From the NCBI GenBank assembly GCA_913060615.1, contig CAJXUL010000007.1:1-37260 (forward strand): a stretch of DNA of 37,260 bases, in the 5' to 3' direction. Under the pieces are notes generated by a model. The model did not search any database. It was not told the DNA's origin and saw only the letters and a list, made by a program, of their open reading frames with translations. Of this stretch, positions 1-37,260 are shown piece after piece; position 1 is the first letter of the stretch, and every line of letters starts with the position of its first letter. This DNA is from an uncultured Gammaproteobacteria bacterium. GTDB taxonomy: Bacteria; Pseudomonadota; Gammaproteobacteria; Pseudomonadales; Azotimanducaceae. Both the position numbers and the translations under genes were made by a program.

Positions 1-48
1 CGAGATAGGAGTCCGTCTCGTGGGCTCGGAGATGTGTATAAGAGACAG
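1..48 (+). other. Illumina Nextera (Tn5) adapter at left contig end
   Basis: Bases 15-48 match the Nextera Read 2 transposase adapter, ending in the 19-bp mosaic end (AGATGTGTATAAGAGACAG). Bases 1-6 (CGAGAT) match the end of the P7 oligo, and bases 7-14 (AGGAGTCC) fit an 8-nt i7 index. This is library sequence, not genome. A small open frame running through it reads MCIRDR, which is an adapter-encoded peptide rather than a gene. Confidence 0.97.
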
Positions 49-504
49 GTTCTCCTCCGTCACATCTTGCCCGGTAAGCCAGTTTTGCATACTCGCAGAA
101 AAAATTTGCAAAAATTCCAAAAATGAGTCTGCCGGGCCTGACCGCACCTGGAATTGGCATTCATTCATACGCCAACTATCGCCGTCGCATACCCATGATT
201 GATTCATTACAACACCAATGAACTTGTGGCCGCTGGCGGTCAGATTCGCCGACAAACTCGCAGCGCCATCACTTAGCTGTTCCATCTTTACATCACGATA
301 AGCAATTTCGCTTTTCAGACCGAAAACCAAGGCACTCCAAAAGCCCTGAATTTGCTCAATACCAACAAATTTGCTTAAACCCGTTATCTCCATTACAGCC
401 TCGTCTAAGTAAAGAGACTGTAGATCTTGCGTTTCTCTAGCATTAATTTTTTCAATAAGTAATAGACTGTTTTGTAAAACCTGCTGAAAAACATTCTGTG
501 TCAC
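49..504 (-). CDS. SnoaL/NTF2-like protein, 3' truncated
   Basis: This open frame of 152 codons has no stop before the adapter, so the protein is cut at its C-terminus. It starts at a GTG (504-502), preceded by GGAG 9 nt upstream; the next in-frame ATG is about 37 codons further in. The layout resembles small NTF2-fold SnoaL/DUF4440 proteins: an N-terminal helix, a 'LYLDEAVMEI' strand, 'GIEQIQGFWSAL' (the usual 'G.eaI..fw' helix), then alternating strands including 'VMNQSWVCDGDSWRMNECQF'. The family includes isomerases, cyclases and proteins of unknown function, and no catalytic residues can be assigned. The frame is absent from the six-frame track because it has no stop and no ATG. It is divergent from the GMC oxidoreductase across 138 bp. 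Confidence 0.7.
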
Positions 505-642
505 TTCTCGCACTCCTACTGAACCCATTGCATACTGGCACTTCTAAGACACTGTTTGCGCCAGCAAATAGTAACAAATTCTTCAGCAACACCAAACACT
601 CGTATACCTGATATGCTGACCATCTGCTTCGGAGAAACTCAT

Positions 643-2259
643 TTGTCTACTTACGACTATATTATTGTTGGCGCCGGCACAGCCGGTTGCGTGTTAGCTA
701 ATCGACTATCTAAAGATCCATCCAAACAAGTTTTGCTGCTTGAGGCTGGCAAAAAAGATAACTATTTTTGGATCGATATCCCGGTGGGTTATCTCTACAC
801 CATAGGCAATCCGCGTACGGATTGGTGCTTTTCTACAGAGCCAGAAAAAGGTTTAAACGGCAGACGTATTGGCTACGCCCGGGGCAAGGTTATCGGCGGC
901 TCCTCCTCCATTAATGCCATGATTTATATGCGTGGACAAAAAAGCGACTACGACTATTGGGCCAGCCAAGGCAATCGTGGCTGGGGTTGGGATGATGTTT
1001 TACCTATATTTAGGCGTTCGGAGGACTATCAGCACGGCGCCGATGATTTTCACGGCAGCGGCGGCGAACTCCGAGTTGAAGAACGCCGAGTGAATTGGGA
1101 AATATTGGACGTCTGGCGAGAAGCCGCTGCTCAAACGGGCATCCCCAAAATCAAAGAATTCAACACAGGCGACAATTTTGGCAACGCCTACTTCCAAATG
1201 AATCAGCGCTCAGGCAAGCGTTGGAGCGCGGCTAGAGCATTCTTAGACACCGCGCAAAAGCGCCAGAATCTTACAGTAATGACTGAGGCCATGGTGCAAA
1301 AACTGGCGCTAGAGCATACCGATAAAGGCCTAGTGGCCACAGGCGTGCATGTGCTTCACAAAGGTCAGGCCCAGCTTATAACCGCCAACAAAGAGGTTCT
1401 ATTGGCGGCTGGCGCCGTCGCCTCACCGCAAATCTTGCAGCTTTCAGGTATCGGAGCGCCAGAGTTACTGCAACAACACGGCATTGAAGCAAAGCGCGAA
1501 CTGCCCGGCGTGGGCAATAATTTGCAAGACCATTTACAGATCAGAACCATTTACTCGGTAGATAACACCGTGACTCTAAACCGCCGAGCAAAGTACCCTT
1601 GGGGTATGGCAAAAATGGGCCTTGAATATCTTTTCAATAAAACCGGCCCCATGACTATGCCGCCCTCCCAGCTTGGTGCGTTTGCCAAAAGCGATCCTAG
1701 CCAGGCATCCGCTAACATCGAGTGGCATGTACAACCACTGTCATTAGATGCATTTGGCTCGCCACTACATAAGTATGATGCGATCACACCCTCTGTTTGT
1801 AATTTACGACCTTCAAGCCGAGGTAGCATAGCTATTACGTCAACGGACCCTGCGGTAGCACCGGCCATCAGACCCAACTACCTGTCAACAGAAGAAGATC
1901 TAAATGTCGCTGTAGCCGGATTAAAGTTCACACGGAAAATCATGGCTGCTCCAGCCCTGCTGCCCTTTAACCCCAAAGAACTGAAACCCGGTGCGCATTT
2001 AACCTCGGAAGACGAATTGGCTTCAGCCGCAGGGGATTTAGGCACCACAATTTTTCACCCGGTAGGTACCTGCAAAATGGGTAACGACCCAATGGCTGTG
2101 GTGAACGACCGCCTACAAGTCCATGGGGTTGGCGGTTTACGAGTAATTGACGCCTCTATTATGCCCACCATTACCTCGGGCAATACCAATGCGCCCACAG
2201 TAATGATTGCAGAGCGCGGCGCGGATTTTATTAAAGAAGACAATGAGCACACGATTTAG
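643..2259 (+). CDS. GMC family FAD oxidoreductase (choline/alcohol dehydrogenase-like)
   Basis: This 538-residue flavoprotein oxidises an alcohol substrate that cannot be named from sequence. The N-terminal FAD Rossmann motif is GAGTAG at about residues 10-15, followed by an acidic 'LLLEAG' strand. GMC signature 1 lies around 'GKVIGGSSSINAMIYMRG' and signature 2 around 'GAVASPQILQLSGIG'. The catalytic pair is likely His472 ('FHPVGTCKMG') and Asn516 ('GNTNAP'). I chose the TTG at 643 because GGAG sits 8 nt upstream and family members begin with 'STYDYIIVGAG'. A longer frame from ATG 556 adds 29 residues with no family resemblance. Length is normal for the family and no signal peptide is visible. 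It converges on the next gene with a 28-bp gap. Confidence 0.93.
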   Translation: MSTYDYIIVGAGTAGCVLANRLSKDPSKQVLLLEAGKKDNYFWIDIPVGYLYTIGNPRTDWCFSTEPEKGLNGRRIGYARGKVIGGSSSINAMIYMRGQKSDYDYWASQGNRGWGWDDVLPIFRRSEDYQHGADDFHGSGGELRVEERRVNWEILDVWREAAAQTGIPKIKEFNTGDNFGNAYFQMNQRSGKRWSAARAFLDTAQKRQNLTVMTEAMVQKLALEHTDKGLVATGVHVLHKGQAQLITANKEVLLAAGAVASPQILQLSGIGAPELLQQHGIEAKRELPGVGNNLQDHLQIRTIYSVDNTVTLNRRAKYPWGMAKMGLEYLFNKTGPMTMPPSQLGAFAKSDPSQASANIEWHVQPLSLDAFGSPLHKYDAITPSVCNLRPSSRGSIAITSTDPAVAPAIRPNYLSTEEDLNVAVAGLKFTRKIMAAPALLPFNPKELKPGAHLTSEDELASAAGDLGTTIFHPVGTCKMGNDPMAVVNDRLQVHGVGGLRVIDASIMPTITSGNTNAPTVMIAERGADFIKEDNEHTI

Positions 2260-2287
2260 CAACGTACCTAAGAGCGCCTTCAATCCT

Positions 2288-3625
2288 CTACAGGGCCAGT
2301 AGTTGAGCAAATCGCTGATTGTCTGGGTAGTTCACACTGCTCCATCCCATACGCACAATAAGAGTTTGCAGGGAGGGAATGATCATCACCCGCTGGCCAC
2401 GATTACCGGTAAAAGCATAAGCATCCGCCGGTAAATCTGGCCATCTCAACGCTTTGTCACCCTGGTTCAACCAAACCTGATAACCATAAGCACGCTCGTT
2501 ATCACTGCTATTGCGACTGGTTGCCTGCATCACCCACTGCTCGCTTACAATTCGATGACCGTTGAGTTCACCTTTTTGTAGCAGCAACAAACCTAGACGA
2601 GCCCAATCCCGAGTACTGGAATATATATTGGAACTGCCCATAAAGACCCCACTAGCATCTAACTCTAATGTCGTGTGGGCCATGGCCATGGGCGCCAGTA
2701 TTTCTTTATGTAGAGTATCTACCGCCGCCTGAGTACCGCCTGTTCGGTTGACAAAGACTTCCGAGAGCAAATTAGCAGTGCCTGAAGAATAGGAAAAATG
2801 CGTACCAGGAGGATGGATAAGCGCACTGGCTTTAGCCACACCTGAAGCACTTGCCTCAACAAATAACATGCGCGTGGCATCGCTACCCGGCGCGTACACT
2901 TCAGAAAAATCTAGGCCACTGCTCATTTGTAATAGCTGCTGCAAAGTAATGTTACGACGATCATCCCCTGACCACTCAGCAAACAAATTAGCCTCGTCCA
3001 TGGCTAGCTTGTCTACGTAGGCTAGGTGCCCGAGCATAATGGCAGATAAGCTCTTACCCATAGACCAACCCATTAAAGGTGTTTGTGGAGAAAAACCTTC
3101 GACATAAGCTTCGGCGATTATATTGCCGTTACGCACAACTAATAACGCTCTGGTCTGTAAATTTTCAGCATTGTCTTGCGCAAGCACTGTTGCCAATTGG
3201 CTTTGCATAGACTTGTCTAAGCTATTAACCATGGAGCCTCGAGGCCAAGGCTCTAACGACTCTACAAGGGTAGGCACAACAATATCATCAAGCTGCTCGC
3301 TGCCAGCGCGCACCAAAGTACACCCCAGCCCTGGACGAAACTTAGCTTTGGTGGAACCTAAGCCGAATAAGCTGGCGCTGGCTGACATCTCTACATCGTC
3401 ATAGTTAATGGCCAGTAAGTCTGCCGCTGCAGAATAGGAGGCAATATCAGCAGCAACCTGCTGGGCATCAAACCCAGACAGATACCGGCCAGAGCAGGCA
3501 AGTTTGGCACCAATACCTGTGCCTACCTGCACGTTCGCTTTTAAGTCAAAGGGCGAGAGACCGAGCAAATTCATACCAAGGAAAGGCAGAGACAAAATAA
3601 ATAGCAGAACAAATAGTTTTTTCAT
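2288..3625 (-). CDS. Serine hydrolase, beta-lactamase (class C)/NylB-like family
   Basis: A probably exported hydrolase of 445 residues. The N-terminus MKKLFVLLFILSLPFLG is a signal peptide or membrane anchor, and this ATG (3625) is preferred over the upstream in-frame ATG for that reason; the ribosome site is weak. The S-x-x-K nucleophile/base motif is SMGK at about residues 188-191 ('MGWSMGKSLSA'). The second motif is YSS at about 279 ('FSYSSGTANLLS'), as in 6-aminohexanoate-dimer hydrolases and EstB-type esterases rather than the YxN of true AmpC. The first 120 residues do not resemble the hydrolase domain and are unassigned. Likely an esterase or amidase; antibiotic resistance is not implied. 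It lies downstream of a second family member on the same strand but behind a terminator, so it is probably transcribed separately. Confidence 0.88.
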   Translation of the reverse strand: MKKLFVLLFILSLPFLGMNLLGLSPFDLKANVQVGTGIGAKLACSGRYLSGFDAQQVAADIASYSAAADLLAINYDDVEMSASASLFGLGSTKAKFRPGLGCTLVRAGSEQLDDIVVPTLVESLEPWPRGSMVNSLDKSMQSQLATVLAQDNAENLQTRALLVVRNGNIIAEAYVEGFSPQTPLMGWSMGKSLSAIMLGHLAYVDKLAMDEANLFAEWSGDDRRNITLQQLLQMSSGLDFSEVYAPGSDATRMLFVEASASGVAKASALIHPPGTHFSYSSGTANLLSEVFVNRTGGTQAAVDTLHKEILAPMAMAHTTLELDASGVFMGSSNIYSSTRDWARLGLLLLQKGELNGHRIVSEQWVMQATSRNSSDNERAYGYQVWLNQGDKALRWPDLPADAYAFTGNRGQRVMIIPSLQTLIVRMGWSSVNYPDNQRFAQLLAL

Positions 3626-3738
3626 AACGACCAAAAAAGCGGTAAAACCAGAGTTCGACATCGGGCCCGTTGCCTTACGCAAACACACCTCGCCAACCTC
3701 TCAAGACAAAATGCCACAAAAAAGACATTCAACGATGC

Positions 3739-3766
3739 AAAAAAAAGGGCCCAAATTAGGGCCCTT
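3739..3766 (-). terminator. Intrinsic terminator after the second serine hydrolase gene
   Basis: Read on the minus strand: an 8-bp perfect stem AAGGGCCC / GGGCCCTT with a 6-nt loop, followed directly by a run of T (complement of the A run at 3739-3746). It lies about 30 bp past the stop of the gene at 3797-5155. Confidence 0.88.
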
Positions 3767-3796
3767 GAATCTGTTGCTACAGAATAAGTTGAGAAG

Positions 3797-5155
3797 TTAC
3801 TCTTTTTCAACCAAAGCCTGATAAGTCATCACTTTAAAATCACCAGCTAGGCGGGTGCGGTGAGGAATACTCTGCACCATAAACAGTCCAATCAACTGTT
3901 CTTGAGGATCAATCCAAAAACGCGTACCCGCAGCGCCCCCCCAGTTATATTCGCCAGCTGAACTGACTTCGCCCACTTCACCGGGATTAAGCACAACAGC
4001 AAAATCTAGCCCAAAACCAACGCCCTTGCGACCGAAACCCAAGCCCATATCGCCGATATGATTTGCCGTCATCAGATCTACGGTTTTCGGTGAGAGAATC
4101 CTCACGCCATCTAGCTCGCCGCCATTGAGCATCATCTGGCTAAAACGCATGTAATCACGAGCGGTGGCAACTAACCCACCGCCGCCACTTTCAAACTTAC
4201 CACCGTAAATATAACCAGCGCTGATGAAGGCATCTGCCACTTCAAGGCCACTACCGGTTGCTGGAGAAAAGTAATTGTCCGCAGTAACGCCTTCGGGCTT
4301 ATAAAGTTGAGTAAGGCGATCTTTATTACCTTCATTGATTTTGAAAGCCGTATCCTTCATGTCTAATGGCGCGAATATACGCTGCTGAAGAAACTCGCTG
4401 AACTTCATGCCCGAAAGCACTTCTACCAAATAGCCCTGTACATCTACGGAAACACTGTAGTGCCACTGGCTGCCTGGATCATATTGCAAAGGTAACTTAC
4501 CGAGGGCTGTCACAAACTCTTTTAAGTCCATATCACCCAAAAGCCCAGCCTTACGATAGGCTTGGTCCACTTCAGTATTACCGAACACACCGTATGTGAG
4601 ACCTGCCGTATGGGTCATAAGGTCTCGAATAGTGGGCTGGCGTGTGGGTTTGCGAGTCTGACCAATCAGGCTTTTATCGCCAGCACCAATAGTGGTACTG
4701 GTGGTACCGTCAGAAACAATGCCAGTACCTGCTGTAGAAAGAGCCACCTGCAGGTTGGCCATTTCGGGAATATACATAGCAATAGGGTCGTTCAGGCGAA
4801 ACTTGCCTTCTTCATACAGCATCATCAAAGCAACGCCAGTGATGGGCTTGCTCATAGAATAAATTCTATAAATAGCGTCATCGGTCATCGCCTTGCCTGC
4901 TTCACGGTCAGCTTGGCCGTAAGTTTGGCTGTAAATAATCTTGCCGTTACGGGCGATCATCCCCATGCCACCCACCATGGTGCCATCCTCGACCTTGGCG
5001 TTCATCAACTGAGTAAGCTTCTCTAAGCGTTCACTAGAAAAACCCTGGCGTTCGGGCTTTGTGCTGCTCATCTCTTTGGCACTTGCAGGTGCCACCACCA
5101 ACATTACAGCCAATACCAAAACTAAGTTTCGAGCCGTTTTAATTACAGTCATCAT
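3797..5155 (-). CDS. Serine hydrolase, beta-lactamase/EstB-like esterase family
   Basis: A 452-residue secreted protein. The signal peptide is about residues 1-26 (basic start, hydrophobic core, 'APASA' before KEM). The S-x-x-K motif is SMSK at residues 100-103 ('YSMSKPITG'), the second motif starts at Tyr233 ('HYSVSVDVQGY'), and a C-terminal 'GGAAGTRFWIDP' matches the oxyanion/KTG-equivalent strand of EstB-type esterases. The start is ATG 5155 with a strong GGAGAGG site; a second ATG follows directly. The family includes esterases such as EstB and LovD-like transesterases; the substrate is unknown. It has its own terminator at 3739-3766. It is only distantly similar to its neighbour (2288-3625), so I see no recent duplication. 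Confidence 0.9.
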   Translation of the reverse strand: MMTVIKTARNLVLVLAVMLVVAPASAKEMSSTKPERQGFSSERLEKLTQLMNAKVEDGTMVGGMGMIARNGKIIYSQTYGQADREAGKAMTDDAIYRIYSMSKPITGVALMMLYEEGKFRLNDPIAMYIPEMANLQVALSTAGTGIVSDGTTSTTIGAGDKSLIGQTRKPTRQPTIRDLMTHTAGLTYGVFGNTEVDQAYRKAGLLGDMDLKEFVTALGKLPLQYDPGSQWHYSVSVDVQGYLVEVLSGMKFSEFLQQRIFAPLDMKDTAFKINEGNKDRLTQLYKPEGVTADNYFSPATGSGLEVADAFISAGYIYGGKFESGGGGLVATARDYMRFSQMMLNGGELDGVRILSPKTVDLMTANHIGDMGLGFGRKGVGFGLDFAVVLNPGEVGEVSSAGEYNWGGAAGTRFWIDPQEQLIGLFMVQSIPHRTRLAGDFKVMTYQALVEKE

Positions 5156-5515
5156 TTATCCTCTCCCGTTATTTGTCGTCTAACGAACTTTCATTCGAGT
5201 TTTCGTGCAAATTTTATAGAGCTCGGCACAATTCAAAAATTGGCCACGCGCTAGCCAGAGGGCAAAAAACCCTCACCGGTAAATTTAGAATCTTTATTAT
5301 TTCACCCAGATTCTGATGACTGGGTTCTTTTCCTTCTCGGCCCGACGTTTGCATCCGGGCCTACTTAATCCACGCTTTGCTGTCCGAACTTTTTAGTCCA
5401 AACCACTTAGTCCAAACCTCCGCAGTCCGAACTGTCTAATTCACATAGTAGCTCTATTTACCCAGAGCCTCACAGCCCAGGACTTGAGAAACTCTCTGCC
5501 CAGACTCGACGGACC
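5156..5515. other. Intergenic stretch with a ~14-bp degenerate repeat and weak hairpins
   Basis: No gene is seen in these 360 bp. They hold four copies of a GTCC(G/A)AAC core at 5382, 5396, 5410 and 5425 (spacing 14, 14, 15). They also hold a 6-bp inverted repeat GGCCCG/CGGGCC (5339-5361), a 7-bp inverted repeat AGAATCT/AGATTCT (5287-5314) and a 5-bp hairpin GAGGG/CCCTC (5258-5274). None is followed by a convincing T run. The promoter of the serine hydrolase at 3797-5155 must lie at the left edge. Confidence 0.6.
5381..5433. repeat. Degenerate ~14-bp tandem repeat (GTCCRAAC core, 4 copies)
   Basis: The core GTCCRAAC recurs at 5382, 5396, 5410 and 5425, with flanks diverged (tgtccgaac, tagtccaaac, tagtccaaac, cagtccgaac). 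The repeat is noncoding and lies just past the stop of the DUF5916 gene. Confidence 0.6.
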
Positions 5516-8443
5516 TTAATTGCCAAACCGGTAGCGCAGCTTTGCCACCACTGAATCTATAACAGGATCTTGGATGCTGTCAGAGAACAATTCTGACACA
5601 TCTGCATCATCACCTGTACGTAGCGAGTTACCTCTGTTGTAGACCAAATAAAAGTCTGTCAGCGGCGCAATTTCCCAACGGTATCTGAGCTGTGTAGTAA
5701 AAACGCCCAAGTTAAAGTCGTAGTTATTTTGCGCCCTTATTCCAGGCCGCAGATCACCATCTACCGCTGGAATGGTATAAAAGCCTGTATCTTCAGCACG
5801 TACACCTGCCCACTGCATATTCCAGCGCAGCTGATGCCCAGGAGCGATGAACCAATTCATATCAAAGCTAGGCTGCCATTCGTCGCCATCAAAGCTAGCA
5901 AAGTTACGACCACCTTGATAAACCAACCAGTCATTACGTTTCTTATAACGCAAATCGAAGTCCAAGCTCAATACGTCTAGAGGACGAATGGTCACTCCTG
6001 CCGACGCACCGTAGGTTACGTCCCCCAAATGCTCTTGTTGCGCAGTTATACCCGCTGAGTAACTGAAAGTCTTATTTGCGTCGGTGGCAATGAGCATCTC
6101 AAACCAACCACCTGCATCCACTCGGTAGGCGCCATTACCTCTGCTGTCTATGTCTTCATAGCGTTCAGGTAAAAAACCAATGCCTGTTCTTAACGTATTG
6201 CGACCAGGTAGAACAAAAGAGGTACGCCAAAGTATGGCACTGTCAGTGACCTGCCCTTCCTCCAAATTGTATTGCTGCTGCACAGAAAAGGCCGAGCGGA
6301 AGTTTGTTAACTTTTCCGTGAAGTCTTGCTTGTTATAAAGCATCACGTAACGCCCTTTAACATAATCATTACGACGCAAAAAACCTAAGTCGTTAAAATC
6401 GATTTTGTCGTCCATGATGTCCAACTCAAATTTATGCCTCAGGTTTGGCCTACTTGCATATAGCACGTCAAACAAAGCCCCTGAACCACTGACATCGTCT
6501 CTATCACTCATAACCAATTGGCCATCGGCAATGAGCCTACCATCGCTACTCGTATAATGACCGTCAAAACTGTGAATCTCCGCGTCGTATAACGAACCAC
6601 CGGCAAATGTACCCATATAACCCACTGACTTTTTTGCCTCGCCAGCAAGTTGGTAACTTAACCGAGCCACAGCAAATTCGCGGCCATCGTCGGTTATTTT
6701 TACTGGCTGATTTGCGCTATTTCGCCCTAACCAAGAGATATCATCTTCGACTGCAGCTAGCGCACCATAACGAAACGCACCATTGGTACCTGTTACCTTT
6801 GCAGCCCCAAGTAGGTCTGTAGGTATATCACGCTGTCCACGCTCTGGTGTTATGCCAATTGGCACATCAATTTGGTTAGCCGTGCCGCCAATACGACGAG
6901 TATTGAGGAGCGATACCGGCACTGGTACAAAGTCATTTAAATAAATGCGTCTTGAGGTTGTCGCATAGTCCTCATTCAACGCAATTCTATACAAGGCGCT
7001 AAAGTCGTCCCGGGGCATTACATTAAAAATTTCGCTACCTTCTAAGAAAAATAGTCGTTTTTCCGGGAAAAAAGTTTCACTGGCTGTAAGGTTTAAAACC
7101 ACGTCATCGGCCTCAACAGCGCCAAAGTCAGGATTCACAGTTGCCGAAAGCTCTAACTTAGGCGACGGCTTCCAAGATAAATCTGCGCCAACCCTTACAT
7201 CTGATTCGTTGTACACTTGGTCGGATGTTGCTGCAATGAAGGGAATCATGGCCACTTGAGTACGCGGCTGCACACCTTGGACTTCAATTTGATTCAGCGC
7301 TGAAACAAAACGCGCGCTGGTTACGCCATAACCGGGCCATTGATAACGCTCATTAGCGTGAGAGATAATTCGACTTGCGGCAAAGCCAATATTCCGCACA
7401 CCGGCAGTTTCGGGCATGCTCATCATGGACCAAGGCAAAAACATTTCAATACTCCAACCGTTATCGGTTACAGCTGATTTGCCAATCCATGGCCCATCCC
7501 AATCTCTCTGATAACGCCTCTCGGGTAGAACTTTTCCGTCAGACTGACTGTCGCCAAGCGCGATGAAAAACCAATAGCCAATTTTCGCTTCGCCTGAAAC
7601 GTCTAGAGTTACGCCAAAAACATCGCGGTCAATGAAATCATCTCGTCTAGACATACGACGTACCAATGTGTCTCGCGGCTGTTCCATATCAGCACTGACA
7701 TACATACCCTTTTCAGTGGCAAACATGCGCATTTTGGTTGCGTATTTACCCGGTGTACCGATATCTGGAATCGACACCCGCATATTGTCGAAATAGGCAA
7801 TATCCTGCCAAACGCTCTCATCAATTTGACCATCAATCACCACGCCAACTTCTGCATCAACAAAGGTCGCCATAGCCAACTTGTTTAGATCAACACCGGC
7901 CTCAGTGCCATACACTGTTTGCTCTCCAGGACCAGTATTAAGCAGTTGCACAATGCTGGAAGGAACGTCTTCGCTCGCATCACCAACGGTCTTTGCGGCC
8001 AAAGAATCGGCTCCAGCTAACTGAGAATTTTTATTCAGAGGAACTGTCGTAGCCAGAGTGGAAACAATACGTTGGGGGCGCAAAACGTCGGCTTCAGGCA
8101 CGTCATTCATATGCCAAGCAGTGGCATAACCATTGTCACGTAATTCAGATAATAGTTGCCTACTGGAAGCACCCATTTGTGGCACCGCAATGACCCTGAA
8201 TAATGTAGTTCCATTACGTTCAGACGGCGTAATCTGTAAATCTGCGTTAAAGGCTCTGTTGGCAAGCGCGGCGGACGCCTGCATTGACGCTCTGAGGGCA
8301 TTGGCTTCGTCAGCAAAACTACCAATGACAACGCCACCAGTTGAGGCAAACTGGGCATAGTTAGCAGTGGAAGTGGCGGCCAAAACCGGCCCATAGCACA
8401 GCAACTGGACCAACATAAGGCCCATAAGAATCAAAACGCGAAT
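5516..8443 (-). CDS. SPOR + CBM9-like + DUF5916 outer-membrane protein
   Basis: A large exported protein (975 residues from the start used here). In order: a signal peptide; a SPOR-like domain ('GGVVIGSFADEANALR' through 'TLFRVIAVPQ'), which would bind denuded peptidoglycan; a linker; a carbohydrate-binding family 9-like domain ('VVIDGQIDESVWQDIAYFD'); then DUF5916, with 'NPDFGAVEADDVVLNLTASE' and 'FFPEKRLFFLEGSEIF', typical of the outer-membrane barrel part. The C-terminus ends '…VVAKLRYRFGN', a barrel-closing strand ending in an aromatic. The open frame continues to 8536, but that would leave 20 bp to the divergent gene and place about 30 odd residues before the signal peptide. An AGGGGA site sits 8 nt before an ATT codon (8443), giving a good signal peptide (MRVLILMGLML); ATG 8425 and ATG 8503 are alternatives. 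Substrate unknown, possibly glycan-related. Confidence 0.87.
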   Translation of the reverse strand: MRVLILMGLMLVQLLCYGPVLAATSTANYAQFASTGGVVIGSFADEANALRASMQASAALANRAFNADLQITPSERNGTTLFRVIAVPQMGASSRQLLSELRDNGYATAWHMNDVPEADVLRPQRIVSTLATTVPLNKNSQLAGADSLAAKTVGDASEDVPSSIVQLLNTGPGEQTVYGTEAGVDLNKLAMATFVDAEVGVVIDGQIDESVWQDIAYFDNMRVSIPDIGTPGKYATKMRMFATEKGMYVSADMEQPRDTLVRRMSRRDDFIDRDVFGVTLDVSGEAKIGYWFFIALGDSQSDGKVLPERRYQRDWDGPWIGKSAVTDNGWSIEMFLPWSMMSMPETAGVRNIGFAASRIISHANERYQWPGYGVTSARFVSALNQIEVQGVQPRTQVAMIPFIAATSDQVYNESDVRVGADLSWKPSPKLELSATVNPDFGAVEADDVVLNLTASETFFPEKRLFFLEGSEIFNVMPRDDFSALYRIALNEDYATTSRRIYLNDFVPVPVSLLNTRRIGGTANQIDVPIGITPERGQRDIPTDLLGAAKVTGTNGAFRYGALAAVEDDISWLGRNSANQPVKITDDGREFAVARLSYQLAGEAKKSVGYMGTFAGGSLYDAEIHSFDGHYTSSDGRLIADGQLVMSDRDDVSGSGALFDVLYASRPNLRHKFELDIMDDKIDFNDLGFLRRNDYVKGRYVMLYNKQDFTEKLTNFRSAFSVQQQYNLEEGQVTDSAILWRTSFVLPGRNTLRTGIGFLPERYEDIDSRGNGAYRVDAGGWFEMLIATDANKTFSYSAGITAQQEHLGDVTYGASAGVTIRPLDVLSLDFDLRYKKRNDWLVYQGGRNFASFDGDEWQPSFDMNWFIAPGHQLRWNMQWAGVRAEDTGFYTIPAVDGDLRPGIRAQNNYDFNLGVFTTQLRYRWEIAPLTDFYLVYNRGNSLRTGDDADVSELFSDSIQDPVIDSVVAKLRYRFGN

Positions 8444-8478
8444 GACAATTTCCCCTAAAAACGATGCACAAAAACAAG

Positions 8479-8493
8479 CGCAGCTAGTCTGCG
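8479..8493. promoter_or_regulatory. Small inverted repeat between divergent genes
   Basis: CGCAG-ctagt-CTGCG, 5-bp arms around a 5-nt centre, lies between the divergent DUF5916 and crotonase genes. It could be an operator, but the arms are short and may arise by chance. Confidence 0.25.
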
Positions 8494-8556
8494 GCACTTT
8501 CATAGCAATGAAAAGGCACATAACATAGACAATCACTTATTCGGGGAGATAGTAAA

Positions 8557-9396
8557 ATGGCTATATCGGCCTCTTCAACGTCACAACTTTTAGTCGAGCA
8601 GCAGCAACATATCTTAGTTTTGACGCTAAATAGACCCGACCGACTGAATGCCATAAGCCCAGACATGCTCAATGAACTGTCCCGCAAGGTGGTGGAAGCC
8701 GACAAAGATCCTGAAATACGCTGCATTGTGCTCACCGGAAGCGGACGCGGATTTTGCTCCGGGCTCGACCTAATCGACACCAACGATCGACGTGACAGCG
8801 AAGCAAAAGACGCTGAAGGCGATCAGCCTAAGGGCAATAATCGACCAGCACGTAAGTTATTTGATTTGCGCGACGCACCTATTAATGTCATGTGGCACTG
8901 CGACACACCCATTATTTGCGCTATCAACGGCGCAGCTGCAGGCTATGGCATGGATATGACCTTGCTCTGCGATATACGCATCATGTCTGAGAAGGGCAAA
9001 ATGGCTGCCATTACGGCAAAACGAAATGTGGTTCCGGAAAGCGGCGGCACATGGCTTCTGCCAAAGCTTGTAGGTTGGGCTAAAGCGGCGGAACTCTATT
9101 ATCGAGGGCGTACGGTAGGCGCGGAAGAAAGCCTGTCTCTAGGTTTAGTAAATACCGTGGTGCCCCACGACGAGCTTTTGGATACCGCTATGACCTGGGC
9201 TCAGGAGATCGCAGACAATGCGCCTGTTGCAGTGCAGACTACCAAACGCATGATGCGCATGGGTATGGAAGAGTCTTACGACACCTCAGTAGATCATCTG
9301 ATGATGCATCTACATGGTTTGTTTCAAAGTGAAGATTTTGAAGAAGGTTTAAAGGCGTTTCTTGAGAAGCGTAAGCCTGAGTTCACAGGGCGATAA
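8557..9396 (+). CDS. Enoyl-CoA hydratase/isomerase (crotonase) family protein
   Basis: A cytoplasmic acyl-CoA enzyme of 279 residues, normal length for the family. The oxyanion-hole segments are 'GRGFCSGLDL' (63-72) and 'GAAAGYG' (125-131). Aligning by eye to rat enoyl-CoA hydratase, the Glu164 equivalent is Glu179 ('KAAELYYRG'), while the Glu144 position is not Glu; instead Glu161 is present in 'VVPESGGTW'. That pattern occurs in crotonases with hydratase or isomerase activity of uncertain substrate. The C-terminal helices end with the usual 'EDFEEGLKAFLEKRKPEF'. The start ATG has a GGGGAGA site. It is monocistronic: divergent from the DUF5916 gene and convergent with the next crotonase. Confidence 0.93.
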   Translation: MAISASSTSQLLVEQQQHILVLTLNRPDRLNAISPDMLNELSRKVVEADKDPEIRCIVLTGSGRGFCSGLDLIDTNDRRDSEAKDAEGDQPKGNNRPARKLFDLRDAPINVMWHCDTPIICAINGAAAGYGMDMTLLCDIRIMSEKGKMAAITAKRNVVPESGGTWLLPKLVGWAKAAELYYRGRTVGAEESLSLGLVNTVVPHDELLDTAMTWAQEIADNAPVAVQTTKRMMRMGMEESYDTSVDHLMMHLHGLFQSEDFEEGLKAFLEKRKPEFTGR

Positions 9397-9432
9397 CTAG
9401 CTACGCCCTCTCCGGAATGCTATGGAGCGGGC

Positions 9433-9470
9433 AAAAACCTACCTAAAGCCTCACCAGCTTTTAGGCAGGT
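9433..9470 (-). terminator. Intrinsic terminator for the crotonase at 9487-10323
   Basis: On the minus strand an 11-bp stem with one mismatch (arms 9437-9447 and 9460-9470, ACCTxCCTAAA type) is followed by TTTTT (complement of 9433-9437). On the plus strand no T run follows, so it serves mainly the minus-strand gene. Confidence 0.7.
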
Positions 9471-9486
9471 ACTAGCCACACAGCGG

Positions 9487-10323
9487 CTATTTCTCTTTCG
9501 CCTCTCTACGAATGGTATCAGCGCCGCTGGGATCAACAATCATGCCATGCACTATCTGATTATTCGCATGACCCAACTGCTGTAAGCCCATGGCGGACTG
9601 CAGCGCGGTCCACAAACCCTGCGCATCTTGGGCTTGGTTGACACTTTGTTTCGCCAGCCTCAGCCCCATACTCGGTCGCTGGGCAATCCGCGCAGCCATT
9701 TGCTGGGTGAAATCGGTTAACTCGGGCCTTGGCACAACGTGATTAACCATGCCGCAAGATTTCGCCTCCATCGCCGAGATACGCCCCCCAGTGAACAAAA
9801 GCTCTTTCGCCTTACGCACCCCAAACTCCCAAGGGTGGGCAAAGTACTCTACGCCATTCACCCCAAAAGCTACCACCGGATCAGAAAACGTGGCGTCATC
9901 GGACGCAATGATTAAATCGCATACCCAAACCAACATCAGCCCACCGGCAATGACCTTGCCCTGCACCTCAGCAATGGTCGGTTTAGGCAAGTTGCGCCAG
10001 CGCCAACATAAACCCAGATAAATCTCTTCCTCTTGCGCTTGATGGCCCTCAGCACCGGGCTTGTCAAAGCCACCCCAGTTACTCACTTGAGCAAAATCTG
10101 TGACTTTTTCTTTGTCTGCCAAATCGTGGCCAGAAGAAAAATGTGGCCCATTAGCGGCCAGCACAATGACCTTAACCTCGTCATCTCGAGCAGCCAAATC
10201 AAATGCATCGTTTAGTTCATAGAGCATTTTTTTGTTTTGCGCATTGCGTGTATCCACACGGTCAAGGGTAATACGTGCAACGGAATCACTTATTTCATAT
10301 TGAATTGTCGAAAACTCTGACAT
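9487..10323 (-). CDS. Enoyl-CoA hydratase/isomerase family protein
   Basis: A second, clearly different crotonase of 278 residues. Oxyanion motifs are 'NGPHFSSGHDL' (about 58-68) and 'GKVIAGGLMLVWVCDL'. Glu174 ('AKELLFTGG') matches Glu164 of rat hydratase; the Glu144 position is Val150 ('SDPVVAFG'). The region 'GVNGVEYFAHPWEFG' replaces the usual 'PGAGG' loop, so simple enoyl-CoA hydration should not be assumed. The start is ATG 10323 (MSEFSTIQ) with a very strong GGGGAGGGACA site; the open frame extends 26 residues further without family resemblance. Only 56 bp separate it from the divergent RCK-domain gene. Confidence 0.92.
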   Translation of the reverse strand: MSEFSTIQYEISDSVARITLDRVDTRNAQNKKMLYELNDAFDLAARDDEVKVIVLAANGPHFSSGHDLADKEKVTDFAQVSNWGGFDKPGAEGHQAQEEEIYLGLCWRWRNLPKPTIAEVQGKVIAGGLMLVWVCDLIIASDDATFSDPVVAFGVNGVEYFAHPWEFGVRKAKELLFTGGRISAMEAKSCGMVNHVVPRPELTDFTQQMAARIAQRPSMGLRLAKQSVNQAQDAQGLWTALQSAMGLQQLGHANNQIVHGMIVDPSGADTIRREAKEK

Positions 10324-10379
10324 TGTCCCTCCCCAGGAATAGAATGTAATCATAGTAACAATAGGAATGGTCTGAGCAC

Positions 10380-11621
10380 ATGGCTCTCGAAACATTAACA
10401 AATAAAAGTTTAGGCTGGAGATGGATAGCTGTAGCTTCGTTGTTTGTGTTCGGCTTAAGCAGTTTTGCTGCCGGAGTAACCCTAAGTGAGCGGCCGTTTA
10501 CAGAGAACGACGGCATTGCAGTGCAGATTTACTACATCCTAGGCTTGTTTGTTGTGGGCGGTTTAGATCTTGGCGTACCCACTGGCGGACCCATCTGGGC
10601 CCGAGCCTTACTCTGGATCACTTACTTTGGCGCGCCTCTTCTGACTGCATCGGCAGTCATAGAGGCTGTTATCCGAGTCATCAACCCTCAACAATGGCTG
10701 CTACGGAACCTAGAAAATCATATTGTGATTTTTGGCTCAGGAGACCTCACAACCAGTTATCTACGCATGCTGCGCAGACAATCGCCAAACGACCGAGTCA
10801 TTGTTGTAGATGATCATTTCAACTCTATACGAGAGCAAGAACTACAGCAGCGCTATGGCGTGGTGACCATCGTCGGCGACCTGACCTTAGGTTTTTCTTT
10901 GAAGAAACTCGCTCTGCCCAAAGCGCGAAGAGTATTGCTATTAGGCGACAATGATTACCAAGCATTCGAAGCTGCAACCCGCGTTTTAGACGTTGCACCC
11001 AATTTAAAATTCCGCGTGGTAGTACACTGCCAAAACTTACGTTTTATGCGCAGCTTGTTACGCACATCCCTAGGACGTCACTGTATTATCTTTAACACCT
11101 ACAACCTTGCCGCCCTAGGCTTTGTGCGCAATAACTTAGTTGAGCACTTTCGCCGAACATACAACCGCGACAACGTGGTCATTGCCGGCTTTGGGCGCTT
11201 CGGTCAGTCGGTATTAGAACAATTAGAACGAACAGCTGGCCGTGAACTCTCTCACGTTGCTCTGATCGACCAAGACGCGGAACGGCGCATTCAGGTGGTT
11301 GAAGAACAGCAAAGCTTAGGTAAAGACTATCAACGCTCGGTCTTCCGCGGAGACATTTCTCACCCGGAAGTGTGGCGCAATGTTTCTAGCAAAATCGACC
11401 TCAGCCTAGAAAATACTGTGGTGATATTGGGCACTGGTAACGAGCGAGACAACCTGCGCACAGCGTTATGGATTAAACAGAAATATCCAAAAGTACTGGT
11501 TTATACGCGCTCAAACAGTGTGTCAAAGTTCGCCATGTCAGTGGCTGAGGAAAAAGATCTCCACGCCTTTAGCATCAATCAGTTGGTCGAAGACATGATT
11601 CCAAACCGCTGGACCCGTTAA
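10380..11621 (+). CDS. Two-TM pore-like protein with tandem RCK/TrkA-N domains, no K+ filter
   Basis: A 413-residue inner-membrane protein. TM1 is about residues 13-34, a pore-like re-entrant segment about 45-68, and TM2 about 72-98. Two NAD-binding RCK_N (TrkA-N) domains follow, with 'IVIFGSGDLTTS' (115-126) and 'VVIAGFGRFGQS' (267-277). The architecture is that of a two-TM potassium channel with two cytoplasmic RCK domains. However, where TVGYGD should lie the sequence reads GGLDLG ('VVGGLDLGVPTGGP', residues 58-71), so K+ selectivity cannot be assumed. It may be a channel of other selectivity or a membrane-tethered NAD sensor. RCK2 has an acidic strand end ('ALIDQDAER'). Start ATG 10380; ribosome site weak. 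Confidence 0.85.
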   Translation: MALETLTNKSLGWRWIAVASLFVFGLSSFAAGVTLSERPFTENDGIAVQIYYILGLFVVGGLDLGVPTGGPIWARALLWITYFGAPLLTASAVIEAVIRVINPQQWLLRNLENHIVIFGSGDLTTSYLRMLRRQSPNDRVIVVDDHFNSIREQELQQRYGVVTIVGDLTLGFSLKKLALPKARRVLLLGDNDYQAFEAATRVLDVAPNLKFRVVVHCQNLRFMRSLLRTSLGRHCIIFNTYNLAALGFVRNNLVEHFRRTYNRDNVVIAGFGRFGQSVLEQLERTAGRELSHVALIDQDAERRIQVVEEQQSLGKDYQRSVFRGDISHPEVWRNVSSKIDLSLENTVVILGTGNERDNLRTALWIKQKYPKVLVYTRSNSVSKFAMSVAEEKDLHAFSINQLVEDMIPNRWTR

Positions 11622-11697
11622 CTTTTAGGAAGCGCCAGAGCGCCAGGGGTCCTTGCCAGCGACTACCTAGGACAAAGTCATAACAAACTGCGAAAAA

Positions 11698-12333
11698 TCA
11701 GTCGGCAATGTTATTTTGCATCGGCAAGTAATTTGGCCGCGCCTCAATCCTTGCGATCCACGCCAAAATATTAGGATAACCAGCAAGGTCAAAACCGCCA
11801 TCTGAAGCTACATGGGTATAGGCATAAAGCGAGATATCCGCAATGGTTAACGTTTCGCCGCACAGATAGAGGGTGCGACTCAATTGCTCTTCCATGACCG
11901 CCAAAGCTTTGTGACCACCCACTTGCGCGCCCTCATATTGAGCTTGACGATCCGCTGGCAAACCGAGGAAGCGCTTTATAAAGCGTGCAACGGCAATGTA
12001 AGGCTCGTGGCTATACTGCTCAAAAAATTGCCACTGCAAAACTCGCGCCCGCGGCAAACCACTGGCCGGCAAGAACTCTGAGCCTTCAGCCAAATAATTC
12101 AATATGGCGTTAGACTCGGACAAATATTCTTTGCCCCCTGTCTCAGCATTCGTGATCTCCAGGACTGGAATTTTTGCATTGGCATTTAGCTGCTTGAACT
12201 CAGGACTTTGGGTATAACCGGACAAAACATCCACAGCCTCCCAGTCATAGGGCACGCCCATAAACTCCAACAACATCGCTATTTTGTAGCAATTGCCGGA
12301 AAGCATATCACCGTAAACACGATATCTATTCAT
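11698..12333 (-). CDS. Glutathione S-transferase family protein
   Basis: A cytoplasmic GST-fold protein of 211 residues. The thioredoxin-like N-domain has 'YGDMLSGNCYKIAMLLEFMGVPY' with a candidate catalytic Ser12 or Cys15. 'AKIPVLEI' carries the cis-proline and 'LSESNAILNYLAE' holds the Glu-Ser pair that binds the glutathione gamma-glutamyl group. The all-helical C-domain includes 'LCGETLTIADISLYAYTHVA', the conserved GST N-capping box region. Start ATG 12333 with a GGAGGG site. It lies 45 bp downstream of the M2 peptidase gene on the same strand, so it may be co-transcribed with it. Substrate unknown. Confidence 0.93.
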   Translation of the reverse strand: MNRYRVYGDMLSGNCYKIAMLLEFMGVPYDWEAVDVLSGYTQSPEFKQLNANAKIPVLEITNAETGGKEYLSESNAILNYLAEGSEFLPASGLPRARVLQWQFFEQYSHEPYIAVARFIKRFLGLPADRQAQYEGAQVGGHKALAVMEEQLSRTLYLCGETLTIADISLYAYTHVASDGGFDLAGYPNILAWIARIEARPNYLPMQNNIAD

Positions 12334-12378
12334 TGAACGCCCTCCACCTAAGTTAACGACACGCCAGTCTAGAGGTCG

Positions 12379-14196
12379 CTACCAACCACACTGCCGATCT
12401 TTGTTCTGCTCTTGCAGCCAACCCATTAAAGGCTGGAAATAATCAATGATAGGCGACGCATCCATTGTCCGCTGCCCAGTTAACGCATACATAGCCTCTG
12501 GCCAAGGCTGACTCGCACCCATGCTCAACATTTGGCCCAGCTTTTCTCCTGCGGCTTTATTGTCGTATATGGAGCAGTCATGCAATGGCCCTTTGTTGCC
12601 AGCCGCCTCACATAGCGCTTTGTGAAATTGAAACTGCATCACATGAGACAAGAAATAACGGGTATACGGCGTATTGCCAGGAATATGAAATTTGGCACCT
12701 GGATCAAAATCTGCTTCTGTACGCGCAACAGCGGGTGCAATGCCTTGATAGCGTGTGCGCAACTCCCACCATCCAGCATTGTAATTTTCTGGCGTAATTT
12801 CACCTGAAAAAACCTGCCAACGCCATTGATCAATGAGTTTGCCGAAAGGCAAAAAAGCAATCTTATCCAACGCTAACTTCATCTGTTCGTTAATCGTTGC
12901 TTGTTCACTTCGGGTCACTTCAGGCACAAGGCCCTTTTCTTTCAGATAGGCAGGAGTCATAGATAAAACGATAGTGTCACCAATGGCTTCATGGAATCCA
13001 TCATGGGCACCGCCTTTAAACAACGGGCGCTGTTCTTTGTACATTAGGTAATAATAAATGTGGCCTAACTCATGGTGCAGAGTAGATAGCTGCTCTTCAT
13101 TCACTTCTACGCACTGCTTAATTCTTGGATCATTACCATTGTCTAAATCCCAGGCACTGGCATGACAAACCACGTCTCGATCTGCTGGCTTGGTGAGCAT
13201 AGAGTTTTGCCAAAAACTGTCGGGCAATTCAGGCAGGCCTAGTGAAGTGAAAAACGCTTCAGCGGTTTCAGTCATGCGCACTGCATCATATTCTTGCTCA
13301 ACCAGCGCTTTATTCACATCTAATGAGGCAACACCGGGATAGGGCTCTAACAAGTCATAAATATTGCCCCAAGACTGCGACCACATATTACCCAAAAGGT
13401 GCGCTGGGATCGGACCTGTGCTTGACACCAAGTCTTCGCCATATTTTGCGCCTAACTGCGCGCGCACATGGCAGTGTAATTCTTCATAAAGCGGCTCAAC
13501 TTGAGACCACATACGTTCGCTCTCTTGCTCGAACTCCGCCACGCCCATGTCGTAACCACCCTTCCATAAATCGCCGAGGTCTTTTGCCCCCACTTCGCGC
13601 GCACCTTCATTAGCCAATTCTACAAAGCGCTCGTACATGGGGCGCATAGGTGGCGAAACGGTTCTCCACCCAGTCCAGGCATTTAGCTGCTCTGAGTAAT
13701 CTCGAGATTTGGCAAGGATATTCTCCAACTCAGGCAAAGTTGAACAAACGCCGCTGATAGGGTCACAGTACTCGCCCGCGCCATACATGCCCTCTAAATC
13801 TGTAGCCAACTGAGAAAGCTCAGCACGCTTAGCGGCATCGTCTGGTGCAGGCAAGGAGGATCCGCGCAGAATCAGCTCTATGCCCCTGGCAGTTTCTGTA
13901 TCCATGGGCAGGTCTTTATAATCCCGGGCCTGCTCAATGACTCTGCTTTGAAATGCCAACTGACGCTCGCCAGCTTTGGCGGCCAAGATCCCAGTGTCCG
14001 GGGTAATATGGGTTGAGCGCACCCAATAGGCCGCGCCCACCTCTTTATCTAATTCTAACGACTCGGCCTCCACATTACGTAGGAACTCAACCGGATCTTT
14101 GGTTTGAGCGGATTCATCTGCCGGGGTTACCGGGCTTTGACAAGCACTGAGGCCCAGCCCAAAAAACGCCACCAAGAAAAATAAGTAATTATGCAT
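12379..14196 (-). CDS. M2 family zinc metallopeptidase (ACE-like peptidyl-dipeptidase), lipoprotein
   Basis: A 605-residue envelope dipeptidyl-carboxypeptidase of the angiotensin-converting-enzyme family. The signal ends in lipobox LSAC with Cys19, so it is probably lipid-anchored. The zinc site is HELGH at 375-379 with third ligand Glu403 in 'FHEAIGD', the exact M2 arrangement. 'WDLDNGNDPRIKQCVEV' and 'AGWWELRTRYQGIAPAV' are also typical of M2. Length matches one ACE catalytic domain. The start ATG has an AGGTGAG site. The lipoprotein n-region has no Lys/Arg, which is slightly unusual. A 17-bp palindrome lies about 50 bp upstream. The likely role is trimming C-terminal dipeptides from peptides for nutrient use. 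Confidence 0.95.
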   Translation of the reverse strand: MHNYLFFLVAFFGLGLSACQSPVTPADESAQTKDPVEFLRNVEAESLELDKEVGAAYWVRSTHITPDTGILAAKAGERQLAFQSRVIEQARDYKDLPMDTETARGIELILRGSSLPAPDDAAKRAELSQLATDLEGMYGAGEYCDPISGVCSTLPELENILAKSRDYSEQLNAWTGWRTVSPPMRPMYERFVELANEGAREVGAKDLGDLWKGGYDMGVAEFEQESERMWSQVEPLYEELHCHVRAQLGAKYGEDLVSSTGPIPAHLLGNMWSQSWGNIYDLLEPYPGVASLDVNKALVEQEYDAVRMTETAEAFFTSLGLPELPDSFWQNSMLTKPADRDVVCHASAWDLDNGNDPRIKQCVEVNEEQLSTLHHELGHIYYYLMYKEQRPLFKGGAHDGFHEAIGDTIVLSMTPAYLKEKGLVPEVTRSEQATINEQMKLALDKIAFLPFGKLIDQWRWQVFSGEITPENYNAGWWELRTRYQGIAPAVARTEADFDPGAKFHIPGNTPYTRYFLSHVMQFQFHKALCEAAGNKGPLHDCSIYDNKAAGEKLGQMLSMGASQPWPEAMYALTGQRTMDASPIIDYFQPLMGWLQEQNKDRQCGW

Positions 14197-14695
14197 ATCT
14201 CACCTTTAGTAGATTCACTCCCGCAGGAATTTTAGGAGTCAAATTGATTGCACATCGTGCAATTTCAAACATCTATCTTTCGAGCCTTTTATTCAGACTG
14301 CCCTTTTCAAACTCTAAATTTCCGGCAGTTCAATTGCCACCGCCGTTTTTCATTAATTCACCAATGCAATTAAAAGCCCTAGTGGAAACGAGCAATCTTT
14401 ATCCAATATCTCAACCTCTATACCCGATCTTAGAATGGGCAGTTAACAAACTCGAACTTAAACAAATTACCCTACATAACCTACATAACCTGCATAGCAA
14501 ACTTATTAAATAGATAGCGAATGGGTATCTACAAGCGGTAGTTTTTCGCCGAGCCAACGAGTTGTTGCTATCTTGACACCACAGCTTTGTCCGCGTCGAT
14601 TTAAGTCAGACTACCGAAACTTTCATACATTTGCTGATTACACGGCTTCAGAGAATGACTACTATTAGTCAACTAAAAATTATTCAGAAGTGCAC
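14197..14695. other. 499-bp intergenic region between divergent M2 peptidase and LLM genes
   Basis: It is AT-rich with no gene I can support. It holds one good palindrome (14247-14263) and a short repeat of CTACATAAC at about 14472-14497. A plus-strand open frame of 89 codons (14244-14513) has no ribosome site and no family I recognise. Promoters for both flanking genes are expected here, but I see no clear -35/-10 pair. Confidence 0.5.
14247..14263. promoter_or_regulatory. Palindrome ATTGCAC-atc-GTGCAAT, candidate operator
   Basis: Perfect 7-bp arms around a 3-nt centre, 51 bp upstream of the M2 peptidase start. Symmetry and spacing fit a dimeric helix-turn-helix repressor site. No regulator gene adjoins it. 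Confidence 0.45.
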
Positions 14696-15688
14696 ATGAC
14701 CGTATTATCTGTTCTCGATTTATCCCCCATTGCGGAGGGAGGCGACGCCCGCCAAGCCTTAAACAACAGCCGCTCTCTGGCGCAACACGCTGAGGCCGCG
14801 GGCTACCACCGTTATTGGGTCGCCGAACACCACAATATGCGCGGTATTGCCAGCGCGGCTACCTCGGTGGTCATTGGCCATATTGCTGCGGGCACATCAA
14901 AGATTCGCGTGGGATCTGGTGGCATTATGTTGCCCAATCATTCGCCACTGATGGTGGCAGAGCAGTTTGGCACATTAGAAGCCCTGCACCCTGGACGCAT
15001 AGACTTAGGTCTGGGGCGCGCACCGGGTACGGATGGTGTAACCGCACATGCTCTGCGCCGTACGCTGAATAGCGACCCCAACCAGTTCCCACAAGATGTT
15101 ATAGAACTAAAAGGCTACCTTAGCGACCAGCATGGCCCTGGCCAACGCGTCACCGCTGTACCTGGCGAAGGCAGCAATATTCCCATGTATATTCTCGGTT
15201 CAAGTTTATTTGGCGCCCAACTGGCCGCCATCCTTGGCCTGCCCTTCGCTTTTGCATCGCATTTCGCGCCTGAGGCAATGATGCGCGCCATCGCTTTATA
15301 TCGACAAGAATTTGCACCGTCCGAGCAACTGAGCAAACCCCACGTGATTTTGGGCTTTAATATTTGCGCGGCAGATACCGAAGAGGAAGCCATGCTGCTG
15401 CGCAGTTCTGGCCTGCGCGCATTTTTAAACTTGCGCCAAGGCAAAGCGGGGCCTCTGCCCAAACCCGAAGAAGATTTTGAGAATAACCTCACAGAAATGG
15501 AGAAGTCGCTAATGACTCAAGTGAGTTCTGCGGCAGCCGTGGGCAATATTGATCAAGTAAGAGCGCAGACCGCAGAATTTTTGGCCAAAACTGGCGCAGA
15601 CGAGTTAATTGTAGTGGCGCAAATACACGACCATGAAGCACGCTGTAAAAGCTACGATCTGGCTTATCAAGCGTGCGCGGATCTATAA
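14696..15688 (+). CDS. LLM class flavin-dependent oxidoreductase (MsnO8-like)
   Basis: A 330-residue TIM-barrel protein of the bacterial luciferase-like family, group 1 type. The N-terminus '[14 protein letters not shown]', followed by '[31 protein letters not shown]' and '[41 protein letters not shown]', is characteristic. These proteins use FMNH2 with unknown substrates. I chose ATG 14696, since family members begin at this point; a GTG two codons earlier (14690) is possible and neither has a strong ribosome site. It is followed by a terminator at 15744-15773 and shares no operon with its neighbours. Confidence 0.93.
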
Positions 15689-15743
15689 TCTCGTTTTTTT
15701 AGGAAGAGGCCCCAAAGCCCCAAAACAGAACAAAAAACAGAAC

Positions 15744-15773
15744 AAAAAAAACCCGGTTATACCGGGCTTTTTT
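15744..15773. terminator. Bidirectional intrinsic terminator
   Basis: Stem CCCGGT/ACCGGG with a 3-nt loop, flanked by an A run on the left and CTTTTTT on the right, between two convergent genes (LLM oxidoreductase and DUF3604 protein). It can stop transcription from both sides. Confidence 0.88.
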
Positions 15774-15815
15774 ATGCCTAAAAACTTTCAGCTTCTAATT
15801 CGACCAGCCAGAGGC

Positions 15816-17726
15816 TTATTGGCTTAGCCATATTGGCGACGACCAAGCGCGGTCTTGAATGGTGGACTGCATGTCAGGTCGAGGCGCAACACCTGCGGCA
15901 ATGGCATCATAAGTTGACCAGCGGCAAGTTGGATTCTCCAGCACGCGCACGTAATAAAACGCTTTCTGGGCTGGATCATAATCTGGGTCTTGCCAAACCG
16001 CAGAAAGCTCACTGTCGCCCTTATTCGGTGTCACGGTGCAATCCGCCACATTAACGCGAGCGCCGTTATCGCCGCATCGAGCAGTTTGCGCATCCACGGT
16101 CTGACCATCAGAACAGGCAATATCCATTACCCGTTCTTGGGTCTTACCGTCCTCAACCCAGCCCTTAACCATTTGTAAACGCTGCAGTGGCTGTGTGTCA
16201 GGATCACGGGATGCCCAAACATAGAAGCTAGGTTTACGTTCACCTTGAACCGCTAAATCAGAACCCATGGGTACGCCGTTGGCATAAGCTTGGGCAATGT
16301 TGTCTTCGGCATTGAGTAAGGATTGATCAAAATCGTAGCCGGCAAAGAAGCGTAATTTGATGTGCGAACCACTGGTAGAGAAAGTTTCTTTTCTACGCAT
16401 GGCATCAAAAATGGCCTCACGAGTATTCGACTCAGCCCAAACACCCGCTAAACCCGATGCACCCCAATACTTGGAAGCTGGGTCAAGATACTCTGGTGCC
16501 TCTGGCGTTGAGGTAGGCGTGGGCACGCTGCCCCGGCGGTAGGGTTCAAAATCTAACACACCGGTTTTGCTCCAGTAGTTGTCTTCCTCGAATGAGCCCG
16601 CTGCATTGTGGGTATCTGATGCGCCAATCACGCCAAATTTGTAAGGGTTCGCGCCAATTTTTGACTCAATCAACAGGCCGTTCAAATACGCTTCGCGCAC
16701 ATAACTGCCATTGGGTTGAGATTGCACGTCGGTGGCTATGCGCAAAGGCATAATTTCAAAATCTGCCCACTCATCATTAGGTGAAAGCATGGGGTGAGTA
16801 TCCGAAGTCCCTTTTACCTGAGTGTTTTCAACCAAAGGTTCATTACGCATACGGGTTTGCGCATACTCGGCATCAATAGGCTCACCGGCCCAATTAGTCA
16901 TAGGAAACATCCAACCATTAGAACCATTGGAGTTATGTGGAATGGCCAAAGATTCACGACCCAAAGCGCGCTGCTCATCCATCCACGCCCAAAGGCCCTC
17001 GGGATTAATAGAGTCAAATCGGCTGTAAGGTTGCTCAGGCACTTCACTACCGCGAAAAATTACATTGCGGTGCAAGTTCTCAAAAGCCGGTCCGGAACTT
17101 GTGTATTCATAGGCGACAAACGTGGTGAAGTTGCCCGGATCATTGTGGCGTTCAGCAGCTTCAATGATTTCCTGCCACGCAGAGCGCGCGACACTTAAGT
17201 CATTTATTGGGTCCTTGGTTTCGCCCGTTTGACTGCGTAAATGACCAAGCACGGCGGCAAAACCTGCCTGGGACCCTTCAGGTGTGGTTGCACCGCGGAC
17301 CGCTGCGGCCATGGCCTCATTTGCATAGGGGCTGTCTAGACTCGCCATCTCGCGCATCATGCCCAGATAAAAAGCGTGGTCGGAAACGGCCAAAAAGTCT
17401 AACGGCTTTTGCATTTTCATCTCAAAGCCACTAGCGTGCTCAATGCCAGCGCCCTTCGCAAAAAGATAAGCATCATTAGGTGTTCGCCGCGTGCCGAATA
17501 AAAACGCATCAAAAGACAGTTCGGTATGGATATGGGTATCACCAAAGTAGGCGTTTTTCAGAGGATTAACGGATACAACATCTGCAGCTGCTTGCGTCTG
17601 CACTCCAGACTCATCCGCTAACGCTGCGTTGCTACCAACACCTTCTTCCGGCGCAGCACAACCCATAAGGCTTGCCACCAGCCCAGCTACCAACACTAGG
17701 TTACAAGTATCATTCTTGATCAACAT
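15816..17726 (-). CDS. DUF3604 domain lipoprotein
   Basis: A 636-residue predicted lipoprotein with lipobox LMGC (Cys23). DUF3604 proteins have PHP-like metal-binding motifs: here 'YFGDTHIHTELSFDA' (His65 and His67), 'DFLAVSDHAFYLG', 'IPHNSNGSNG' and 'GVIGASDTHNAAG'. Such motifs suggest a metal-dependent hydrolase, but no family member has a firmly assigned reaction that I know of. The C-terminal part has 'FYVWASRDPDTQPLQRLQMVKGW' and four Cys that may pair. The start ATG has a strong GGGGGAG site. It has its own terminator (15744-15773) and is probably monocistronic; the next gene upstream on the strand is 129 bp away. Confidence 0.92.
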   Translation of the reverse strand: MLIKNDTCNLVLVAGLVASLMGCAAPEEGVGSNAALADESGVQTQAAADVVSVNPLKNAYFGDTHIHTELSFDAFLFGTRRTPNDAYLFAKGAGIEHASGFEMKMQKPLDFLAVSDHAFYLGMMREMASLDSPYANEAMAAAVRGATTPEGSQAGFAAVLGHLRSQTGETKDPINDLSVARSAWQEIIEAAERHNDPGNFTTFVAYEYTSSGPAFENLHRNVIFRGSEVPEQPYSRFDSINPEGLWAWMDEQRALGRESLAIPHNSNGSNGWMFPMTNWAGEPIDAEYAQTRMRNEPLVENTQVKGTSDTHPMLSPNDEWADFEIMPLRIATDVQSQPNGSYVREAYLNGLLIESKIGANPYKFGVIGASDTHNAAGSFEEDNYWSKTGVLDFEPYRRGSVPTPTSTPEAPEYLDPASKYWGASGLAGVWAESNTREAIFDAMRRKETFSTSGSHIKLRFFAGYDFDQSLLNAEDNIAQAYANGVPMGSDLAVQGERKPSFYVWASRDPDTQPLQRLQMVKGWVEDGKTQERVMDIACSDGQTVDAQTARCGDNGARVNVADCTVTPNKGDSELSAVWQDPDYDPAQKAFYYVRVLENPTCRWSTYDAIAAGVAPRPDMQSTIQDRAWSSPIWLSQ

Positions 17727-17855
17727 AACTCCCCCGATTCAGTTGTCTCGTTTACGTTACCAGTACATTACAAAACGGTAATTTGTTTCGCTAGGAGATA
17801 CTAACCCATTTGGCCGAAGGCCCAATCGATTAGTACCCGCCGCTGCCTCTCGTTC

Positions 17856-18992
17856 TTATAGGCTGGGGTTTACTAGGAACTTTTTACCTGTCGCTTGCAG
17901 CGCATAAGTCTTAAGCACGTCCAAATCCAAGGCCTGAGCCAGGGAAATTTCTTCGGCATAGCTACTCGCAAAAGTTGTACGTACTTCATCTGCTACACGT
18001 TGACGCAACTCACCTGCACGCTCTTGACCAATTTTTTGCAAAAATGGAGTTAACAACCAACCGCCTAACCCCCACTGCATACCGTAGCTACGAGTCAGCG
18101 TAGTTGGGCTGCGTTCCAAGCCACCATAAATGTATACCTGCTTGTATTGCGCTGATCCATAACGGCTGTATTCAGTAGCTGTTTCGTTAGCCGCAACTTC
18201 CATAGCGGCCAAAATATGGTTGGCTAGTTGACCACCACCGGTTGCATCAAAGGCCAAATATGCGCCAGTAGCCACAATGGCAGCCTTTAAGTCATCAACA
18301 AAGGTTGGCAAGCTTGAATCGCAAACATAAGTCGCACCAATGTCTCGAAGCAACTGGGCTTGTTCAGGCTTGCGTACGATGTTGACCAAATCAACGCCGT
18401 CAGCAATGCAGATTTTTTGCAGCATCTGACCGAGGTTTGAGGCTGCAGCTGTGTGTATTAACGCTTTGTAGCCTTCATTACGCATGGTCTCAACCATACC
18501 TAACGCGGTTAACGGATTAACAAAACAAGAAGCGCTTTCTTTCGCTGTGACACCGTCGTGCATAGCCAAGCACTGGCTTACATGTAAAGTACGATATTGC
18601 GAATACATTGCGCCGCCTAGTACACCCACGGTCTTACCCAAAAGCGCTTGCGCTTCAGGACTGTCACCTGCGGCGATAACAACACCAGAACCTTCGTTAC
18701 CTACAGGCATGGCCTCATCAAAACGAGCACTCAAGTGCGGCAAAATACCAGCAGGCACATCGGCTTCAACTTTAGGCTGTGCTCCATCGGCAACAGATCT
18801 AGCAGTGGAAATATCAGCCAAGCCCAACAACAAACCAAGATCTGAAGGATTAATGGGTGACGCTTGAATTTGCACAACTACTTGGCTGTCTTTTGGCGCA
18901 TCCACGGGGCAGTCTGCCAGTGAAAGTTGTAGTGTGCCTGTAGAAGTCACACAGGATAAAAGTTGTAAACCGGTCTCTGGTAAAGTGCTCAT
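17856..18992 (-). CDS. Medium-chain (zinc-type) dehydrogenase/quinone oxidoreductase-like protein
   Basis: A 378-residue MDR-superfamily oxidoreductase. The GroES-like N-domain has 'VVVQIQASPINPSDLGLLLG' and 'PVGNEGSGVVIAAGDS'. The Rossmann part has 'ALIHTAAASNLGQMLQKICIADGVDLVNIVRKPEQ', with the AASNLG turn in place of the usual GxGxxG, and 'AFDATGGGQLANHIL'. No zinc-ligand cysteine set is seen, so it is more like quinone oxidoreductase or enoyl reductase members that use NADPH. I chose ATG 18992 (MSTLPETG), which has AGGGG 7 nt upstream, over the open frame to 19067. Substrate unknown. Confidence 0.9.
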   Translation of the reverse strand: MSTLPETGLQLLSCVTSTGTLQLSLADCPVDAPKDSQVVVQIQASPINPSDLGLLLGLADISTARSVADGAQPKVEADVPAGILPHLSARFDEAMPVGNEGSGVVIAAGDSPEAQALLGKTVGVLGGAMYSQYRTLHVSQCLAMHDGVTAKESASCFVNPLTALGMVETMRNEGYKALIHTAAASNLGQMLQKICIADGVDLVNIVRKPEQAQLLRDIGATYVCDSSLPTFVDDLKAAIVATGAYLAFDATGGGQLANHILAAMEVAANETATEYSRYGSAQYKQVYIYGGLERSPTTLTRSYGMQWGLGGWLLTPFLQKIGQERAGELRQRVADEVRTTFASSYAEEISLAQALDLDVLKTYALQATGKKFLVNPSL

Positions 18993-19148
18993 TATTGTCC
19001 CCTTAATTTTGAAGGGGAGCACTATAACCCAGAGTAAACGACGCTGCGAGAGTCGCCGCGAGTTCATGCAGAGCTAAACGCTTCAAAGATGACGATATTA
19101 ACACCACTGTCCGAGCAGACTGCTCGACCGAAGTTGGTCAGTCCCTCA

Positions 19149-19838
19149 TCAAAGCAAGGGAGACCCGACTAAGCGCAGGTAATGTTGGCTTCCTCTATAG
19201 CGAGCTGCGTCGCTACCATCTGAAAAATGTACGGCCCACGCATGGTAGGCAGTATTGGTAAGCCCCGATGGAGAACTACTCCAGTAATAACCTTTTTTGG
19301 TGTCAGGAAAATATTTGCTATCAATTGCAATGGGACTTTGCTTCTTTCCACAGCCCCGGTCTAAATCGGCTCGCTTTCCAGACTCACAGCGCACCAAGCC
19401 ACTTAGCTCGTAAAGAGACGGGACTCGCCAGTTGCTGAGGCCGCAAAACTTGCCCTTGCGACGCTGCAGAACTGCCTCGGTCCAGTCCTCAAATAGTAGA
19501 TCTGAAGCTGAAGTTTGTCGCGCTGGATCACGCCGGTTTTGGCCTAAATATTTACCCAACCTAACTTTTTGTGACGTTAAGCCACCCCATCGAAATGTTC
19601 GATTGGCAAAACTAACCGAATTATTAGGTGCCGACGAGGCGATCCAAAAAAGCCGGGTTTCAAGGTCCTTTACACAAGACCAGTTGATTGCATCAGCAGG
19701 TAGTTCGTTTCCATTCGCATGAATTTTTACGTAGCGACTGGGCAACACAGAGTCATCTGCCAAAGCCGTCTGCGTTTGCACAATGCCGATGAGCAACAGC
19801 GCAGCAAAACTAATAGAAATATTTAACTTATTATTCAA
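19149..19838 (-). CDS. DUF1566/Lcl C-terminal domain secreted protein
   Basis: A 229-residue exported protein. The signal peptide is about residues 1-27 from the TTG start at 19838 ('NNKLNISISFAALLLIGIVQ', 'ALA' cleavage). This TTG has AGGAG 8 nt upstream, and the longer open frame (to 19946) lacks a ribosome site. The Lcl/DUF1566 domain follows, with 'FCGLSNWRVPSLYELSGLV', 'IDSKYFPDTKKGYYWSSS' and 'HAWAVHFSDGSD…YLRLV'. Family members are secreted or surface proteins, some involved in collagen-like or adhesive functions; no enzyme activity is known. Cys residues ('WSCVKDLETRLFW', 'GKFCGLSNW', 'VRCESGK', 'DRGCGKK') could form disulfides. A decayed relative lies about 650 bp upstream. Confidence 0.85.
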   Translation of the reverse strand: MNNKLNISISFAALLLIGIVQTQTALADDSVLPSRYVKIHANGNELPADAINWSCVKDLETRLFWIASSAPNNSVSFANRTFRWGGLTSQKVRLGKYLGQNRRDPARQTSASDLLFEDWTEAVLQRRKGKFCGLSNWRVPSLYELSGLVRCESGKRADLDRGCGKKQSPIAIDSKYFPDTKKGYYWSSSPSGLTNTAYHAWAVHFSDGSDAARYRGSQHYLRLVGSPLL

Positions 19839-19928
19839 CCAAAAATCTCCTAGGCACCAACTTACGCAAAGAAAATTTCCGCTAATCTGGGTAATATTCA
19901 TTGCACGTAATGAGTAACAATCACAGCA

Positions 19929-19967
19929 CACATAGGCTTTACACATAGGCTTTACACATAGGCTTTT
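19929..19967. repeat. Tandem repeat, 13-bp unit CACATAGGCTTTA x3
   Basis: Three head-to-tail copies at 19929, 19942 and 19955, identical except for the last base of the third copy. They lie upstream of the Lcl-domain gene start. Confidence 0.9.
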
Positions 19968-20282
19968 GAACGTTTTGTGTTAGCAAACCAGTTGCGCAGT
20001 TTCAGTCTGAGGAAGGGTCGTCACTTAGCGGATACCAATTCAAAAACCAAACCGATCATTTCAACTACACTCGGCTCGCAAAATTTAGTTTTGAGTAATC
20101 ACTGCCAAGACCTAAAATTCTAGGGGTTACGCAAAACTTGGGAGCTAAAATGAGATGGTCGGCATAGTTCAGAAGACAAAAGGTTGGAAGTCGTGCAAGT
20201 CTTTAAAGTTGAAGACACGCAAGAATCCACTGCTATGGGGTTAAGCCGCCGCATGCCCACCTCAGACATTGCAACTACTCCT

Positions 20283-20310
20283 GGCTTGGGCTTGGGCTTG
20301 GGCTTGGGCT
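20283..20310. repeat. Hexanucleotide repeat (CTTGGG)n, about 4.5 units
   Basis: Four perfect CTTGGG units from 20285 to 20308 plus partial units at each side, in noncoding DNA. Confidence 0.9.
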
Positions 20311-20492
20311 AAGACAAATTATATGGTTAATGTGATTGATCTAACATTAAGCCGAGCAATGCAGGCCAAAACTGAGCGTTGACACCTTGCTCAAGAGTCG
20401 TAGATGTTACTGACTGTTCGCTGGCCCAACCGGTTATGTGGCTACAACAATACTCTTGCAGTCAAATTGCTTAGCCAAACCCTTGCCAAAGT

Positions 20493-20919
20493 CTATTTCT
20501 TTACACTGCGTACCAACCTCACCAATTGATACGAACCGCGAAATTTCGGTAAGTCACTGCCATTGGAAAAATGAATTGTCCAAGCGTGATTATTGGCCAC
20601 ACTCATAGCTGACAACGACGAGCTCCAGTAGGCACACGCATTTAATTGCGTTGTCCGCCAACAACTTGCCGGATTTTGAGATTTTTTGGTACGTTGTTTT
20701 AGCCAATTTATCACCAGCATCAATCTTACCCGATTCGCCCTCTAAAACACGGGCTCTAGGGCCATAAAGACCCGCCGAAAACTCGTCATAGGTTTTTTCC
20801 GACGTGGTAAGAGTTCCCCCATTAACTTCGGTCACCAGAGCCGACCCAATACAAAACGCCATAAAAATAAGATTAGTCATGGTGCCGTAAGCGCCTTTGC
20901 TCGCCGCCATTTTCGTCAC
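20493..20919 (-). pseudogene. Broken Lcl/DUF1566-type gene (frameshifted, centre missing)
   Basis: The 5' part has a good start (GTG 20919 with GGAG 8 nt upstream) and a signal peptide-like segment ('MTNLIFMAFCIGSALV'). It runs 109 codons in one frame ending out of register. The 3' part in another frame (20493-20723) encodes 'AYWSSSLSAMS', 'HAWTIHFSNGSD' and 'FRGSYQLVRLV', clearly related to the C-terminus of the intact protein at 19149-19838 ('YYWSSSPSG', 'HAWAVHFSDGSD', 'YRGSQHYLRLV'). The 'WRVPSLYEL' core is absent, so there is an internal deletion as well as a frameshift. It may be a remnant of a duplication. A sequencing error alone would not restore a full domain. Confidence 0.6.
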
Positions 20920-21191
20920 TAATCTAACTCCAAATTTTTCTCAACTTCACCACACAACTCGATCAAGAAACTCATTAGAGCCTGTTCCCCAAAAAATAGA
21001 CTGACTGATAGCTTTAATAACGTTCACCTAAGTGAGGAGGGTTATACAAAAGACCGAGGGGGAGACTAACCTGTAACAATAATGCCTTAGGAGTTGACCA
21101 AAGCATGGACCAAAGTACCCATACAGACGCCCAGAGGTAATACTCGCCATCGAGAAATGGCTCGAAGTACAATAGTTTGGTTTAATAAATA

Positions 21192-21686
21192 GTGGATAAC
21201 TTACAACGCAGTGAAATTCGCAAACTTTTCCCAGGCCTACTCAGTTCCGAGTTAGGAATGCCTGATTTAGCCCCGGTGGACTGGGGGGTGCTGGATTACT
21301 TTGGCTGGCTACACCCATCCGGACATAAAGGCTTTGTGGTTCTACCAATGAATACAAAGTTTTACGCAATGAGCCTTAGACGCAGCGTTAATCATGATGC
21401 AAAACCGAGAACACGAATGTGCTCCTGGTGCCATCATGTTTACCGCAGCAGAGGAACAGCCCTATTTAGCACCACCGTAGCGGGATCGGATGAACGGCGC
21501 TTTATTGGCAATCATATCTGCAGCAACCTTGATTGCAGCCTAAGGATCAGAAACTTGCCCTCTGATCCCCCCACCTATCTTCCCGAAACATTGGACATCA
21601 AGAAAAAGATCTATCGTTTGGAAAAATCAGTGCTCACTTTTATGCAACGGGCTAATGTGACGGGCAAACTAATCGACAAAATTTAG
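21192..21686 (+). CDS. FBP-type (FusB-like) treble-clef zinc-finger protein
   Basis: A 164-residue cytoplasmic protein resembling the FBP C-terminal treble-clef zinc-finger family (EF-G-binding, FusB-like). The N-terminal part has 'LGMPDLAPVDWGVLDYFGWLHPSG'. The zinc knuckle is C77-x2-C80 ('MCSWCHHVY') with a second pair C110 and C115 ('HICSNLDCSLRIRN'), and the C-terminal helix is 'ETLDIKKKIYRLEKSVLTFMQRA'. The order and spacing match the family well. In Gram-positives FusB binds elongation factor G; the role in this organism is unknown. It starts at GTG 21192 with a weak ribosome site. It lies 109 bp before the acyl-CoA dehydrogenase on the same strand, so co-transcription is possible. Confidence 0.85.
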   Translation: MDNLQRSEIRKLFPGLLSSELGMPDLAPVDWGVLDYFGWLHPSGHKGFVVLPMNTKFYAMSLRRSVNHDAKPRTRMCSWCHHVYRSRGTALFSTTVAGSDERRFIGNHICSNLDCSLRIRNLPSDPPTYLPETLDIKKKIYRLEKSVLTFMQRANVTGKLIDKI

Positions 21687-21795
21687 ACAATTACTCGCAA
21701 AACGGTGGCAACTTGTGAGAATCCAGCGCAAAGGATTGGCAACGCCTGAGCTACAAAGCATAATTCGCGCTGAACAAAATAACGAGGCTAAAGCC

Positions 21796-22977
21796 ATGGA
21801 TCTAAATACATTCCGCGAAGAAACCAGAGATTGGCTTGAGGACAATTGCCCACAGGACATGCGCTTGGGCGCCGTGCACTTTGAAGATGCCTATGAAGTC
21901 TACCGCACCGATGCGGCTATCCAATGGCGGGATCGTGCAGCCGCAAGAGGCTGGACTGCGCCAGCTTGGCCTACACAATATGGCGGTGGCGGCTTAGCAA
22001 AAGAACAACACCAGGTGCTGGCCCAAGAAATGGCACGGATAAAAGCGCTCCCACCAGCTACCGGTATGGGCTTGGCGATGATTGGGCCAACTCTTTTAGA
22101 AATGGGAACCGAAGAGCAAAGACAAAGACACATTCCTAAGATCATCACAGGCGAAGCGCAGTGGTGCCAAGGTTACTCTGAGCCAGGCGCAGGTTCTGAC
22201 CTTGCGGGTCTACAAACCAAGGCAGTACTCGATGGTGATCAGTTCATTATCAACGGTCAGAAGATCTGGACCAGTGGCGCTCAATATGCCAATTGGATGT
22301 TTGCCTTAGTGCGCACTGATCCCAGTGCCCCAAAGCATGAAGGTATAAGCTTTGTGGTGCTTTCAATGGACCAGCCAGGCGTTACGGTTAAGCCCATTAA
22401 GCTTATCTCTGGTTCCTCACCGTTCTGTGAGACGTTTTTTGATAACGCCATTGCCAAGCGCGAAGACCTTATAGGCGAGATGAATAAAGGCTGGAGTGTG
22501 GGTAAGCGCTTGCTTCAATACGAACGCAATGCCACCACACGAACAAAGCCTAAATCTACAGGCAAGCCAAAACTCAACCCTTACGCACTTGTGGCTAAAG
22601 AATACGCTGGTGAAGACAGCCAAGGGCGTATTGCAGATGAAGCGGCCAGAGCTGACGTTTTAGGTCAGGTCATGCAAGAAAAAGCACTATCGCTGACCAC
22701 TCAGAGAGTCGTTGAAGAAAGTAAATCTTCAGGTGCCCCTGGAGCAGCAACTTCTATCTTTAAGTTGGTGGGTTCCTCGTTAAGCAAATCGGGTTCGGAA
22801 CTGAAATCAAGACTTCGAGGCACCTCTGGCCTAGTTTGGGAAAGCAGCGCGTTCTCTGAAGAAGAACTTGAATCCACACGCGGATGGTTGCGCGATAGAG
22901 CTGTAACCATTTACGGCGGCACCAATGAAGTTCAGCAAAATATCATCGCCAAAAGGGTTCTTGGTCTGCCGGATTAA
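21796..22977 (+). CDS. Acyl-CoA dehydrogenase family protein
   Basis: A FAD-dependent acyl-CoA oxidising enzyme of 393 residues. The N-terminal helical domain is 'MDLNTFREETRDWLEDNCP'. The middle beta-domain carries 'WCQGYSEPGAGSDLAGLQTKA' and 'FIINGQKIWTSGAQYANWMF', which are FAD and substrate-binding signatures. The C-terminal domain ends 'VTIYGGTNEVQQNIIAKRVLGLP', the typical FAD-contact motif (usually GGTSEIQ). ATG 21796 is chosen because of a GAGG site 8 nt upstream; the open frame continues to GTG 21715 without family resemblance. The relation is to large ACAD family members that act on bulky substrates such as steroid side chains, but substrate is not shown by sequence. Confidence 0.94.
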   Translation: MDLNTFREETRDWLEDNCPQDMRLGAVHFEDAYEVYRTDAAIQWRDRAAARGWTAPAWPTQYGGGGLAKEQHQVLAQEMARIKALPPATGMGLAMIGPTLLEMGTEEQRQRHIPKIITGEAQWCQGYSEPGAGSDLAGLQTKAVLDGDQFIINGQKIWTSGAQYANWMFALVRTDPSAPKHEGISFVVLSMDQPGVTVKPIKLISGSSPFCETFFDNAIAKREDLIGEMNKGWSVGKRLLQYERNATTRTKPKSTGKPKLNPYALVAKEYAGEDSQGRIADEAARADVLGQVMQEKALSLTTQRVVEESKSSGAPGAATSIFKLVGSSLSKSGSELKSRLRGTSGLVWESSAFSEEELESTRGWLRDRAVTIYGGTNEVQQNIIAKRVLGLPD

Positions 22978-23023
22978 ACCGCACATAAAGACATGCTCAT
23001 TGCGTCGCTGGCGGCATCAGAAG

Positions 23024-23037
23024 CTGCGTCGACGCAG
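23024..23037. promoter_or_regulatory. Perfect 14-bp palindrome CTGCGTCGACGCAG
   Basis: It lies 46 bp past the acyl-CoA dehydrogenase stop and before the OmpA-like gene. With no loop and no T run it is not a terminator. It may be a protein-binding site. Confidence 0.35.
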
Positions 23038-23097
23038 TGGGTTATTTAGTTCAATCTAGGCTCTTTGAGTCCCAAATCGTCTATTTACAACTGTCCG

Positions 23098-23198
23098 TAT
23101 AATCCCGCCCGCCCGCGCGCCAAAGAATAGAACAGGCAAAAAACGTAAAACTTCTCGCCACCACCACCTTGCGCACCAGAAATACTACCGTTGGTAGT
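23098..23198 (+). promoter_or_regulatory. Possible promoter and leader hairpin of the OmpA-like gene
   Basis: A perfect TATAAT (23098-23103) is followed by a strikingly GC-rich stretch (CCCGCCCGCCCGCGCGCC), as in the discriminators of stringently controlled promoters. The matching -35 box is poor. Further on, ACTACC-gtt-GGTAGT (23184-23198) could form a small hairpin in the leader. The gene start is 166 bp past the TATAAT. Confidence 0.35.
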
Positions 23199-23268
23199 TT
23201 CGTGAAAAACGTTTGGTCTCTGTTTATCTACTATCAAGCCTATAAATCTAATCGACTAGGCCAATAAA

Positions 23269-24402
23269 ATGCGTGCTATCCAAATATCCTTCACTATTAT
23301 TTTGTCAGCGCTATCGCTGGTGACCTTTGCGGAGCCCCCTTCTGGGGTAACAGTATTCCCGCAAGTGGGGTTAATCAGTTATTCGGGTACAAGCAATATC
23401 GAGATAGACCCCGACTACGGCTTAGGCGTGGGCTATCAATTTTCCAATCCATGGGCCGTGGAGTTAACTTACCTCAAAGGCTCGTCTTCGCTCGACGACT
23501 CCAGCAACACTAGTGTTGACACATACTTGTGGCACCTCAATGGTCTATACCATTTCAGCAACTCGAACAAATTGCGCCCGTATTTCACATTCGGTCTCGG
23601 CGAATCTAACGTCAACATTGACGCTATTTCAAAAGGTACAGAGAAGCAGATAAATGGCGGGATAGGTGCCAAATGGCAGGGTTGGAAGAACACGGATTTT
23701 AGAGCAGAGTTCAAACTCTATGAAAGTGAAGCCGATAACGCTATTCAATCTACGTTCAATATTGGTATACATCACGTAATCACTAACGCATCGAAATCCG
23801 CCAGTACCAAACCCGCCAGACTTTCATCTTTCGACGCGCCTGACAGCGACAACGACGGTGTGGTTATCGGCAGGGACCAATGCCCAAATAGCCCGCCTAG
23901 ACAGAGTGTCAATAAAGTCGGCTGTTTCGCAGACCAAGACCGAGATGGCGTGGCTGATGCCAAGGACAGATGCCCTGACACGACCAACCAAGCAAACGCA
24001 GTGAACGCACAGGGTTGTTATGTAACCATCCGCGACTCTGTACAGCTCAACGTACTATTCAACTTTGACTTTGATTCTTCTGCAACAAAGCCAAAACATG
24101 TTGATGCAGTTAAGAAAATTGTCAGCTTTGCGAAAGAACATTCGGGTGCTTCAATTGAGTTATCAGGACACACCGACAGCGTTGGACCCTCAGATTATAA
24201 CCTCGCATTATCAAAAGCTCGGGTAGCTGCGGTAGCCAAGCTGGTTGAAATGAACATACGAATCCCAGCCGAAAGAATCAAGCGACAAGGCTTTGGTGAA
24301 ACAAAGCCTGTGAAACGCAACGACACCTCAGCCAACCGCCAAGCCAATCGTCGAGTTGAAGGAACTGTTACCGCTGTAAGGACAAAGGCGAAGAAAAAAT
24401 AA
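23269..24402 (+). CDS. OmpA family outer-membrane protein with TSP3-like repeats
   Basis: A 377-residue envelope protein. The signal peptide is about 1-21 (ends 'LVTFA'). An eight-strand barrel of about 22-175 follows ('YGLGVGYQFSNPWAVELTYLKG', 'LRPYFTFGLGES'). Next are two calcium-binding TSP3-like repeats of about 190-250 ('DSDNDGVVIGRDQCP' and 'DQDRDGVADAKDRCP', with paired Cys). The C-terminal OmpA peptidoglycan-binding domain is about 258-370 ('IELSGHTDSVGPSDYNLALSKARV' and 'QGFGETKPV…ANRQANRRVE'). Start ATG has an AGG site. The Lys-rich C-terminus (KAKKK) sits in a 17-bp tandem duplication that spans the stop codon. It likely anchors the outer membrane to peptidoglycan. Confidence 0.95.
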   Translation: MRAIQISFTIILSALSLVTFAEPPSGVTVFPQVGLISYSGTSNIEIDPDYGLGVGYQFSNPWAVELTYLKGSSSLDDSSNTSVDTYLWHLNGLYHFSNSNKLRPYFTFGLGESNVNIDAISKGTEKQINGGIGAKWQGWKNTDFRAEFKLYESEADNAIQSTFNIGIHHVITNASKSASTKPARLSSFDAPDSDNDGVVIGRDQCPNSPPRQSVNKVGCFADQDRDGVADAKDRCPDTTNQANAVNAQGCYVTIRDSVQLNVLFNFDFDSSATKPKHVDAVKKIVSFAKEHSGASIELSGHTDSVGPSDYNLALSKARVAAVAKLVEMNIRIPAERIKRQGFGETKPVKRNDTSANRQANRRVEGTVTAVRTKAKKK

Positions 24403-24417
24403 AGGCGAAGAAAAAAT
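24384..24417 (+). repeat. 17-bp tandem duplication across the stop codon
   Basis: AAAGGCGAAGAAAAAAT occurs at 24384-24400 and again at 24401-24417. The OmpA-like stop TAA (24400-24402) is formed at the junction, so copy number affects the C-terminal tail. Confidence 0.95.
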
Positions 24418-24456
24418 AGAGCTAAAGCTTTCTATCGGACAGGCTTTTAGTTAGAC

Positions 24457-24498
24457 AGGCTAGCGTTGTACACCGACTTTGGATGGCAGCGCTAGCCT
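24457..24498. repeat. Long inverted repeat at convergent gene junction
   Basis: Arms AGGCTAGCG (24457-24465) and CGCTAGCCT (24490-24498) are perfect over 9 bp, and pairing can extend inward by up to 3 more. No T run follows on either strand, so it is not a standard terminator, though it lies between the convergent OmpA-like and amidohydrolase genes. Confidence 0.7.
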
Positions 24499-24517
24499 AA
24501 CCCTCGAACCTGACTCT

Positions 24518-24582
24518 TCAACCTAACATTTTAACCTAGCGCTTCGATCTAGTACTTTAACCTAGCACTTTAACCTAGTATT
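24518..24582. repeat. Degenerate tandem repeat, 13-bp unit TTAACCTAGCACT x5
   Basis: Five head-to-tail 13-bp units (starting 24518, 24531, 24544, 24557, 24570), consensus TTAACCTAGYAYT with a few changes per copy. It is noncoding and ends 18 bp before the amidohydrolase stop. Confidence 0.85.
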
Positions 24583-24600
24583 TCTAAAACCAAAAAGCAC

Positions 24601-26022
24601 CTACAGCGAGTCCGCTGCATAAACCAATTCCCCGGCAACCATTGTAAAAACCACTAACGCGCGCGCTAAATCACCCCTGACCTGCTGCCAAGGCTGACTT
24701 AAAAGACACAGGTCTGCCCGCTCACCCACGGCTACTTTTCTCACTGTTGCGCCCGGCGCCAAGGGCTTAGACAAATAGCCCGCCAGCGCCTGCTCAGGGG
24801 ACACACAGTCCCGAGCCCCTATCACTTCACCAGTAGCCGACTGGCGGCTAACCGCCGTCTGCATAACCTGCCAGGGGTTCAGAGGCCCGTAGGGTGCATC
24901 ACTGCTCAGCCCAACCTTAATCCCAGAATTATGCAAAGTTCGGTGGCGATACAAATGAGCTAACTCATGCTCAGTTAAATTTTGCTGGTACTGGGGGCCG
25001 CGCTCATACAAAAAACCAGGTTGCGTAATCACGCTGAGATTAAGCGCTCGAAGCATTGGCAGTACATCATCAAAAATCACCGAGCCATGTTCAACACGAT
25101 CAGTATATTGTTTATGAGGATCTAAATCGGCACAGCTATTTAGCGCAGCGATTGCAAACAGCAGTTCTATATGGGTCACGCAATGAAAAGCTATGCCTCT
25201 TTCTTTCTCTCTAGCGCGTCTGATGCGAGCCTCTAACTCATTTAAAGGCGGCAGGTTATCTTCGTCTAGAAGAATTTTTAGATGCCCAAAATCAAGACTG
25301 TCGTCACCCATTAGATAGGCATGTTGCAGTATTTCACCTTCATCACACAGTTGACGAAATTGCCTAACTGTAGCCGCCGTATTGGTTGCCGACGTATCGG
25401 TAAAGCCGGTAATACCAAAGCTCGCCATCTGCCGCGAGAGCACAGATACATCTAACGGATCTTGCTGTCCCCATTTTTCGCGCAACCAAGCATCCAGACG
25501 AAACAACCGCCCAGTTGGTATTCCTCGGTCATCTAGCTCAATGCCAGCCAACTCTGTGTGGGCGGTCAAATCTAATGCTTCCACCGCCAAACTATTGAGA
25601 GTCCACAGTTTGCCGCTGCGGTGCTGAATTCTCACTGGCCTATCACTGACTAACGCATCTAACTGCCAGCGGTCCAGATCTCCAGCGATGCTCTCGTGAT
25701 AGTTCACACCGCGCAGCCATCCATCACCTGAATATTCTGCCAACAAGTGCCTAAGCGAGGCAGTATCATGCGGTAAAGGAGACTGATTACTAGTTAAGGC
25801 TACAGCAGGCCTGAGGCCACAATCTATTGAACGTTGTAGGGCAGCTGTAGCATAAAAGTGCATATGATGATCATGCAAACCGGGCAACAATTCACCGCCA
25901 TTTGCCTCAGTAACACGTTCTCCAAGCAACGGTTCAAGGCTATCGGCGATTTCACTGATGAACTCACCGGTACAGCGAACATCTCGCTTAAGACCGCTTA
26001 AACAGGCATTTTTAATCAGCAT
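24601..26022 (-). CDS. Amidohydrolase family protein (YtcJ/Amidohydrolase_3 type)
   Basis: A 473-residue metal-dependent hydrolase. The metal site begins at His53-x-His55 ('PGLHDHHMHFYA'). Other conserved parts are 'GWLRGVNYHESIAG', 'VRIQHRSGKLWTLNSLAVEAL' (typical of Amidohydrolase_3), 'FHCVTHIELLFA', 'RVEHGSVIFDDVLPML' and the metal Asp in 'GLSSDAPYGPLNPW'. The C-terminal strand 'AVGERADLCLLSQPW' closes the composite beta-sandwich. The start is ATG 26022, which overlaps the CoA-transferase stop (ATGcTGA); the ribosome site is weak, so translation is probably coupled. The open frame extends to 26088 inside the upstream gene. It likely hydrolyses an amide, lactam or ester whose product could enter the CoA pathway next door. 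Confidence 0.92.
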   Translation of the reverse strand: MLIKNACLSGLKRDVRCTGEFISEIADSLEPLLGERVTEANGGELLPGLHDHHMHFYATAALQRSIDCGLRPAVALTSNQSPLPHDTASLRHLLAEYSGDGWLRGVNYHESIAGDLDRWQLDALVSDRPVRIQHRSGKLWTLNSLAVEALDLTAHTELAGIELDDRGIPTGRLFRLDAWLREKWGQQDPLDVSVLSRQMASFGITGFTDTSATNTAATVRQFRQLCDEGEILQHAYLMGDDSLDFGHLKILLDEDNLPPLNELEARIRRAREKERGIAFHCVTHIELLFAIAALNSCADLDPHKQYTDRVEHGSVIFDDVLPMLRALNLSVITQPGFLYERGPQYQQNLTEHELAHLYRHRTLHNSGIKVGLSSDAPYGPLNPWQVMQTAVSRQSATGEVIGARDCVSPEQALAGYLSKPLAPGATVRKVAVGERADLCLLSQPWQQVRGDLARALVVFTMVAGELVYAADSL

Positions 26023-27140
26023 CTTAAGTTCGGCCTGTGGTGTTCGTGACGCAGCCGAGCGCCTGAGCGATGAATTTTTTTCTGGCAATGAGATGCCACG
26101 GAAAACAGCGATAGATCCAACAATCCGCTCTTATTATGCTTAAGCAGACTCATTACAGTTAGCGCCGCAAAAATACCTGTGAGCGGATCCGCCACCGCAT
26201 CAGCGATAAATTCTGGTCGCCCTTCTAAGTTTTGGGAAAATAACCCGCCGGCCAGCGCCACCTCATCACCAAAACCGACCCAATCACCAAACGGTGCGCG
26301 CCGTCCGTAGGCAGTTAAAGACAACCAAAGCTGTTTGCTTTTGGGCGCAAGCGTGTCTCTATCTACACCTAAGGCCCGTAATGCGCGCGGCCTTGAACCT
26401 TCTATCACCACGTCTGCATTACGCAGCAAATCGGCTAACCGTTGCAGGTCTTCTTGGAGGGAGAAATCTAATTCAACGTGGTCGTGCCCACGATGCAATA
26501 CCTCATACAACTTTGGGCTACCCTGCTGTGCACCATCCGGCCGTTGACAACTGGAAACGGTAGTCACCTGCATACCGCACTGATACAGAAGATGGGCGCA
26601 AAGTGGCCCCGCCCACAATGCTGAAAGATCCACTACCTTCATTTCCGCAAGAGCCCTCACATCACCGACCTGTTGCGCTGCAATTTTGGCATCCGCGGTA
26701 AATTCAAACCAAGGCGCGCTGTCTAAAAACTGCTTGGCGTCTACACGTTCAACTGGAGGCGTTTTAGGTAAAAAGGCAACGGGCAACCCCATCAATCTAC
26801 CTCGAGCAAGCAAAACCTCTGCATCTCGCGCTAACAAAGCTTCCTCAATGTATACCCAGTTAGACAAATCATCGTCCTGCTGCAACCAAGCATTAAGCAA
26901 ACCCCAATCTTCCTCTCGGGCGAGGTTTAGCCCCAACCAGCCATTGCCGGTTGCCATTATGCGACAACTGCCATTTGCGGAAATTTGGCCCTTGGCTCGC
27001 AAACCTAGTTCCGCAGCCCGCTCCCAGAGCAAATCTCTACCCATGACACCAGGCAACAAATCACTGTGCCAGACACGCAGCGCATCTAGCGCTTGGTCAG
27101 CGCAGGCGTTCACCCCGCATGCAGGTATACTATCGCCCAT
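26016..27140 (-). CDS. CaiB/BaiF-type CoA-transferase, apparently circularly permuted
   Basis: A 374-residue family III CoA-transferase-like protein with unusual order. Residues 167-350 (from ATG 27140) hold what is normally the N-terminal half: 'VVDLSALWAGPLCAHLL', 'LRNADVVIEGSRPRALRALGV', 'LWLSLTAYGRRAPFGDW', and the catalytic Asp318 in 'VADPLTGIFAAL'. The first 130 residues instead resemble the usual C-terminal part: 'GSCRIMATGNGWLGLNLAREEDWGLLNAWL' (the 'dG..v.i.....~f..L' segment) and 'ARGRLMGLPVAFLPKTPPVE' (the 'GvPvapV' segment). ATG 27140 shares its CATG with the divergent crotonase ATG 27139; a TTG at 27173 is an alternative. It overlaps the downstream amidohydrolase by 7 bp. The reaction is probably CoA transfer to an acid of unknown identity. 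Confidence 0.85.
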   Translation of the reverse strand: MGDSIPACGVNACADQALDALRVWHSDLLPGVMGRDLLWERAAELGLRAKGQISANGSCRIMATGNGWLGLNLAREEDWGLLNAWLQQDDDLSNWVYIEEALLARDAEVLLARGRLMGLPVAFLPKTPPVERVDAKQFLDSAPWFEFTADAKIAAQQVGDVRALAEMKVVDLSALWAGPLCAHLLYQCGMQVTTVSSCQRPDGAQQGSPKLYEVLHRGHDHVELDFSLQEDLQRLADLLRNADVVIEGSRPRALRALGVDRDTLAPKSKQLWLSLTAYGRRAPFGDWVGFGDEVALAGGLFSQNLEGRPEFIADAVADPLTGIFAALTVMSLLKHNKSGLLDLSLFSVASHCQKKIHRSGARLRHEHHRPNLRC

Positions 27141-27141
27141 G
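27138..27141. promoter_or_regulatory. Overlapping divergent start codons (CATG)
   Basis: The ATG of the crotonase (+, 27139-27141) and the ATG of the CoA-transferase (-, 27140-27138) overlap by two bases in one CATG. If these starts are right, each promoter and ribosome site lies inside the other gene. Confidence 0.5.
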
Positions 27142-28251
27142 TCTAATACATTTCCCCAATCGGCTTCGCTCAAAATTTTATCGCCTGCTGAACTGTTTAC
27201 TTTACTGACGCCGCCTATGGTGGCGGAAGATCAAAGCGTTGTCAGCGGTCAGAGTTATCTATTGGTAGATTTAGACCAGCCTGCAACTAGGGAAATGCCT
27301 ACATCCAAACCAAATTGTCCAGTGATCGGCATCAGCCAGCGGCCAAATTCAAATAAAAGTTCTAGTTCTAGTTCTAGTTCTAGCAAAAGATCTAATAACG
27401 AAGTTGGGATTAGCGCGTGGGTAGATCTCGTTATCCACTTGCCCGAAGAACAGGCGCTGCTAGAGCAAATAGTTGCAACGATAGCTAGCCAGCCATTGGC
27501 AGCCTCCACCTTTGTAGGCGTGCTGCGAGAAGCAGAAAAATTGTCTACGAGCCAAGGCTTAATGGTGGAGTCCCTCGCCTACAGTACGCTACAAAATGGT
27601 CAGGGGTTCAGAACCTGGCTAAGCGACAGATCAGTTTCCGCCGCTCTGCCCCAACAAGATGCAACAGGCCAAGGTCCTGTTGTGTTGGTCGAACGGAGTT
27701 CAAGTGCACATTTAGCCAAGCGAAATAGAGATGGCAACAGGTTGATTTTAACGCTAAACAGACCAACTAAGCGAAATGCATTTTCTGCTGCAATGCGTGA
27801 TGAACTCGCTTCGGCCTTAAACCTCGCATTGGCCGACAAGTCTCTAGAGCACATTGTATTGAGTGGCAACGGTCCGGCGTTTTGCGCGGGCGGCGATCTG
27901 ACGGAGTTTGGGCAGTCTCAAGATGCGGCGCTTGCGCACTTAACTCGCCTTACACGCAGCCCTGCCAGCCTTATGGCCCAGCTCAAGGACAGAGTACAAG
28001 TAAACGTACACGGCGCATGCATCGGCGCAGGGATCGAACTACCGGCATTTGCGAAGACTATAAGTGCTCAATCAAACAGTGTTTTTGCACTACCTGAGGT
28101 GGGATTTGGGTTAATTCCTGGCGCTGGGGGAACCGTGAGCATTCCACAACGCATAGGTAGGCAAAACACCGCGAAGCTTGGTTTGAGTGGCGCACCAATA
28201 GACGCCCAGCAAGCCCTCACATGGGGCTTGATCGACGTTATCGAAGACTGA
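27139..28251 (+). CDS. Crotonase-family protein, apparently circularly permuted, with poly-Ser linker
   Basis: A 370-residue protein. The crotonase core is at residues 198-370, with oxyanion segments 'GNGPAFCAGGDLTEFG' (243-258) and 'GACIGAGIELPA', and Glu320 in 'LPEVGFGLIPGAGG', matching Glu144 of rat hydratase. The Glu164 position is Lys346. The protein stops at 'WGLIDVIED', where a normal crotonase has another 60-70 residues of helices. Those helices appear to lie at residues 107-163 instead ('LLEQIVATIASQPLAASTF', 'ESLAYSTLQNGQGFRTWLSDR', compare the usual '…EGi.aFl.kR'). Residues 74-82 are nine Ser from a TCTAGT repeat. The start ATG 27139 has no clear ribosome site; the frame is open to 26686, opposite the CoA-transferase gene. 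Activity uncertain. Confidence 0.83.
   Translation: MSNTFPQSASLKILSPAELFTLLTPPMVAEDQSVVSGQSYLLVDLDQPATREMPTSKPNCPVIGISQRPNSNKSSSSSSSSSKRSNNEVGISAWVDLVIHLPEEQALLEQIVATIASQPLAASTFVGVLREAEKLSTSQGLMVESLAYSTLQNGQGFRTWLSDRSVSAALPQQDATGQGPVVLVERSSSAHLAKRNRDGNRLILTLNRPTKRNAFSAAMRDELASALNLALADKSLEHIVLSGNGPAFCAGGDLTEFGQSQDAALAHLTRLTRSPASLMAQLKDRVQVNVHGACIGAGIELPAFAKTISAQSNSVFALPEVGFGLIPGAGGTVSIPQRIGRQNTAKLGLSGAPIDAQQALTWGLIDVIED
27358..27384 (+). repeat. Hexanucleotide repeat (AGTTCT)n inside the crotonase gene
   Basis: Four and a half AGTTCT units encode nine consecutive Ser. The 6-bp unit keeps the frame, so slippage would change only linker length. Confidence 0.95.
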
Positions 28252-28318
28252 GCGCCTGTTTTTTTCACGCCGCTTTGTTCAGCGACTGTTTCGCAGCACC
28301 GCAATGAAGAATCAGCGC

Positions 28319-29830
28319 CTAAGACTGGCTCAACTCAGCTTTAACCACACGACGCAGTAACTTACCTGTTTCGTTGTAGGGCAATTCTGGCCATACAGAG
28401 ATCACAGCAGGCACACGAGAACTGCGCAACTGCTCGTTAATCATCGTTTTCAAAGCGTCAATGTCTATACTGGCGCCTGGTTTAGCCACTACCGCCGCAG
28501 CAACTGCCTCGCCCCACTGCTCGTCAGGAATACCCACAACGGCTACATCCGCTATATCTGGATGAGTGAGCATGACGTCTTCAATTTCACCCGGGGAAAG
28601 GTTTTCGCCACCGCGAACAATGACATCGTCTGCGCGACCTTCAAGAAAAAGATAACCCTCTTCATCTATACTGCCCGCATCACGCGTGGGGAACCAGCCG
28701 TCGGCATCGGTGACCGCACCCCGACCTTCATACTCGCCAGACACTTGCTCACCGCGTACGTAAATTTCTCCACGACCACCAGCTTCCAGCAACTTACCTT
28801 CGTCATCACGAATTTCAATCTCCACACCGGGTAAGGCGCGCCCCACAGAAACCAAACGCCTACGGATCAAAGGATCTGTACTTGTAACGGTTTCTCTGTG
28901 CTCATCTGGCCCCAGCACACAAATAGTAGAGCTGGTTTCAGTCAACCCGTACGCATTGGAAAAATCTGTATTAGGGAAAAACTTCATCGCCTTTTCAATA
29001 ACACTTAACGGCATCTTGCCACCCCCATAAGCAAGGCTATTGAGATGTGGCATATCTGCTGTAGCGTTGCCCTGGGCTTCCAACAACTCAACAATTCTGG
29101 CCAACATAGTAGGCACAACAAAGGCGGTAGTAACCTTATGCTCACGAGCCAATTGAACCCAAGCTTCAGCCGTGAAATTTGGTAGCTGAATAACATGGCG
29201 ACCGGAATAAACCGAACTCATAACCGCCGCAATGCCGGCAATATGATAAGGCGGCACACACACGAGGGAGGCATCTTCTTCACCAGCACTGGCAAACTCT
29301 ACAGAGCTGAGAATATAGCTAACCAAATGCTTGTGGCGTAACACAGCAGCTTTTGGCTCGCCAGTAGTGCCGCTGGTAAAAAGCAGTACCGCCACCTCTT
29401 CAGGGTCCATTGACCACTCACCCTCAACAGCCTGAGTGTGCTGACCCGCATCTAAAAAGTCTGCGCAGGCAACGGCATTAACCTCAGCAACAGCACCTAA
29501 CGTTGCCACACGATCCACTTGGGTGACCAAATAAGCGGGCGTAACCCGCTTCAACAACGCTTCAATTTCAGCATCAGTTAAACGGTAGTTCAACGGCACA
29601 AAAGGCACCCCGGCCCAAGCGCTGGTAAACAGACTCAGTGGCGTAGCCAAATTACTGACATCGAGTTTAACCAAGCGACTTGCGCCACTGGCACGGACAC
29701 TGGCGGCTCTATGGCCGGCGGCTTCAAACAACTCGGCATAAGTAAAGCTATCGCCATTGCTACCATCAGTAAAAGCAGTGCGCTCAGGAAATGCAGCATT
29801 CGCCATTTCCAACAACATCATTACATTCAT
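28319..29830 (-). CDS. AMP-forming acyl-CoA synthetase/ligase
   Basis: A 503-residue adenylate-forming enzyme (ANL superfamily) that activates a carboxylic acid to its CoA thioester. Motifs in order: the P-loop 'LLFTSGTTGEPKAAVLRH' (about 149-166), 'PPYHIAGIAAV', 'NAYGLTETSS', 'WFPTRDAGSIDEEGYLFLEGRADDVIVRGGENLSPGEIE' and the catalytic Lys490 in 'LPYNETGKLLRR'. The protein is full length, slightly shorter than average. Start ATG 29830 follows an AGG site. It is 8 bp downstream of the 103-residue gene, so translation is probably linked. The class is fatty or aromatic acyl-CoA ligase; the chain type is not evident. It converges on the permuted crotonase gene. Confidence 0.95.
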   Translation of the reverse strand: MNVMMLLEMANAAFPERTAFTDGSNGDSFTYAELFEAAGHRAASVRASGASRLVKLDVSNLATPLSLFTSAWAGVPFVPLNYRLTDAEIEALLKRVTPAYLVTQVDRVATLGAVAEVNAVACADFLDAGQHTQAVEGEWSMDPEEVAVLLFTSGTTGEPKAAVLRHKHLVSYILSSVEFASAGEEDASLVCVPPYHIAGIAAVMSSVYSGRHVIQLPNFTAEAWVQLAREHKVTTAFVVPTMLARIVELLEAQGNATADMPHLNSLAYGGGKMPLSVIEKAMKFFPNTDFSNAYGLTETSSTICVLGPDEHRETVTSTDPLIRRRLVSVGRALPGVEIEIRDDEGKLLEAGGRGEIYVRGEQVSGEYEGRGAVTDADGWFPTRDAGSIDEEGYLFLEGRADDVIVRGGENLSPGEIEDVMLTHPDIADVAVVGIPDEQWGEAVAAAVVAKPGASIDIDALKTMINEQLRSSRVPAVISVWPELPYNETGKLLRRVVKAELSQS

Positions 29831-29838
29831 AGCGCGGC

Positions 29839-30150
29839 CTAGTCAGTCTTAGGAAGTTTCTTAGTATCCTTTTGCAGCAGCAATTGCCCCGCTAAGGCCA
29901 AACCACCATCACCATTCTTCACGCACAGTACTTCAAGGGTTTCTTCTTCGTTGATGTAACGCTTACCAATGGCTACGCCAACCGCATGGTCTGGATGTAT
30001 TTCTCCACCGGTTGCGGCATCGCTTGCGCTATCTAGCATAGCCACGCCTCCACAAGTCAGATCAACATCACCGGCCGGCGCTGATACAACCATAATTTCC
30101 GCAGTACAAACTGCGCTCTTAAACCGACCACCTGTTTTTAGTTCAGCCAT
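29839..30150 (-). CDS. Small uncharacterised protein, first gene of acyl-CoA ligase operon
   Basis: A 103-residue soluble protein of no family I can name with certainty. It contains Cys15 ('KSAVCTAEIMVVSAPAGDVDL'), Cys33 ('LTCGGVAML') and Cys76 ('EVLCVKNGDGGLALAGQ'), with strand-like alternation and 'IGKRYINEE' in the centre. There is no signal peptide or membrane segment. The start ATG has a strong GGGGGAAAG site. It is followed 8 bp later by the acyl-CoA ligase, so both likely form one operon. Similar small proteins next to acyl-CoA ligases exist in actinobacteria in my recollection, but I cannot confirm this. The three Cys and small size could suit metal binding, which is inference. Confidence 0.75.
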   Translation of the reverse strand: MAELKTGGRFKSAVCTAEIMVVSAPAGDVDLTCGGVAMLDSASDAATGGEIHPDHAVGVAIGKRYINEEETLEVLCVKNGDGGLALAGQLLLQKDTKKLPKTD

Positions 30151-30214
30151 TTCTTTCCCCCAAAACGTACAAAAAATTTAACGTGCGGAATTGAACCCAA
30201 TTCTAGCTACCCCC

Positions 30215-30226
30215 GTCAATATTGAC
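30215..30226. promoter_or_regulatory. Palindrome GTCAATATTGAC in a divergent intergenic region
   Basis: A perfect 12-bp palindrome in the 247 bp between the small-protein/ligase operon (-) and the LLM oxidoreductase (+). It overlaps a TTGACA-type hexamer (30222-30227, plus strand). It could be an operator controlling both sides. Confidence 0.45.
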
Positions 30227-30397
30227 AAAAGCCCATCAGCAATAGAAGTTGTCATCTAACCAAGGCTGCGTGGAATCAACACCAGCAAACCACGCCCTCA
30301 AGTAGAACAATGGACACAAAATGCTGGCAAAGCAAAAAGGAATTTGCGCTAAGCACCCTGTCCCTGTACAAAACGAGCAAATCTAAGGAGAGAACTT

Positions 30398-31456
30398 ATG
30401 CGCATTTCAATTTCAATAGGATCGGCTTATTACAACGGCGAGGAATGGGACAGCTTGGTCGACTACGCCGTCGCCGCCGACCGCATGGGTGTAGATGAAG
30501 CTTGGTCCGCCGAGGCATGGGGAATGGACGCCATTGTGCCCTTGGCTTTCCTCGCCGCTAAAACCGAAAACATCCGACTAGGCACCGGCATTATGCAAGT
30601 CAGTGCACGCGTGCCTTCCATGATCGCCATGACCGCCCAAAGCTTAGATACGGTTTCTAAAGGCCGCTTTAACCTAGGCCTAGGAGTAAGTGGCCCACAA
30701 GTAGTAGAAGGCCTACACGGCGCTGCATTTGCCAAGCCACTATCACGCATGCGCGAGTGTATGGCGATTTTACGTATGGCTCTGAAAGGCGACAAACTAC
30801 AATTTGAAGGCGAGCACTACCACTTGCCAAGACCAGGTGGCGAAGGCAAGCCCATTCGCTTATCGCAACAACCACGGCCAGACCTGCCCATTTATTTAGC
30901 AACACTTGGGCCTAAATCCCTGCAAATGACCGGCGAAATTGCCGACGGCTGGCTAGGCACCTGCTTTCTTCCAGAACAAGGCCATGTATTTTTGGATGAC
31001 CTTAAAGCGGGGGCCGCAACAGCTGGCAGAGATTTTAAGGAAATAGACATTCAAACCGGCGGTTTCTTTGAACTCAGCGACGATGTAGAGCGTCTCATTG
31101 CAGAACGCAAACCCGCCATGGCCTTCACGCTGGGTGGTATGGGTTCAGCAAAAACTAACTTCTACAACGACGCTTATTGCAGAGCCGGTTACGAAGACGA
31201 TGCCAAAGCCGTGCAAAGCCTGTGGGTAGACGGTAAGCGCGATGAAGCAATCGCACGCGTACCCGACGAAATGGTTTTGCTGACTAACCTGATTGGTACA
31301 GAAGATATGATTCGCGCACGCTTACGCGCATTCCGCGATGCCGGAGTAAATACCTTTCGCCTAGGCACTGGTGGCGAAAGCTGGAAAGACCGCACCGCCG
31401 CATTAGAAGAAGCGGTAGACCTTATTCAAAGCGAAACCAATTCTTGGAAAGCCTAA
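30398..31456 (+). CDS. LLM class oxidoreductase, F420-type
   Basis: A 352-residue TIM-barrel oxidoreductase of the luciferase-like family. 'MRISISIGSAYYNGEEWDSLVDYAVAADRMGVDEAW' and 'GTGIMQVSARVPSMIAMTAQSLDTVSKGRFNLGLGVSGPQVVEGLHG' are typical of the group annotated as F420-dependent in actinobacteria. 'LPIYLATLGPKSLQMTGEIADGWLGTCF' is the conserved middle part. Start ATG with a perfect AAGGAGAG site. F420 use in a gammaproteobacterium would be unusual, so FMN use is equally possible; no F420 biosynthesis gene is in this window. It is divergent from the acyl-CoA ligase operon and 67 bp before a DJ-1/PfpI gene on the same strand. Confidence 0.93.
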   Translation: MRISISIGSAYYNGEEWDSLVDYAVAADRMGVDEAWSAEAWGMDAIVPLAFLAAKTENIRLGTGIMQVSARVPSMIAMTAQSLDTVSKGRFNLGLGVSGPQVVEGLHGAAFAKPLSRMRECMAILRMALKGDKLQFEGEHYHLPRPGGEGKPIRLSQQPRPDLPIYLATLGPKSLQMTGEIADGWLGTCFLPEQGHVFLDDLKAGAATAGRDFKEIDIQTGGFFELSDDVERLIAERKPAMAFTLGGMGSAKTNFYNDAYCRAGYEDDAKAVQSLWVDGKRDEAIARVPDEMVLLTNLIGTEDMIRARLRAFRDAGVNTFRLGTGGESWKDRTAALEEAVDLIQSETNSWKA

Positions 31457-31523
31457 AAAAGGCCGACACAGAAAATACCAAATTGGAGGCTAGAAACCAG
31501 CCTCTGACTAAGGAGAAAAGAAG

Positions 31524-32141
31524 ATGCGACTCGGAGCCATTTTTTATAACGACTTTGAATTATTAGATGCCTACGGACCATTAGAAATGTTCGGCGCACT
31601 AGGTGAAGTCATTGAGATAGTTACCATCGCTGAGCATGCGGGTCCGGTAGGCTCTTCTGCTGGACCTAAAACCATTGCTGACTATAGTTTCAATGATGCC
31701 CCTGAACTTGACCTGATTCTGCTACCAGGCGGTATTGGCACTATTCCAGAATTGGGCAATGAGGCCATGCTGGCATTTCTCAAAAGCCGCGGACCGAAAA
31801 GCCAAATCACCATGAGCGTGTGCACCGGGTCGGCGCTACTGGCTAAAGCTGGCTTGCTTGATGGCCTAGCTGCCACCACCAACAAAATGTTCTTTGAACT
31901 GGCGCGCAGCCAGAGTGATCAAGTAGATTGGCAAGAAGCCGCCCGCTGGGTAGACGCGGGACGCTATGTAACGTCATCTGGGGTATCTGCGGGAACAGAC
32001 ATGGCGTTGGCCGTCATACAGCGTTTATTTGGTAATGAGGCCGCGCAAAATGTAGTGAACTACACTGAGTATCAGTGGCACACCGAGGCCAGCACCGACC
32101 CCTTTGAGTCGCTACTGAATAAAGGCCAGTTACCCGCATAA
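31524..32141 (+). CDS. DJ-1/PfpI family protein (isonitrile hydratase-like)
   Basis: A 205-residue class I glutamine amidotransferase-like protein. The nucleophile elbow has Cys100 in 'MSVCTGSALLAKAGLLDG', with Glu12 near the N-terminus ('NDFELLDAYGPLEMFG'), the usual pair in DJ-1/PfpI. 'LILLPGGIGTIPEL' is the conserved Gly-rich turn. It resembles isonitrile hydratase (InhA) and the cofactor-free ThiJ/PfpI group, but substrate is unproven. There is no AraC-type HTH. Start ATG with an AAGGAGAAAAGAAG site. It lies 67 bp after the LLM oxidoreductase with no terminator between, so co-transcription is likely. Confidence 0.92.
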   Translation: MRLGAIFYNDFELLDAYGPLEMFGALGEVIEIVTIAEHAGPVGSSAGPKTIADYSFNDAPELDLILLPGGIGTIPELGNEAMLAFLKSRGPKSQITMSVCTGSALLAKAGLLDGLAATTNKMFFELARSQSDQVDWQEAARWVDAGRYVTSSGVSAGTDMALAVIQRLFGNEAAQNVVNYTEYQWHTEASTDPFESLLNKGQLPA

Positions 32142-32223
32142 AATGCCATTCGATTAATTGAGCATTGAGAGTTGGGAAATGAGAAATGAGCCTTGAAAAG
32201 AGCCGCCCGGTTCACCTGAAACG

Positions 32224-32267
32224 AAAAAAGCCCCGATCCAACTAAACACAGCTGGATTGAGGCTTTT
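32224..32267. terminator. Bidirectional intrinsic terminator
   Basis: A long stem with one mismatch and one wobble (AAAAGCC..GATCCA / TGGATT..GGCTTTT) with a 12-nt loop, flanked by A-rich sequence on the left and TTTT on the right. It lies between the convergent DJ-1 and redoxin-cytochrome genes. Confidence 0.82.
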
Positions 32268-32341
32268 GCACTTTTCCTAAATTGAGTCAGCTTCTCCAGC
32301 TAGCTCAATTAGCGAATTCGACAAACAAACCTTCTGCGCAA

Positions 32342-34096
32342 TTACTCTCCGCCGCTACTTGCCGCAATTTGCTCTGCCTCTCCAGCACCCACAACACGAT
32401 AGCGTATTGCACCAAAGAGCATTTCGTCCCACGACTGCTCACCCCATGGCACTACACGAGTAGCATCAGGGTTAGCCGGGTTACGGGCAGAATTATCCCA
32501 CCAAGTTCTATGCACAATTTGCGTACCCGCAGGCAACAACTTCGGCTCGTCTAATGAGTAAGTGGTTTGCCAGTTAAAGTCGTAACGAGGCACAGACAAC
32601 AACTTTTCTTCAGTGCCATCTGGATACTGCGCAACAAACTCAGAAGCTTTGCCACGAAAATGCGCATGGGGCAAAAGGCTGTAAACCAAAATATCTTTAT
32701 AAACCGTCCGCCGCGCCAGTTCCATATGGTTTGGGTCACCGGCAGGAATGCGAATACGTGGATTCAGCAGAACCATAGATTCAAGTTCATATTCAGGCTT
32801 TTCTTTGTGCAGATACACGCCCATATACGATGTATCCGAAGTTGCTAAACCTGACGTGGTGTAGTGCATTTGAAAATCAATAGTGGCGTCCGCTGGCAGA
32901 AATACACCAGAGTTATCCGGATAGGGAGTGCCTTCAGCACCCGGCACATAGCCGCCTAATCCGCCACCCGTGCCGCGCTTAAGACGACCCGCCCGACGAC
33001 CTTCAGTGGCAACTTCGCCAAAGCTGGTAATCACATGGTGCAATACCGCGCGGTCTCCAGGAATAATTTCCGTCGCTTTTACCCAAACATCTTTGTCTAG
33101 GGGATTGGCGACCATTTTGTATTTGTAATCGACCACACCACTGGCGGGAATATTTTCCGTAGGAATTTCAATAATGACATCAGGCTCACCCATGGCCCAC
33201 TTCGGCCAACTACGGCGCTGTTCTGCCAGCAAATCAGAACCCTCACCGCGTGGCGCGCCAGCCTCAACCCAATGCACTAATGTTCTAACCTCTTCATCTG
33301 ACAATGCGCGATTGTTGCTGAACTCGCCAAAATGCGGATCGGCATGCCAAGGCGGCATACGTTGAGTACGCACTACTTCGCGGATCATCAAGGAAAAACC
33401 ACGCACAATATTATAATCGTTCATGGCAAAGGGTCCGATACCACCCACTCTATGGCAGATAACGCAGTTCTCGGAAAGCATAGGGGCAATGGTGTCTGAA
33501 TAAGAAATGTTTGCGTGCTCAGCCCGATTAGCCAACTCGGGGTAATCAACAGCGCAATCCGCACTGGCAGCTTGTTTGATAGATGCACTGTCTGCTGTCA
33601 TTTGAGGTGACTGACCTTTGACCAGACTGGCCACAGCTTGGCTGGCATTCTGCGCGCCGCCAAAATAGGCCACTTGCCAGTTGCTGGGGTTAATGACCAA
33701 AGTATCGCCAGCGCTAATAGCGCCCAAAGACTCACCAATAATTTGCGTAGAGTCCATTAACACGGGCGCCGCAATATTCTGATCTGCAACCGAAGCTTGA
33801 ATGGCAGAGCGGTCATCACGCAGATCAGAATTGATCAACATAAACTCAACCCCCTGATCCGCATAACTGGCCTGCATAGAGGCCAATGCCGCAACACTTT
33901 CCTGCATGCTCTGGCAGCTACTGTTATGCGCCATAAGCACAAAGGCTTTGGTATCAGAAAAATAGTAAAGTTCGTGCGAGCTACCCGTCTCGTCTAGCAA
34001 ACGAAAGTTGTCCACTCGCTCGCCTGGCGCAAGCGCAAATGTAGATGCAGCAAAAAACACAGACAGCAGTGCAGTAGAAAAAGAGTGTAAGTTCAT
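32342..34096 (-). CDS. Redoxin-cytochrome c-copper monooxygenase-like fusion protein
   Basis: A 584-residue exported multi-domain protein. A signal peptide of about 1-23 is followed by a redoxin domain (about 24-160) with a single candidate Cys61 ('MAHNSSCQSMQESV'). A cytochrome c haem site is C211-x2-C214-H215 ('ENCVICHRVGGIGPFAMNDY'), with 'QRMPPWHADP' possibly supplying the distal Met. A C-terminal region resembles copper type II ascorbate-dependent monooxygenases: 'VLHHVITSFG' (His353-His354), 'IDFQMHYTTSG' and 'LLPHAHFRGKA'. The pattern of His suggests two copper sites. Start ATG 34096 with GGAGGGG site; the frame is open 12 residues further. It is 79 bp downstream of the PhyH-like gene on the same strand. 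The substrate and electron route are unknown. Confidence 0.88.
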   Translation of the reverse strand: MNLHSFSTALLSVFFAASTFALAPGERVDNFRLLDETGSSHELYYFSDTKAFVLMAHNSSCQSMQESVAALASMQASYADQGVEFMLINSDLRDDRSAIQASVADQNIAAPVLMDSTQIIGESLGAISAGDTLVINPSNWQVAYFGGAQNASQAVASLVKGQSPQMTADSASIKQAASADCAVDYPELANRAEHANISYSDTIAPMLSENCVICHRVGGIGPFAMNDYNIVRGFSLMIREVVRTQRMPPWHADPHFGEFSNNRALSDEEVRTLVHWVEAGAPRGEGSDLLAEQRRSWPKWAMGEPDVIIEIPTENIPASGVVDYKYKMVANPLDKDVWVKATEIIPGDRAVLHHVITSFGEVATEGRRAGRLKRGTGGGLGGYVPGAEGTPYPDNSGVFLPADATIDFQMHYTTSGLATSDTSYMGVYLHKEKPEYELESMVLLNPRIRIPAGDPNHMELARRTVYKDILVYSLLPHAHFRGKASEFVAQYPDGTEEKLLSVPRYDFNWQTTYSLDEPKLLPAGTQIVHRTWWDNSARNPANPDATRVVPWGEQSWDEMLFGAIRYRVVGAGEAEQIAASSGGE

Positions 34097-34175
34097 TAAT
34101 GACCCCTCCACAGAATCAATATATCTGCCCAAGCATACGCCTTACATGAGGTAATGTACCTTCAGATTGAGGCCA

Positions 34176-35333
34176 CTAAATACCTAAATCCTCGAGGTTG
34201 TAGTCCTTCAAATCTTGCTTAGCTTCGGCGTTCCAGTGGTAACCCACATCAGCTAACGGTTGATAAACATAAGGTGTTTCATCTGGAAACCGTTGACTGC
34301 GAGCATCAATACCATAGCTGATCAAACGTGCGCGATGATCAATACGCACAGCGGTATATTTTTCTGGGTCGTTGTGTACGCCGCCGCCAAAGACATCCAG
34401 CACACTGGCCCTGCGGTGAAAGCCCATATTAATAGTCACTCGCATATCGTCACTGGTATTTGCAAAAGAGCCGTGGATGGCTTGGCGGTTGCAAATGGCC
34501 ACATCACCGGGCGCGCAAATCACAGGCACCGCATCAGGCAGGCGGTCTGAACCGACCTCTTCCACCATGGCCTTAATGTCCACTTTACCCTGTACGTGGG
34601 AGCCAGGTAGAACCCACAAACCATTGGCGGCGTTAGACCCATAGAGTTGCGCCATAAAATTAAAGCCGTGGGTGTGCGCATCTAGATCGGGGCTTTGCCA
34701 ATGGGTAAAAGCATCTTGGTGCCAAGCGACAGAGCCACCCAAGCGAGGGTGCTTGACCCACACCGCTTCGTTAAACGGCACAAAGTCATCGCCATTGATG
34801 CCAGCCGCAACGCGCAACAAATCTGGGTGACCATAAGCGCGCAAACACGCCTGGGAAAACTGCAGCGAACCCAACACCAGTTGCAGGACATGCTTGGGCG
34901 CGCCGACTGGCGCATCAGGCTCAATCATCTTAGCCGGATGACGACCATTGGAATGCGCTGTACCGCCTAGTGGATCGCTCAAAGGGCGAACCCAAGAAAG
35001 ATTACGGGAGTGACAGTCATGACCCAAAGCCGGGCGCCCTTGCGCGTCAACTTCCGCACCCTTTGTGACCGGGCCGCGTTCCCACATATCCTGAACGTCG
35101 GCCTCAAGGTCGGCTAACTCGGTTTCACTCATCACTCCGGTCAAAATATAGAAACCGTGGCGTGTATAAGATTCCAGGATATCTGGGTGCAATTCACCAC
35201 TGGATGAGAAACGCACAGGTCCACGATTGTCCATCGCAAGCGCACGTTCAGTACCCGCTTGCTGATAGGCCTGCATAGCCGCGTCGTGCTCGCCGTAACT
35301 CGCCGCCGATGAATTATATATTTGAAACGCCAC
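34176..35333 (-). CDS. Phytanoyl-CoA dioxygenase family protein
   Basis: A 385-residue Fe(II)/2-oxoglutarate dioxygenase-type protein. The 2-His-1-Asp iron triad is His205-x-Asp207 ('VAWHQDAFTHW') and His287 ('AIHGSFANTSDDMR'), with Arg298 the likely 2-oxoglutarate anchor. 'YGSNAANGLWVLPGSHVQGK' and 'VPVICAPGDVAICNRQAIHG' are typical. The first about 45 residues are not part of the fold. Start is GTG 35333, with GGAG 7 nt upstream; a TTG at 35351 is an alternative. It hydroxylates an unidentified small molecule or acyl-CoA. It may be co-transcribed with the GFA-family gene upstream (130-bp gap) and the fusion protein downstream. Confidence 0.93.
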   Translation of the reverse strand: MAFQIYNSSAASYGEHDAAMQAYQQAGTERALAMDNRGPVRFSSSGELHPDILESYTRHGFYILTGVMSETELADLEADVQDMWERGPVTKGAEVDAQGRPALGHDCHSRNLSWVRPLSDPLGGTAHSNGRHPAKMIEPDAPVGAPKHVLQLVLGSLQFSQACLRAYGHPDLLRVAAGINGDDFVPFNEAVWVKHPRLGGSVAWHQDAFTHWQSPDLDAHTHGFNFMAQLYGSNAANGLWVLPGSHVQGKVDIKAMVEEVGSDRLPDAVPVICAPGDVAICNRQAIHGSFANTSDDMRVTINMGFHRRASVLDVFGGGVHNDPEKYTAVRIDHRARLISYGIDARSQRFPDETPYVYQPLADVGYHWNAEAKQDLKDYNLEDLGI

Positions 35334-35463
35334 TGACTGTCTCCGAAACAAAAAGAACTAACCGATGCGCCAGAATATCAATTCAAGGTATGGGTCACCA
35401 GAGGGTAATTAGAGGTCAATTAGGGCAACAGCTGGAGAAACAAGACGACCGAGATTGCTCACT

Positions 35464-35955
35464 CTACTCTGGCGTTATGCCTAGGGACGCCAAGAACTCT
35501 TCGCCAGTAAGCCTTTCATGCTCACCTTTAAAGTCGTAGCTACTGGGCTTTTCGTCGATGTAGATTTCCCCAACAACTTTTAGACGATCTGGGTTGTCGA
35601 ATGATCCGTGATTCAATATGTAGTGGTCACTGCCTTGGAGGCGAAAAAACAAACTGCTGCCGCATTTGCGACAAAATCCGCGTTCCCCCCAAGCAGAGGA
35701 TTCGTAGACGCTAAGATAAGCTGTACCTGCAAACGCCACACCAGCTGCGTTTGCCGAAATACTCGGTCCGCCGGTCCAACGACGACAAATTCTGCAATGA
35801 CACGCATGCATCCCTGGCTCTACCTGGGCTGCTGTGAAGGAAACTGCGCCACATAAGCAACGGCCTGTTTCTGCGGTTAACTCACCTGCGCCATGACCAG
35901 CCGCAGGCTCACAATTCGCCGAACTCGCTGCTGGCCCTTTAGTTTCTTCAGACAT
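35464..35955 (-). CDS. GFA/Mss4-like zinc protein (glutathione-dependent formaldehyde-activating family)
   Basis: A 163-residue cytoplasmic protein. Zinc ligands follow the GFA pattern: Cys33 and Cys35 ('GRCLCGAVSF'), Cys52, Cys54 and Cys57 ('HACHCRICRRWTGGP'), and Cys95 and Cys98 ('FCRKCGSSLFFR'). The family binds glutathione-linked adducts, but many members have no proven role, so the formaldehyde function should not be assumed. Start ATG 35955 with an AAGGGAAAAAG site. The N-terminal 30 residues are low complexity (Ala, Gly, Glu). The frame is open to 36096 and would add a membrane-spanning segment, but no ribosome site supports that start. Confidence 0.9.
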   Translation of the reverse strand: MSEETKGPAASSANCEPAAGHGAGELTAETGRCLCGAVSFTAAQVEPGMHACHCRICRRWTGGPSISANAAGVAFAGTAYLSVYESSAWGERGFCRKCGSSLFFRLQGSDHYILNHGSFDNPDRLKVVGEIYIDEKPSSYDFKGEHERLTGEEFLASLGITPE

Positions 35956-36309
35956 TCTTTTTCCCTTTTTGCATTCCAATCTACGCGCTTCCCGCCGCCA
36001 ACACATGACGGCGACGACAAAAGCAATCAATAGGAACGTCTGTACAAGAGCTTTGCGGGGTGGCATATAACTATCTGATACGCGGGGCATGTACATGGAT
36101 ACATGGTTGTATTTGCTCTTGATCAGCTGAAAACCCCGGTGGGCGCAACAGCGTTCTGATGATGCGAGAGGTTAGCTGCTGGGGCTATTTGTTTAAGGTA
36201 AGCTCTACCGAACTTACCGGCAGGCGAAAAAAAGTGCCTGCCCGCATTGGTTATGCGAATTCATCTACACCAGCAATCTGGGTCAAAAAAGGCCCCACTA
36301 GGAGAAATT
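35956..36309. other. Divergent intergenic region (GFA / SDR) with paired hairpins
   Basis: No supported gene here. It contains GGTAAG/CTTACC (36197-36218) and a strong GGCAGGC/GCCTGCC hairpin (36219-36242) in the SDR leader. The left part is an open extension of the GFA frame that encodes a hydrophobic stretch. Confidence 0.5.
36219..36242. repeat. Inverted repeat GGCAGGC/GCCTGCC in SDR leader
   Basis: Perfect 7-bp arms, 10-nt A-rich loop, no T run after it, 68 bp before the SDR start. It directly abuts another inverted repeat (GGTAAG/CTTACC). Confidence 0.7.
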
Positions 36310-37110
36310 ATGGCGGATAGATTAGCGGGCAAAGTTGCCCTTATTACCGGTGGTACCAGTGGCATTGGCGCTGAGACAGCGAAACTTTTTGCTGCCGAAG
36401 GCGCAAAGGTTGTCATCAGTGGCCGCTCAAAGGAAAAGGGCCAGGCACTGGCAGACGCCATCGGCCAAGGCACACTCTATGTAGAGGCGGACGTCACCCA
36501 AGAGGATGATATCCGTAAAAGTGTGGAATTCACCGTGGCTGAATTTGGCAAGCTGGACATTTTGTTTAACAATGCAGGCGGGCCAGTGGGCGCGCCTATT
36601 GATGAAATTGGCCAAGAGCACATTGACTACGGTGTTCGACTGCTGCTCTCTAGCGTCATTCTCGGCACCCGTTATGCCATTGAACCCATGAAGGCCAATG
36701 GCGGCGGCTGCATCATCAATAACTCAAGTATTGCCGCCCTGCGCCACCGCCAGGGCGATCCTCTTTATTCTTCACTGAAAGCTGGCGTAACTCATTTCAG
36801 CAAAATGTCTGGCATAGAGTTAGGTGGGCATAACATTAGAGTAAATTCAATTTCACCAGGCGCCATTGCTACACCAATTTTTTGGGGCGGTTCAGGTAGA
36901 GCCAACACCCTTTCAGATGAAGAGAATGAGCGCAAAATGGCGAAACTCGAAAAGAGTTTGGCGGCATCTGTGCCATTGGAGAAAACGGGTTATGCACTAG
37001 ATATTGCAGAGGCTGCCCTTTACTTGGCCAGCGACGCAGGACGCTTTGTCACCTGTCACGACCTAGTGGTAGATGGTGGGCGTACTTCAATGTTCTTTGA
37101 GCCTAGCTAG
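36310..37110 (+). CDS. Short-chain dehydrogenase/reductase (SDR, classical)
   Basis: A 266-residue NAD(P)-dependent oxidoreductase. The cofactor motif is TGGTSGIG (residues 13-20), followed by 'VVISGRS' (basic residue after the second strand, so NADPH is possible). 'NNAGG' is at 87-91; the active site is Ser139/Ser140, Tyr153 and Lys157 ('YSSLK'). 'INNSSIAALRHRQGDPLYSS' and the C-terminal 'ALYLASDAGRFVTCHDLVVDGG' are classical SDR features. Start ATG 36310 with AGGAG 5 nt upstream; the open frame extends to 36247. Substrate unknown; many relatives act on sterols or alcohols. Confidence 0.94.
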   Translation: MADRLAGKVALITGGTSGIGAETAKLFAAEGAKVVISGRSKEKGQALADAIGQGTLYVEADVTQEDDIRKSVEFTVAEFGKLDILFNNAGGPVGAPIDEIGQEHIDYGVRLLLSSVILGTRYAIEPMKANGGGCIINNSSIAALRHRQGDPLYSSLKAGVTHFSKMSGIELGGHNIRVNSISPGAIATPIFWGGSGRANTLSDEENERKMAKLEKSLAASVPLEKTGYALDIAEAALYLASDAGRFVTCHDLVVDGGRTSMFFEPS

Positions 37111-37148
37111 TCATCTGACGCTGCCTTGCCGGCACCTAAAATTAGGGT

Positions 37149-37207
37149 GGCCTTCTCGCGTAGAAGGCCTTCTCTCGCAGAAGACTTTTTCTCGTAAAGG
37201 TCTTTTA
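37149..37207 (+). terminator. Iterated hairpins after SDR gene, probable terminator region
   Basis: First stem GGCCTTCT/AGAAGGCC (37149-37169, 5-nt loop), then CTTCT/AGAAG (37169-37183) followed by ACTTTTT, then a third imperfect stem around GAC/GTC ending in TTTT. The three units are related and may be a tandemly repeated terminator. It stands at the contig end. Confidence 0.6.
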
Positions 37208-37229
37208 AGCCGCCTAAACCCCCTTAACC

Positions 37230-37260
37230 CTGTCTCTTATACACATCTCCGAGCCCACGA
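37230..37260 (-). other. Illumina Nextera adapter at right contig end
   Basis: Bases 37230-37260 are the reverse complement of the Nextera Read 2 adapter, beginning CTGTCTCTTATACACATCT. This is library sequence and mirrors the left end. Confidence 0.97.

Follow-up and report, generated by a model that had tools for sequence, protein, structure and literature searches.

Do two unrelated coenzyme A enzymes, encoded side by side, both carry the closing part of their fold ahead of the catalytic core? The question arises from two adjacent genes in the window, a stretch of 37,260 nucleotides from an uncultured marine gammaproteobacterium, where an earlier note had proposed circular permutation of both products. 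As far as we know, it is very rare in nature for two neighbouring enzymes with unrelated folds both to be permuted, and we found no paper on such a permutation for either family in the open-access full-text literature, as judged from listings. Our analysis indicates that both enzymes were probably rearranged alike, with the closing part placed before a single catalytic core by duplication or fusion followed by loss.

Gene organization

The first gene encodes a class III (CaiB/BaiF-type) CoA-transferase of 374 aa (positions 26016–27140, reverse strand), assigned by ORF translation, Pfam and family alignments. Its full ORF of 385 aa spans 26016–27173; the ATG at 27140 is the likely start and a TTG at 27173 is an alternative. 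The second gene, assigned by Pfam and family alignments, encodes a crotonase of the enoyl-CoA hydratase/isomerase type (370 aa; 27139–28251, forward strand, ATG at 27139). The two start codons overlap by two bases in a CATG (27138–27141), as they also do in L046, L049, L051 and L071 (4/15 divergent loci with script-picked starts). Both ORFs lie where the earlier note had placed them, and the segments it singled out ('GNGWLGLNLAREEDWGLL', 'GLPVAFLPKTPPVE', 'VDLSALWAGPL' and Asp318 in the CaiB-type protein, 'GFRTWLSDR' in the crotonase) are all present in the order claimed. Pfam further identified an amidohydrolase (PF07969; 24601–26022, reverse strand), whose ATG at 26022 implies a 7-base overlap with the CaiB gene, and an AMP-binding acyl-CoA synthetase (28319–29830, reverse strand). 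Upstream of the latter lies a gene for a 103-aa protein without a Pfam match (29839–30150, reverse strand).

Layout of the two proteins

The CaiB-type protein belongs to the class III superfamily by its PF02515 match (98.2 bits against a curated cut-off of 23.3), in which profile positions 1–204 of 366 align to residues 175–365 of the 385-aa ORF. The large-domain core (residues 166–360; 26061–26645, reverse strand) corresponds to canonical residues of about 10–210 plus the next helix, and Asp318 (26187–26189, reverse strand), which corresponds to the catalytic Asp of class III enzymes, is invariant in 51 rows and aligns with the Asp of ordinary CaiBs. In known class III CoA-transferases (PF02515; CaiB, FRC/YfdW, YfdE and mesaconyl-CoA transferase), the large domain is followed by the small domain and a tail, whereas in the window protein the small-domain part comes first and the tail is missing. 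In profile–profile comparison with the larger canonical profile, front residues 1–165 align to canonical 152–323 (E 9.8e-6; score 43.2, obtained without column shuffles). Within this part, residues 50–130 (26751–26993, reverse strand) form an N-terminal small-domain module with a canonical counterpart at about 237–323 (hhalign E 6.9e-5); they scored 34.0 against their own canonical family, where 60 column shuffles reached at most 17.6, and residues 1–50 alone gave no match (score 12.4, shuffles up to 13.5). The alignment of the front part starts at an internal Met of canonical CaiB, and 12/80 relatives (script-picked starts) begin with MAL(T/S)G, the motif at this Met; the window protein starts differently. 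In the CaiB family profile, the canonical tail (361–385) is retained at the back. As judged from these profiles, CaiB appears to have undergone a transposition, giving the order small domain, large domain and tail, and a strict circular permutation is unlikely.

The crotonase shows a comparable layout. It matches PF00378 (profile positions 9–172 of 251 at residues 204–367 of 370) and has a crotonase core fold; its core (residues 178–370; 27670–28248, forward strand) corresponds to canonical residues of about 2–185, where the chain ends. The Pfam match positions thus place the end of both chains at the end of the canonical core, with about 165–195 residues in front, in agreement with what the earlier note had seen in the crotonase. 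The hydratase-type catalytic pair is present as Glu300 (28036–28038) and Glu320 (28096–28098, both forward strand), which are invariant in 49 rows and which we take to be the counterparts of Glu144 and Glu164 of rat hydratase. Whereas members of the superfamily have their C-terminal helices after the core, here the counterpart of these helices precedes it, together with an extra core-like stretch. Front residues 36–178 align to canonical 90–247 (E 9.5e-6; score 39.1, maximum of 40 shuffles 15.1), residues 30–170 scored 33.5 against their own canonical family (maximum of 60 column shuffles 17.1), and residues 1–96 alone matched weakly (score 15.9, E 0.036; shuffles up to 12.9). Four helices of the AlphaFold model (105–117, 119–132, 137–152 and 155–163; 27451–27627, forward strand) correspond to the canonical C-terminal helices (about 195–252) according to AlphaFold, hhalign and a PDB profile search. 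In the genome of the window, 10/42 PF00378 matches end before position 240, the window crotonase included.

The claim of circular permutation therefore holds in so far as each front part is related in sequence to a later part of its own family. A strict permutation, in which the old ends are joined and new ends opened, would also agree with the presence of the large canonical segments about once each in the window proteins. However, the tail kept at the back in the CaiB family and the fused tandem CaiBs found in the same loci speak against it, as does the core-like stretch (aligned to canonical 90–140) in the crotonase front, with which the crotonase would not be a clean permutation. As an alternative to duplication with reciprocal loss, we regard it as rather unlikely.

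Another explanation is that unrelated accessory domains were fused N-terminally to C-terminally truncated enzymes, the missing parts being simply lost. Points in its favour come from Pfam, from the PDB search with the CaiB front profile and from the structure lists. The front parts of both proteins gave nothing useful, and no convincing Pfam match, against Pfam and NCBIfam; 5/51 members of the CaiB front alignment matched PF02515 (best E 0.025), and no other Pfam family was matched by more than one member. Against PDB sequences, the CaiB front profile retrieved no CaiB and three spurious matches (best E 0.67). Among local ORFs, unrelated ones ranked first for the CaiB front HMM, which also matched canonical CaiBs weakly where their small domain lies, and the best match of the crotonase front HMM was a canonical crotonase (E 0.12, weak). 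The confident AlphaFold whole-chain models (pLDDT 91.5 and pTM 0.92 for CaiB; 89.4 and 0.89 for the crotonase) matched canonical folds by their cores, and the structure lists cover almost only these cores, in a sequential search that cannot reveal permutation. On the other hand, both fronts match the absent segment of their own family at about twice the best of 40–60 shuffles with moderate profile probabilities (82–83%), whereas cross-family pairings stay near zero (about 1% or less). The two best of 177635 PDB sequences for the crotonase front profile are crotonases, with designed TIM barrels drawn at E 0.0096 and worse, and the four-helix pattern of the crotonase front also speaks against an unrelated domain. 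We consider this explanation unlikely; by sequence, the later family part stands ahead of the core in both proteins.

Distribution and gene neighbourhood

The layout is kept in near genomes (alignments of 19 CaiB and 15 crotonase rows, window included) and in a wider scan (51 and 49 rows, window included), and occurs in Proteobacteria, Actinobacteria and other phyla; it is sparse, being present in 1/120 phylum genomes. The gene pair, when sought in other genomes, recurs across several bacterial phyla, and the actinobacterial relatives that the earlier note had suggested do exist, in loci of Nocardia, Streptomyces, Gordonia and Prauserella and on plasmids of Rhodococcus and Streptomyces. A stand-alone front-part ORF in L056 was rejected, the ORF being cut by the locus edge.

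We then counted neighbours in 80 loci fetched by CaiB. The amidohydrolase is found in 64 loci (in 56 of them downstream on the same strand), the crotonase in 57, the acyl-CoA synthetase in 42 and the 103-aa protein in 40. The divergent arrangement is not fixed: among the 57 loci the crotonase lies upstream on the opposite strand in 18, downstream on the opposite strand in 21 and on the same strand in 18. The conserved unit is a triad with the amidohydrolase rather than a fixed divergent pair. When protein distances over 28 loci are compared, the correlations are 0.88–0.91 among CaiB, crotonase and amidohydrolase, and 0.74–0.81 between these and the synthetase. Of the suggested fixed complex or conserved CoA module, the module recurs; nine genomes of the genus have a permuted crotonase and no permuted CaiB match, so an obligate CaiB–crotonase complex is unlikely there. 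The amidohydrolase linkage (64/80) would also suit permuted proteins that serve the amidohydrolase as non-enzymatic subunits, structural or regulatory, but the catalytic Asp and both Glu residues are invariant, and we consider such a role very unlikely.

Ratios of dN/dS are 0.20–0.27 for the front parts and 0.09–0.15 for the cores (two relatives each); both halves of both proteins are under purifying selection between close relatives. Although the window contig comes from a fragmented assembly and has adapter sequence in its first bases, a chimaeric contig or frameshifts are a negligible explanation, contradicted by this selection and by a layout shared among many independent genomes and plasmid records.

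Origin of the rearranged proteins

Tandem duplication with reciprocal domain loss is the likely origin of both proteins. For each enzyme, a gene would have been duplicated in frame, or two paralogues fused, after which the first copy lost its front and the second its back. Fused CaiBs occur in five permuted-CaiB loci, with Ser in the first half and Asp in the second half in 5/5 checked, and in paired or fused CaiBs near triad genes one of the two copies lacks the catalytic Asp. In such a pair, a single active site should remain; it would consist of the small domain of the dead copy and the large domain of the live copy. Fused CaiBs are also encoded elsewhere in the genome of the window (C3 and C104).

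A known enzyme of this kind is BbsEF, the benzylsuccinate CoA-transferase (9fn0, 9fol and 9fun), in which chain A lacks Asp at the aligned place and chain B has it. In locus L256, from a relative that has no permuted CaiB, an Asp-less and an Asp-bearing CaiB adjoin the amidohydrolase, and their best matches in the PDB are chains A and B, respectively. BbsEF consists of two full-length canonical chains, whereas the permuted CaiB combines a single small and a single large domain in one chain; a pair of two canonical chains, one of them Asp-less, was not found in the window and occurs in relatives. Within the genus, whose genomes are non-independent points, an Asp-less CaiB is present in 0/22 genomes with a permuted CaiB and in 7/9 with a permuted crotonase and no permuted CaiB, a pattern of mutual exclusion in keeping with this origin. 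Some observations fit it less well. Both the Asp-less gene and a permuted CaiB exist in G044; the Asp-less gene is also found in G026 and G030, where the permuted crotonase is missing at the level used. Asp-less/Asp pairs stand alongside permuted CaiB in L063 and L080.

Descent of the permuted CaiB from an Asp-less/Asp pair is supported neither by front-part profiles nor by the core tree. The front part scores better with the general family (E 9.8e-6) than with the Asp-bearing (3.8e-4) or the Asp-less set (3.7e-3), the latter two being shallow, and the permuted CaiB family (100/100) is on a long branch apart from the tandem halves.

CoA-transferases of about 460 aa (L220–L226) have the same order, with the front 200 aa matching canonical 163–335 (E 6.8e-11) before the core. 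Their whole-family profile is colinear with that of permuted CaiB over 277 columns (E 2.2e-24), mostly in the core. They form a separate clade (100/99) in the core tree, a single clade with permuted CaiB is not rejected (p-AU 0.369), and the two fronts match weakly when compared directly (probability 9.5%). No permuted crotonase was found near these genes in five 6-kb loci checked.

Predicted function and implications

Class III CoA-transferases use an acyl-aspartyl route. The permuted CaiB, with one domain of each kind in small–large order on a single chain, is predicted to be still an Asp-dependent CoA-transferase. Since both Glu residues are kept, the crotonase is predicted to be an enoyl-CoA hydratase/isomerase or hydrolase. 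The amidohydrolase may contribute a hydrolytic step to a catabolic CoA pathway, to which the neighbouring acyl-CoA synthetase would provide entry. Pfam analysis of nine ORFs in the L079 neighbourhood detected acyl-CoA dehydrogenases, ETF, an aldehyde dehydrogenase and an F420 ligase, and indicated no clear substrate.

Canonical class III CoA-transferases are described, in PMC3720670 and PMC9196870, as interlocked dimers with a composite active site; in mesaconyl-CoA transferase (7xkg) the small domain spans residues 231–319 (PMC9196870). It is conceivable, if doubtful, that the permuted CaiB represents a CoA-transferase pared down to a minimal single chain, which combines the small domain of the Asp-less copy and the large domain of the Asp-bearing copy of a half-dead tandem. 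With only the two domains of one live site kept, the active site would lie in cis and the interlocked dimer would be undone. On the same tentative reading, the crotonase would have been reduced likewise and, with the amidohydrolase, the two would serve a CoA-dependent degradation pathway that is so far undescribed and has spread among phyla and onto plasmids.

Our literature search found no paper on a CaiB–crotonase–amidohydrolase gene cluster. On plasmids the triad genes are annotated as 'CoA transferase', 'enoyl-CoA hydratase/isomerase family protein' and 'amidohydrolase family protein'; with only such generic annotation seen, the triad marks a pathway lacking assignment. The odd pair together with the amidohydrolase gene in several phyla points to an undescribed coenzyme A pathway module. 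If the above reading of CaiB is true, this protein would let one test, in a natural example, why class III CoA-transferases interlock and how a dead half-site is pruned after fusion.

Two proteins with their cores at the back

The earlier note proposed that a CaiB-type CoA-transferase and a crotonase, encoded by adjacent divergent genes, have their catalytic cores at the back of the protein, and this unusual layout is real in both cases. The back half of the CaiB protein (374 aa; 26016-27140, minus strand; 385 aa if an upstream TTG is the start) is its sole PF02515 match and covers only profile positions 1-204 of 366, while that of the crotonase (370 aa; 27139-28251, plus strand) is its sole PF00378 match, covering positions 9-172 of 251. 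In the same genome assembly (3.16 Mb, 309 contigs), PF02515 matches extend to position 343 or beyond in 22 of 25 places and PF00378 matches to 240 or beyond in 32 of 42, and neither window protein is among them. The layout is kept in near-genome relatives (19 rows aligned for CaiB and 15 for the crotonase, window included) and in wider relatives (51 and 49 rows, window included) picked from a public genome scan, in which 80 loci were retained of at least 494 confirmed. In all 80 retained loci, the CaiB match spans at least query residues 53 to 323. At the level of titles, open-access full text yielded nothing on topic for circular permutation in crotonases/enoyl-CoA hydratases or class III CoA-transferases.

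The ATG codons of the two genes overlap by two bases in a CATG palindrome (27138-27141), leaving zero intergenic space; the same overlap occurs in 4 of 15 divergent loci (L046, L049, L051 and L071). An amidohydrolase gene (24601-26022, minus strand), which completes what we call the triad, shares 7 bases with the CaiB gene. Around the pair lie genes for an acyl-CoA synthetase, an F420-type LLM oxidoreductase, an acyl-CoA dehydrogenase and a 103-aa protein (29839-30150, minus strand) that lacks a Pfam match and has conserved Cys residues and GKRY and LP(S)SD motifs. This last gene is immediately upstream of the synthetase in 34 of the 38 loci having both. At the contig end (15-48, minus strand), ctgtctcttatacacatctccgagcccacgagac, which we take to be a transposase-type sequencing adapter, creates a false ORF end.

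Front parts resemble the missing back parts

We compared profiles of the front parts, which precede the cores, with canonical profiles made from ordinary family members. With 18 CaiB and 29 crotonase members from the same genome, the match of the CaiB front part (residues 1-165) fell on canonical CaiB 225-324 (E 1.6e-4) and that of the crotonase front part on canonical crotonase 94-255 (E 1.2e-4); cross-family pairings had a probability below 1%. CaiB residues 50-130 scored 34.0 versus at most 17.6 across 60 column shuffles, and crotonase residues 30-170 scored 33.5 versus at most 17.1, likewise across 60. By themselves, CaiB residues 1-50 did not match the canonical profile and crotonase residues 1-96 matched theirs weakly. 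With enlarged profiles of 41 and 49 members, the matches became canonical CaiB 152-323 (E 9.8e-6, probability 82%) and canonical crotonase 90-247 (E 9.5e-6, probability 83%; score 39.1 versus 15.1 for the best of 40 shuffles). The first aligned position for CaiB is an internal methionine of the canonical protein; the motif at this point, MAL(T/S)G, opens 12 of 80 permuted CaiB relatives, and the window protein begins otherwise.

Against 177635 PDB sequences, the top two matches of the crotonase front profile are the crotonases 4fzw (E 0.0079) and 4jyl (E 0.009; aligned over 176-255 with a single gap), and the 14 matches listed comprise five crotonases, eight designed TIM barrels and one viral fusion protein. 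The CaiB front profile found no CaiB in the PDB, and weak PF02515 matches are present in 5 of 51 members of this front part. A passage of PMC9196870 describes the small domains as the less conserved portion of class III CoA-transferases. The dN/dS values of 0.20-0.27 for the front parts (0.09-0.15 for the cores) indicate that the front parts are under constraint. The crotonase front part of the window also has a nine-serine run (AGTTCT repeat, 27358-27384), which its close relatives L002 and L003 lack.

Circular permutation, as first suggested, holds insofar as sequence related to the closing parts leads, but it is not clean. The CaiB family runs from small-domain part to large domain to canonical C-terminal tail (canonical 361-385); this tail is missing from the window protein and its near relatives. 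The crotonase front part includes an additional stretch aligning to canonical 90-140. We infer that both proteins derive from tandem copies, of which the first kept its back and the second its front.

A second small-domain-first CaiB family

PF02515 matches ending near position 204 in other proteobacteria led to CoA-transferases of about 460 aa (L220-L226); counting the query's own, seven of 120 genomes of the phylum have one at E <=1e-40. Their first 200 residues align to canonical 163-335 (E 6.8e-11). The whole-family profile is colinear with that of the window family; compared directly, the two front parts match weakly (probability 9.5%). When 76 cores were placed in one tree, the window family (represented by 17 of its 51 rows) and the 460-aa family (7 rows) each formed one clade (100/100 and 100/99), and uniting the two in a single clade was not rejected (p-AU 0.369). 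The permuted crotonase is absent near these genes in five loci checked. Small-domain-first CaiBs thus extend beyond the pairing with crotonase.

Asp-less CaiB genes and a possible origin

Within the window's genus, the permuted crotonase is found in 31 of 37 genomes, own included (E <=5e-59), and in 22 of these 31 the permuted CaiB is present as well (fragmented or incomplete in two). In the other nine, the order LLM oxidoreductase, 103-aa protein, synthetase, crotonase and amidohydrolase is broadly kept within contigs and the CaiB slot is missing. Two ordinary CaiB genes adjoin the amidohydrolase in five of the nine (L256-L259 and L264; the first gene of L257 is split over two frames); two more show just the end of an ordinary CaiB gene before the contig stops, the L261 contig stops too early, and L260 has no ordinary CaiB there. 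In all five pairs, the amidohydrolase-adjoining member lacks the catalytic Asp and the other has it. This resembles BbsEF: in the PDB, the L256 pair best matches benzylsuccinate CoA-transferase (chains A and B), of which only chain B has the Asp within the aligned stretch. The Asp-less gene occurs in nine genus genomes (E <=1e-60): in 0 of the 22 that have the permuted CaiB versus 7 of the 9 that have the permuted crotonase without it (hypergeometric 1.4e-5, relatedness ignored). The other two (G026 and G030) also lack the permuted crotonase at the level used. Outside the genus, Asp-less and permuted CaiBs can coexist (G044, L063 and L080).

Fused tandem CaiBs of 805-881 aa lie within permuted-CaiB loci (L059, L060, L066, L068 and L124), and in 5 of 5 checked, Ser replaces the catalytic Asp in the first half and Asp is present in the second. 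Our favoured mechanism is that the permuted CaiB arose from such a half-dead fusion of an Asp-less and an Asp-bearing copy; loss of the dead large domain and of the unused small domain would leave a small domain followed by the live large domain. This origin is inferred, because neither the core tree nor the front-part profiles tie the permuted family to Asp-less or Asp-bearing halves.

A recurring module and its expected function

In the 80 CaiB loci, some of which are cut by contig ends, the amidohydrolase is found in 64 (downstream on the same strand in 56), the permuted crotonase in 57, the synthetase in 42 and the 103-aa protein in 40. The crotonase lies upstream and divergent in 18 of these 57 loci, downstream and on the opposite strand in 21, and on the same strand in 18; the divergent pair is not a fixed arrangement. 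Protein distances of the triad correlate at 0.88-0.91 (28 loci) and 0.84-0.88 (49 loci), and less well with the synthetase (0.74-0.81). Record titles name Proteobacteria, Actinobacteria, Acidimicrobiia, Myxococcota and Acidobacteria, and all three genes, generically named, are on plasmids of Rhodococcus, Streptomyces and Sphingobium, bearing out the earlier note's suggestion of actinobacterial relatives. The module is sparse: when 120 genomes of the phylum were sampled evenly, the own genome alone had the crotonase (E <=1e-30). On a Streptomyces plasmid (L183), the triad adjoins a cluster for mycofactocin biosynthesis, and an F420 ligase gene is close to it in Aromatoleum (L079).

In single loci, acyl-CoA dehydrogenase, ETF, F420 and mycofactocin genes are found near the triad. 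This setting does not pinpoint a substrate and is consistent with the breakdown of cyclic or hydrocarbon-like compounds. Because Asp318 of the CaiB and Glu300/Glu320 of the crotonase, the counterparts of catalytic residues, are invariant in relatives, we expect the CaiB to be a CoA-transferase that depends on the Asp and the crotonase to be hydratase-like; both would act with the amidohydrolase and the synthetase on a carboxylic acid.
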